64,000 bases of DNA from Thozetella sp. PMI_491 (taxonomy: Eukaryota; Ascomycota; Sordariomycetes; Chaetosphaeriales; Chaetosphaeriaceae): contig MU270018.1 in the NCBI GenBank assembly GCA_021432635.1, positions 1,428,796-1,492,795 of the forward strand, in the 5' to 3' direction. Shown here one piece after another: positions 1-64,000 of this stretch (position 1 is the stretch's first letter; each line of letters opens with the position of its first letter). The position numbers were made by a program, and so were the translations under genes. The notes under the pieces were generated by a model. It was not told the DNA's origin. It did no database searches and saw nothing but the letters and a program-made list of their open reading frames with translations.

Positions 1-3000
1 GGAGCTCCAAAGTGTGACAGGGCCCAGAGAGTCAAGACGCGGGCGACAGAACAAATACGATTGGGTAAGTAGGGTAGCATCCAGACCAGGTGCCCGACTC
101 AGGAAAGCATCTCTCTGGTCGTCGCGCGGGATGGGACCGTCTCACGGGCTTCCAGAGCTCGGGGAGGCTTCCGAAACCTGGGCTCTACGTTCAGAGAATC
201 CCGGAGGGTATACGCAATCCATCCTGCTCGCCAATCTTCGTATGCAACCACCGTAAGATCGACAAGTTGTTGACGTCTAGATCCAATGAATCTGACGCAC
301 GGAAGGTTCCGCCGGGGGTTGAACTTTGACAGCTCGTCGGTTGCCCCCGCGAATGTACAGGGCAGAGCAGATAGGGTGCGGCACTGACCGACTACGAAGT
401 GGAATCGAGGCCGATCACGCACATTCCAGGTTCCCAGAGCGTCCAGGACGGAACGGTGAAACATGGGTGTCCGGTGCAACTTGGGACCCCCCCAAGTTGC
501 CAAGTAGAACACGCCCCCCTCTTTTCACCTCGGCCTCGCACGTTGCACCCTCGTCCGACCCAGGTGAAGCGGAGTTCTGGTTCCAAAGGTTCTAGTTCCA
601 TCGGAGCCAGGCTGGGTGAACTCTAACCACTACCATGGACTACGACCTCGGGTTTCCGGGGCCGCTTACTAGGATTGACCTGCACTGCTTTATCCTTTTT
701 TGCTTACCGTGTCGATGAGGACACCATGTCGCTCTCATGGGTCGCCAAATAGGAAACGTCCGACGCCGACTTGCATGTCCAAAGGCCCAGGGCGGGAAGA
801 AAAAAAAAAAGGGGAGGGGGGGCAGGTCTTGGACATGCAGCCAGTCAGCTCCATGTTCCGTCGAGTCGCGATCTTGTACATGGGCATGTGCAAAGCAAAA
901 CTCTGCATAGTAGGTAAGCAATCTTTCCTTACCCACCTAAAGGCTCTAATATCAGCGGCAGCTGAAAGGCAGAGGGGCTAGTTACGGTACCCACAGCAGA
1001 CCCTAAGGAAGTCATAATGCTCTAATTGGGATGTATGCCCGATGGCTGCAGGAAGATGCTGCAGCGGGCTGGCCGAGCTGGTTGACAGCCAGGGATACGG
1101 GATAGGATAGAATTTGAGCAGGACCTTCTGCTGGAAGGCGCTGATGACCCGTGAATCCAATAACAAGACGGCGAGGCCATGTACCCGGGTATCTGGAATG
1201 GTCTCCTACGAGGGTGCCAGCTGGAATCCGTAATGCAGGCGTTCCTGCGTTGGGACCATGCAGAATGGTGAGTGGCTGGGAGCACCAGAGGGTCCTCGCT
1301 TGAAGGGGCCTATAAGTCGGGTGTTATTGAGCTCAGCGTAGGAATGGTAAGAGAAATTTCAGGAGTTGCGCGTTGACTTGAGACCTGTGACTCGAAGGCA
1401 CCGGATCTCCCTCCACACCCGGTTCGGTGACATCGCGACACCGTGTTGGCTAGCGGCTACGCCATTGGGACAGTGAGCCGGGGCGACATCTGGTTCAGTG
1501 GCGGCGTGCCGGGGTGTGAAGTTCGGTAGCGGTGGACCTGAACGCAGCCGCGACCACCGGGAGGAGTTAGTGATGTGGACCGCCACGAGATGGGCGAGAT
1601 CCCTGGGAACAACCAACAACCCACGCTCGGACAGCAGTTTCCAAGGCCTCGGTGAGGTGGCAGGTGGGAAAAAGCGGTACGCCGGGTGCCGGATACGGCT
1701 GGTAGGTCTCTCACCGTCCGGGAAAGGGGGTGCGGGGGGGTGAGGAGCGAGGGGCGTCTCTTGGTTCCTAGGAAAATACCCGACCCGTGTCTCTCTTGGG
1801 CGGTTGATCAGGACGATTCTCCTACCGTGTTGAGAAAACATGTTCCGTCAGATGCCCCTCTCCAAACGCTGGTTCTCCGGTTGGGGGGATTGTATGGACA
1901 CCGTAGTGCAGATCACGAGCTGGGTCTCTTGAGCGATACAGCTTCTATTTTCGGAGCCGCGAAATTGGGGAGCCGTGGAAGCCAGCTCAACCCCGAGATC
2001 CCCAGGCGCCTTGACAGGTTGCCGGCCTTCAATATGGCGGGATGCAAAAGGCCGTACCGGGGTGGGAAGACCGGGGAGGGCAACCAGGCCTTGTCCCTAG
2101 TATTCAGCTCGCGCGAGGTTGGTTGGGGAAGTGGAGGGAAGGAGAACCGCCTCGAGCCAATGATGGCGGCGGCGTCGTTGCGGACATGTCCTCGTGAAGC
2201 CTGTGATATATCCATAGTGAATGCCGGGGGGCCACGTTGGCTAAGAATCTTGTCCGGTCCTTCCCCCTGCTCGGGATGGCGGGCTCCCAAGATGTGCTGC
2301 GAGCTTGAAATAGAGTAGATCCCACGGGACGGGAGCAAGTACTCAATCGTATTGTACACTCTGCGCCGCCTGTGCTTCCCAGCCGCGGCCGCGCACGTCT
2401 GGGGCAAAGCGAACAGGTCGGGGCCACGAAGCTTTGTCTCGAGTGCCACGGCGGTGACGCACATATGCGGTGAATTATTATGCCTTCCAGCTTTGAGAGC
2501 GGAAAGGGCGACCAGGTTCTGTGTTGCGAGCAGGGTCAAGGGGCGGAGGGGTCCTCAAATTGTCCGAATATAAGAGCACGGGGCCGGGACTATACACAAC
2601 GGTGGGGAGGGAATGTTCATCGCGAGCTTATTACCTAGGTACTTTCCCTGTGCCTGCCGGCCTACCTATCCCTTGATGTGCGAACTGTGGATATTTTTTT
2701 TGCCCGACCCCATCCAGTTGTGACACCGAAGATCGCAGGTTAGGGAGGTGCCGGCCAGGTTCTCCGGGCAGCTTGATTTCTGCACGACCTGGGCTCGACT
2801 AGCACCCTTGGCACCTTGCCTCAGCCAGACTCACGCCTCATCCTCTTTGTACACCTGACCGGCGCAGGATATATTCTGCGCCGCCATCCAAAGAGCCACC
2901 CTCTCAACTTCTGGACTCCGACTGGGCGGCCCTGCACCAACAGCTGCTTCGCTCCTCTTTGCAAACACGGCTTGAGCATCTGGTTTGCGGGGGGGAATGA

Positions 3001-3103
3001 CAGGGTTGGGGACCCATCGTTAACGTCAAACCAACCGATTACCAACCTACGGGGTAATAGCTCCTCTGAAGAGAAGACAGCCTTCCCTGCCCCCCCCCCC
3101 CCC
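1..3103. other. Gene-free stretch left of the assembly gap
   Basis: I see no convincing gene here. Open frames of up to about 210 codons exist on both strands (for example 1686-2318 on + and 1913-2539 on -), but they overlap each other antisense, are low in complexity and contain no recognisable motif. The stretch ends in a run of 13 C before the gap. A palindrome of the TACCTAGGTA kind lies at 2631-2642 and a related pair at 912-935. An exon of a gene lying mainly to the left cannot be excluded. Confidence 0.5.
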
Positions 3104-3188
3104 NNNNNNNNNNNNNNNNNNNNNNNNNNNNNNNNNNNNNNNNNNNNNNNNNNNNNNNNNNNNNNNNNNNNNNNNNNNNNNNNNNNNN
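3104..3188. other. Assembly gap (85 N) inside a poly-C tract
   Basis: Eighty-five N are flanked by 13 C on the left (3091-3103) and 8 C on the right (3189-3196). The gap therefore sits within one cytosine homopolymer, probably because reads could not cross it. True length is unknown. Confidence 0.97.
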
Positions 3189-3196
3189 CCCCCCCC

Positions 3197-5081
3197 TCTC
3201 CCCTTGGGCTAGACCAGCTGGGCCGCGATTGCCTACAGGCCCCGTCTGTCGAAGCATTTCGACGTCTTCTCCGTCCCGCTTAGGGGTGGCCTTGGCTCCA
3301 TCGGTATTGCTTCCGGGTCGCTTCTTCCTCCACCCGGCGAAGCTGAAGTCCCGTGCCCCCTGCATACGACCCTGCCTCGGTCTCCAGATCTTTCCAGAGC
3401 TTCGAGCATTCCGACTCAGTTCGACGTTTCGTTCTCTCCCGACCAGTTGCCTTCCTTCGCCTGCGTGAAAAATCCCAACGGGTGAGACTACGCCCGGCGA
3501 TCGCTAGTACGACCGACTTTGCTAGAGACACTAGGGACGCCTAAAAGTGCCCTCTGATCGCTGCCCGTTAGTCCAATCTACAGGCTTCCGCATTCCCGTC
3601 GTGCATTCGCCCGCCAAATTGGGGTCTGTGAACGGAGGCGAGATTCCTGGCGGCGTGGTTGGCCCTGTCTCAGCGCCTCCTCCCCCCTTTCCATCTCCAA
3701 AGCGTTTGGCGTGACCCACTCTCAGCTTATCGTTTCGGCCATTCATACCAAGCTTCCCGACTCTTCTGCGAGACATCTGGACCTTCCAACTCCCCACGAG
3801 GCGCCAATTGCCTGCCCAAGGTGTGCGGATTGGCAGTATTAGCACTCGCGATCTTCTGCTGTTGCGGAGAGACTTGCCGTACCGGCCGCCGCGAACGCAT
3901 GCCAGCATTGTCCTGATTCAGAGACTCAACATTGAGGTAAGTACTGATACATTGTCCACCCAAGCTTCTCCGCCTGCGCAATGCCTTAAAATGAAAGCCC
4001 CGTGCTCTCGACATTTGCTTTTGTCCAATTTGGACACCCTCTCCTCCCCTCCTCGCAGTGGTTCCGTGTAACGGATTGCTCATCATACGCCGCTTTCATC
4101 CGTTTGGGAAGGTTCCATCGCCGGTGCCATCATCCCATTTGCAGCGGTAACGGCTTGGGCGAGCTTCTGGAAGTTTGGCAGATCTCGCTCGGGATTGACA
4201 ATCTGAAGGGTCTAAAGGCACACGGGCCACCCGCTGGTTGTATCCAAAGGTTGGACCCGCATGCGCGCCGCTCCCTTCATCCCTGTACCCCTCACCTTTG
4301 CATCGCTTCCCGCCGTCCTTTCCTGCGCACAAGCACCGGCTTCGAGGGGGGGGAGGACCAGCTAAAAGGGCCCAAGTGTCAAGCCCTTCTCCTGACCCGG
4401 CACCGGATGCCACCCCGGCTCTTCCCCTTCCATCCCATTGCATGCCTTGCGCGAGCGCCTGTGTGCCCACCTCCTCCTGCCCAGTGCGGTACTAAGCCGT
4501 CTCTAGTGCCGCTGCCAATCAACCGGCCTTTTTACAAGTACACCTTCCCATCCCCGACCGACTGGCCGAGCCCAGAGGTTACGCCACTGGGAGTAACTTT
4601 AAATCCAACACCACCCGTCCGCTTCCACGTCGGACTCACCCGCGAGATCGACAACCCCCTCCGAGCCCGGGAAATCTAGTTCGAGGTACTGCTTCCATCT
4701 TCCTCACCAACACCGTCGTCGATTGCCCCTTGGTCGCCAGTGGCCCCAGTGCACAGCAACTCTCGTGGGCGGCGCATTGTCGCAAACTAAAACTCGGTCA
4801 GCGGGTCTATGCCAGCGAATAGGGGAAACACGACCAAGAGGGAGGCACGCGCAGTGGACAGAAGAGATACAGCGCGGCGAGATTGAATTAATTTGCCTCG
4901 CGTGGAGAAAAGAGGGAACGCAGTCTGAGTCTCCATTTCGGAGCGCTGAGGTGGGTTCTTGTCTCTTGTGTTCGGTGTGGCGGCGGGACGAGAGTAGCGC
5001 ATCCCCCACTGGCGTGGTCCGCTACCTGTCGCCGCGAGTTACCAGTGCTTTTTCGCTGACGGCCGGTCCGATGCAGGGCAG
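3197..5081 (+). promoter_or_regulatory. Long CT-rich upstream region/leader of the Sfl1-like gene, with a possible 5' UTR intron at 3937-4058
   Basis: This 1.9-kb stretch is rich in pyrimidine tracts, as is common in promoters and leaders of filamentous-fungal regulatory genes, and holds no convincing protein gene. A strong donor (GTAAGT) at 3937 and a pyrimidine-preceded acceptor (CGCAG) ending at 4058 would define a 122-nt intron in an untranslated leader. Several upstream ATGs occur, so short upstream ORFs could limit translation. Transcript support cannot be judged from sequence alone; the leader and its intron are inference. Confidence 0.35.
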
Positions 5082-7040
5082 ATGGCTACTGTCACTGAAA
5101 GTGCTCCGAGTACGCATCTGGCCGTCGATAGACCAGAAGAAATGGGCGCGAGAACTGTGCCCATCCTTACCCCCACGATTAAGACCTCTGCCCCGTCTCC
5201 GAGCGAACCCATGGAGATCACGACGCCCACGAACTCGTCCGCGCCAGCTTCTGCCACGAAGAGCCCCGACAGCGAAACCAGCATCAGCGGCACTGACCGT
5301 CCGCATGGCACTTCTCATAATGAGCAGTCGAGCAAGGACCACATCATCATGCCTGCTCCGGCGGCCGCAGCGCCTGCAATCCACCAGCCCAAGATTGTTC
5401 AGACGGCGTTCATCCACAAACTCTACAAGTATGCTCTGCTCAGGGGGAGGGGGGGAATCGCTTGCATCTGTCGCGTACTAACGATGAAAACAGCATGCTG
5501 GAGGACAGCTCAATATCGCATCTTATATCATGGACCCCATCAGCCGAGAGCTTCGTTATGCAGCCTTCTCATGAGTTCTCTAAAGTACTCGCGTAAGTCT
5601 GCAATCCTCATCGCTGTCGAATGGAAAATGCTAACCCGGTCAGTCAATACTTCAAGCACACCAACATATCTTCATTTGTGCGACAGCTCAACATGTACGG
5701 ATTTCACAAAGGTCAGGAGCCCCACAGCAGCCCGGATGTCTGGACTCGTTGGCTGACAAGCGATAGTGAGCGATGTGTTCCACCATGGAACCCCCGATTC
5801 TACACTATGGGAGTTCAAGCATGGCAACGGAAATTTCAAGCGCGGGGACCTGGTTGGCCTCCGTGAAATCAAGCGCCGCGCCTCTCGCCACGCCCTGGTG
5901 CATCGCGAGTACAACAACGCGAAGCCGCCGCCGCCGCAGCCCGGCACTCCAGCCGAGCCCATCCCTCCAATGCAAGAAGGGCCAGACCCGAGAGTGAATA
6001 GCATCGAGCATACTCTATATGACCTCAGCACTCGGCTCCAACGCAGCGAGGAGACCTATCACCACATGCAGATCAAACAGCACGCTATCATGGATACGGT
6101 GACACGTTTGTTGCAGTTCAACCATGACTTGTCTCAAGCCGTGCTGGCTCTTGCTCCGAGTCCTGACAATCCGATCCATCGAGATGGTAAGTGCAACTTG
6201 TCGCAAGCGAATGCCACCAGCCTAACGATTTCCCCAGTTTCTGCTCTACAGGTAGATGTTCGACGGCAGATGGAGATGTTCCGTTCGCTCGATGAGCCCC
6301 ATGAGCCAATATTTGGCGGCAGGGGGCAATACTTCTCTGGACTCGACAACGCACCTGTGTCGCCTCGGCAATTACCCCAAGATGACCCTCGCAGGGGCAG
6401 CTTGGCAGTGCCTCAGTCTCGGCCGCCCAACTACTACCGGCCCCCGGTGCCATCGAACCTTTCGATATCCACCCGTCGTCCATACGGCTCTATCGGCGCA
6501 AATACGACCCAATCCTCACCTTCTTCTCTGCGTGCCCAAATTCCACCTCCTCCTCCGGGTCCTCATCCATTGACCAACGTTGAGCTCCCTCCTAGCAGCC
6601 TTGCCCGCAGGCACACTTCGGCCGATATTAGGGCCCACGGTTGGCAATCAAACCAGCCGCCGTTTCCTTCATCTGGACCGCCTTCTACCCACTGGCCATC
6701 CTCGCCAAGTCGTGTTGGTCCCGGGGAAGATCAGCGGTTGAGAGACTCGTTTTCTCACTATTCCCTCCAGACTGCATCGCAGCCTCATTCGAGGCCTAAC
6801 ACCCCCCCTCTTCCGCCTTTTGCCAACGGCAATCCCTCTGGGGACACTTTCGGCAGCTGGTCGTGGAACTCGGCCAACCGGGGCGACAATAAGAACCTCT
6901 CTGTGAAGGATATATCGGCGCCTCCAACCAGAAGAGGAAGCATGGCACATATCCTCAATCCGACCGAGACGGTCGAGCAGGAGAACGAAGACGACCTCGA
7001 TCCTCGGGAAGACGACCGCAAGCGCAAGCGTTTGCAATGA
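5082..7040 (+). CDS. sfl1: HSF-type DNA-binding transcription factor, Sfl1-like
   Basis: Predicted nuclear transcription factor of 578 residues in five exons: 5082-5428, 5494-5592, 5644-5711, 5767-6186 and 6238-7040. Every junction keeps phase, and CTAAC or CTGAC branch sites are visible. The HSF-type DNA-binding domain spans about residues 108-213, including [41 protein letters not shown] and LWEFKHGNGNFKRGDL. That wording is closer to yeast Sfl1 and its filamentous-fungal orthologues than to Hsf1. A coiled coil follows (about 241-300), as expected for oligomerisation, then a long Pro/Ser-rich disordered tail ending in a basic stretch. Sfl1 proteins are repressors or activators linked to cell-surface genes, morphogenesis and heat tolerance; the function here is inferred from family. 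The start at 5082 is the first ATG in the frame that gives a sensible acidic, Ser/Thr-rich N-terminus. The N-terminal tail is less certain than the domain. Confidence 0.88.
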
Positions 7041-7756
7041 GTCTGCCCAGCGACAGAGCTGAACATGATGAACATATTCTGTATAAATGCGCTATGTTTT
7101 CGTTTGTCTGGGTGGAGGCTTCCTGGATTATGCGTACAACGGCCGATTTACATGACATGGGCAAGTCTTGTTTTGCTCGTAATCACATAATCAACACCGC
7201 CGCTGCCTCCATTTGCCTTCGCCGGCAGATACTTGGCCGAAGGGGGTTCCTTCTTTCTACTTTTTTTTTTCTTTTTTGTGCTAGACTTTGGCATCTTCGA
7301 GAGCCTTGCTGGCTGTCGATGGGGGGATATCTGCTCTTATCAAAGTCCAATTTCGAATTTTGCATTTTTCTCGGGACAGGGAGGGTGGGCAAGAGGGGAA
7401 GGGAGACGACACTTGTTGCATTTCGGGAAATAGGTTGGATGCCTGCCACAAAAGTCCGTGATGCTTTTTGAATGTGCTGTACTTTTAGCTGCGGTTTGGG
7501 GACCGGCCAGATATCCCTATTGAGACGGCGGCCTTTCCTTGTCATGATCTGAAGCCGGCCGACGTTGGCTGCTCGCCTCGTCTTGATGTTCTTCAATTTT
7601 AGGATCTTGGAGCTTTTTCCGCATTCTACTTATTTACCAGGCGAAGCGATACTTCGGCCTCGAGATATCACATGTGCCCCAAGTGAACACCGTCAAAGTG
7701 GCGCATCAGGCTTGATGTTTTGTGACAGCAGCCGGTGCCAGGAACTGTGCCCTTCC
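7041..7756. other. Intergenic region between convergent genes
   Basis: Shared 3' region of the Sfl1-like gene (+) and the DUF3245-like gene (-). It contains T-rich tracts (about 7260-7278) suited to 3' UTR and polyadenylation signals. I see no gene in it. Confidence 0.5.
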
Positions 7757-8572
7757 TCACTTAGCCGCCGATGCCTTTTTGTTCTTTTTCTTCTTGCGCT
7801 TCGTCTTTGCGAGGCCCACGCCCCCGCCAGCGTCGACTTGCTCAGAAGTAGTAGGCAAGCCGCTAGACACGGCTCTTGTTTTTGTATGTTGGACGATGCT
7901 GGTAGCGCCGTTGTCAGGGCCCAATCCTTGATCCTCTCTTGAAGCCTGCTCGGCGTCTGGAACGGCATGGGCGGCCTCCAAAGGGTTGCGTGTTTTCCCC
8001 CTCTCCTTTCTTCCGTCTAAGCCGGTATCCCCGCCTCTAGTGATCTGGGCCTTGATTTTCTTCACTCTTCCCAGCCCGCTCCTCCCAGTTTCCTCTTCGC
8101 TTTCACTCTCCTCTTCACGTCCCCGTTTCACAGCCATACTCGTGCCAGTCGAGCCTTTGAGCCCCAACTTTCGCCGCAGCGCAAACTGCTCCTCCCTCTG
8201 CCGGCGCGCTGCCTCGGCTCTGCCACCAGCTCCCGGGGCAACAAATCCTAACCCTGCGTTCGGGGGGAGATTTCGAGTGGCTTCAAAGTCGGCATCTTCA
8301 ACGGCGCGCTGGGCAGCAGTCTTGTAGGTATAACGAGCGGCTGAGGAGTGTGGCTGCGCCGGGTTCGCCTCGGTTCCGGAGCCGTGAGAAGAGAACGGCC
8401 CAAGCTTATTCGTTGGGGCCGGGGTGCTGGAGGTGGAAGCAGAGTCTGCTCTGTGTGCCTGAGAGAAGAGTCGATGGCTCTTGGACACGGCCAGAGAGAC
8501 TCGGTTGAGAATCTGATCGAAATCTGGGGCGACCGGGAGCTTGACGGAGCCTGGCTTGTCGGAAGGCGCCAT
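7757..8572 (-). CDS. Basic nuclear-type protein resembling the DUF3245 family
   Basis: Single-exon gene of 271 residues. The N-terminal segment, around FDQILNRVSLAVSKSHRLFSQ, resembles the conserved start of fungal DUF3245 proteins, whose function is unknown. A second conserved-looking patch, PPNAGLGFVAPG, leads into an Arg/Glu-rich stretch. The C-terminal end is a Lys-rich tail (KTKRKKKKNKKASAAK) that should act as a nuclear or nucleolar localisation signal. The start is the first ATG of the frame. It converges on the Sfl1-like gene. The family call rests on memory of the pattern, so the name is tentative; that it is a real gene is more secure because the frame is long, intact and charged in a structured way. 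Confidence 0.7.
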   Translation of the reverse strand: MAPSDKPGSVKLPVAPDFDQILNRVSLAVSKSHRLFSQAHRADSASTSSTPAPTNKLGPFSSHGSGTEANPAQPHSSAARYTYKTAAQRAVEDADFEATRNLPPNAGLGFVAPGAGGRAEAARRQREEQFALRRKLGLKGSTGTSMAVKRGREEESESEEETGRSGLGRVKKIKAQITRGGDTGLDGRKERGKTRNPLEAAHAVPDAEQASREDQGLGPDNGATSIVQHTKTRAVSSGLPTTSEQVDAGGGVGLAKTKRKKKKNKKASAAK

Positions 8573-9140
8573 TCGGGTTCCGGCCTAGTCGTCGCTGAAG
8601 GAGGGCTTAAATTTTGGCTGTGGAATTCACGGCAGGTTATGTTTCACGGTATGGTCAATTGAGGCGCTCCGATCAAGGATCGCGGGGCTGGTCGTTGTGG
8701 TGGTCGTTCCAAGTAAGGTGCCGAGGGGAAGGAGCGAGCTTGGGAAATTTTAATGGGTACCTCGCTGATAAGCGCGCTTATCTGGTCCCGATAGCTGCAT
8801 GACTGTTTACATGCCCCTTGCCCCGGGAAGTAGCCTAAGGATTACGAGTACTCGGCGGGATCAAGGATGAACAATTGGGAGCCAAGATCGCCGTCACCGA
8901 TGTGGAGAATATAGAATTCCGTACCTAATGCTAGCTCTGGGGATATCCGCCCGAAAATGACAGTACCCAGCGTCCCTACTTTGAATACCCCAGGTATCTT
9001 CTTTTGCCGGTTCGTTCCGACCCTAGATCCCAAGCCGTCCGCCCGTAATTTGCCTCCGCCTCCTTGCCTGAGGCACGTGGCCGCCATAAGGGCAACGGCC
9101 AGATAAGATCCAAATATAGCAAAACAAACTCCGCTGGCCC
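8573..9140. other. Intergenic region
   Basis: Upstream DNA of the DUF3245-like gene and downstream DNA of the P450 gene. No gene or RNA is recognised. Confidence 0.5.
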
Positions 9141-10948
9141 TTACGCAACGTCGCCATACTGGGCTTCGTAGAACGCAACGGGCACCCCGTGTCCTGGCGC
9201 GCCAACGATCTCGGCGCGGTGGTATTGGGCGTTCCAGTCTCCCCTGTATTCGAGGCGATCATACTTCTGCAGCATCCGCACAACTGGAAGAGCGCAGGTT
9301 AGCAATGGCAGCTATGGGGCTCGTTTTGGCCCATGGTCCGCTCTACTTACGTGTGAAAGCCATTTCGGTCATAGCAAAGTTCTGCCCCACGCAGATTCTC
9401 GGGCCACCGTTGAAGGGGACATAGTTCCAGGCCTTGGGCGTCCAGTGGTCCCAACGGTCTGGGCTGAAAATAGCTGGGTCTGCAAACTTGTCAGACGGCT
9501 CGGGGTATAGGTCCTTCCTCCGCTGCATCGATAGCGCGCTATACACGACGATGTCGCCCTGCAGCACCGCAATATTCGGCTGGCCAGGCTTGCCCGGAAG
9601 GGTGGTGTCTTCAAGTGCCGCGCGGATGTTGTACGGTACGGCCGGATACAGCCGCAGCGTCTCGTTGAGCGTATGGGTGAGGTAGGTCATGTTCTTAAGA
9701 TCCTCGTAGGTCGGCGCCCTGCTCGGCCCGACGGTGGCCAGGATCTCGTTGCGCAGCTTGCGGAGGACCCCTGGGTAGTTGGCGAGTTCATAGATGGTCC
9801 AGGAGAGCGTGGCAGCGGTGGTATCACGACCGGCGATCAGCACAGCCATCAGCTGGTCGCGGATAACCTTGGGGTCGCGCGTGTACCGTGCAATGTTGTG
9901 CAAGAAAGTGAAGTCTTTATCCGACTTGGACAGCTTTTCGAGCTCGTCCGGGGTCAGCATGAGGGTGCGTTGGATGTAGGGCTCGATGAAGCGCTCGAGG
10001 ACATGAATACCACGCCGATACTTGAACCTGGGAATGTAACGCTCGATGGGCCTGGAATGGTGTCAGCAGAAGTCGGTCTAGCAGCTGAGGGCCACGCTGG
10101 GGAAGGGTGGACGCACACAAGGATGGTCAACAGCATTTGGATGCGCTGAACTTCCTGGAAAGCAGACACAAACTCGTGCTTGGGGCTGCATCGCGTTAGC
10201 TACTGTTTGCCGTACTGGTACGGGCCGGCAGGCCTCCAACTTACTTCCCCAGACTGTTGACGCTGTTGCCCAGAAGGAAGTCAGTTGTGACATCGAGCGT
10301 CATGCGGTAGAACAGATCCATCATATCGACAGTCTCACCCGGCGCGGACATGCTGGCCATCATCTTTTGGGTCCACTTCTCGAAGATCTCCAAGTCCCTG
10401 ACGCGGTCCTTGACGAACATGGGCCGAATCAACGCCCTGCTGTCGGACCACTGCTGGCCGTCGGTAGTGAAGATGGAGTCTCCGAGGAAAGGGCTCCAGA
10501 CACGATGGAAGTTGGGGCCCTTGCCATACTCGCCAAACTTGGTCGTCAAGACGGTCTTTACATGCTCTGGCTCACGCGTGAGCAAGAAGCGTACACCGCC
10601 GCTCACGGAGATCTCGACGCAGTTTGGGCATTCGGGAGTGGCGACTTTGTAGATGCCATTGTAGAAGTCGAGCAACCTATTATTCATCTGCTCCCACGCC
10701 GCATCCGCGAAGACGGGGATAGCTGAGAGGAAGGGTCAGCGTCTTCCTCGATCATAGGCGCCCACACTGCGTCAGGCGAGATGCCTACCGAATAAGGGGT
10801 TGGTGGCGAGTATCGGGGCCCTGACGCCTCCTAGCCTCCTGATCCTGCGGTCCACGAGGGCATTTCTGATTACGAAGAAGCTGGTCAAGGCAGTAATGGC
10901 AACCGCCCAAAGGTAAAGGGGCGGCGCGGAGAGAATAGCTTCCAGCAT
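9141..10948 (-). CDS. Cytochrome P450 monooxygenase, CYP52-clan type
   Basis: Membrane-anchored haem monooxygenase of 516 residues in five exons, read right to left: 10948-10789, 10722-10245, 10185-10117, 10051-9351 and 9283-9141. The N-terminus has a hydrophobic anchor (LYLWAVAITALTSFFVI) followed by basic residues, as in endoplasmic-reticulum P450s. Visible signatures are the I-helix oxygen-binding motif AGRDTTAAT (about 308-316), the K-helix ExxR as ETLR (about 365), PDRW, and the haem-binding loop FNGGPRICVG (about 449-458) with the axial cysteine. The phrase FNGGPRICxGQ and the region around SMQRRKDLYPEPSDKFxPxRW are typical of the CYP52 clan, whose members often hydroxylate alkanes and fatty acids at the terminal carbon. 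The substrate here is unknown. No partner biosynthetic genes lie nearby. All catalytic motifs are intact. Confidence 0.9.
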
Positions 10949-11080
10949 CCTGACCGTGAGGATGGCTGACAGAGCAAACTGAAGAATGTGTGCTCGCAGG
11001 CGCTTAAGCGGAGAGAATTGTAAACGCAGGAATTCGTGATGAATTGGAGGGAGGAGGGGTTACGTTAGAGGAGGGAGAAA

Positions 11081-11132
<52 letters not shown>

Positions 11133-12794
11133 GGTAACAATCCGGAGGTGCCAAGTCGACCTATGGAGGCCAAGGATTCTTTAAGAAGAGAGCTCAGTAG
11201 GGAATATCACGAGATAGCGCGGCCCTGAGTGAAGTTGCCGCGGTTGGGGCTGCTTCTCCGCAGTGACATGCATCGACCGAATGAATCGTCGAGGCGTTTC
11301 GTTTTCGCAATGCAGCCAGCCAATGGTGCTGGACATCTCGATGTCATGAGGCGATGAGCTTTGGGCGGCCGTGGGGTTGACCCCTGTCGCACCCCTGTCT
11401 GGGATGGGACGGTCTCTGCGCCCTATACTCCCAAAATGGAAGTCGATGAGAGTGCGAGGAAGATGAGATTGACTAGGAGGTCGAGAGAGACGCCTCACCG
11501 CACAGCCAGACCGACGTGGCCACCATCGGGGTATCCATCATCCTGTATTCGCACGGCTGGTGCCTTTCTGACGACGTTGCTTGTCCAGCCTACCCGGTTC
11601 CAAGGGTTTCGAGGGCTTCGCAGGCCTCAGCCATTCGCTGTGCACACACCGTGGAGAGCTATGCATACTAAAGCAGTAGGCGCTTGAAACTAACTTTAGT
11701 TGCTGCAGTAGTATACATGCGCCTGCCGGGGTAGCCTATTATCACGGCTTATCAGGGGCTCGGGGCCACTGCGAGCTTCATCGCCCGTGTCCTCCGTGTG
11801 CTTGCTTAAGGGGTGGGGCCAATGCGTGCGAAATCCACGCCCTGGAGCCCAGGCCATTCTCTTGTGCTGTCTGAGGAGCTCGAGCGTAGCTTGTGCTAGG
11901 TTCAACCAAGGTGGCCTGCGTCTCCCTCGATAAATGTCAGGAAGAATGCTGGGCTATGCCAGGTGGGCCGTGAAACAGCGTCAAAGACGAGCCGGTGCAG
12001 TTGTACGCCTGCTTGCCATAGAGCTTAGGCACTGCGGTCGAAAAGCCCCAAACACCTGATATTTGTAGCGGCAGAACCAGTCCCCTAGCTCCTTGGCATA
12101 TAATCCAGACTCGCATGTCGCCGAGGAACCAACAAAAAGAATCTCGTGTGCATGATCACAGTGGCCGCGGTGGCCGATGCCTTGTCTTTTCGAGAGGCGA
12201 AAATGTAGATTACCTTGCAAATACAATGGGCGCGGCGATTTTTTCGAAGTAAAGTTTGAGCCATTACGTGTGTCCAATATATGCGCGACCGCGCGCATTT
12301 TGGGAAGGAGGGGGATTGGTCCTCCGGCCGCAGTAGAAGATTGAAACTCACGGAAGCAGTTCTTCTACCCGCTTAGTTGCTCGGGTTGACTCATATGTCT
12401 ACTGCCCCTCGCTACCTGGGCTTGCTTAGATTTCTTGCCTTTGTTATTCAACGACAGCGCGCCCTCTCCATTGTTCGATCGGGTCGGTTGAAGAAATGCA
12501 CGGACCACGAATCGGAAACCAGTAAACCAGTAAATTGAGGCGGATTTGGGCCGGTAGAAAACTAAAGGTAGAGAGAGGACCGGGGAGGGTTCGGTCTTTT
12601 TCGGGTTGGAGCTCTCGACCGCTTCGATTGGCTCGGGTCTTTCCGCAAAGACTGCTTGAGCTGTCCTGTCACAAGCGTCATTTCTCCGAGCATCAGGAAA
12701 AAGTCCAGCTTCTCCAAGTCCATCCTTTGATTTTCCATCCATCGCCGACCATCTCCTCTCAGCCTGCCTGTCAATCGGGAGCATTGCATCTGCC
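10949..12794. other. Intergenic region between divergent P450 and succinyl-CoA ligase genes
   Basis: About 1.8 kb of upstream DNA for two divergent genes. It contains the 50-base G run annotated separately. Small open frames on both strands look random. No RNA gene is recognised. Confidence 0.5.
11081..11130 (+). repeat. Uninterrupted run of 50 G
   Basis: Fifty consecutive G on the + strand, about 130 bases upstream of the P450 start codon, hence C-rich on the strand of that gene. Such a tract can form G-quadruplexes and is prone to slippage. An exact 50 may also reflect an assembly or polishing limit. Confidence 0.9.
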
Positions 12795-14399
12795 ATGTTC
12801 AAGCTCGCTCGCAACCGGGCACTGGCCTCGGCCTTTGCTGCCCCCAAGGTGCGTCTTTGCACCGCGTTGCCGGGATCCCCCTTCGCATCGTGGCCTCCCA
12901 GCTGCTGACCCTCTCGAGCTCCAGTTCTCTCCTTCCGTCAGACTCCCCGGCTTCGCGCAACAACGGCGAGCTCTCAGTATCCACGAGTATCTCTCGGCCG
13001 ATCTCCTGCGCCAGGTGAGCCACCCAGATCGCCCCCCTTTTGGCATCTCGCGCCCGGCAACAATAGTAGACAGGATAGAACACGAAACCACATGAATTTT
13101 TGCTGACGACGCGCCCTTCCCCCGGGCAACAGTATGGCATTGATGTCCCCAAGGGTGCCGTCGCCAGGACCGCCGCCGAGGCTGAGGCGATCGCGAAGCA
13201 GATCGGCACCGAGGACATGGTGATCAAGGCCCAGGTTCTCGCCGGTGGCCGTGGCAAGGGTAGCTTCGACAACGGCCTGAAGGGCGGTGTCCGTGTCATC
13301 TACTCGCCCACCGAGGCCAAGATGTTCGCCGACCAGATGATCGGCCACAAGCTCATCACCAAGCAGACAGGCGCTCAGGGCCGTCTCTGCAATGCTGTCT
13401 ACATCTGCGAGCGCAAGTTCGCCCGCCGCGAGTTCTACCTCGCCATCCTGATGGACCGCGCCTCCCAGGGCCCCGTCATCGTGTCTTCGTCGCAGGGCGG
13501 CATGGACATTGAGGCGGTCGCCAAGGAGAACCCGGAGGCCATCACCACCACTCACATCGACATCAACGTCGGCGTCACCGACGACATCGCTCGTAACATC
13601 GCCACCAAGCTGGGCTTCAGCGAGCAGTGCATCGAGGAGGCCAAGGACACCATCCAGAAGCTGTACAAGATCTTCATCGAGAAGGACTCGACCCAGATCG
13701 AGATCAACCCCCTGTCCGAGACCTCGGACCACAAGGTCATGTGCATGGACGCCAAGTTCGGCTTCGACGACAACGCCGACTACCGCCAGAAGGAGGTCTT
13801 CTCGTGGCGCGACACCACACAGGAGGACGCCGAGGAGGTCCGCGCCGCCGAGTCCGGCCTCAACTTCATCAAGCTCGACGGTGACATCGGCTGCCTGGTC
13901 AACGGCGCCGGCCTGGCCATGGCCACTATGGACATCATCAAGCTCAACGGCGGTCTGCCCGCCAATTTCCTCGACGTCGGCGGTGGTGCCACCCCACAGG
14001 CCATCAAGGAGGCCTTCGAGCTCATCACCAGCGACCAGAAGGTGACGGCCATCTTCGTCAACATCTTCGGCGGTATCGTGCGCTGCGATGCTATCGCCCA
14101 CGGCCTCATCAACACTGTCAAGACCCTGAACCTCAAGGTGCCCATCATCGCCCGTCTCCAGGGCACCAACATGGAGCAGGCCCACCAGCTCATCAACGAC
14201 TCGGGCATGAAGATCTTCTCGATTGACGATCTGCAGAGCGCTGCCGAGAAGGCGGTGCAGCTGTCCAAGGTGGTCAAGATGGGTGAGTTTTGCCGCTGCT
14301 CCCAGCGCACTTCCCCTCCCCCCGCTACCTCATGCTAACCTGTTTGTCTGTGCAGCGCGTGATATCGATGTTGGCGTTGAGTTCACTCTGGGCATCTAA
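12795..14399 (+). CDS. LSC2: Succinyl-CoA ligase beta subunit, mitochondrial
   Basis: Beta subunit of the TCA-cycle enzyme that converts succinyl-CoA plus ADP (or GDP) and phosphate to succinate, CoA and ATP (or GTP) in the mitochondrial matrix. The protein has 445 residues, a normal length, in four exons: 12795-12848, 12925-13014, 13133-14282 and 14356-14399. Residues 1-40 are rich in Arg, Ala and Ser and lack acids, as expected for a transit peptide; mature sequence starts near [12 protein letters not shown]. The ATP-grasp part follows ([25 protein letters not shown]), then the CoA-ligase domain with [18 protein letters not shown] and [12 protein letters not shown]. The last exon encodes only the C-terminal [14 protein letters not shown]. 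Codon use is strongly biased to G/C third positions, consistent with high expression. It creates a 403-codon antisense shadow frame that is not a gene. Confidence 0.97.
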
Positions 14400-15180
14400 G
14401 GATAGGAGCGAGCATGATATAGACTGGACTGGTTGGTTGGTTTCCCTTGTACTGTACCTCGACACGCCCGCGGCTCGGTCGGGCGGTTTCCATGCATTGT
14501 GTAAGTATGTGGGATGGTTGTGAATTAGAAATCCAGGTTTCACAAATACTATCCGATATCCCTTGTGCCAACTCGGCCCCAACTCAATGCCACCACATGC
14601 CTTGTCAACTGCCCCGAGCAATCTGGAGAGCAAGAGTCGAGAACGACGTGTAAGACGCTATCTCGTGCTGGCTCGTTTCATATATGGCCTTTGGCATAAC
14701 GGCAGACGGAAATAGGCACCCCTACGCATCAGGGATGGCAGCTAGCCATCTTAGCAGGAAGAGTGGCGTTGAAAACGAAGGGAGTGTGGCAGTCATGGCG
14801 TATTCCGATGTCATCATGGGAGATGCTCGTCTAGGTGTGCTTGTCACGACTCACAGAGATTCGTGTTCTCCGCTTTTCCGTTGGGACCCCGTGATTTTAC
14901 CGGTCTTCACTGCTCTATGCTGGCCGTTTGTCCAGCCTAGCTATTTCTATGTACACCCGATTGTCAACTCATCCTGTTGTAATCACCGTTTACCACATGT
15001 TCTCCCAAGTCGCAAGTGACCTCCATCTTCGTTATGTCTCCGGGTGGTCGGAGGTCGGGAACGCCAATACCTGCAGGGTCGGTCGTATCATTGACGAAAG
15101 TACATACTCGAGTGCGAAGTGCAATGGGTGCTGCTTTCAGCCGAGGATCTGGCCACCCTCTTCGCATAGATGGTACGGGA
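14400..15180. other. Intergenic region between convergent genes
   Basis: 3' flank of the succinyl-CoA ligase gene and of the small membrane protein gene. No gene is recognised. Confidence 0.5.
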
Positions 15181-15651
15181 TTAGGCGTTTGGCTCGCCGG
15201 TATACTTGTCAAAGAGGGCGTGGAGCAGCGTCTTCGTGATGAGGAGCCCCAATATCCCAAGCAGGATCACCAGGACGCTATGGCAGGCGACGTACACGAG
15301 CCAGGCTGCATACCAGATTGTAAAGAGAGCGTGCTCGACTGACATGGCAATCAGATACGGGATATGCCACGGCGAGACATGGAACATGGGCCCGGTAAGG
15401 AGAATGAGGGCAGCCACGGTAACTGCCAAGGGTAGTATGTCGAATCCCTCCTGGTGCCCATCCTCCTGACCACGAGATGGAGTCTTGTACCGGTTCCTTC
15501 TAGGCTGAGACGGTTGCTCATCCCGTGAATGAGCTCTCCGGGGAGAGTGAGCCTCCATGCCTGGTTTTGGTCGTCTTGACAAGTTTGGCATAGAGATGAG
15601 ATGGTAGGTCGCGTCTTCGGCAGAGTTGTTCAATACCCTGCTGAACCACAT
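15181..15651 (-). CDS. Small predicted membrane protein of unknown function
   Basis: Single-exon frame of 156 residues that I do not recognise. The first 70 residues are polar and basic (SRRPKPG, RRAHSRDEQ, PRRNRYKTPSRG). The rest is hydrophobic with about three membrane-spanning segments: around LPLAVTVAALILLTGPMF, HALFTIWYAAWLVYVA and VLVILLGILGLLITKTLL. The tail is short and polar. The ordered contrast between a basic cytosolic-type head and a hydrophobic C-terminal half argues for a real gene, although no family motif is visible. It converges on the succinyl-CoA ligase gene. An additional 5' exon cannot be ruled out. Confidence 0.5.
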   Translation of the reverse strand: MWFSRVLNNSAEDATYHLISMPNLSRRPKPGMEAHSPRRAHSRDEQPSQPRRNRYKTPSRGQEDGHQEGFDILPLAVTVAALILLTGPMFHVSPWHIPYLIAMSVEHALFTIWYAAWLVYVACHSVLVILLGILGLLITKTLLHALFDKYTGEPNA

Positions 15652-17355
15652 GAAAAGACCTACAGGGCGAATTGATGCTCATATATGACTATAGCTAGAT
15701 CCTTTCTAACATAGAAGCACAATAGAACCATCCATGGATCTCCCAAGAGCTTTCTTTACTCTCTTCTACAGTCTACGGGCCTGCATCTCTCTAGGTTTGT
15801 TGCGTTAGCCGGAACATACACAATGAGTCTGTCTCCAGTTCTATAGACATCCTCATCTGTCCTTTCAGCGTATTATCTTCCGAAACTCCATGTGGTGGCC
15901 TGTTTTCGCCCTTTTTGTTCCTGTGCAGGAGGACATGTTGAGAATGGTGGTGCGGCTCTTTGAAAGGATGCAGCGCGGCGTGTATGTCTTGTGCATAGCC
16001 TAAGAAGCTGCCCGATGTGAAGGGCCAGAAGAGGGTGAGTTGACCACGTTCTTCTTTGTAGCTAGTTGGTGTCGTACACCCCACTAGATTTCATAAACGA
16101 GCGTTGCAGTCACCTTGGAAGCAGTGTGACATCATACATGACATGTCTCGTTTATTCTCCTTGGTTTGTGTCTCTTGGACAGCCTCACGGAAAGTTGCGA
16201 GGGTGAGCGTTTGATGGTGATGGTGGTAAGGGACGTCCAACGGCCTAAGCGCGCACGGCATGTGCCATGCGAAAGTCTACGACGGCCGGTCCATCAGCGC
16301 GTGCTGATGAGGGCAGAGTTCTAGTTTCTCTATCTGGAAGGTGCAACCTAAAGCCACACACGGCCCGTGACATTCTGCAGGCCAAGTGGACGGTGAGGAG
16401 GACGCCGCCTTCCGTCAAACGAAGTCAATCACTTTCTGCGTCAGCAAGTTCCCGTCTTAGTCTTTGACGTGTCTCCTAAATATTAAACTGAGCAACCAGG
16501 GTAGCGGCGTGCCCCAATCTCGCCCCGCGCTCGCAAATCACAGAACAAGATGCGCCTTTCCGTGTACACCTATATGCACGCTCTTCTGGTCTGTCAGCCG
16601 CCTCTCCCTTCCCTTCAGTCACCCCCCTCTCCCCGTCCCTCCAAACTCCCGCCACGTTGGACGTGGCAGACGAAGTGGACTTTCAGCGCTGGTCCAACGG
16701 CTCCCGCTAGCAAGCAGTCTCGACCCGGCTGAACCACCCCCGCCCCCGCCCACCCCTCTGGGGATGGGGAATGCAGGAGGGGTCGCGGGACCTGACTCTT
16801 CAGGCAGGCAAGCGGCGCTGAAAGGTAGATTCCCCAACTGTAGGTCTTATCTACGCCACAATACACCGCCGAGAGGGTCCAGACTTCGCTTCCAAATCGC
16901 CCAACCGGCCTTGGCGCCCCCACATGCATAGGCTACCTGGTATCTACCTACCTACTCACAGGCATTGTGCAGTGCCTCGCATATTTGGCCCCCTGGATAC
17001 CGACGCCAGCGAGATGCAGGCCGCCGGGTTGCACCAGGAAGCACTATTTGAACTATATGGGCTCCTTTCTGCTCTTGGCTTCGCGCGGATGTCCGATGGG
17101 ATAGGCTGCGGTCTTGCAGAGCCAAGCCAGCTACACCCCCAATGTGTCAAGGCGCCCATCTTCCAACGCAGCTTGTTTGCTGCTTGGCGCTTCTGGCGGT
17201 GGTGCACTAGAGCGAGTCATCGTAGCCGGACGGTGCCTCACTCCTGAGACACCACGAGACCACACCCCCCCTACCTTCCTCCCGAATGAAGAGATGGACC
17301 AGCTGAGCAAAGCCGAGACATGGGGGCACCCATGGAGGACAGCAGACGGGAGCAC
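15652..17355. other. Intergenic region
   Basis: No gene recognised. Short open frames around 16464-16931 and 16615-16929 overlap antisense and are Pro-rich or low in complexity. A cluster of TACCTA-type repeats lies at about 16932-16961. Confidence 0.45.
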
Positions 17356-17366
17356 GGTATAAAAGG
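17356..17366 (+). promoter_or_regulatory. TATA-like element GGTATAAAAGG
   Basis: A consensus-quality TATA box lies 111 bases before the ATG of the small open frame at 17477, followed by pyrimidine-rich sequence. It could drive a short transcript on the + strand. Confidence 0.35.
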
Positions 17367-17476
17367 AAATGCTATCCGCTTGTTCGGCCTAGCGTTGAAC
17401 CAACGTGTAGCCTGGCTACGAGTCCGTTCTGTCACACCCTTCTGGGCCCTGGATTAGCTCGTCGTCTCCCGAATTC

Positions 17477-17869
17477 ATGCTTACCCAAGTCTCACTACAA
17501 CTCCTCGATTCTTTCTGGGCTCGTGGGCCCCCCTTCTCTGTTTCCACTTCAGTCCAGAATTCGACCAGAGACCAGACAACACCGCTTGTTAATATGCCAT
17601 CACCTATGTGCCCATGTGCGGCCTGCTTTGCCGCGCCACCGACAGGAACCCCCTTTCAAGTCTCGCAGCGCCCTTCTGTCCGTCCGGCCGCCAAGACGAA
17701 GCTATTCGGCGGTCGCCTCTTTGGCAGAAGCAACAATGACCTGCTAGCACCACAATTGAAAAGAACACATAGTGTTCAGTCCACGGGATCAGACCGCGTC
17801 GCGCTCCGCTCGTCTGCACAGCCTTTTGCAGGCTCCGATTCAGACGGCGCCAGCGTCAGAGTGGCATGA
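17477..17869 (+). CDS. Uncertain small open reading frame downstream of a TATA box
   Basis: A frame of 130 residues, or 91 if translation begins at the second in-frame ATG at 17595. I do not recognise it. It has a Cys/Pro/Ala segment (MCPCAACFAAPP) and a Ser- and basic-rich second half (KLFGGRLFGRSNNDLL). There is no signal peptide or domain. The only support is the upstream TATA element and the lack of another gene in 2.8 kb, so it may be chance. Confidence 0.22.
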   Translation: MLTQVSLQLLDSFWARGPPFSVSTSVQNSTRDQTTPLVNMPSPMCPCAACFAAPPTGTPFQVSQRPSVRPAAKTKLFGGRLFGRSNNDLLAPQLKRTHSVQSTGSDRVALRSSAQPFAGSDSDGASVRVA

Positions 17870-18484
17870 CCTTCTACGATGACCTGCTACCGCTCCCGCC
17901 GCGTGGGTTTGAATGGAGACTCGGAGTGGTAAGGAAATGACGGTATAACTATTCATGAGATTGCTTCTATCGATAGAAGTGGGCATTATGATAAACGGCG
18001 TCGTGATCTATACCCTAGAGGGAGGGGAGCTTGCCAGGGCTGCCTTAGATCTTGGGCCGTCGAAATTCGACCAAAGATCGCGGTATCCTACACCATAGAT
18101 TATCTTGTCTTGAGTCCGATCTCGAGGGGATTATAGAATGAGTGGGCTGGTCTGCTTGGTTACAGTGAAACCTAGGAAACAACCCAGATGAAAGATATCA
18201 TAAGGCCCCCAGTCTGCAATACCGCCACCTTGGTGGTTGCTCTGAGGGGGGAGGGGAAGCGGGCCGTCGACATATTGGGACTAAGTTTGATCTTGTCTTC
18301 TAGATAACTACGCTTGATATGCTTTGTCTAGATCTAGCTTTGGCGATGGTAGCGGCTGGTATGTTCTCTGCTTTGTTGGGGTGCTGGTAGTGGAGCCGGC
18401 TATCGGGCTCCAATGCTAGGTTCCATATGACTTACACGAGAGGCTCAAGGGGGCTGAGCCTCTCCCGCAGATAATGAGAGCACA
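17870..18484. other. Intergenic region
   Basis: 3' flank of the F-box gene. It is somewhat AT-richer than its surroundings. Nothing is recognised. Confidence 0.45.
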
Positions 18485-20668
18485 CTACATTGACAATGGA
18501 ATACTCGACCAGTTGCTTCGCCAGTCCTGATAGCGTGGATCTTTTGGTGGCCATAGACGGCCGGGGACGTCTCGGTTCCAAGCCTGTCGAGGCCACACGC
18601 GTCGTACAATTGCCAGCAACGCGTCCGGACCCCAGCCTTTTACCCGAAAGTGTCCCCCCTTTGCGTCCTCCAGCTCCTCTAACAACTTCTCGCGCGCCTC
18701 TCTTCCGTTCTTGGCGAGTTCCCGCACCAGCGGCGTGGAAGCACCTCTCGGGTTCCTCTCCAGCTGGTACGACCGCGCCATATGGACTTCGACCTGGTCC
18801 AACAGGCTAACTCTCCAATTCCACTTCTTGGTGAGGAGCTTCAGGGACTGGATGCATCCGTTCCCTTGCTCGGTCGCGATGAGGGTCCAGATGGAGATTG
18901 CCAAGTCCTCGTCGACGGCGAAGTTCATAATCATCTCTCGCACATGTCCATATCGATAAGCAGAATGTCCTTCGACGATTGTGCGATCAAAGTCGTCAAA
19001 TTGAGGGGGTATCGGGGCTACATAGATTCTGTTTCCCTCTTCTGGAGGCTCCTCCAGGTCCCAAGGGCGAGTGCAGTCAAGAGCGATGGTGGCGGTTACC
19101 AAGTTTTTCATCTGGCCTATGGCTCGGTATATGCCAGTCTCCTTGGGCCGGGATACCTGGCGCAGGACGGTGATATTAAGCTCTTCCAACCAGGGGCAGT
19201 TGGAACCCATCCGAAGGATGTGGTCCTGGTTGAACTGTATCGGCATACGGAATCTGTCCCACACACAATCAGGAGCAAGTGTGAGCTTGGTAAGGCCAGA
19301 GCCGTGGTGGCGGAGAATTGAATCGAATATCTGTTCTGTGATGCACCCAGATAGCGACAAGGCTACAAGCGGCGGCAAGGTCTCCAAGAAGACGACTGCG
19401 GCCTGTGAGAAATCATCCTCGGTCGTGAAAGTTCCATCAGCCTCAGGCATGCTTCGCTCCATCTCGATATCGAGCTCCTTCAAGCCGGGCAACCTCAGGT
19501 TCTCCCCCATCCACTCGAGTAGGTTCTTGTCGACGGTCTGGCCGTGACCAGCTAGGCGAAGGCAACGCAGCATAGCGAAATTTGTGCACGACAGCCAGCT
19601 CCCCAGCGCCATGGCGTCCAAGGTGCTCGGGGAGGTAATGCATAGCGACGTCAACGACCCTAGCCTCGTCTCGTCCAAGACTCCGGAGAAGCCGGGCCAA
19701 GACTCCGTCCGTTCGGATGTGACGAGGGAGCTGTTCACAGCGTAGTTGATGGTGCGGGTGTTTTGGCTTGTCCGCGTCCAGTAGGCAGCGCACTGCATCA
19801 TCTTTAGCTCCTTGAGGTTCGGGGCAAGACCGGCGACGACACGCTGGATCGCTTCCCAGTGATAGTCCTCCCCCAGGGCAGTGGCAGCTACGTGTTTGAC
19901 CTCGAGGCGGTGCAAGCATGGCGAGGTGATAATCGCCCACTCATGGGGGTCGACGGGCTGATCGAGCGGGCGTGTGAAGCGGAACTTCAGCATCTCCAGG
20001 CGGCATCGGGGGTGATACGAGCGGAGTGCAGTCAGAAGGCAGGGAGCAAGCTGCTCCGGGGAGTCGTAGGTGAGCCTACTGAGACTAGGGAGAGCCTCAA
20101 GGAGGTCCGCCACGGGCTTCCAAGCCAGGTTCGCTTCGGCGGTGACCGGGACGGGGTGGTCCCGTGGTAGGTGTGTGCCTCGCTCCAGCGCCACCGGGCC
20201 TAGGGCGTCCTCATAGCCATCGAATCGCCTGTCGAGGAACCACCCGCGCTCATCGAGGTTCCTGTCGTCCTCGCTGGTCGGCTCCCATGCCATGAACCCG
20301 GTGATGAGCAGCTGCCGGACGTGGCGCGCAGTGGGGTTCTGGGCGAGTGTCTCGGTCCATCTGGCGACATCAACGCGCAGCTGCTCACTGGTTCTCGCTT
20401 TCAGGTGGATTGTCCCAAAGAGGAGAGGCGCCGCGGCGGAACGACATGATTTGGAGACGACGCCGAAGGCGGACAGGCTTGGCCGATGGCTCCCGGCCAG
20501 GTATGAAGAAATGTACTCGAGAATGTCGTTCGGGAGCTCGTTTAATCGCAGCATTGTCATTTCATGCTTGCCATCGATAGGATGGTCTTGTTTGTGGCTC
20601 TGTGCAGCCTCCGGGTGTGGGGGGTTGCAAGGTGAGGCTGGGGTCAAGTTGCCGTCGTAGCTTCCCAA
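18485..20668 (-). CDS. F-box protein with C-terminal leucine-rich-repeat-like region
   Basis: Single-exon gene of 727 residues. An F-box lies at about residues 39-85 (LRLNELPNDILEYISSYL through LFGTIHLKA), the segment that docks to Skp1 in SCF ubiquitin ligases. The rest is an all-alpha/beta, leucine-rich pattern with recurring LxxLxI and LKxLxM strings, such as LTSLCITSPSTL, LRCLRLAGHG, LKELDIEMER and LVALSLSGC. This fits an irregular LRR substrate-binding solenoid as found in many large fungal F-box families. The 38-residue N-terminal extension is Pro/Ser-rich and probably disordered. Such families expand rapidly in filamentous fungi and the target cannot be predicted. The frame is uninterrupted. 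Confidence 0.85.
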   Translation of the reverse strand: MGSYDGNLTPASPCNPPHPEAAQSHKQDHPIDGKHEMTMLRLNELPNDILEYISSYLAGSHRPSLSAFGVVSKSCRSAAAPLLFGTIHLKARTSEQLRVDVARWTETLAQNPTARHVRQLLITGFMAWEPTSEDDRNLDERGWFLDRRFDGYEDALGPVALERGTHLPRDHPVPVTAEANLAWKPVADLLEALPSLSRLTYDSPEQLAPCLLTALRSYHPRCRLEMLKFRFTRPLDQPVDPHEWAIITSPCLHRLEVKHVAATALGEDYHWEAIQRVVAGLAPNLKELKMMQCAAYWTRTSQNTRTINYAVNSSLVTSERTESWPGFSGVLDETRLGSLTSLCITSPSTLDAMALGSWLSCTNFAMLRCLRLAGHGQTVDKNLLEWMGENLRLPGLKELDIEMERSMPEADGTFTTEDDFSQAAVVFLETLPPLVALSLSGCITEQIFDSILRHHGSGLTKLTLAPDCVWDRFRMPIQFNQDHILRMGSNCPWLEELNITVLRQVSRPKETGIYRAIGQMKNLVTATIALDCTRPWDLEEPPEEGNRIYVAPIPPQFDDFDRTIVEGHSAYRYGHVREMIMNFAVDEDLAISIWTLIATEQGNGCIQSLKLLTKKWNWRVSLLDQVEVHMARSYQLERNPRGASTPLVRELAKNGREAREKLLEELEDAKGGHFRVKGWGPDALLAIVRRVWPRQAWNRDVPGRLWPPKDPRYQDWRSNWSSIPLSM

Positions 20669-23600
20669 GTATGTATGTACCTAGGTGAATGAGATAGGTG
20701 CGTAAGGCAGTGCGGTCCCCCGCGTTGCCTTCGGGGCTCCGGCCCCAGTCTCAACAGCCACCGGCAGCCTGGGAACACGGCAGCATCCGGGTGGCGGCCC
20801 TGAGCCAATTAGCCGACGAAGGCCCGGGAGTAAACAGGAGAGCACCTTGAACTGGCTTACACTCGAACAAAGGCAACGACTTTGGCTGTTGTTCATGAGT
20901 AAATCTCCAAAATTCGATAACGAGTCTGCCGGGCCTACATGAGCATGTCGCTGCCAATGGTACTTCTCTATTCCCAATCCTACGCATTCGCCGACGTTAA
21001 CAGCATCGCAACTTGCCCCGTATAGCGACCGACTTGGGGTCTCCAATGTACCGAGGTTTCGGCCACGATAATAACGACTATATGTAGACATCACGGCCGG
21101 AGATGTCAGCAAATGGGAAATCGCAACAAGGCTAGGCCGCCGAGATAGTGATGCTACCCGTTCCCCGGTACCGACTGGCCGTCCCCGTGGCGTTCGAAGC
21201 CTTCTTCTCCGCAGGCTCCTCCCGCCCGCCGCGCCGCGCCGCCCCCGGTGGCCGGTGATCCCGGATCTCCCGGACAAGGCGGAGCAAAAATTCCCGGGGG
21301 GGGGGGGATGTTGAGAGAAAGGATATCCGCAGCCCGTCGTCTTCAAGCGTCGGAATTTGGTCTAAACTGGAGCAGGATGATATTAATGCTCAGGCGCTAG
21401 GTTACCATCCGCTGATGCTAGCACAAACCGGGGTAGCACTGACATGGTATACATAAGTCTACGCGTAAATTGCAGCGGGCGATTGTGCCTCTTGTTGGTC
21501 GCGCTTGCCTTGCTCTCCAGGCTACATCAGACACTGTTTCGATAAACGATGCTCCATCTCTTTGTGACGCTCTGCTGTTTCTCGCATCCAATTGCCCGTC
21601 CACGCAGCCGGAGCTAAGGAAGAGAGGCCGACACACGGCAAGGATCCACTGGCGAGCAATAATACCATCCTGCCGCCACCCAAAAGGGTCCGGCTCCGAC
21701 CAGTGATGGGCATCCGGAAGGGTCACAGTCCGATCGTCTGATCATTCGGCAAGCACGTGGCCGACATGGCGCCGGCATACTCGCGAGATCCTTCGTCGAT
21801 AGCTGGCTGCCCGCATAGTGCGCTGTGACACAATACATTCGAACCCGAGACATTGCATGCTATATAAGCGGCCCAGCGGGCGGGGGGCAAGGTGGACCGT
21901 CTCTACCGGCAGCACGGCGAAGCGCTTCTGCCGATGCCTGTTAAGAAAATTGGATTGGGATAAGGTGTTGTTTCTGATCGACCCATAGCATGACGGCCGG
22001 CTCCCAGGAGCCTCGCTGACTACCTGTCATGTTGGAAGCACGAGCAGGAAAGAAACCGAAAAGGCAATGGCTAACAAAGGAAAGGGGGGGGGGGGGTTGC
22101 GTGTCTACACATCCTCGCGGCCACTCGGAAGCTGTCTAGCAGAACTGGCTAGTGCAGGGGGCCCATTAGGTTGTGTGAGAGAAGGCACAGCTATATCTGA
22201 ATCTAGCTCTAGGCCATAGCCGCAGGCACGGCAGGCGCTGTAATGGTTGGCTAAAAGGGGCTGACCCGACTCAGAACGCGAGCTTTTTTGTCGCATGCTC
22301 GTTACAGCAGCCCTTTGTGCGGGATCTACGGTACGGTGCAAAGTCGATCGTGAGAGCGTGGCCGAGATGGTGGCGCGGCTACATGCATTGCAAGGAAGAG
22401 AGAGATTGCCTGCCTGCCTGCCTGCCGAGATCTGTTTCTCTTTCTCTTTTCTTCCCCTTGTCCTGCAGGGTTCTTGGCAGGAAGAAAACTTGCAGATGGC
22501 TGGCGGGGAGAATACATAGGTGGTGCCTAGCTCCAGGGGCCGTCGTGGGGTAGGCGAGGAAAGATGCAAGTACCTGCGAGATACCTGCACGTGTCCACAT
22601 TGTATTGTTGGGCTCGACGTGTACCCCACGTCTAGGAGATTGAAACATTATGTATCTCTTTGGTACCTGACTCTCGCCTAGGTTGGGGAGCTGGACCAAC
22701 CCGGTCGCGCCGTCGAGCGCCGCGGCTTTCCATCTTTTCTCTATTTTTTTTATAAAAAAAAACTAAAAAAAACTTAAACCTATCCTCTCAACGCCGAATA
22801 CTGGTTCTGTTCCACACGACCGGGTTTGACGGCGTATTTCGTAGAAAAGGGGCGGGCTGTGGTTAAGAGGAGCAGACCAGGAAAGGGGGAATCGGCCACA
22901 GCGGCTTGAGATTGGGCGGGCCACTAATTTTCTCATTTCATGGCCTCTGTATCCTCTTGTTTAACCCCTGGCTTGTGCCCCGTTCCGCGCCTGTGTTCCC
23001 CTGTCCCCCCGGGACCCCTCCCCCCCCCTTTAACTGGCCTTGACTGGCAAACACCGGATTTGGGGTGGCTGACAATGTTTTCTTTGCCCTTGCGTGGGAG
23101 GGGCCGGACAAAATTTTGGGTTTGGCTCAGAGCAAAGACAGGCTTGACGGGAAGGAAAGAGCAAACGAGAGAACAAAAGAAAAGAGTCATGACAGCATCG
23201 AGCAGCTGATTCTCATTCCCCAAGCGATCCCAATGTGATAGCGATTTGTCGAATTGGGCAGGTCTCATTCCAAAATACTTGTCAGACATCCTGAAGCCCG
23301 CTAACGAGGCTTCGGCGTCACTCGCGTGTTTGGTGAGATCCCCACGGTCGACCAGGCGCCGCGGGACCCGCTTATTCTATTTTGTAGCAACAGCACGGCA
23401 GGCTATGGTGCCTGGTTTGGTCTGGCGGCCGCTAGCAACTGGAACTGGTCGAGGCGACCGACAATCCTTCCCTACGACTGGAATTCCTGCCAGCCAGCAA
23501 GCAGTGCCGCCTGGAGATCAAAGAACACCGGTATCTCTATCGCACCTGATCGAGCGTCGCCTTGGAATGGTCGCACTTCTCCCCGCCATCTGAGCAGAGG

Positions 23601-23728
23601 TCGGTCCCCAGCAAATCGAGCGGCCGCCCAACCACAGACCATTTCGACACCTGCATCCTCCCCGTTCCCCCGGGCGTCGCTCTTTGTACCCCCAGGAGAA
23701 GAAGCAAATAGAGCTACAATCGGAAACA
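20669..23728. other. Intergenic region between divergent F-box and TBC genes
   Basis: About 3 kb of shared upstream DNA. It holds G runs (12 at 21296-21307, 13 at 22084-22096), an A/T homopolymer patch at about 22741-22775, and a TACCTAGGT-type motif just upstream of the F-box start. The last 500 bases are probably the CT-rich leader of the TBC gene. Open frames here (e.g. 22105-22629 on -) show no motif. No gene is recognised. Confidence 0.45.
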
Positions 23729-26728
23729 ATGTCTGGAGATCCAACCATCGCGGGGGCCCAGGAGGAACACAGAAAGGACGACTCGGCCTACGATTCGGAC
23801 AAGGGCACGGTATGCTCCCGCCAGCTCCTCCCCTCCCCTCCGCCGTGCAAGCCGTGCTCGTGGAAGATGGCCTCGGGGTGCCCCATCACGGCTAGCCACA
23901 TCGCACCGCACCTCGATGCTTCTCGGGGGTGGCCAACCGCCGTCGACCGCTTGTTTGCTGACCACATGACTGCAGGACAACTTCGAGGATGCCGTCGACG
24001 CTGGTTCCGTTCGGTCGCTGACCAACCGAAAACCCTCGCTCGCCCGTCAGTCCACGCGAGAAAGCCTGCCTGCGGAACCCGAGCCCGAGGCGGCCCATCC
24101 TGGGGAGCAGCGCCTTTCGATTGCCGAGGAACTTGCTCCGAACGGCGACAAGCCTGATGCCCATACTGCCCCCGAGCCAGAGACCAAGTTGCCTAACCGC
24201 ATTTCCAAGTCGTCGGTTGTCGAGCTGGACAACGTGAGCCTAGACGATGAGTCGGCAGGTGCTGAGAAGGGCAAGTCGCCTCACCTGACGCACGCGAGCT
24301 CGGTCATTGCCTGATGCATGCTAACCGCTGCGATGCAGACTCAACAGGCGGCAAGCACGAGGCGGAAAAGGAGCACCCTCCCTCCAAAACGCTGTCCCTG
24401 AGCAGCATAACCAGCGCATTACCGGCCATGCCCTGGTCGCCGCCTGCCGAATCACCTTCCAAGAACCAGCCCGCATCAACTGCTCCACCACAAGCCGCAC
24501 CGACCGCCCCTGCACCGCCCGGCAGGAAGTTGACCAGTCCCTTTTCCTGGCTGTCTCGTAACTCAGCGAAGGAGCCAACATCGACCTCGCCGCCCATCAC
24601 TTCTCCCAGACGCAACACGGCAAGCTCCATCGCCACCCTGACTAGTAACCCTGAGATGATGCTGAGCAAGCTCGAGGAGGAGAAGGAAGGCGGAGCGAAC
24701 GGGACCGGCCCGTCAAGGAACAGCCTGAAGGACCGATTCAAGCTACTAAGGATGCGGGAAGAGGCCGGCATACCGATCGCCACTGGCGAGGATGACAAGA
24801 GTGGAGGGGCCATTGGGAATCTGGTGGCTCGCGCCGGGACTGGACTCGGAGTCCTCAGTCCTGTGAGCGCCACTATGGAGGACAAAGACGGGGCGCTTGC
24901 CGTGCACCCGCCCACGTCACCCATGCCGCCGAGCCCCAGCCCTAGCCTCGCCCCGGGCACTGTTTCCGGTGTCAATGCAGGCCCGTCTGCCATCTCGGAC
25001 GTACCGGTCGACTGGGACCTCTGGCAAGCTGTTGTCAACGAAGGCCCTGCGGCCGTGGCACGGACCAGTCCCGAGGAGCTGAATAGGGCCATCGCGACGG
25101 GCATCCCGAGCGCCATCCGTGGCGTCATCTGGCAGGTACTCGCTCAGAGTAAGAACGACGACCTGGAGGTGGTCTACCGCGAGCTCGTAGCCAGGGGGAC
25201 CGACAAGGACAAGGACCGACAGAGCAATGGGACTTCGATCAGCAGTAACGGGAACCTCAGTATCAAAGAGGCAGCCTCCTCCGCCTCGTCGATTCACTCA
25301 GACGCCGGCGTGAACGGCAACGGCGCGGCATCGCCGACGGAGAAAGACTCGGACTTGATTCAAAAGGCGCACGCAGCCGCAGCCGCCGAGCGCAAAAAGA
25401 AGGAGAAGGAAGATTTGGTGATGCTACAGAAGCTGGAGAAGGTAATTCGGAGGGATCTCGGCACTAGGACCAGCTACTCCAAATTTGCCGCCGCCCAGGG
25501 ACTTCAGGAGGGTCTTTTTGGAGTGTGCAAGGCATATGCCCTGTTCGATGAAGGAGTCGGCTACGCGCAAGGGATGAACTTTTTGGTCATGCCCTTGCTG
25601 TTTAACGTAAGCTTCTCGCGGGTGACACCCGCCTTGTCATGTAGCTACCTGCTAACTCCCCCCAGATGCCCGAGGAGGAAGCGTTCGGCATCCTTGTGAG
25701 GCTGATGAACCACTACCAACTCCGTGACCTCTTCATCCAAGACATGCCCGGCCTCCACATGCACCTATACCAGTTCGAGCGCCTCCTGGAGGATCTCGAG
25801 CCGGCCCTCTACTGCCACCTCCACCGGCGGAGCATCTCCCCTCATCTCTATGCCACCCAGTGGTTCCTCACCCTATTCGCCTACCGCTTCCCTCTCCAGC
25901 TCGTCCTCCGCATCTACGACCTCATCTTCTCAGAGGGCCTTTCCGCTATCCTCAAATTCGGCATCGTTCTCATGCAAAAGAATGCCACTACCTTGCTTGG
26001 CATGTCCGACATGGGCCAACTGACGAACTTCCTCAAGGACCGGGTGTTTGATGTGTATATCGACTCATCGCCCTCCTCCAACTCCATCCTTGAGAACGGC
26101 TTCTTTGGCAGCTCCTCCAGCAGCATCGACAAGGAGGTCTACCGAGCCGACCAGCTCGTGCACGATGCTTGCGAGGTGAAGATTACTCCCGAGCTCCTAA
26201 AGTTTTACCGCACGGAATGGGAGGAGAAGACACGGGCCGAGAAGGAGCGCGAGGCTGAGCTCGAGGGCTTGAAGGCGTCCAATCTCAGCTATGTCATCAA
26301 AGTTCGGCGGCTGGAGGAGCGCATCGAGGCGGTCGATCGCGAGCAGGCCACCCTCGCCACCGAGCTAGTCCACACCAAGGTGGAGAACGAGACCCTCAAG
26401 GACGAGAACGAGAGCCTCCGGGGCCAGGTCAAGGAACTCCGGATCGTCATCGAGAAGCAGCCGGAGGAGATTGAGGAGACTTGGAAGCTCGAGCGCGACG
26501 ACTTGATGAAGCGCAACCAGAAGGTGCACGAGGAGAACGAGAGAGTAGAGAGGGAGCTCGCCGAACTCGAGGACCAGTTGGTGCAGACCAAGTTGCGCTA
26601 CGCAGAGGTGAGCATCAGCCGTCGACCGTTGAAACAATGCAAGGTAGTGTACTGACATGCTCTAGATCAACTCGCAGCACGAGACTCTGACTCGGAAGTG
26701 GACCGACTTGAAGAGGCAATTCGCTTGA
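23729..26728 (+). CDS. GYP5: TBC-domain Rab GTPase-activating protein, Gyp5-like
   Basis: Predicted activator of GTP hydrolysis by Rab/Ypt GTPases in secretion. It has 878 residues in five exons: 23729-23809, 23976-24258, 24339-25606, 25666-26607 and 26666-26728, all in phase. The first 370 residues are Ser/Pro/Glu-rich and probably disordered. The TBC domain runs from about 374 to 640: GIPSAIRGVIWQVL (motif A), IRRDLGTRTSYSKF with the arginine-finger region near 491, and YAQGMNFLVMPLL with the glutamine finger near 530. The spacing in IRRDLGTRTS is that of Gyp5 relatives rather than the plain IxxDxxR. A long coiled coil follows (about 726-858), ending in the conserved tail LTRKWTDLKRQFA. Length and order match fungal Gyp5. 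The last exon codes for only 20 residues. Confidence 0.92.
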
Positions 26729-28224
26729 GCTAGCCCGATCCGGGTGTGCCTCGGTGGAGCCTCTTCCCGGGAGACACCGTCCTCACCACATCGTAGGCCT
26801 TGGTCTCTATTGACGAAGCACCTGCTCGTATCTGTGAGCCCTTGCTTACCGTCAAGACCTGAACGATTGTGTCTCTACTGAGGTTCCCCTGCCGACTTTA
26901 CCTTCTCTTTCAGCACATTGGCTCGGCCGAGATCGATTCTCGGCTCTACTTTTGGATCCGTTGCTCACTTCTGCCATACGGCTATCTTCTTCTTGTACAA
27001 AGTCAAGTCATTAGGCCAAGGCCTCCTTCATGCCTGTCCCTTTACACGGCACATGGCACACAGCACCTGGAGTTCGAGTTTAGACTGGTTGCTCAGGGTC
27101 AGGCAAGCATCTACCGGCTACGGAACCAACCTCACCACCCCCGAGATATGATACGAAACGGAACTAATCATGGGAAAGAAAACCGGTGGAGTTGATCATT
27201 TTTTTTGGTTCATTGTTCTTCACTCCTGTTGTAGCAACATGGATAATGTCCCGGGACACGAGGTAGTAGTCTATGACGCGCTGGGGACTCAACCGCGCGT
27301 TCGGATGGTTGATGAATGAATTTATCGGAAACGCACACGAGGGCAAAAACATGAGGGAAGCCGGCCAGTCTTGCCACTAATGCGGTTGGTATTGGATGAC
27401 AAGAGTGATCTACTCTAGGCACCCTAGCTAAGATCAAAAAGACGTGCCATGTTACGTGTAGCTGGCTTGAAGGCACCCTAAGACTAGGGCGCCGAACTTC
27501 TGCATAAAAGCATATTCTTCTCCTCCTCCTTCCCTAATCCGGAAGCTATAATCCTCAGTCATATACTTTCTCCACATGCTAGTGTACATTGTCTAGACCT
27601 CTACAGTCTACAAGTTCGGAGGCACGGTCTCGAATATATAAATAGTAAAGCGACAAGGTCCTCTCAAGAAAAGGAGTACAAATACCCAGGTAGGTGCTAC
27701 GTCTAAAACGTGACAAGATACCCAAACTATGGGAGGGAGCCATTACATCGAGCGATCGGAGACACCGAGTCCCGACTCTGTAAAGCCACAGGCAGGTCTC
27801 GCATAAGAAAGCGCACATATCCACAAACAACACGGGGAGACACCTAATACTAACCGAGTCGATCCCCGTCGCGAGCGCCTCTCTGCTACGGCGTGCCCCG
27901 GCATTACTACCTCCCAGCATCCTTCCCATAAGAGAAAAGTCCGACGACACCCTGCTAAAGAGCCTTCAGCGATAAGAATAAATAGAATTTATAGTCATTG
28001 AGTCTCAGTAGGTCGCTCCTCAAGGCAGTCGTTGCATCGGGCGGGTCTGTGAGCTGGTTACAAAAACTCTCGCATAAAGACGCCACGCACTTCGCTCTCT
28101 GCTCTGAATGCAACGAGATGAGCGCGTGGAGCTTGTCGGCCGCCAGAGTCTTGACGCCGATCTACGTATGCCACTTATGAGAGTGCGAAACTAGTAGAAG
28201 CGTTGGTGGGGCTCCAGTAATTAA
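26729..28224. other. Gene-poor region downstream of the TBC gene
   Basis: No convincing gene. The sequence becomes richer in A/T and stop codons than the coding blocks, and open frames such as 27579-27950 (-) have no recognisable motif. Part of it may be mutated repeat DNA, but no repeat family is identified. Confidence 0.45.
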
Positions 28225-28920
28225 CAAGACTTTTTACGAACCGTAGATCGCTTGGCACCACCGTTCTACTGGAAACAGAAACTAGTGGCATTTTTCTATG
28301 GCGAACCCGAACCGCGCGCATGGTTGCTAAACCAGGACTGAGCGAACTATTGGTAGTACTCAGCCTCCTTGCCAGAAGCTAAAGGGCGTAAGCAAGACGA
28401 TCTCTTCTATGCTCTGCCTGACGGGAGTATTGTCTGGGGCTTTTGGAGTTCCAACCACGGCTGGCTGGTGGCGAGACTTAAAGGCGCAGGCACCATCCAT
28501 CCTTTGTCGACCATCGCCACCGTCTCTCGCGACCGGAACTACGTCAACATCTTCAGGATAGGCAATGAAGGCAAGGTATATCAGAGCTGGCGCGTGCCCG
28601 ACAGCAACCCAATCGCTTGGGAGTTTAGCAAGATTTCAGACCTGGCGGCCAAGCCGGGATATCTGGCCGCAACGTCCATGTACGCCAGCCACCAGGAGGT
28701 GTTCTGGACGAGCAGCGACGGCAGTGTGCAGCACGCATACTGGACTAGCCAGCAGAATGCAGGGAAGAGCGAGCCACGCCCCGGTACGTCGGGCAAGAAG
28801 TGTCAGCCCGGAACCCCCCTTGGTGTGGTTTCCCGCGACACCAGGAAGTACCAGTGGACGATGGAAGGCTGGCGCAGGACCTCGTCAGGAAGTCTTGTGC
28901 ACTTTTATTACTACGACTGA
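28225..28920 (+). pseudogene. Relic of a lectin-like (PLL-type) beta-propeller gene
   Basis: Fossil coding sequence read mainly in one frame. It shows the repeating blade pattern of PLL/fucolectin-type propellers, in which a hydrophobic strand is followed by DG-x-x-x-x-x-W. Examples are DLFYALPDGSIVWGFW, VNIFRIGNEGKVYQSW and EVFWTSSDGSVQHAYW. An earlier piece of the same frame, VAFFYGEPEPRAWLLNQD, resembles a further blade. Only three to four blades are recognisable, fewer than a whole propeller needs, and there is no good start. The copy looks broken, with about two or three interruptions. Proteins of this kind bind glycans and occur sporadically in fungi. It lies in a gene-poor, AT-richer block, which fits decay by repeat-induced point mutation. 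Family assignment is by pattern only. Confidence 0.5.
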
Positions 28921-30738
28921 TGCTTTGTATACACAAATTCGCTTGGCTAGAGGGCGTCAACGCTTCCGGGTGGGTACAAGTTAAATTCACCGTATTTTAG
29001 TTATGATGATGGGATTTGAGGTTAACTTTGGTATTGAATTATCTGAATTGACGTGAGGATTAATTATTTTCAATGTGAAACCCACTTTGAATATTGTTTA
29101 AACTATATATTTGTGACGATGTTCTACGTGTGCCCAGGCCTCACTGGACCTCGGCCGCTTCCCCTATGGACGAAAATACTGACCTTCCTCTGTGATGCCA
29201 GAAGTCCAAGTCTGGTGTAGATATTCCGTATCGATCGGCAGAATCTTGGACAGAGCTAAGGTAGCTAGGAGTAGTACTGTAACTGATCGGAGATATTAAT
29301 CTGCCCCTAAAATCCCACACGTTTATCTTGTTAAATACATTTGGGCACCAATACCAACAAGCACAGCTTTCCTTAGTTACCCAAATACTATCGATCACTG
29401 GCGTTATACAGATATCAACACCTCCAAGTCCCGCATGTCGTACTTTCTTAAATCTTACACTCCGAAAAACTTGCTAAAGCGGCCGATTAGACTATCCGTC
29501 CTAACTTCTTCCACGACCGGTTAGCAGGCAATCTTCGTGGTGTTACAGTACCTTTATCGTAACGGCAAGTTAGGGTCTCCTGCAGGATAAAGAAGACTCG
29601 AACGCGCAGAAGCTCGCAGAGAGTAGCGTCCTCACCACAGTCACGGGTTATACCGGCGCCTTACATCCTTTTGAGACACCTGGGATTCTTCGCTCCTTAA
29701 ATTCGCGTGCCCGATATATTTCCCACAAACTCAGGGCCGCTTCGAAATTCATATTTGTGCGTGCAAACTAATCTCTAGTCCCCTCAACTGACCTTGGAGC
29801 TAGCTATCTCCTTAGGTGCTGGCCAAGATCCACGCGGGGACCCCTTTCAGCTCTAAACCATCTAAACCTTTCTACCTGGTAGGACACGATCGTCGCCTTT
29901 GCCAGTTTAGCCGCTCAGTGATCAGCTAATATCGGGCTGATACACATGGTTCCATGCTACGGCAATCAATGTAGTATGGGGGGGCTCTTTTCCCAGAATC
30001 GACTACTCCCCACGAGGCGTGTGTCGTTGCCCCGTGCATCGTCGGGTTTCACGAGCATGTGTGACATCCTCAACGGCATGATACAACTCGGCTTGATGGC
30101 CATCAATCTCGCGACGTGGGTGCTCGTTGCTCGTCGTGAGGTGTCGTCACCCTCGCGCATACCATACGGTTGTAGTCGGGAACTTAGAGCCAGGGTTGTG
30201 CTGGACCAGGGAGGCTGTGTGGTGGGAAGCCTCTTTGACTCGTACCAAGTATAGGTAGTGAATGCGGCTCGTACTAGTAGTAAGCAAGCGGGTTGGGCAT
30301 ACATTGCCGAGTAAGTCATATTTGGGCTCAAAGGGGGTGCTTGAGCCATGGGTAATGGTGGAAGGACTGGGAGTAAAAAAAGAAATATACTAATTTAGCA
30401 GACATAACTCGGCATGTCACAGCATCCGTTGAGGCACTCTTGTGTTTATTTCATTTTCCATTGCCCTTATGTAGCTCCTGTTCCTGTGCCCGAGATCAAG
30501 CAAATGGGTGGTCAAGTCACGCGGTGGCCCGCAGCACTCTTTGCGCGGCGGAGACACACTCTAGCATGACTGGATGGTGAGAGCTCAAAACAATCCTTGC
30601 CAAACACCGCAGCCGAAAAGACCATGAGGATGCCCCCTGCTCAATGCAGTTTTCGCCCGTACCCTCTGCTCTCTCTAGCCCACCGAGACGTTCTTCCTGC
30701 ACATAGACCCCAAGACTCAACAGACTGGGCTCGCTGCC
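28921..30738. other. AT-rich, gene-free block, RIP-like in its first part
   Basis: About 28980-29480 is markedly AT-rich with frequent TpA steps, unlike the GC-rich surroundings, and every frame is closed. This resembles DNA altered by repeat-induced point mutation. The remainder to 30738 is intermediate in composition. No mobile-element domain can be read, and no RNA gene is recognised. Confidence 0.45.
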
Positions 30739-31489
30739 TCACTTGTGGAGCTTGCGCTGGTAGAAGGCAAGCTCCTCGCCCTCCAGGATGTAGCCATCGG
30801 CACGGCCGGACTGGCCCGGTCGGCTGGAGATGACGGCGTAGAGGCGGCCCGATTCGAACTGCTTCTCGACAGCGCTCTCGACCTTGCCCTGGGCCTGGAA
30901 GCGTGCAGCCTGCTTCTTCTCAACAGACTTGCTCTTCTTCACCTCCTCGGTGGTCTGGCCTTGCTTTTGCTGGCGACGACGGCCGATCGACTGGCCGTAG
31001 TGCGCCTCGTACCACTGACGGAAAGGAGCGGCATCGATCTGGACAACCGCAGACTTGGTGAGAGTGTTGGTGCGAACCAGCTCGTTGTTCGAAGGGTGGT
31101 AGACGACTCCAATAACCCTGGTCTTGCGGGCGGTGCCCTCGGAGGCCCAGGCAAAGTTGCCACTCTCGAGACGAAGGGCTCGGTGCTTGGTTGATCCTCC
31201 GCGGACGCGGACGGTGTGGACACGGGTGGCACCAATTCGGGTGTTGGCGGGCTGACGACCGAGCTCGAAGACCTGTTGGAGACAGTTAGACAGCGAGAAC
31301 AGCGTAGATAGTGGCAACGGTGTAGATGGTGGTCGTAGAGGAGAATAGTGAGGATATCCGAAATTTGACCGTGCAAGTGTAGGGCGGGGAGTTTAGAATT
31401 TGGGCTTCACGTACGCGCTTCTTGCGGTAGTAGGCGAGCCGGGCTCCGGAAGCCGACCGTTTATGACGCGAACTGCGTGAGATACCCAT
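30739..31489 (-). CDS. RPS8: 40S ribosomal protein S8 (eS8)
   Basis: Component of the cytosolic small ribosomal subunit, 202 residues, the usual fungal length. There are two exons: 31489-31415, coding for [20 protein letters not shown] and five more residues, and 31272-30739. The 142-nt intron has a GTACGT donor, a CTAAC branch site and a CAG acceptor. Family marks are [53 protein letters not shown] and the tail [18 protein letters not shown]. Codon use is strongly biased to G/C-ending codons, as expected for very high expression. Early position of the intron is typical of ribosomal protein genes. Confidence 0.98.
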
Positions 31490-32526
31490 GGTTGTCGGCG
31501 GGCCAAAGGCGACGTGTTGTTGGGTTTGGTGATGGGTTGCGGAAGAAGTTCTGGCGACGGGGTAGATTTTGTGTGAATTTGGATTTCTCGTGGGGAAAGA
31601 GCGATTGGTGCAGCGGGCTATCGGCAAAACCGCGGCAAGGGTTTAGACTGAGTGGGTCCACGAGCCGAACTTCATTCCCTAACCCTGCCTTGCCTGTCAG
31701 CCTGGGGTGCAATAGACCCAGGACCCACTACCGCTCAGGATACCATGATATGTATAGGTACCGTACCGTACCTATCTTGGGTAGGTCCATACCTAAGGTA
31801 GGTAGCCATCAGCAAGCCTCGGGCTACCTGGGTATCGTAAGCCAGCTGCCTCCGTCGCCATCACTGCACACTGTGTTTCTATCCGAGACTACCTTTTATG
31901 GTTTCCTAACCATCATGAGAACATGCTTCTGTACTTCATGGAGGCTGCAAGGAACCGCAAAGCTAGCTAGTGGTGGTGCTAGGCCTTCAAGGTGGTTGGC
32001 TAAATATAGCACATTATCATCTCAATTCATGGTATCTAAAGCTGAAAACAGCAGTCCAATTGATGACCCGGACAGGCACGAGAGAAAATTCACCACCACG
32101 GGAAAACGATACACCACGCCGAAGCAAGTGCGGAGAAATCTAGCTCGTCATAATCTACACTCCTGAGGCTAGTTCGGTGGTGCCTTCAGGCGGGCCTCTG
32201 CTCACCAGCGACCTGCACTTCGCTGGCGGCGAGGCCCCGCCGAAAAAAGGACCCGCACGGCCCCTTCAAATGCTAGAAAAGGGCCTTCACCAAAAATCAC
32301 CTAGCCCCTGCTCCTCTGCGCAACCTCGAAGAGTAAGGACACATGCCAGTAAGGAAGCGAATAGTACTCTACAGTCCGTGGAAGGTTGGACAATTTATGC
32401 CCTCCCTCCCTGCTAAATACCCCCTCCCCCTATTTCCGTTCGTGCCCCTGGGACCTATCAATACCTGCCGGCCATGCAGAGAAGATGACGAGAAATGCGT
32501 GTCCCTTTGCGATGTTGGTGGCCTCT
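31490..32526. other. Intergenic region between RPS8 and the HECT ligase gene
   Basis: Upstream DNA of RPS8 and downstream DNA of the ligase gene. It contains a dense cluster of GTACC/TACCTA/GGTAGG repeats at about 31750-31810. The open frame 31477-32166 on + has no recognisable content and begins antisense to the RPS8 start. Confidence 0.5.
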
Positions 32527-35500
32527 TTATGCGAATCCGAAGTAGTCGCTGCCCGCGGTTATGGCCTTGAGAATCTGCTTGCGAAGAAACTCGTAGCTCT
32601 CGTACTCGGGGAGATCGAGCTCTAGGCTTCGTCAGTGAACTGGTTCAGGAAATGGAGGAAAGGGGAGAGAGAGAGAAAGGGGGGGGGGGCTCACGGTTAA
32701 AGCAGGTGTGCGAGCTGGGGAGTCGGTCTTTGTTGCCATAATCGCGATGGATATTGAATCTGTTCACGCCGTTCATGCCCTCCAGCTCCTTGAAGCCGTT
32801 GAGGGGCACTTTGGAAGTGCCAGTCACGAACTGGAGCAGCTTGGCCCGCTCCTCCTTGTCGAAGGACCGAACGGCCCGCCAGAACCACTGAATCTGCTGC
32901 GAGGCTGCCGAGTAATTGTGGTACTCCGTGTTGCCCTTCCAATCGTCCACATCTATGTCCGGCAAACCCGAGATCAAGAGCTCGAGCTCTTGCTCGTTAA
33001 AAATGGCAATAAGCTCAGCGGGGATGATGTCGTGGAAGCCTAGGAAGTTGTCAGTTATCGCTACTCATGAGATGTTTAGATGCGGAGACCTAGACCTACC
33101 CTTCAGGAAGTTCTCCATCTGATCCTTGACCGAGGACAGCAACTTGTGCTCGACGATCAAGCGGACGTACTCGTGCTTGTTCTCCTCGGTAACGGCCACG
33201 TTGCGGCCGTTTTCGATTAGATCGACGACTTTGGTAACTCCGAACTCATCGTCTTCAACCGAGAAGGTCTCGGCTATGATATCTGTTATGTCGTTCTCGA
33301 GGATCCAGACCAGAGACTTGTAATAGTTCGGGTCGAACGACTCCATGTCCTTGACCGACACTGGTTTGCCGAGGATGCGCTTGTAGACTGCCCTACTGAA
33401 GTAGCAGTCCAGGAGGCGGCCCTCGTAGAGGGCCTTGCCGATGATGCGGCCGATGAACTTGAAAAACATGAGATGCTCGTCGTTGATGGCGCTGAGCTTG
33501 TTCGGGTGGAAAGTGGTGCGATCCGAGGACACCGGGATGAAGAGCGCGTAGTTCGGGTCGAACATCTGGCGGGATAGCACCTGGAACCACTCGCGGGTTA
33601 CTCCACCGGCGTCCACACCCTCTTCATTGTGGAAGCGTATGTTCAGCTTGCCGAACTTCATTTCGTCCCCAGACTTGAAGTAGAGAGACTTGAAAGAGTC
33701 GTGAAAAACGTGCTCACGACGCACCGAGAGTTGGAGGGGCGGGAATGAAGGCCGCACGGACTGGCCCGACTTGGAGTGCACGCTTCGGTTGAAGTAGTTG
33801 CGTTTATTATCAAACTCCAGGACCTTGGGATTCTTGACGAGGAGAGAGAAGGTGCCCGACATGAGCTTGGGGTTGCTGCGAACCAGCTCGTTGAGAATGC
33901 GCCGGTGCTCCTCGGTGAAGGTGAAGAAGAGGTCAGCCACCCGGTTCTCTGGCGGCGGGCTTGACAGGAGCATCTCCTTGCCGACAAAGCTCTGCGACAG
34001 CGACGCATCGTCTAGCGTGGTGTTCTTGCAGACAACCATGAGGGACTCGATCAGAGGTAGGAGGATGGTGGCAACATTGAGCATGTTGTCACGCTGCCGG
34101 ATCGCGCTCAGGCATGAACCTAGCTTCTCCCACATCTTGCCGAACGTGGGGTTCCAGTAAAGGGACCCCAGAAGGTCATCCTTCCTGGCCTCGTCATCGG
34201 CGTTGTCCGCTTTCTTGCCCTTGGTATCGAACAAGTGGTCGAGAGCCGTCAAGACGCGCAGAAGCTTGTTCTGTTCCGAAGCACCGGGAGAGAACTTGGC
34301 TAGCGCCACGCCCTGGATCTCGGTGCCGGACTCCGCTTTGAGGATATGAGGAAGGAGGTCGTCCAGGTCTGAGACGATATTCTCGCTCAGGGCTCTAGCT
34401 TGGCGGACGAGTTCGTCACCAAAGACCTTCTTAGCATCGGGGATGTTAGAGAGGTTCTTGATGGTTGAGATGGTGTTCTGGAAGGTCTTCGAGCTGCATT
34501 CACGGGCCACGAAGATGTTGATCACAAGCTTTAGGTTATGCTCTGGGATGACCGGTGGGGTCAGCTGCCGAATCTTCTTCTCCTCTTCGCTCTTTGAGTC
34601 CTTCGATGCTTCTCTAGCAGGCGCGGCAACTGCTGGCTCGGTCGTTGGCTCGGCGGGCGGCTGCTCCTCCGCCTCTGCATTAGCTGAGTCCCCGGCCTTC
34701 TTCTCGGTAGCTGCCGTCTCCTCCTCCGCCTTCTTTTTCCTGGCTTCTTCCTCGGCCTCCTTGCGACGGCGCTCGAGTTGCTGCAGAGGATACGTGACCT
34801 GGTTCAAGAGGTCGGCCAACAGTTGCATCACCGCAGAGCTTTCCATAACGAGAGTTCGATCAAGCAGGCTGAGCAGCGAGTTGATGGCATATTTCTGAGC
34901 CTTGGCATTGGCATTAGGAACGTCCTTGCCCTTGCCCTTGCGGCTGAGGCTGCGCTTGAGGGTCGATGCCACAGTTTCGTGCTCCGTCAAGAACAAGGGA
35001 GCTATGTGGGGATTCTTAGACAGATCCACGAGAAGATCCAAGCATTGCTGCACAACCAGAAGCGGTGAGATCTCCGAGTTGGTCTGGATCTGATTGTTAG
35101 TGCTAATGTTGGTAAAAGTTCTCTTGAGACTGCTTGGCGTCTTCTGGTCCTTTTCCCTCGGCTGCTTGGCTTTCAGAGAAAGCTGGCTGAAGCTGCGCTC
35201 AACAGCATCCATGTCTGTGCTGCCGTCTTGAAGGATCTGAAGCAGAGTGCTAATCACTTCCAGTCGGTTCTGACGGTTCTCACAGACATCTTTGAAGATC
35301 TCGAAGAGGTAATGACGGATCGAGCCTTGCTGAGACACGAACATGAGCCGGAGAAGGGTGGCAATACCGGCTTTGTCGAGCATCTGCACAATAGCACGGC
35401 GCTGGGGCTTCGTCTCGGTAGATCCGCTGGCCTCGGCCCGGGCCTGGCGTACGACCTCTCGCGCACGACTGAGGGTGCCCGGCGGCATCCGGCTCTGTTG

Positions 35501-38500
35501 ATGGCGAGCCATAGCGCGCACTTCAGCGGCCATGTCAGGTGGCAGCTGGTCCATGATATCCTCACCCTGATCGATCAAGACCTCGTGTCGGAGCTCGGGG
35601 GGGAAGGTCAGGAGAATGCTGGCGGCATCCATCTCGGTGGGCCCAAGGTCTTGCCCCGAAGCAGTTGCTTGCCGCCGCTGCTCTTCACGCTCGCGACGAC
35701 GGCGCTCCTGGCGCTCCTGCTGGATAATTTCCATTCTTAATTCATCGGGGAGTGCCTCCAAGAATTCCTGGAAGACCTCGGTGTTTTCGCCCCCGCCGGT
35801 CTCGCGCTGGACCGTGTCGGCCTGCTCGCGAGCTTCGGATCTGCGAGCGCTGACGGTCTGCGCAATGACCTCCGCACGGAACTCCTCAGGCAGAGCGGCG
35901 AGGTACTCTGGGTCAATGCCGAGCTCAGTAACGTCGACTTCGGAGCCTTGGATGGTGGTGATGATGCGTGGGACCTCCGCCCTCGACGAGCCGAGGCCGT
36001 CATCTGCGACACTGCTGGCCTCGATGCCCTCCATGGCCTGAGTCTCCGATTGATCGTCTTCGCTCGAGGGCGAATCAGCAGGCTGCGCCTGAGCAGCAGC
36101 AGCAGCAGCGGCGGCAGCAGCCGCCTCAGCTTCCGCAGCCTCGCGCTCGGCACGCTCGCGGTCCTCTGCTTCCTTCTTTTCTCTAGCAGCCTTCTCGGCA
36201 GCTTCCCTAGCCTCCCGCTCTTTTCGCTCGGCCTCCTCGCGCTTCTTGCGTTCCTCTTCTTCCTTACGTTGCTTAGCCTCTTTAACCTCCTTCTCGCGCT
36301 GCATAGCGGCCGGCGCAAGCTTGTAGAGGATCATGCTGTGTAGTCGGTTGGCCTTCTCGTGATGATTGAACCCAAATATCATCTTAGCCTCATCCTGCCA
36401 TCGCTCCACCGATGGCTCTGTTACAAATGCCACGGCCTGGCTCGGCTCTTGGTAAATGTCACGCCGAGCATCCGATCGGGACTCGCGGATGTAGTGGTGA
36501 TGGTGATGATGGTGATGGCCGACACCGAAAGGAATGTCAAGCTCACGCACCTCACCACGGCCTTGATGGGTGATCTGGAAGTGCAAGGACCCGCCGTGAC
36601 GGCTGCCTAGTGGGATTGTCTGGATCATGTCCTGGAGGAAAGCAAGGGGTCCATCTAGGGCAGCTAGAGGGCCGCCGAAGGGCATCCGCTGGATGTTCGA
36701 GACCGGAGCTCGAGACGAATCGCGGCCAGCACCGTGGCGACGGAGGAGAGGGTTGACGCCATCATCCGTGTTGCTTGCAGTGGGATTAGAGCGACCGTTG
36801 CTGCGGACGTAGTGTCTGAAGTCTAAACTTTGTTAGCAACTAGTTCAGTACCTATTTGGAAAGATCCTACCACCTAGTGCATCACGAGTCCCACCGATGG
36901 GGAAGGGAATTGGAGGGAAGGGGCTGCGAATGCCACCGGGTCGACGGCCGCCACCGCCGTGCTCAACGACAAGAGTATCCCAGCCAAGACTGGGTGGGAG
37001 ATTCGGCGGGACCACATCGTCATCTAGCATGGTTAGCGAACATGGAACTATCGATGATGGATCTGTACCATTGCAAAGAACTTACGTGGATAGTCTTGAT
37101 CGTAGAGGTATTCGTCTTCTTCGACGTCTTCCTCGTCATCTTCCTCATCTACACCCTCTTATTAGCACGATCAAACGGCGCTGGTGTCCGAGCTGAAACC
37201 TACCATCCTCTTCCCCGTCGTCCTCGATATACCTATCATCGATACCAAAGTCGCCAAAGCGCCCGAGCTGATCGTTGTCGCTTCCATGGATGCCGGCCTC
37301 GTCTAGATCTTGCTGCGCCGCCTCGTAGTCGATCTCCTCTTCATCTTCATCGTCTTCATCCGTCTCTTCCTCCCAGGAGTTGCCGTCGATCGGATGGTCG
37401 TCCTCGTCGATGATCTCAATTTGCTCCTCGACGTCTTCCATGTCTTCCGAACCGACCTCCTCGTCGTCGTCATCGTCGCTACCCTCTTCATCGTCCTCAT
37501 CCATTTCATCGTCGTCCTCGTCATCTTCGTCGTCTTCGTCGTCCATGATGACTTCCACGACTCCTGGGTTACCCGGGAGGCCTTCGATTGGGCCCATCTC
37601 GCCGAGCTCATCTTCATCCTCGTCACTCACGTTGTTCTCGCCGTCCTCGGACATCATCTCCTCGCCGTAATCGATTTCTTCCTCGTAACCCTCGTCATAC
37701 ATTTCCTCGTCGTCGTCTTCGTCATCTTCGGAGAACTCATCTTCGTTGCGACCCTCAAGTAGGCCGAGGGACGAATTGCGGTAGAGATCAGGGGTCTCCT
37801 CGCGGTCCGTGTCCAAATCTGAGAGAGACGAGGCCGAGGCGATGTCATCTTCGAGCTGATCGGCAGAGGTGGCCTCCGGGAGAATGCCATTCTGGCTGAG
37901 TTGTATGGCTGTCTTGGTCAGAATTCTAAGAATCCGGAGTATGTACTTGATACTCTTCTTGACCTGGGGGTACGAGACGTCGACGTCCGCGATGGAGGAC
38001 GTCAGAGCTGCTAGATAGCCCTTCTCATACATGAGCCGTTTGAGCTGGACATGCGAGCGAGTGAGGACAAATTCGGTCAGACCCCGAGAATTGAGGGAAT
38101 TTTCCTTATCCTTCTCGCCAGTGATCAGGCTCATGAGTTCGGCTAGCGATACCATCTTGCCGTAGCGGATATCGAATGCCTCGTTAGACGCTGCTGCCTC
38201 TTTGTAGGAGCGGATAATGGTGTCGAGAACAAACCGCCGGACGAACAAGAGGTTCGGCTCGTCATCGTAGTCAAAGCTGATGCGGCCACGCTCCTGAGGC
38301 TTCTCCGCGGTGCTGGCAACCAGCGCTGCCAAAACAGCCTGAGTCTGGCCAGATGTGGCAGCCTTCTTCTTCAAGACAATCGGATCCGTGATGCCAGTGA
38401 CATTCGGGCAGAGCAAGTCGTTTAGGAGGAAGTTCAATATGCTCGAGCGAGGCTTGACGGGAGTGTTGGTCTGCAAGGGGGCGTTGCGCTTAAAGTTGAT

Positions 38501-41500
38501 AAACTCAACCTTGGCACGATTGAAGCTCTGAAGCAGCTCGCCCAAGCAGTTTAGAAGGAAGCACCGATAGATAAAGATCGGATGCTCCTCCGGCTTGAAC
38601 GTCGACTTCTGAGGTTTCTTGTCCTTGTCCTTGTCCTTGTCTTTGTCGCCGGGTTCCCCTTCAGGGGCAGGCGAGGACTCGATCGATGCTGCCATAGTGC
38701 CCTCGGTTGTGGTCTTGGTTTCTTTGACCATCTGCGGAGCCGGCATCTTGTCGTCCACTTCGCGATAATTGACGACCTCGCAGAGGAGGAAGTGCACGAC
38801 GCCATCTGGGTTCTCGAGGACTGGAACCTTGACTTCTGGTACAGAACTCTTGGGGCCATCCTGCATGGCCTTTTCTTCAGGCTCAGTAGACACCTTGACG
38901 TTGCGGTTTTGGAGCTCCTCCGCCGCCTGGGAGCCGGGTTCGACTGAGCTGTCTGAAGCCTTTACTGGCTTTGGCGAGTCAGAGGGTGCATCCTTCAAGG
39001 CAATAGGCCATGCTCGGGGAGGCGGCCCATCGCTCGAGGCAGACTGCCACTTCGCAAGCTTGACCATGTCGTTCGTCATCTCGATAAACAACTTCGGAGA
39101 GCGAAGCGCCACCTGGGAAAGACTGCGTAGGTAGGCGTGGATGTCCATCTGCCTGGTCCTCTGCTGCGATACAAAGAACAGCCGGATTTCCTGGGCCATC
39201 ATCTGGCGGATGGTATCCTCGTCTTCGATGATGTGACGAAGAATGATCATGATGCTGTCCGATATCCGCGAGACCTTAAGGCGAATTGAGCCCATGCTGC
39301 ACAGCTGCTTGGCCATGACGAACAACGAGTTCAGGTTCTGCCTCTCCCCGATCTTCTTGGCTACCGCGTAATCCCGTGTAAGGATCACTAGTATGCGAAG
39401 GACCGACACTGCCAGGGACTCTTGCTGCCCAATGCGCGGGAGTAGACGTAGAATATCCCCAAGGAGCTCCGTCCTGTCCTCTGCTGAGAGGTTCGTCTCC
39501 TTCTCTTGAAGAATTGGCGGTTCAACGGCATCACTCTCAGTATTCGGTGCTTTCCAGTGGACCTCGACTGGTTGCTCATCCTCCGCAAGAAGAATCTCAA
39601 AAATGAGGAGAATATACGGGATCCATGGCGGCAACTCCTCGTTTGCACCGGCAGACGACAGCTGGAGGAAGGTCATGTATTCCGTGATGTTGTCCTTCAG
39701 TGTCTTCTTTGTGGATTGGTAAAAGGCCTTGTCCTGGAGAAGGAGAGATAAGAGGTGGGCATAGGCAGCGATGCTGCGGCCGTTCGACTTCTTGGCTTCG
39801 TCATCGACAGCGTAAGACATCAAGGCCTGAGCTAGGACTTCGCCAACCTCTGCCCTCTTCTCGTCGTTGTCTTGCCTTAGCACGACGGTTTGGATCAGCT
39901 CCGACACCTCGAAGACTGAATCCGGGTGAGCCCTGATGACCTCGAGGGAGCGATCGATTAGTTTTTCTTGCAATTTCTCGCGCTCCTCGTCCAGATCGTC
40001 TTTGGTCACCGGGTCGCTCGAAGGTTCGGGCTCAGGAGCAGATTGTGATGGATTGTTCCCGCTACCCTCGGCATCCTTGGTTTCGCTGGCCCCTGACAAC
40101 ACGATGGCTTCCCGGATAGCATTCAGGTTTTCCGAGTCGATGGCCATGGGTTCCGGGTTGAGATTATCGGTGGGTGACAATTGAGGAGGGCTAGGGGAGC
40201 GCCGCGCTGGCGTCGACGTTGTCGACGCAGCCTGCTTAGGGGTATCAGAGGGGGCGCGATAGGAATCTTCTTCCGGGATCCGGTTTCTTTGACCAGCTAG
40301 CTTCTTCTGGTGGGCCCTGCAATACTGTTCGGCGTCCTCGAACTTCCCATTTGCCCGATATGTTGCTTCCTGTACTAGGCCTTCGTCCTTGTACGTCCGG
40401 CTGAGCTTCTGGATCATGTCCGAGTGGTCGCCCCAGCTGAAGAGAACCTTGTCACGCTTCTTGAAGATGAGCGGTGCTGTGCCCCTATCGGCACGACGCA
40501 AAGCGGTCCCCTCGTTGTCGGCAGCCCCGATCGTCTTGAGAATATCGATCGCTTTGCTTAGAAGCTGGGTTGATGTTTTCTCGACTACCTCAGACTGCCA
40601 AAGCTCTCGAACCTCGCGCAAGATCGCACATCGTAGTTCCACTACAAGCTGGTTCGCAAAGGCATCCGAACGCTTGCTCTCCATACGGGGATTCAGGTGG
40701 ATTTGGCTCATAGATTCCATGATGTTCTTGCCGCTGGTAATCAAGACGTAGATGTCCAGGATTTTCTTGAGACCAATTGCCGCAATCTTGGGCTTAGACG
40801 ACTCATCGCCATCATTGGGGCCGCCGGTGATATCCTTGACGAAGTGCTGGAGAAGTTCGTTCAAGACGTTGATCCCGCCGTGCTCCTTGAAGGCAATGAG
40901 CACGGGAAGGATGATCTGGACGGACGACCGATCGCTATGGCGAGTTGGGTCGATTAACATCTCGTGCACTGTGTGCAGCATGATGATCCAATAGTGCAGG
41001 TTTTTGATCGACACGGGCTCCTGGAACGGGGCGGGCTTGAGCTGGTCCAAAATCGTTTCCGCAAGAGCCTCGGCGATCCGCAGGTGATAGTTCTTGACAT
41101 AGTGATCGCGTTCACGTCGTGGCAAAAGAGCCTTCCCTATGGTCTGAAAGAAGGGGAAGGTGGACGGCATGAGGGAGTGTAGCAGAAAGGAGAGGGTCTT
41201 GTAGTTCCTGTACTGCGGAGTGGACTGCTCCTCTGTGCTCGGTTTCTTGGCCCGGGCAGAAGATGCGTCGTCACCGGCGCTCCAGGCAATGCTGCCAGAC
41301 AGCACGTCAGGCAGCGAGTCTTCCTCGGCATCCTCTCCAGAGGCCCCGGCACCACTACTTGGCTCGTTCCCCTTGCCGCTGGTTTGGGCCAACTGCTTCC
41401 GCGACGACCAGCTCGGAGGCACGAGGGTCGCAATCGACATCTCTTCCGTGAGCACGTCGCGAAGAAGAGGTCCAAGGGACTTGATCAGGCGCACGTAGTA

Positions 41501-44500
41501 ATCATAGATGTTCACCTGAGGAAGCGTGGTGGTCGACGCCCTAGACGAGTAAGGGAAGCTCTGGTAAAGCATCTTGACAAGCGTCTGCAGGTTCAACAGC
41601 GCCTTGACCATTTGCGTGCCACTCGCTAGTTTAGGTAGAACTTCTTCTTTGAAGTTCCCGAACTCGTCGAGGAGTGGGAGGTCTGGGTCCAGGAACGGGG
41701 CGAAGTACGGGACTTGGCCGTCCTTGTTGCTAATGGGGCGCAGAGTATCGACGGCGCCTTGAATGCGGTTGAGCAGGGATGGCAGACCGATGATTTGCGA
41801 AGACTCGACGAGGAGGGCAACGAGGTGAGAAAGCATCCGCAGGGCCATCGACTCTCCAAAGTTGAAGGGGAGACTGGGAGATTCTGACAGATCCAGCAAC
41901 AACTCGATCCCGCCGTCTCGGATGAATGTAGACTTCAGCGTCGAGTTGGCAGTAAACGCGGAAAGGAAGTATGAGACGGCAGTGATGTACGGCGTGATCT
42001 CCTGGCTAGCCAGAGACGTCTGGCTCTCATCGGCCGGTTTGGATGACTTTGGCTCGGTGGCCGGCACGCTGGCATCCGTCATTTCGACATCCGAGTCGTC
42101 GGCGGACGCCTTTTCCTTGCCTTTTCGAGACTGTACTACGACCTGCGACTGCCTCAGCAGAGCATCGTCGGCAGTTAATTTGTCGCCGCCTGGGCCGGGG
42201 ACCCCGAGCTTCGCGCCCCAGCCGTCCGTAACTGACTTCGTCTTGGCCAAGTGGACAACCCGGGCGACCATGTCGAGCACGGCGTTCGAGATGACTGGCT
42301 TCAGGGTGGGATGGTGCCGGGCGAGTTCGTCGAAGCTGCTGCCGATGTTGCTCGCCAGGTCCGGTTCTGATTCCAGGCAGTGCACGTGAGCAGGGCTCTC
42401 GAATATCTCGAGGAAGCTGTCTAGTGCGCGAGATGAGACCACCATCTTTATACCCGTGTTATTCAGCGAGATGGAGTTGAGAACAGTCGGAATGATGTTG
42501 ATAACTTCCGAAGCAGCCAAGATCCCATTTGCGAGCGGTCTATCGCGTGGGGCCTCCAGCATCTCCAGCGTGGGTGGGTGCGGCCGCAGGTCGGCTTCCA
42601 AGACGACCGATTCATCGGAATCGTCATGGGAGTCATCGTCTTCACCCGAGTTGCGATCACCGTCCGAAGGCTGCTCAGCCGTCACCGCCTGCCCCGTCAG
42701 GGCATGCAGGAAGCTTTGTATGAGGGAAGACTCTTGAAGTGCAGGGAAACTTGTGGGGTCGTTGTTGATGAAGTCGGCCAGCAAGGTAGATGCGTTCGTC
42801 CAGACGATAGAGCCAAATGTTTCCTTGTTCTCGATAATGGTACGAAGGCTCGCAAGGAGCTCTGAGTTGTCCACCAGATTCCTCAAAAGTCGATCTGTGT
42901 TTCCCCCGTACGAGTAGGCGTTGCTCATGATGTGGTGAATAAACTTAAGGAGCCACTTCAGAGTCTGCTGCTGGTTGAACGGAATCTCGTAGTCCACGAC
43001 GTGGGAGCGAAGCTCCTGTTTTGTGCCGTGACCAGATGCAATGAGAGCCTGGGACTCAGAGACGGTGTGGACGATCAGGTTGGAGATGCTGTCCAGACCG
43101 GAGGCATTGATAAATGACTGGAATGCACCCTGGTCTCCGTAGATAAGACCATCTAGGAAAGCCAACACCATGCTGTAGTTGCGACTGGCAACCTTAGATC
43201 GGAGATTGAGAATTTCGACCAAGATCTCCATGAGCCCTGCCGAGATCATCTCGTTCCCGATGCGGGTAGCCATGGCCATGTGCAAAGTGAGAGTGAAGAG
43301 ACTGTTGCGCCACTTGTGCTCGTCCGTCGTCTTCTCTTCCATGTCGGCCTCGGAATCACTCTTCATACTCGCTACGGCCTTCCGAATGACGTAGAGGAGG
43401 ACCCCGTGATTCACGTTGACGTTTAGAGCTGAGAGGACATCCTGCGTCTTCGCCTGAAAGTTTGAGATGGCTTCAAGGAGAGACAACGCGATGGTCTGCA
43501 ACGGCAGAGGCACGTTGTTGAGGCCATCGGCGGAGGGATGAATGAGCTCGGCCAGCTGATAGACAAGCTGATATCGTCGCGGCTCGTCATTGTCCTGGCG
43601 CAAGGTCTTCTCGATAAAGGTAGCTTCGGGGTGGATGTAGGCGAGGTTAGTGATCGCAAGCAAGCGGACGGCGAGCGCCTGCTGTCGAGTCTCGGACGTG
43701 TCCGTGAGCGCTTTGCAGATCCGGAGGCGGGTTAGAAACTCGTACTTAGAGGCCGCGGGCATGTCTGCCGGGCATCGCTCGAGCAGACTGTAGATGGGCG
43801 TAGAGACAATCGTGGACTGGGGAATCTCAAGGGTCTTGGGCCCTGAGGCATTCGTCTCGTGCGTCACCGTTGGAGTGCGATGGGGAGGGGTCTCATCAGA
43901 GCCGCCCGAACCACCCTGACGAGCACTTCGAGGAGTTTGGTGGGACGACATCGTGGTGCTCCGTCGTAAGGGGGTGGGAGTAGCAGGGACATTAGAGTTG
44001 CTACGATCAGGGACACGAGGTTCTTGAGCCTGGGCGAGATTGGGCTCCGCGCTCGGCTTTGGGTAATAGATGACCTTGAGGTCGCCCCAGCCATTCCAGC
44101 GATCTTCGTCCGATGGAGAGGGAGCCGCGAGTGCTACCAGATCGTTGGCGTACATGGACGCCACATTCCGGTGGGAGGTGCTTTGCTGCTTCTCCTTACC
44201 CTTGCTGGTGGACCCCGGAGTCGTTGGGGGGAAATCGGCAAACTTGACGATCGGCGTCTTGACGAAGGGTTGCGACAGGCTGTGCACTCGCTCCAGCTCG
44301 ATGTTGTAGTGGTTTGCGAGCAAGGCGGTGCTGACCTGGCGGGAAGGCGTGGTCATCCTCTTAACCGAAGCCTGGTAGCGCTGGGCCAGCTCAAGACCAA
44401 CCTCGAGGGTTGCTCGGACGACATCGAGATATGTAGTATTGAGGAGGTCGTTGAGGTGGCTGCTGCTAGCATAGATGCTGCGGTTTCCGCAATGCTCCAG

Positions 44501-44967
44501 CAACATGCGGGTGAACTCGAGGATGGCTACGAGCAGCTGGCGATCACCGTCTTGATTGTAGCCGTGCTGGGTTAGGCGCTCTGCCGTCCATTTCTGCTCA
44601 TCGTGATACTCGACAGGGGCGCCTTCGTTCAGCAAGAGATCGCATCCGAAGTCTCGCATCTGCGGGCCGGCATCGAGGCTGTAGGTGGAGCAGAAGGCCC
44701 GAAGGATGCTGTCGAATCGGTTGAGGAGAGGGATCCAGTGGTACAAGTCGCCGCGCGGGAAAGGCCACTTCGAGGGGAACTTATCGAGGTGGTGAGGGAT
44801 GAGCGGTAAGGGTGCGGTCGATGCAGCCTGAACGTAGTCCCGAAGCCATGGAGACTGGGCAGCAGTTAGCATGTTTCCTTCCGGCCGGTTTCGCAAGTGG
44901 CGGCTCAGCAACGCCATACCAGAGTCTCCCTGTGCTTGGGCTGCATCGTCTTGATAATCTTTCCCAT
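32527..44967 (-). CDS. TOM1: Giant HECT-type E3 ubiquitin ligase, Tom1/HUWE1 family
   Basis: Ubiquitin ligase of 4025 residues in seven exons: 44967-44920, 44854-37204 (7.65 kb), 37148-37086, 37023-36871, 36822-33100, 33039-32695 and 32621-32527. The start [16 protein letters not shown] spliced to SPWLRDYVQ matches the family N-terminus. The N-terminal half is an armadillo-like solenoid (DUF908/DUF913 area, e.g. [15 protein letters not shown]). A very acidic segment covers about 2380-2590, and a run of eight His lies near 2745. A charged Glu/Arg/Ala stretch (about 2813-2886) precedes ubiquitin-binding repeats of the LPxElRxEV type ([27 protein letters not shown]). The C-terminal HECT domain ends with the catalytic cysteine in SSHTCFNQLDLP (about Cys3992) and FGFA. 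Yeast Tom1 acts on excess ribosomal proteins, histones and mRNA-export factors; substrates here are inferred. All HECT motifs are intact. Confidence 0.97.
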
Positions 44968-45836
44968 GATGAATCAGCGCGGCAGAGCCGCCGGAGAAAG
45001 AAAAAAAAACAACCCCCTCCACGACCAACACGCCACCGGAGGTGACGGTAGCCTCGTTCTCGGGGTCGCACCGGCGAAGCAACTTGGTCTGGGTGCAGTA
45101 AGGAGCGCCGCGACCGCGACGCGGAGGCCTATCTGGGAATGTGAGCTAGAGAGCGGCAGGCGGGCGAGGGCGGTGGTGGTTGATGGCCAAGACGGGTTGC
45201 CTGCGTCGGTGGGTTCGCTGGCGAGCTTTGGTTCACCGAAGCGGGCGGAAGCGGGCTCCGCAAATCAAATGGCGGGCAGGGCGCGCTTACCTTGCGTATT
45301 CGTTCGTAGATACCTAAGACGAGTGCAGGTCGTCGAGGGTATCGTGTTCGCGATTTGAGATGCGTCTTGTGCGCGAAAAAGTGGTGGTCGTGGGCAAGAT
45401 AGCTGGCAGGGGAAATGTGAGGATTCGAGAAAGAACTTGAAGTCGATTTGCGTAATAGGTGAGTGACGGCAAAGCTGTTGGTTGGAGCCACGGCATTTAC
45501 CGTCCAAGCTTCAGTGGGGGGAGGGACCGCAAGGTGGGGCTGGGCACCAGACTCTAGAGAGCGAGCGGCGAGCCTGGCTCGAGCCTGGCTGGCAAACTGG
45601 GTAGGTAAGCTTGGTAAGGTAAGTAGGTACCTTAACCAGGCAGCCAGTGCACCCACCACATCCAGAGACTGTGCCCAACAGGTCCCCGGCCGGCGTGAGC
45701 TTGAGCCGCAAGTCAAGGGAACAATGTCACTAGGACATTCCGAAGACGTGTATCCGCCGCTACGAGCAAAACCCGTGCATTGTGCACCTTTTCCTCGTCC
45801 CACGCATCTGCCTGCTGCAAGGCCAAGAGGCCTTGC

Positions 45837-45867
<31 letters not shown>

Positions 45868-46240
45868 TTCCTCTCTACTACTATACTGGCCCTCAATGAT
45901 ATCACGATAACTATCCCGATCATGTGCGTGGCTGTCTCCCTGCCTGCCTGTTGTAGTGGCATTTTTGTTTGTGACGATGGTCGTGTAAACGGCTTACCTA
46001 TTCAAGCATCTCCCGCCTATCTCTTGGGGCACCTCATTCGCTGTCTCGTGTCTCTGCTCCTGCATGTGGGCTAGCAAGCTAGGTGTCCATCCCGCCCGAG
46101 CATCAAGCGGGAACGCTTAGCAGCATGTGCAACCTGCCCGGAGTTCTTCATGTGTCGTCCTTGCGCAAGCGGCCGGCCACCCGACACCAGCACACCATCG
46201 GGTGCGCGGCGACCCTTTCAGACCCAGGAAGCCTTGCGTA
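44968..46240. other. Upstream region of the HECT ligase gene
   Basis: Promoter-side DNA of the large ligase gene. It has a TAGGTA-type repeat cluster (about 45599-45635) and a CT microsatellite (45833-45875, listed separately). A 277-codon open frame on the - strand (45129-45962) is unlikely to be a gene: it crosses these simple repeats and shows no motif. Confidence 0.5.
45833..45875 (+). repeat. CT dinucleotide microsatellite
   Basis: An almost pure CT repeat of about 40 bases, roughly 0.9 kb upstream of the start of the HECT ligase gene. Confidence 0.85.
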
Positions 46241-46375
46241 CGCGGTTCACAGCGCTCTGTGTCAATGCCAAGTTTGCCCCACAGATTTATTAAATATGCC
46301 ACAGGGTAGATTTAAAAACCACTACCCTCACTTCATCACATCAAGGTTACATTTAAATACATACAGCTTATTTTA

Positions 46376-46632
46376 AGGCCTGTTTTGCTAGTAATCCTGG
46401 TCTTACTTTGCCAGCGATCCAAGGCTTACTTTACCAGCGATCCAGAGCCTGCTTTGCCAGGGATCCGGGGCCTGTTTTGCCAGTGATCTAGGGCCTGCTT
46501 TGCCAGCGATCTGGGGTTTATTTTGCCAGCGATCTGGGGCTTATTTTGCCAGCGATCCATCGCCTAATTTACCAGTGATCTAGGGCCTGTTTTGCCAGCG
46601 ATCTAGAGCCTCTTTTGCTAGTGATCTAGGGC
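46376..46632 (+). repeat. Left array: about 11 units of a 23-25-bp GATC-containing repeat
   Basis: Tandem units with core TTTTGCCAGCGATCTGGGGC. Variation is mostly C/T within the core (CCAGTGATC, GCTAGTGATC, CCAGCGATCC). Spacing is about 24 bp, near two helical turns plus a few bases. Each unit but a few keeps GATC. Confidence 0.85.
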
Positions 46633-46687
46633 ATGTTTTATTAATAAGCTAGGTTTAGAAAATAAGCCTTAAATTACTAGTAAAATA

Positions 46688-46815
46688 GACCCTAGATTGC
46701 TGGTAAATTAGGCCCTGGATCGCTGGCAAAATAAGCCCCAGATCGCTGGCAAAATAAACCAGATCGCTGGCAAAATAGGCCCTAGATCGCTGGCAAAGCA
46801 GGCCTTGGATCGCTA
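46688..46815 (-). repeat. Right array: five to six units of the same repeat in reverse orientation
   Basis: Units read GATCGCTGGCAAAATAGGCC, the reverse complement of the left-array unit, separated from it by about 55 AT-rich bases. The two arrays can anneal to form a stem of well over 100 bp. Confidence 0.85.
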
Positions 46816-46924
46816 AGAAGATATTTTATGTAGGACTTTTAGAGGTTAAACGGGCTACTATACCCCTGCCGTATATGTAATTACTAAAAACTAGCATTGA
46901 CACAGTGAGCGCTGTGAACCGCCG

Positions 46925-47598
46925 TACTTGCGTCGCTACTAAGGGTTGCTTTTCTTGAGTCACAGGCAGGTCGTTGCCGCGCGGAGCCCTCCCTTCTCTT
47001 ACACCTGCTTGCTACCTACACTTCGAAGGCTCAAGGGTCAAGATGAGAGGAGTGTACAGTCAACAACTAATTGAGACCTCGGACGGATTTGTACGGAGCG
47101 ACTCGGTTCCCCATCTCAAGTCTTAGGAGCCGTAGACACACCAGTCAGTGGCTCTCAAATGATGCAACTCGGCGGCCATGAGTAGGCGCCTTCCCCACAC
47201 AGACAAGCCTTGACTTGCGCCCGGTCCAACCCCAGAAAGCTCGAAAACGCTATTATTCGGCTCCGCAGAAATTTCGTTCTTTGAACCCAGCATGTGCCCA
47301 GCGCGCCATTACTTGCTATCAGCGCCTTTCTGGCAGAGCTACGCGCCTTCCTCTTCACTCTGCCCTGATTGACGCCGTGAGTAAGACATTATAAGACATC
47401 GCTAGCCAAGCCAGTCGGGTACGAAGTACACTTGACGCAACCACGACCTGTGTGACTGTATCCAGGCCCGAAACTACCCCTCCAATTCGTCGGAAGGACC
47501 CCGCGCTAGGCCGGCCCGTGACAGGCTTTGGAATTTTCACGCCCTCTTTTTTCCCTCCTTCTCCTTCTTCGGAGCTCAGCAGTTGAAGCTCGCCCCCG
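46925..47598. other. Intergenic region upstream of the PRPP synthetase gene
   Basis: Contains CT-rich sequence close to the start codon (about 47540-47580), probably leader. Open frames on the - strand here (47155-47358 and 47355-47780) show no motif and the second overlaps the gene antisense. Confidence 0.5.
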
Positions 47599-49133
47599 AT
47601 GGCAGATATGGCGAACGAGATTAAGCTTCTCACGTAGGTTCGAGCCGGAATAGTAGGGAAGTGTCGGGCCAGTCTGCTAATTCCGAGAACAGGGGCAACA
47701 GCCACCCGATCCTCAGCCGGCTGGTCGCCGACCGGTACGATCACGCTCCGTATCCTCGCAGCTGCTCCCTTCCCACGCACCGGTCTGACCTAGCTATCCT
47801 TGTTATAGGCTCGGTATTGAGATCGCCAAGACAATGAGTCTCAACTATTCGAACCAAGAGACCTCGGTGACAATTGGCGAAAGCGTCCGCGACGAGGATG
47901 GTACGCTACCTTCAGTTACGCTGCGATGACAGCCTGAGAAGCCTCGTCTAACACAAATTTAGTCTTTATCCTCCAGTCGACTCTCCCAGGAGATATTAAT
48001 GATGGCCTCATGGAGCTGTATGTATGCCAGGGGCATGGGGCAAGCTGAATGCTAAACTAACGCTCCTAGCCTAATCATGATCCATGCCTGCCGGACGGCC
48101 TCAGCTAGAAGGATAACCGCAGTCATCCCGAACTTCCCATACGCCCGGCAAGACAAGAAGGGTGAGCCTCGACGAGACTGGCGCACACTGAACCGAGTGG
48201 CTAACGGAGACGACACGCAGATAAGAGCAGAGCCCCCATTTCTGCGAAGCTAATCGCGAACATGCTTGTCACCGCCGGCTGCAACCATGTGGTAGGTTTC
48301 CCAGTTGGACCTGGTTTATTGTCCACAATGGCTTACAAAGTATGGCAGATCACCATGGATCTTCACGCCTCTCAGATTCAGGGCTTCTTCAATGTGCCCG
48401 TCGATAACCTCTATGCCGAGCCGAGCGTGCTGCGGTGGATCGAGGAGAATATGAATACTCAGGACTGCGTCATCGTCAGTCCCGATGCCGGTGGTGTGAG
48501 TGACCTCAGCTGTTCAGTCTAAGCCTAGAACCCGCAATGTTAACAACCTTTCGCTAGGCGAAACGCGCCACCAGCCTAGCTGACCGCCTCCAAACTGCCT
48601 TCGCACTCATCCACAAGGAGCGGCCGCGGCCCAATGTCGTGGGGCGAATGGTGCTCGTCGGAGATGTCGAGGACAAGATCGCCATCCTCGTGGACGACAT
48701 GGCTGACACATGTATGAAAATACCCCCGCGACCCAGCAGACATTGAATCCTGGGCGACAGATCTAATCATATCGTCCCAGGTGGCACCCTTGCCAAGGCC
48801 GCGGCAACGCTTAAGGAGCACAAGGCTCGCGAGGTCATCGCCATCGTCACCCACGGCATCCTATCTGGCAATGCCATTGAGACAATTAATAAATCATGCC
48901 TCAGCAAGGTCATCGTCACAAACACGGTCCCCCTGAGCGACAAGCTAGAGCGGTGCCCGAAGCTTCGGGTGATCGATGTTAGTGGGACCATCGCCGAGGC
49001 GATTCGCAGAACGTAGGGCCGGCCTCCCCTCCTCCCCTTCCCCCTTGGGATTCATCGAGCACGCGATGCTAACTAAATTCTCAGTCACAACGGCGAGAGT
49101 GTCAGCTACCTCTTCACCCACGTGCCAGTATAA
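47599..49133 (+). CDS. prs: Ribose-phosphate pyrophosphokinase (PRPP synthetase)
   Basis: Cytosolic enzyme that transfers diphosphate from ATP to ribose 5-phosphate, giving PRPP for nucleotide, histidine and tryptophan synthesis. It has 322 residues in ten exons: 47599-47633, 47693-47734, 47809-47900, 47963-48017, 48070-48161, 48221-48291, 48349-48495, 48558-48711, 48781-49012 and 49085-49133; all phases agree and CTAAC-like branch sites are common. Family marks are [64 protein letters not shown] and the PRPP-binding loop [11 protein letters not shown], plus the C-terminal [13 protein letters not shown]. It is the compact form without the long inserts of yeast Prs1/Prs5, so nearest to the Prs2/3/4 type. 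In fungi such subunits work as hetero-oligomers. The high exon number is unusual for so short a fungal gene. Confidence 0.95.
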
Positions 49134-49609
49134 CGTTGCGGCGGTATGTCGAAGGTGAGGGAGAAGCTTGAACATGCATGGAATTATCACTGACTTGATT
49201 TGCGAGATGCTTTACTAGGCGCAAAGTGGCGGATCAATAGTGCCTTCTCAGAAGTCGGCGGAACAAGATTCCAACGCCGGCCGTATACAGATCGAAAGGA
49301 GTTCAGTCGGCCATAGTACCTCTGTTTGACATATTAGCTACACCGGCAGCAAGCCCTCGGGGAAGGGATGCTGCCGACATAGTTTGGGATACACTTCTGC
49401 ACCGCTTGTAAGGCACTACACAAATAGAGAGATCACCACGCGAGGACAGAACCAGCAATGGTGTTCAATGCAATTTTTCATTGGCCTCCAAAGAGGTTTT
49501 CAATGCCATGTACACACCCTCCAAGATGAGTTGGCAACGAACCCGCGCCGTGATGACCTTTTCCGAAAGCAAAGTAAAACCCAGTCCATGACCCCGAAAC
49601 ACCTCATGT
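49134..49609. other. Intergenic region between convergent genes
   Basis: Shared 3' flank of the PRPP synthetase gene (+) and RPS6 (-). Nothing else is seen. Confidence 0.5.
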
Positions 49610-50679
49610 CTACTTGCGGAGAGAGCTGGCACGACGCTTGCGGGCATCGGCCTTCTGGGCCTTGGCCTCGGCGACACGCTTGGCCAGGAGCTGGGCATAC
49701 TCGTTCTGTGGCAGCCCGTCAGCATAAGTTCCAATTGCAAACCCTGGGGCAACGTCAAACGTACCTGCTCGTCCTTGACCTTCTCGGTCTGGCGGCGCTT
49801 GAGCGCAATGCGGTGGCGCTTGTGCTGGAGGCGCTGGGGGGTGACCAGGCGCTGGATGCGAGGAGCCTTGGTGTAAGGCTTCTTGCCCTCGCCCTTGGGC
49901 TGGACCTCGCGGCGGATCACATACTTGCGGACCTATTTTCCCCAACGGTATTAGCCTCCATGGTGATGTTTTCTCTCAGACTCTACCCGAGCTGCTCATC
50001 CCACCACTGCAGCCGTCGGGTAGGCGATGACGGGTATACATACATCGTCATCCTTGCTGAGGCCGAAGAAGCGGCGGATCTTGGTGGCACGCTTGGGTCC
50101 GAGGCGCTTGGGGTGGACGGTGTCGGTGAGGCCGGGAATCTCGGTCTCGCCCTGCTTAACGATCGCAAGAGCGAGCACAGACAGGTCCTGGCCGACGATG
50201 CAGCCACGGACCGACTTGCGCTTGCGCTCACCGGTGCGGCGCGTTCGGTAGCACGAGTGGCCGTCAGAGAGGAGGAGGCGGACACGGGTCGGGTGGAGGA
50301 CGCCCTCTGTTCAACTCTTGGTTAGCCATGCCCTCGCAATCACTACCAACTAGCCAGGTTCAGCGGGAGCTCACGCTTCATCGGGAAACCCTGCTTGTCG
50401 TTTCCACCAGTGATCCGGAAGATGTAGCCCTTCCACTCGTCGCCGATGCTGTCACCGGGAACCTCGGCGCCCATGCGCTTCTCCATAAAAGGTCTCAAAC
50501 GGCGCTCATCCTCAATCTCGACGAGCTTCTGGCTGCCGTTGGCCGGCATCGAGATGTTCAGCTGTTACCCACAAAGTTAGCAGACGACAGAGACAGCACA
50601 GAAACCCAAATGCGGTAGCAACAGGAATCGAGGACATCTGGGTGAGTTTTAAAGCGTGCAGGAACGTTCGTACCTTCAT
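49610..50679 (-). CDS. RPS6: 40S ribosomal protein S6 (eS6)
   Basis: Cytosolic small-subunit protein of 239 residues in five exons: 50679-50674, 50561-50375, 50306-50044, 49932-49765 and 49705-49610. The first exon holds only ATG AAG and is followed by a 112-nt intron. Family marks are [75 protein letters not shown] and the C-terminus [10 protein letters not shown]. The two serines in RRASS are the conserved phosphorylation sites controlled by TOR-dependent AGC kinases in yeast. Codon bias is strong. Intron placement directly after the start codon is frequent in highly expressed ribosomal protein genes and may aid expression. Confidence 0.98.
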
Positions 50680-51771
50680 CTTGAAAGACTTCTGAAGTGG
50701 TCGACGCTGGGGTAAGGCTTGGTGGTGAAGGTGTTGCAAAGAGTCCAAGGACCAACTGGCTGGGGATATTTTGAATACTGAAAGTTTTTGTGCGGAAAAC
50801 GCGAGGGGCTTCGCGGAAAAACTACGGTAAATGCTTTCCCTTGCACAGCGCCAAGTCTTTAAGTGGGTCATGGGCTTCAGTGTACTCCGTACATATCCCT
50901 GTCATGTCCACGACAGAGAGGGACAAGTGCAACAGACTCTTTCCTACCTACTGTAGATAGCAGCTCAGAAAATAGGTAGGGAGCCACATACATTGTAGAG
51001 CATCATTCTGTTGATTGCCCTCGAACCTTGGAACCTTAATCCGAGAAGATTGAGAGCACCTTAGCGCAGGTGAATTGTAGGCCCCGAGGACGGAATTGCA
51101 ACACACATCATGGAAACAGTTATCAGCTGGAAGAAGGGCGGTAAATCTAGTGCAAAGAGGTAGTCGGCTCGGCCAGGGTTCAACATCCCCGGACTGCTTT
51201 CTATAGATATTCGGGGGTGTAAAGGACTCTCATGAAGTAGCTCAGATAGTTCTGCCTCGTTGAACTAGCCCGTACAATCCATGCCCGCTGGTCCACGAAG
51301 GCCGTATTGATCATATCAGACATACCAGCCATACCAGCCGCGAGGACTACATGCTACGAGGCCCACTAAGATACGCTGAACATGCGATCTATGAGTGTTG
51401 TTCTGTATATAAGCTATAGAGAAATCGCTGAAAATTACCTGTGATAAACAAGGAGAGGTGTTTTGAGAGCGCTAGAAGGTGTACTTTTTGGCGGCGGTGC
51501 GCCTGCAAAAGTGGGTCGACTCAACTTTGGGCTTCCGTGGGCAGCGAGCACTGCGGTCTACAACCAGACACACTATCCCTACATCACCAGCTTGAGTGCT
51601 GAATTCAAGCTTAGGGGAGAATACGGCCACAGGCTCTTGTTGATAGGTCTTCCTGCTGAAGCCGGCTGGCGTCTACGGTCTAGTAACCAAAGAGTTTTGC
51701 CTGAACACGACTCCGCCGTGCCCTCGCCACTCGGCCGGATATTTTCTCCTGCCAGGACGTCAGAGTAAAAG
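50680..51771. other. Intergenic region between divergent RPS6 and DPH1 genes
   Basis: Bidirectional promoter region of about 1.1 kb. It holds a TAGGTA-type pair (50944-50985). The open frame 51463-51768 on + has no recognisable content and stops just before the DPH1 start. Confidence 0.5.
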
Positions 51772-53164
51772 ATGGAGGATGATCGGATCCAGGTTGATCT
51801 CGGCCTCGCTGCCGAGATCGAGGAGGCGCATGTTGTACAGGATGCCATAAAGCAGCCAAAGAAGCGCTTCGTCGGCAAACGGACAGCGGCGGAGGCGGCG
51901 GCCAAGTCGGGCGGTGGCAGTGGCACCTCGATCGAGGACAGCGGAGCCATCCAGGGTATTGTTTAGCGCTATATCAAGGCATGTTGAGCCTCATTCTGAC
52001 CGCATCGCAGTCGCCCAGCCGAGACGGGCCCCCAGGCTCCTCAACCAAGTGCCTCAGGAGATCCTCAACGATCCTCAGCTGAAGGCGGCGATCGCCCTCC
52101 TGCCGGCCAACTACTCGTTTGAGATACCCAAGACAATCCACCGCATCCGTACTCTTGACGCCAAGAAGGTGGCGCTACAGATGCCGGAGGGGCTGCTGCT
52201 CTTCGCGACCACTATCTCAGATATTCTGACGCAGTTTTGCCCTGGCGTCGAGACGCTCATCATGGGCGACGTCACATACGGCGCCTGCTGCATCGACGAC
52301 TACACGGCCCGCGCCCTGGGCTGCGACTTGCTTGTGCACTATGCTCATAGCTGTCTGATCCCCGTCGATGTCACCAAGATCAAGACGCTGTACGTCTTTG
52401 TCGACATCAGCATCGACACCACGCACCTCCTCGCGAGCCTGGAGAGGAACTTTGCGTCCGGGAAGACGATCGCGGTAGTAGGCACGATTCAGTTCAACGC
52501 CACTATCCACGGGGTGAGGTCTACCCTTGAGAAGGCCGGCTTCGGCGTGGTCGTGCCCCAGATAGCGCCCCTCTCCAGGGGTGAGATCCTGGGGTGCACG
52601 AGTCCGAACCTGTCGACATACACGGACATGAAGGTTGATCTCATCTTGTATCTGGGCGACGGCCGGTTCCACCTCGAGAGCATCATGATCCATAACCCCG
52701 ACATTCCTGCATACAGGTACGACCCGTACTCGCGAAAACTGACACACGAGACGTACGGGCACGACGAGATGCAGGACCTGAGGCGCGACGCTATCAAGAC
52801 GGCTAAAGGGGCGAAGAAATGGGGCCTCATACTGGGCTCATTGGGGCGGCAGGGCAATCCTAACACTCTAAGCCTCATCGAGCGCAAGCTGGAGCAGATG
52901 GGCATCCCATACGTCAACCTGCTCCTAAGCGAGATCTTCCCGGAAAAGCTGGGCTTGATGAGCGATGTCGAGTGTTGGGTACAGGTTGCGTGCCCGCGGC
53001 TTAGCATTGACTGGGGTTACGCCTTCCCACGGCCCCTCTTAACTGCGTATGAGGCGCTGGTTGCGTTGGAAGAAAGAGAGGACTGGGGCAAGGGGGTGTA
53101 TCCCATGGACTATTACGGGAAGGAGGGCTTGGGGAGGACAAAACCACTGATAGATGTCTCATGA
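51772..53164 (+). CDS. DPH1: Diphthamide synthesis subunit Dph1 (3-amino-3-carboxypropyl transferase)
   Basis: Subunit of the Dph1-Dph2 iron-sulphur radical enzyme that transfers the 3-amino-3-carboxypropyl group of S-adenosylmethionine to a histidine of eEF2, the first step of diphthamide formation in the cytosol. It has 445 residues in two exons, 51772-51955 and 52011-53164. Marks of the family are [91 protein letters not shown] and [14 protein letters not shown]. The cysteines in YGACC, in GCTSPN and in ACPRLS correspond to the three that ligate the cluster. The first exon codes for an acidic, low-complexity N-terminus as in other fungi. No lesion is seen. Confidence 0.96.
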
Positions 53165-53483
53165 AGATAGCAGAGTTTTAAAATAAATGAAGTGTGTAGA
53201 TCGAGCATCAGCACGTCGGCTCAGCTTCTTCGCTCCATCGTAGGGTTTATGCGGGATCTTCTATCTGGATCTTTCTACATCCCACGTAGTTCTTGAGAGG
53301 GCCTAGTTGGGGATCTGTCGCTGGAACTGGGCTTCACGCCCGGTCACGCCCAGGGGCCACCCTCGCGTCCCAGTGCGACCGATAACCCCGGCCAAGGAGG
53401 TCTCCGCTAGCTATGCCAAGTGAGCTTTTCGTGAGCGCTCTGGCAAAGTACACCATCGTCCCAGACGCCCAATACCGAGCCGT
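53165..53483. other. Intergenic region between convergent DPH1 and CTF8
   Basis: Short shared 3' flank. Nothing is recognised. Confidence 0.5.
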
Positions 53484-53927
53484 TCACGTCGCCGTTCCCA
53501 CAGGCTCGGGCCGCTGCGAGAAGACGAGCTTGTACTTGACAATCTCAACAACTTCCAGCTCTTCGGCCAGGGCGCTGCCCTCCACCTCCATGCTGTCTCC
53601 GGAACCATCGCTTCCGCCTTTCCTCCGAACCACGGCGACCGGCTTTGGCAACTTCTTCGCCTCGCCGCTGAGCCTCTGGTGCTGCCCAACGTAGAGATAG
53701 ACGCGCTTCATCCACTTAGTGTTGTCGGGATCGAGCGCGTCGGGGTTGTACTCTGGGAAGTCAAGACGCCCGATAGGCAGCGGGGCCGGGGCTGAGGGAT
53801 CTGCAAAGTTGATGGCGCCCTGGAGCTCCAGGAGCGCGAGGCCGGAAGGCGTTTGAAGCAGCTGAGGAAGCGCGTTTGTGACGGTAGAGGCGGGCGTTTG
53901 GCGGGGATGCAGAGAAATCGAAGACAT
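53484..53927 (-). CDS. CTF8: Chromosome transmission fidelity protein 8, Ctf8
   Basis: Single-exon gene of 147 residues. Ctf8 is the small subunit of the alternative clamp loader Ctf18-RFC (with Dcc1), which loads PCNA and supports sister-chromatid cohesion in the nucleus. The pattern LLELQGAINF, then a Pro-rich link, GRLDFPEYN, WMKRVYLYVGQHQRLSGEAKKLPKPVAVV and finally LEVVEIVKYKLVFSQRPEPV is that of fungal and animal Ctf8. Only the N-terminal tail and the Ser/Gly spacer before LEVVEIV are poorly conserved. The start is the first ATG of the frame. It converges on DPH1. Confidence 0.93.
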   Translation of the reverse strand: MSSISLHPRQTPASTVTNALPQLLQTPSGLALLELQGAINFADPSAPAPLPIGRLDFPEYNPDALDPDNTKWMKRVYLYVGQHQRLSGEAKKLPKPVAVVRRKGGSDGSGDSMEVEGSALAEELEVVEIVKYKLVFSQRPEPVGTAT

Positions 53928-54648
53928 GGCGGGCTATCCTATGTGTTTCTTTCTTCTATTCCCTGGGCTGACAACTGTGGCCTTCGTTTGGCTGATGTCG
54001 CATGAAGAAACCAGGTCTTCCCAGCTCATGAATGTGCTTCTCGACTTGAGTTGTGAACGTAGGTTAGACGGAAGCGCGAGGGCCAATCGTTCCGCGAGAC
54101 AGCACAGTATCTTTCCTTCTTGCCCACTGTGCCACCTAGCTACCTTACCTATGCATGCTTGCCATGCTAGGGCTGCCAAGCATATAATCGCAGCACTACG
54201 TGTATTTCTCCCTATCGGGCGCAGCTCAAATATACAAGGGGACGTTCTTATTTAATGAAAATGCTTATGGGCTTAGAGTAGCCGTGGCGTGGCAATACTT
54301 GGGAGTAGCATATTCAGTCACAGCCAGCTCTCAAGCAGTATAATAGCAATGTAGGAACGAATAAGGTTGGGTCATCTCTCCGTCGCATTCATTAATAGTT
54401 AAGAGTAAATATTTAGAGGCTCATAGCCTCCCAGAAGGTGGTGGCGTCAAGAGGAGTATTTCTCTCCGCCTCTCTTCCCTGCAATCGGCCAGGGCCGGCA
54501 TGAAGAATAATTTTATCCCAATGTAACCAATCGCTTCCTCACAGCAGGTTTTGAACTAGCCCTGCGAGATCCGAGCCTTACACTACATGAATGGCTATGA
54601 TTTTCGAGCCCCTTGGGTAGTGTATCCGTAACAGCGGCGGCACTTCAT
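53928..54648. other. Intergenic region
   Basis: Upstream DNA of CTF8 and downstream DNA of the epimerase gene. It includes TACCTA-type motifs at about 54130-54160. An RNA-polymerase-III-like box pair at 54545-54590 was considered and not accepted. Confidence 0.5.
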
Positions 54649-55933
54649 CTACGCCGGTGTCTGGGTGCTGTTAATGCTGAAGCGGTAGCTAGCCTGCAGG
54701 ACGTAGGGGTCACCGCCGGGCTCGTAGATCTGCTTCTTGCTGCGCTGCCAGCTGGGCTGGTTGATGGCATCGATCCAGTCCTCGACCTCGAGCACGAGGC
54801 AGCCGTACTGGGGGATGGTGCGAGGGAACTTGGGGTTGTCGAACAGGCCCTGCGACTTCTTGATGGCCATGCTGCCATTCTGCCCGTTGCACGAGTAAAC
54901 CTGGAAGGCCTCCTGGTCACTGTAGACGTCGAGCTGGATGCCAGACCAAGCGGACTGGACCCGGGCGACGAAGCCATCCTTGCGCCAGTCGTAAGGGCCA
55001 TCCTGTTCGCGGTTGACGAGCCAGCAGTTGTCTGGAGAGGATGTGTCAGCGCGGCTGCAAAGCAAGAAGCGGGGTGCGTCAGCGAATCTACTCACCATAG
55101 CCAGTGCAGTTGAAGCCGCAGTTGCCGTGGATCTCGGAGTCAGAGAAGCTGTGGCCAATCTGCTTCGGGGCGCTCCAGAAGTCGTTGACGGAGCCCTGCT
55201 GGTTGGCCAGGATGTCGCCGGTGGGGATGAGGATGTTGTCAACACCAACGCGCTGCCCGCTGTAGGGGAGGTAGAGGGTGTGGTTGAGAACGTGCTGTGT
55301 CTGGTTGTTGGCGAATCCGTCCAGGTTCCAGTAAGTGTGGCTGCTAAGCATAATGGGGGTCTTCTTGGTGGTCGGGATGGCAATCATCTTGAAGTCCCAG
55401 GTCATGTCGCCGAGGGTGTAGGTGATGTAGGACACGACCTCTCCGGGGAAGCCCTCCTTGCCGTCAGGGTCTACGATGGAGAAGGTGATGCTGTTGTCGC
55501 TGTGCGAGACAACAGTGAAGTTTCTCCAGTCCCAGCCGTCGGGTCCTCCGTGGAGCGTGTCGACGCCATCTGGGTGGTCCGGCGTGGGGTTCTCGTTCGG
55601 CGTGATGTTGTAGGTCACGCCGTCGAGTTCGAAAGAGCTGTTCTTGATGCGGTTCGCATACCGCCCAGGGACGCCGCCAAAGTGCGGGTGTTGCCTATCA
55701 ATGCCGTAGTAGCTGGCATTGTCGAAGCCGGCGACGATGTCGCGCTGGATGCCATACTGGTCCTTGACGAGGAGGTCCGAGATGGAGGCACCGTACGCGA
55801 TGAAGGCGGCTGAGATGCCCTTGCCATGGATCCAGTACTTGCCGTCCTTGTCGGGGCCGGCGGACGAGTCGTTCGCCGCGGCCGCAGTCAAGGGCAGGAG
55901 CAGAGCTCCGAGCGAGAGGGTGTTGAGACGCAT
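54649..55933 (-). CDS. Secreted aldose 1-epimerase (galactose mutarotase family)
   Basis: Interconverts the alpha and beta anomers of aldoses such as glucose and galactose. The protein has 406 residues in two exons, 55933-55096 and 55031-54649, with a 64-nt intron. Residues 1-20 form a clear signal peptide (MRLNTLSLGALLLPLTAAAA), so the enzyme should be extracellular or cell-wall bound; several NxS/T sites (NDSS, NASY, NNQT, NHTL) agree with passage through the secretory path. The fold is read from FIAYGASISDLLVKD, VPGRYANRI with the substrate-binding Arg, DTLHGGPDGWDWRNF, and SSHTYWNLDG with the conserved catalytic-region histidine. Secreted forms are common in filamentous ascomycetes and may assist use of plant sugars. 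It could alternatively be an uncharacterised mutarotase-like hydrolase accessory protein. Confidence 0.92.
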
Positions 55934-58158
55934 GCTGGTGGCGCTGGAGGCGAGGCCTTAGCTTGGAGTCGCAAAACACCAGGAGGAGCGCGAGAGGAGC
56001 GGGAGGTACGGAGGGTAAGAGGGAGTGAGGGAAGGGGGGGGGGGGAGGTAGAGACGACCCGAGACACGGGGAGAGAGAGGGTCAATAAGAGGGCGCCGGC
56101 GACCGCGCAACAGGATGAGCTCGGCCGGGGAGGACGCGACATGAGTGGTGGGATCGAGATTGATTCACCTGGCCCGCTGGGACCATGGTAGGCCGGGGTC
56201 GGCTTGAGATGAACTATACTCCACACTCGGGGGAGTTGGGGTAGATCTGCATGGGGAAGCTGGGATGCGCGAGGACCGCTACTGGCTCGGTTCCTCGCGG
56301 TGAACATGTGGTGACCCCGTGCGGGCAGTAGACGGCCTATGGGGCACGAGGCGGCAAGTCTAGGAAAACTTGGAAGGTGGAATTCGCGTGAGGCACATGC
56401 GGTGTGACCACCGACCAGGGGAGCACTTGTTCAGGACCCCGCCGGGTTCACGATCTCCTCATTTGCTCGGCTGTCTCTGGCGAGCTGGCCGATGCTCCGC
56501 TTACGTCCCACCTCGACTTGGCTGGGTCGGGGGTGGTAGTGAGAGGTCGCTAGTGGAGGCGGGGATCCTGGGACTGGGAGGAGATGCATGCACTGACCTT
56601 GGTACCGGAACTGCCTGTGTGCTGGCGATGGCGCGGCCGGAGGCAACTCGGTCCTACAGCTCGGGGTCTTGCGATCGTCGGGTTGTGGGAGTCACCCTCC
56701 TGTTAGAGTATAGACTGTCTCGCTGTATAGCTGGGGCGATCCGAAGGATTTGGAGAAAGTCCCGCCCAGGGAGTGAGTCTCAAGCTGAGATTCCGTCATC
56801 AATCCTGTCTCGGGTCCGCCTACGGCTGGCTAATACATACCGGCGTGTCTTTCGTGTCTTTGCGTCGCGTGTCTGGCCCTTCTGTTCTACTCGGTGGCTT
56901 CTCTCCCCTTGCCGGCTCGTCGGCTCACTCGGGATTCGAGCGCGTCCAAACGTGGCCGCCTCGCCGCCCCCTTTACACTTTCTTGCCGCTCGGCTCTGGC
57001 CTGGCTAGGTCCCTGGTCCCAACGGCGCTGGGCTAGCACACGGCAGCAGCGGCGTTTCCCCCTGGTGGCCTTCGGAGAAAAACAAAAAAAAAAATCGAAT
57101 GACGTCGCATGAAGGCGCCGCTAAGAAGTTTAGACAATGGTAATTGGAGCGGGAGTGGCTTTTTGGCGCCTTGCAGGGGGGCTAGTCTGCCGAACAAGAT
57201 GCGGGGTTTTAGCTCCACAGAGAGCACCCGATCCTTCCCCCGACTTGGCATCGCCTAGGCAAACATGAGGGGATTTATCGGGGTACGAAGCCCTTCTTGC
57301 TTCCGGCTTCTGGGGAAATGCCGGCCGGCAGACAGCGCGTTGTTGGCGACTGCCCAGCAGCAGCGGACGCCCAGAGGAACGTTATATGCCAACCAGACCG
57401 TCGGTTTCCTTTTGCTCACCTCGATACTACTACACCTTACATACAGTCCCTGCCTCACCTAGGTAAATATCTAGATAGATGCCCTCGCCAAGTCTTGGCT
57501 GATTGGAATCAGTTCGCGGGCGCTGTGAACTATGCAGGTTCCTGCAGCCCAAGAGTCGGTGGCTTGCCACACATGCTTCGAGCACAGAAGGGGGCGGGGG
57601 AATGGCCTCACCGACCTTGGGTGAGGGATCTTCCACCCCTGCTTGCATGTTTAGTGTTCTCCCCTTCCAACCAATTTCCGAACATCTCAGGCTCTGCCCC
57701 TCCCCCGGGCCACAACACTGCAAAAGTGCAAGGCCGTGGCTTCTCAGCGAAGCGAGCCCCGAAGGGCGGACCATGGAGTAGATGGCCTGTTGAAGGCTTG
57801 TGCTCCGATAGCCTCTACTACGCAGTAAGAACTATGGTAAGTGCCTAGGTCCCTATTTAATTACCCGCAATCCGGAAGCGACCTCTGTCGGGTAGCCGGC
57901 CGGCTGTATGCCAGGAGAAGCGGCGAGCCCATAACAGAAGAGGGCGGCGATAAGTGCAGACGGGGCGAGTGAGGCAATGCACGCCGGCCAGTTATCCGGT
58001 AGATATCGTCGCTGCAGAGGAGGTTGGAGCAACCCCTCAAAGACGGGTCTGCGCAGTATTTTCGCTCGGTACTTTAGGCCCCGACAGGGTAGGACTGGCT
58101 GTAAGGCAGCGGTCCCCTCAGCATAAACAAAGGCAAAATAGGAAATACATGTGGCCCT
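55934..58158. other. Intergenic region between the epimerase and LeuRS genes
   Basis: About 2.2 kb. It includes a 12-G run (56034-56045), probably within the epimerase leader, CT-rich stretches at about 56870-57000, and TACCTAGGT-like motifs near 57458 and 57845. The longest frame (56370-57008, +) is Arg/Cys-rich without motif. No gene is recognised. Confidence 0.45.
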
Positions 58159-61100
58159 CTATACGTTAACAAATTCGATGGACGGCACTCCCGGCTCTGG
58201 TTCCTTCACAGCCGCCGGGATCTCTGACACGTGCCCGGTGGCATACTCCACGACGCCTCCGGATTCCCCTTGAGCAGCCCCTCCCTGCACATACACCTTC
58301 ACACCTTGGAGCTTCGGGACGGTGGCCCGCAGCACTGGCTCCAGCATCATCAGCACCTCCACCTCGTCGAATTCGAGTGTCCGATCCAGCACGTCCTCCA
58401 TCGCCTCTCCGGCGTCGAGCTTTCGCTTGAGCTCCTGTATGAACGGCATGGCCCTCTTCCTCTCGGCCCCGTCGAACCGCCTCGCCGTCTCGTTCAGGTC
58501 GAGGGCCCCGGCCTCAAGCATTTCCCTGACCACCTCGATGCATCGGCTCTGCCATGCGGGCCAGGTACTAGCGACGTAGAGGTGGAGAGCCTTGCCCGCG
58601 CTCGTATCGAAGGTTCCCAACTTGCCCTTAGCTTTGCGCTTTTGCAGCCGTGAGCTAGTAGTCTGGATTCGCGCGGACGTCGTTTTGATGTAATCAGAAA
58701 TTGACTGCAAGACTTTGCTGGGCGTGGGCGGTGATGAAAACCTCGCCGTTTGTATGGAAGAAGGCTTCACAGAGCACGAATCAGCTACTGGTGTCGCGGG
58801 GTGAGGGAAAGCATGAAGCTTAATACCTTCTTCAACACGTCTCTCCATATATACTCGGCCCAGTGCGGCGCAATGACAGCGATCATAAGGGCTTGTGACT
58901 CAACATAGCGCCGGACACAGTCCTGATGCATCCCCATGCCCGCCGCCAAGGTAGCGGCTCGATAGCTGTCACGGGCAGACATGAAGTCGTAGAAGCCCGA
59001 TCTCAAAGCCGCCTTGAAGTTCATCCTGCTTAGGTCGTTAGCCTGCCCGTGGACTCGGTGTGCTTCAAAGCCAATGCTCACGCGCTGTATTCTCGAATCG
59101 TCTCATCCATCAGAGCGTTCAAGTCGTTCTCGAACAGCTCGTCCCACAAAACCTTTGTCCCGGATCGTTGAATCGAGTCTGCGTTACCGGGCTTCTCTAC
59201 TTCCCGCACGTTGCCATATTCTTCCTCTGCCTGAAGGATCCGGGCGTGAGTGATCACGGCCTCAGACCACCTCCTCAGCTCGTAGAGCTTCAATATGGCC
59301 GCATTGGCCGTGGCCTCTTCAAAATTCGCATCATCCACGCCGTCGCCGCCATCTGCGAGCGCGATTCGGATGGAGTCCGCGCCAAACTTTTCGATAGCAG
59401 TGGTCAGCGCCAAAAAGTTACCTTTGCTCTTGCTCATCTTCTCCCCGTTTAGGACGACGTGCCCGTTGAGACGGATCGCTTTGGGGAGATACTGGGGCGC
59501 CTTCTCCCCCCAGATAGCCTGGTGGATATAGAGGAAGAATACCAGGTGATTGTTGATCAGCTCCTTTCCGCTGACTCGGATGTCGAGAGGATACCAGTAG
59601 GTGAACTCCCGACGCATGGCCTCGAGAATAGGGGTACTAATTTCGCTCTCTGGAGCATCGCCCAGAGCGAATACATAGTCCCAGACCTCGTCAGTCATCT
59701 GAGGCGCCATGATGTTGCCGATGCCCGGCTCTTTCCCGTAAATATCCGAATGAAGATAGTGGGCGATAGTGCCATACGCCATATATATAGTTGAGTCCGA
59801 CAAGCTCTCGACGAGCTGGGAATCGTCCCATGGCAGCTTCGTGCCGAGACCATACTGGCGACTCAGAGGCCACTCATTCATCCAGCCGAGGGTTGATTCG
59901 AGCGCGTTCTTTGTTGCTGCAGTGAAACTGTTGAATCCAAGCCCGTCGGCCCCGACTATATGATTCAAGGTCTGTGTTTTCCACTCTTCATCAGTGCCGT
60001 ACGTCAAGTACCACTGGTCTAAGAAGGCGGCTACACATTCGTCTCCAGAGCGAGATACAACGGCACTCTCAGGCTCGCAGTACACGAAAGCATTGCCTGA
60101 GTCTAAGAGCTGCTGTCGGACTAGCGGCTTAGCCTCCTGCACCTTCTTTCCCGCAAAGTCTCCGTAGATCATAGTGCCCTGGAAGTAGCCAATCTTGTAC
60201 GCCACTTCCTTGGCCTCGGCCAACTGGCCATCCCTAGGTGAGTTAATCTTCATCCTCTGGACCACGGTCGGCGCAATGGTGTCGCCGTATTCCGGAGTGT
60301 CGATGATAGGTAGAATGTCGGAACACACCCATCCTGGATGGAGGCCATAGAAGGCTGCCTTTTTGGCCAACTCCAAAGTCATAGTGTAATCGTCAGGGCT
60401 GTCAGACGGAACAGAGGTGACTACTCCTGTACCTTTGGACTCCTTGATTGTATCCATCGGGAGGACGTAAACTTCGCCCTTGAAGCTGAGAGGAGCCTCC
60501 ACGAGGGTGCCAATGATGTCTGACCCCGAGATCTCCATGACCTTTGGGGCAGTTCCCCACTGCGGAAATATACCCTGGAATGCCATGTTCCGGGCGGCTC
60601 TATCCGTGACCAGGTAGAAGACCATCTCGGAGACCTGGAAGACGCCGTATGTGATCGTGGTGGAGACGAACAAATTGGTCTGCCCATACATCGTCTCGGG
60701 CCGGAGGGTAGCGGCCACCAAGAAGATGCTTGCACCGCTCGGGAAGTTGCTGGCTGACACAGCGGACTGGGCCTGGTTACACCACCGCTTCACTTTACAG
60801 CTCACGGCCGTATACTCTTGCACCAGGACGCCTTCTCCGGACGAACGGTCGTGATCAAGGCACGGTTGGCCGTCTTTGGGTGAGTAGACCGTGTACCGCT
60901 TCCCAAACCGGATCTTGCCCGTATCTTTCAGGCGTCGCATCTGCCAGCGAACGAAGGAATCATAGTACGCATTAACCTCTGTCGTGATGAAGCTGCGACG
61001 CCAGTCAATGGCACAGCCGAACTGGACAAGACCGTCTTTCCACGCCTGAGGAAAGTGATAAAGCCAATGGTTCGCATCGGCAAACTTGTGGATCTCCTCG

Positions 61101-61909
61101 CGAGGAATCCCCATCGAGAGCATGACCTGAAATTGATACTTGGCATCGCCCTTCTTCATGGCTGCCTTGCCTAGAGGTATGTTAGCGGGAGCTGATCGGA
61201 CTGTCTTGGCCAGCAATCGAATTTATACTCTTCTTCTCGTTCGTAAACTTGGTGAAATCTTCCTTCTGGCGTACGACCTTGGCTGTCTGAATGGCCTGGT
61301 CATCGCTGTAACCCTCAAAGTTCTTCCCAAACAAGGCGATTTCGTTTACAAGCATATCGGCGCAGGCCTTGATAGGCATCCCCGTAGCATGGAATCCCTG
61401 AGGATACAAAGTATTCTTCCCCTGGGCCCGGGCCACCCGAGTAGCGAACTCAACCTTGGACACGGTAAATGCATGGCCAAGGTGAGGAGTACCATTGACA
61501 TATCTAGACGCCGTCAGGGTTGCGCTGGAGATGGGAGAGGAGCGTAGGTTGTAGTGGTGGTGCTTACGGGTATGCCATCGTACCTATTGTCTGTTAGATG
61601 GATCGAGGCCTAGCAGTCAGGTATTCAAGCACCAAGGAGCAACGGGTTACCATAGAACTTGGGAAAGCTGGCCGCTAGCTCCTCAGGAGTCACCGATCCC
61701 ATGGGGAATTCGGCGCACGACGGCGCACTGGACTCGAATGCCTTTTCATCCTGCCAGAGCTTTTGGTACTTCTTCTCGGTTGCCGAAAGAACATCTCTTT
61801 TCTCGGTCTATTTTATGTTTGTCAGTAAACGCAAGGTATCACAAGCTGGTGTGGTTCAACTTGCGTTCTCGATCTTCATCGTCTCCCGTGACTCGCCGTC
61901 GGCTGCCAT
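58159..61909 (-). CDS. Leucyl-tRNA synthetase, eukaryotic cytosolic type
   Basis: Class I synthetase that charges leucine onto tRNA-Leu. It has 1128 residues in seven exons: 61909-61865, 61807-61651, 61583-61568 (16 nt), 61503-61229, 61170-59082, 59025-58827 and 58764-58159. The first intron begins with GC, not GT (AAC|GCAAGT), and ends in TAG. Catalytic marks are [16 protein letters not shown] (HIGH-type, about 74-89) and EKMSKSKGN (about 740). The editing domain is present, with [12 protein letters not shown] and [16 protein letters not shown] intact. The anticodon-binding part begins at [15 protein letters not shown], with [20 protein letters not shown] at the end of that region. Length is normal, but many positions differ from the wording usual for fungal cytosolic LeuRS, and six introns is many, so this may be a second, divergent copy. 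No mitochondrial presequence is visible. Confidence 0.92.
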
Positions 61910-61986
61910 GGCTATCGTTCCAATGAAGTGTAGATGCAAAGTACGAGGAAGGCTCACAACAATCAATTGTATTCGAGTTATTCATT

Positions 61987-62002
61987 GGGGGGGGGGGGGG
62001 GG
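61987..62002 (+). repeat. G homopolymer, 16 bases
   Basis: Uninterrupted run of 16 G on the + strand, about 80 bases upstream of the LeuRS start codon. Confidence 0.85.
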
Positions 62003-62142
62003 TTCAAACTCATTTCGATGCCAATTATTTCTGCACCGGGATATTTAATGTTGAGATGGCTTAGGGGATCTGAGTCAATAATGATTGTATATGGTGACTC
62101 AAACAACCCCTGGCGGCAATGGATGCAGAGCTGATGTTAACC

Positions 62143-62156
62143 GGGGGGGGGGGGGG
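62143..62156 (+). repeat. G homopolymer, about 14 bases
   Basis: Second run of G about 140 bases from the first, in the same intergenic region and on the same strand. Confidence 0.8.
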
Positions 62157-62587
62157 CCTGCAGGAGCCTTGCAGAAAGCAGCACTGTTTTAGAGGGATAA
62201 AAAGGGGATCGTTCTCGCGTCACTAGTACCGGCTGAACAGCTTACGGAGTGTATCCAACGCGGATAGAAATTGGGCCGTCGCTTCCAAGGATAGAGGGAC
62301 GGAGAGTCATGACCAACCATTGTCTAAAGAGAGTCAAAAACATAGCAGTGGATTGATATCAATCTACAACTCGGAATTCCAAAGCCAATACGCATCCGCG
62401 AATCAATTAGATAGGTACATGCCCACCCACCGTCGACAATGCAAGATGAGCTAGGGTCCTTCTCTGCCTCGTTCCTCGAAGCTCGCATGGTCTTCTTACC
62501 ACGCACGAGTGGGATTTATGGGTGCTGACTTGACACGGAAGTCGATCCAGAGGGGTCGAGGTTGCTGGTTACTCTGCCGAAGCGTGT

Positions 62588-63982
62588 TTACGCATCGATC
62601 AGGCTCCCCTCCTGCGGAGCCGTATCCCGAGTGTCCTTGGTGGGCGCCTTGCCCTTGCCCTTGCGTTCTGACGTCCGCGAATAATACTCGTCAATGATGT
62701 CCTTCGGGATACGGTTGAGCATGTCCTTGCGGTAGATACGCAGGAGGCTCCAGGCGAGGTCGAGCGACTCATAGATCGTGCGACCCTCGTACGGGCCCTG
62801 GTTGATGAAGGTGCGCTCGAACTTGTCAAGGAACTCGAGCGAAAGCTTGTCCTCGGGCGACAGGGCCTCCTCGCCGACCACGGCCTTCATCGCGGCCGCG
62901 TCACGGCCCACAGCGTACTTGGCGTACAGCTGGTTGGACACATCACCATGGTCCTCGCGGGTCATGCCCTCGCCGATCGCAGACTTCATGAGACGAGAGA
63001 GCGACGGCAACACGTTGATGGGCGGGTAGATGTTGCGGCTGTACAGACCACGGTCGACGAAGATCTGGCCCTCCGTGATGTATCCTGTCAAGTCCGGGAT
63101 GGGGTGCGTGATGTCGTCGTTCGGCATGGTCAGGATAGGAATCTGCGTGATGGATCCATTGCGCCCAGCGACACGACCAGCTCGCTCGTAGATAGTCGAC
63201 AGATCAGTGTACATGTAACCGGGGAAACCACGACGACCCGGCACTTCTTCTCGGGCCGCCGAGACCTCACGGAGAGCATCGCAGTAGGCGGACAGGTCCG
63301 TGAGAATGACAAGGACGTGCTTCTCAAGCTGGTAGGCGTAGTATTCGGCGGTCGTGAGGGCGAGACGCGGGGTGATGATGCGCTCGATTCTGCGCTTTTG
63401 TCAGCGACATCCCCGCGGGAGGCGACCTAGGGGGACTTACGTAGGATCATTGGCGAGGTTGAGGAAGAGTGTCGTGCGCTCCAAGCTGCCGTTCTCCTCG
63501 AAGTCGCGGGTGAAGAAGCGGGCCGTTTCCAGGTTGACACCCATGGCAGCGAAGACAATCGAGAAGTTCTCCTCATGACCGTCGTGAACACTCTTGCTAG
63601 TGACGCCCTCGCGCTTCACCAAGCCGGCTTGCCGGCAAATCTGAGCAGCAATCTCGTTGTGCGGGAGACCGGCAGCAGAGAAGATGGGGATCTTTTGGCC
63701 ACGCGCGATCGAGTTCATGGTGTCGATGGCCGAAATACCGGTTGAGATCATTTCTTCGGGGTAGACCTAAAGCGGATCAGCGAGCTTGGTTGTCGGCGAC
63801 GGGATCGCAGGAGAGCTCACGCGAGAATAGGGGTTGATGGGACTGCCGTTGATGTCCAAGAACTCCTCAGCAAGCACCTTCGGGCCCTTGTCGATCGCTC
63901 GTCCTGAACCGTCAAAGATGCGCCCCAGCATATCCTCTGAGACGCCGAGCTTCAGGCTTTGCCCGGTCAACTCGACCCTCGT
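62588..63982 (-). CDS. VMA2: V-type proton ATPase catalytic-sector subunit B, C-terminal part (gene runs off the right edge)
   Basis: Non-catalytic nucleotide-binding subunit of the V1 sector of the vacuolar proton pump. The visible exons are 63982-63821, 63766-63441 and 63389-62588, giving 429 residues of an expected 510 or so. An intron with a CTAAC branch site occupies the last 18 bases of the window, so the N-terminal exons lie outside. Family marks are [90 protein letters not shown] and [12 protein letters not shown]. The C-terminus is a Lys/Gly-rich variable tail ending in GSLIDA. Splice phases agree across all three exons. It is divided from LeuRS by about 680 bases and is transcribed in the same direction. 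Confidence 0.96.
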
Positions 63983-64000
63983 CTAGGAGCTCGTTAGCCC

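Follow-up and report, generated by a model that had tools for sequence, protein, structure and literature searches.

The window, a 64,000-nucleotide stretch of genomic DNA from Thozetella sp. PMI_491 (C4:1428796-1492795; the genome searched comprises 72.3 Mb in 157 contigs), carries on its minus strand two long neighbouring ORFs at 33065-45145, one with DUF908/DUF913 and the other with UBM/HECT domains, which together probably form one gene for a HUWE1/TOM1-type ubiquitin ligase. A diphthamide synthesis protein is also encoded in the window, whose proteins are of eukaryotic type; no tRNA genes were found in it, and at 11081-11130 there is an uninterrupted run of 50 G, either a real homopolymer or an assembly artefact. 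Beyond the 5' end of the ORF of 2666 aa (37145-45145), at a distance of about 1.1 kb, lies a non-coding element of 688 bp, hereafter element 1, which occupies positions 46239-46926; no Pfam-matching coding ORF was seen in the DNA around it. Its features and immediate flanks are listed below in window coordinates, where element 2 denotes a related element on contig C9.

46233-46238, plus strand: left target site duplication CTTGCG, repeated exactly at 46927-46932 and directly adjoining the TA terminus
46239-46275, plus strand: left terminal inverted repeat (TIR), beginning TACGCGG, with related ends at C9:264781 and C9:731992
46276-46376, plus strand: left subterminal region, AT-rich, resembling the left end of element 2 (C9:264781)
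46377-46652, plus strand: left array of 12 units with consensus GGCCTGTTTTGCCAGCGATCTAG, the last unit degenerate (Tandem Repeats Finder and unit alignment)
46469-46620, plus strand: putative source arm of an inverted duplication, slightly longer than units L5-L10 and sharing 130 of 149 aligned bases with the right arm
46621-46655, no strand: AT-rich spacer between the aligned arms, a loop of 35 bp (arm alignment)
46656-46804, minus strand: inverted arm, with six reversed 23-bp units at 46669-46804, the innermost degenerate
46805-46887, plus strand: right subterminal region, whose end together with the TIR resembles the right end of element 2
46888-46926, minus strand: right TIR, TACGGCGGTTCACAGCGCTCACTGTGTCAATGC when read inward
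46927-46932, plus strand: right target site duplication CTTGCG, an exact copy of the left one

The two TIRs, of 37 and 39 bp, differ from each other by short gaps and a few innermost bases, the left one having one G fewer than TACGGCGG and two bases fewer further inward. The original prediction, made from the letters of the window, had placed here a TIR-bounded, non-coding mobile element of foldback type, and in this it is borne out by the TIRs, by the opposed arrays between them and by the second element with related ends. The lack of coding capacity was likewise confirmed, no stretch free of stops being longer than 62 codons. Several details needed adjustment. The ends, put at 46241 and 46924, lie at 46239 and 46926; the TIRs, described as about 30 bp long beside TA dinucleotides, are longer, and the TAs are their own terminal bases, with a duplication of 6 bp outside them.

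The interior consists of two opposed arrays of a GATC-bearing repeat. Tandem Repeats Finder gave a period of 23 in both, and the unit spacing is 23 throughout except that the right array has a single step of 21 bp; this corrects the unit length from the 24 bp first proposed. The opposed arrangement itself stands, at 12 and 6 units (about 11 had been counted, followed by five to six in reverse), and a loop of 35 bp, not the 55 bp given for the spacer, separates the aligned arms. The arrays, able to pair with each other as in foldback elements, start 138 bp inside element 1 and do not reach its ends. Their innermost units, L12 and R6, each match the consensus at 15 of 23 bases, and unit R3 is identical to L7 at all 23. 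Read on the minus strand, units R1-R6 match L5-L10 in order at 122 of 138 bases (permutation p 0.00085, that is 0.085% of 20,000). GATC occurs 15 times in the 688 bp. In 2000 base shuffles its mean was 2.6 and its highest count 11, and the excess is due to the repetition of the unit.

Searching the genome at the DNA level with element 1 returned at least four matches: element 1 itself, two inverted self-matches of the arrays, and 56 bp at C9:265170-265225, which are the right end of element 2 (C9:264781-265227, 447 bp). Another genomic copy of the termini, on which the original prediction had made its case depend, therefore exists as one clear second element. At their left ends, over the first 125 bp, the two elements have 96 of 122 aligned bases in common (71% by BLAST with gaps included); at their right ends, over the last 64 bp, the figure is 51 of 64 (81% by BLAST, likewise with gaps). 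The TIRs of element 2 match each other at 36 of 43 aligned bases within the first 44. When up to three mismatches were allowed, a 28-base TIR pattern matched five times in the genome and its reversed control not at all. These five comprise one end of element 1, both ends of element 2 and two ends at C9:731992-741884; a sixth related end, the left one of element 1, was missed by the pattern because it is gapped. A relaxed pattern of the TIR start gave 10 matches in the genome, three of them in known elements, versus 13 for its control. A 26-base TIR pattern had no exact match in viral or prokaryotic contig collections, a weak test as neither is fungal, and three records from a plasmid collection, at E 0.6, were taken as chance.

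A 21-base unit pattern (up to three mismatches) matched 25 times in the genome, with 14 matches in element 1 and the 11 others single, and 6 times in the control. No second array of the 23-bp unit was seen in the genome with this pattern; several copies with varying unit number were looked for as a mark of foldback elements, and the foldback form came to one copy in this genome. Searches with the left flank of each element yielded no paralogous empty sites, the flank of element 2 being unique and that of element 1 unique apart from four matches to its CT microsatellite.

Directly outside the TACGG..CCGTA boundary the six bases read CTTGCG on both sides of element 1 and AGGCAT on both sides of element 2, so that an exact 6-bp duplication lies flush with the TA termini in both of the two clear elements. 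The chance of a 6-base match is 0.0003 at one fixed boundary (200,000 draws from the window) and 0.039 at any of 169 nearby boundaries (3,000 draws), and it is the latter figure that applies to element 1, because its duplication was first found by eye over several boundaries. The duplication of element 2 repeats the boundary and the length of that of element 1. For element 1 there is the alternative of a 7-base duplication if the terminal T is counted as outside.

These termini resemble those of the IS3EU superfamily. Complete IS3EU families are reported always to have TA..TA termini and usually target site duplications of 6 bp (PMC10045372), and families from rust fungi to combine 6-bp duplications with TIRs of more than 30 bp ending TAYGG..CCRTA (PMC12730594). 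Styx of Zymoseptoria, whose transposase is of IS3EU affinity, is described with a 36-bp TIR and 6-bp duplications in a length of 7927 bp (PMC10853768). Element 1 is like the rust families and Styx in its TA..TA termini, found at all four ends of elements 1 and 2, in its TIRs of more than 30 bp and in its 6-bp duplications, which element 2 has as well. Three of the four ends read TACGG, in agreement with TAYGG..CCRTA, while element 1 has TACGC on its left, where one G of TAYGG is missing. The difference from Styx is in size (688 versus 7927 bp) and in content, for the transposase is absent and the interior is an inverted minisatellite. Among the sordariomycetes is Colletotrichum lupini. In that fungus IS3EU has been reported as the most abundant DNA transposon (PMC11645255). 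Counting against the assignment, besides the missing G of the left TIR, 6-bp duplications are shared by GingerRoot, which belongs to the same lineage as IS3EU and also has TA..TA termini, by Polinton (PMC10045372) and by hAT6 (PMC12730594). Taken together, the termini and the arrays suggest that element 1 is probably a single relic of a non-autonomous DNA transposon of IS3EU type, with an inverted 23-bp minisatellite as its interior. Its membership in IS3EU is proposed from the termini, because no matching transposase was found.

An IS3EU transposase with these ends was looked for in the genome by TIR patterns and by profile searches, and none was found. The PF24764 profile, tried as a candidate model, had no matches here and is uninformative, because none of 14 control genomes matched it either. 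The IS481 model gave eight weak matches in the genome, none above the cut-off, and it matched 10 of the 14 control genomes, also below the cut-off. Three of the eight were inspected: one resembles a Tc1-type transposase, another a broken Gypsy-type integrase, and the third contains no ORF of 80 aa. By residue reading, two overlapping ORFs of 175 and 212 aa at C14:30226-31379 jointly resemble a Tc1/mariner-type transposase, and the relic on C149 that resembles a Gypsy-type integrase has 13 stops.

The two remaining ends recovered by the TIR pattern, at C9:731992-741884, are inverted with respect to each other, lie at a distance of 9.9 kb, and over about 150 bp show an inverted similarity of 74%. 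They lack a 6-bp duplication, having an imperfect one of 8/10, and the right end reads TG, not TA; for these reasons we set this pair apart from elements 1 and 2 and would place it outside the IS3EU signature that those two display. The pair does have a bearing on another reading, under which element 1 is a Mutator-type foldback element (MULE) of the Tetris or Tm1 kind. Long inverted similarity and an imperfect 8/10 duplication would suit such an element, as would the foldback form, most foldback elements having been placed in Mutator according to PMC4079207. However, the duplications of elements 1 and 2 are 6 bp long, as opposed to the 8-10 bp reported for Tetris and the 9 bp reported for Tm1, the TIRs of element 1 measure merely 37 and 39 bp, and the arrays stop short of the ends. 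We regard Mutator ancestry as unlikely.

Could the hairpin instead have been kept for a function, as double-stranded RNA or through protein binding at the regular GATC-bearing units, both of which the original prediction had raised? The predicted RNA fold is indeed very stable, beyond what chance would give, at -367.8 kcal/mol for element 1 against a mean of -194.9 in 20 dinucleotide shuffles (z -25), and with z -27 for the arm region alone (100 shuffles); GATC is also spaced regularly every 23 bp. The 19 substitutions between the arms (14 transitions and 5 transversions) argue otherwise. The transitions split 8 versus 6 according to whether a G-U pair is kept in plus- or in minus-strand RNA, and with no strand bias towards G-U pairs we rejected selection for an RNA hairpin. 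Relative to the consensus, C-to-T changes over 18 units are commonest at CpA (19/54) and CpG (10/36), with 10/72 at CpT and 6/72 at CpC, as expected of repeat-induced point mutation (RIP) or deamination; the pattern leans towards one of these processes, in counts that are not independent because the units share ancestry. The composite RIP index is not raised in the arrays (-1.4 and -1.7, compared with -0.5 for the window). The foldback form is single-copy, and no Rfam family matched in 45000-49500. As regards protein binding, the repeat unit of Galileo is said, going by a paper title, to be a transposase-binding site. We dismissed the idea that the unit of element 1 is a TIR-derived site of this sort, since its local score of 6 against the TIR was matched by 996 of 2000 shuffled units. 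Neither idea finds support in these results, nothing points to a function of element 1, and a hairpin retained for one is very improbable.

Still less probable is a Tc1/mariner-type MITE, in which the TA would be the target duplication and the element would begin at CGG. Both ends do carry TA, and the genome contains the Tc1-type-like transposase at C14:30331. But a TA duplication leaves unexplained the exact 6 bases duplicated outside the TA in both clear elements; the TA is terminal to the element, and we rejected membership in Tc1/mariner, which contradicts the link drawn earlier from the TA flanks. Last, the arrays could be a minisatellite of ordinary intergenic DNA that was duplicated in reverse by chance, flanked by coincidental TIRs. 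This would agree with the lack of any further array of the unit in the genome, yet it is contradicted by the second element, the TIRs being common to C9:264781-265227 with the same boundary and the same duplication length, and we consider this reading the most improbable of all.

If element 1 is of IS3EU type, its history probably ran as follows. It would have entered the site by cut-and-paste transposition, the target being cut with a stagger of 6 bp, and would have been mobilised in trans by a presumptive IS3EU transposase that recognised its ends. The original interior would have been lost and the ends alone retained, as suggested by element 2, which shares only its ends with element 1; faulty gap repair or template switching may have brought about the replacement. 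A 23-bp minisatellite would then have filled the middle and expanded in tandem before any inversion, after which a single inverted duplication of about six units, for which template switching in the course of gap repair could account, would have folded the array back on itself. That tandem growth came first and the inverted block duplication after it is indicated by the colinearity of R1-R6 with L5-L10, and one copy is enough to reveal this order of events. At present element 1 looks inert and is most likely immobile, and since it looks inert its practical weight is small.

Foldback elements and IS3EU elements are each known already, separately. In its opposed arrays of short tandem units around a middle, element 1 is like Tetris, Tm1, Galileo and FB of Drosophila, among which non-autonomous forms are common. 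The target duplication of Galileo is 7 bp. As far as the accounts of Tetris, Tm1 and Galileo go, these elements have been placed in Mutator or P and make longer duplications than element 1, and their repeats form the TIRs, whereas those of element 1 begin well inside it, and the foldback form has one copy here. The original prediction recognised no named family; with regard to the interior this is a known foldback architecture of opposed short tandem units, and the termini fit IS3EU. Tetris too is described without a transposase and was placed by the length of its duplications, and the foldback form has been suggested to arise independently in different lineages (PMC4079207). If the assignment is true, element 1, with its IS3EU termini, would add an independent case of this kind.

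Among the open-licence papers listed, which for the broadest searches were a small part of the matches, no title or beginning of an abstract describes an IS3EU foldback element or a fungal foldback element. In Mycosphaerella graminicola, 2 of 13 reported MITE families have duplications of 5-6 bp, and some families share TIR and duplication with interiors that differ (PMC4522978); in contrast to element 1, the available text of that paper mentions neither an inverted minisatellite interior nor an IS3EU assignment. The minisatellite-carrying MITE of Porphyromonas gingivalis (PMC4596501) is like element 1 in its short TIRs and internal tandem repeat, but it is bacterial, and no inverted second array is mentioned in the part of its description that is available. 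Tandem repeats with similarity to IS3EU are reported from oyster (PMC8268682) and from Tribolium (PMC5844308), and PMC9970103 is among the papers that name IS3EU.

The interior of element 2 (approximately positions 170-402 of a 457-bp query) is a fragment of a dispersed repeat with at least 40 further matches in the genome. Several of its copies are paired 7.07 kb apart (on C40, C47, C25 and C127), and in the two pairs compared, those of C40 and C47, 305-306 bp are common at about 90%, with the C40 copy bounded by TGTCA..TGACA. Of 11 loci compared, 7 gave plus-strand matches, and the 4 misses may reflect orientation. From the pairing of the copies and the TGTCA..TGACA bounds on C40, the dispersed repeat seems to be a portion of an LTR. 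A minus-strand ABC-transporter gene (ABC_tran and ABC2_membrane matches) is enclosed by the third pair of ends, and no transposase was found in the 20 of the 65 ORFs of at least 60 aa between these ends that were scanned with Pfam; C9:731992-741884 is a possible gene-carrying element, although its duplication and its terminus speak against this. We would suggest, tentatively and as a doubtful extension, that IS3EU-type ends in this genome may repeatedly exchange interiors, having come to enclose an inverted minisatellite, a fragment of an LTR repeat and a stretch with an ABC transporter. If true, this would amount to a Pack-type system in a fungus, belonging to the IS3EU superfamily, and the foldback form would be one of its outcomes. 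One 391-aa ORF of the enclosed ABC transporter has its other genome matches at 32-41% identity.
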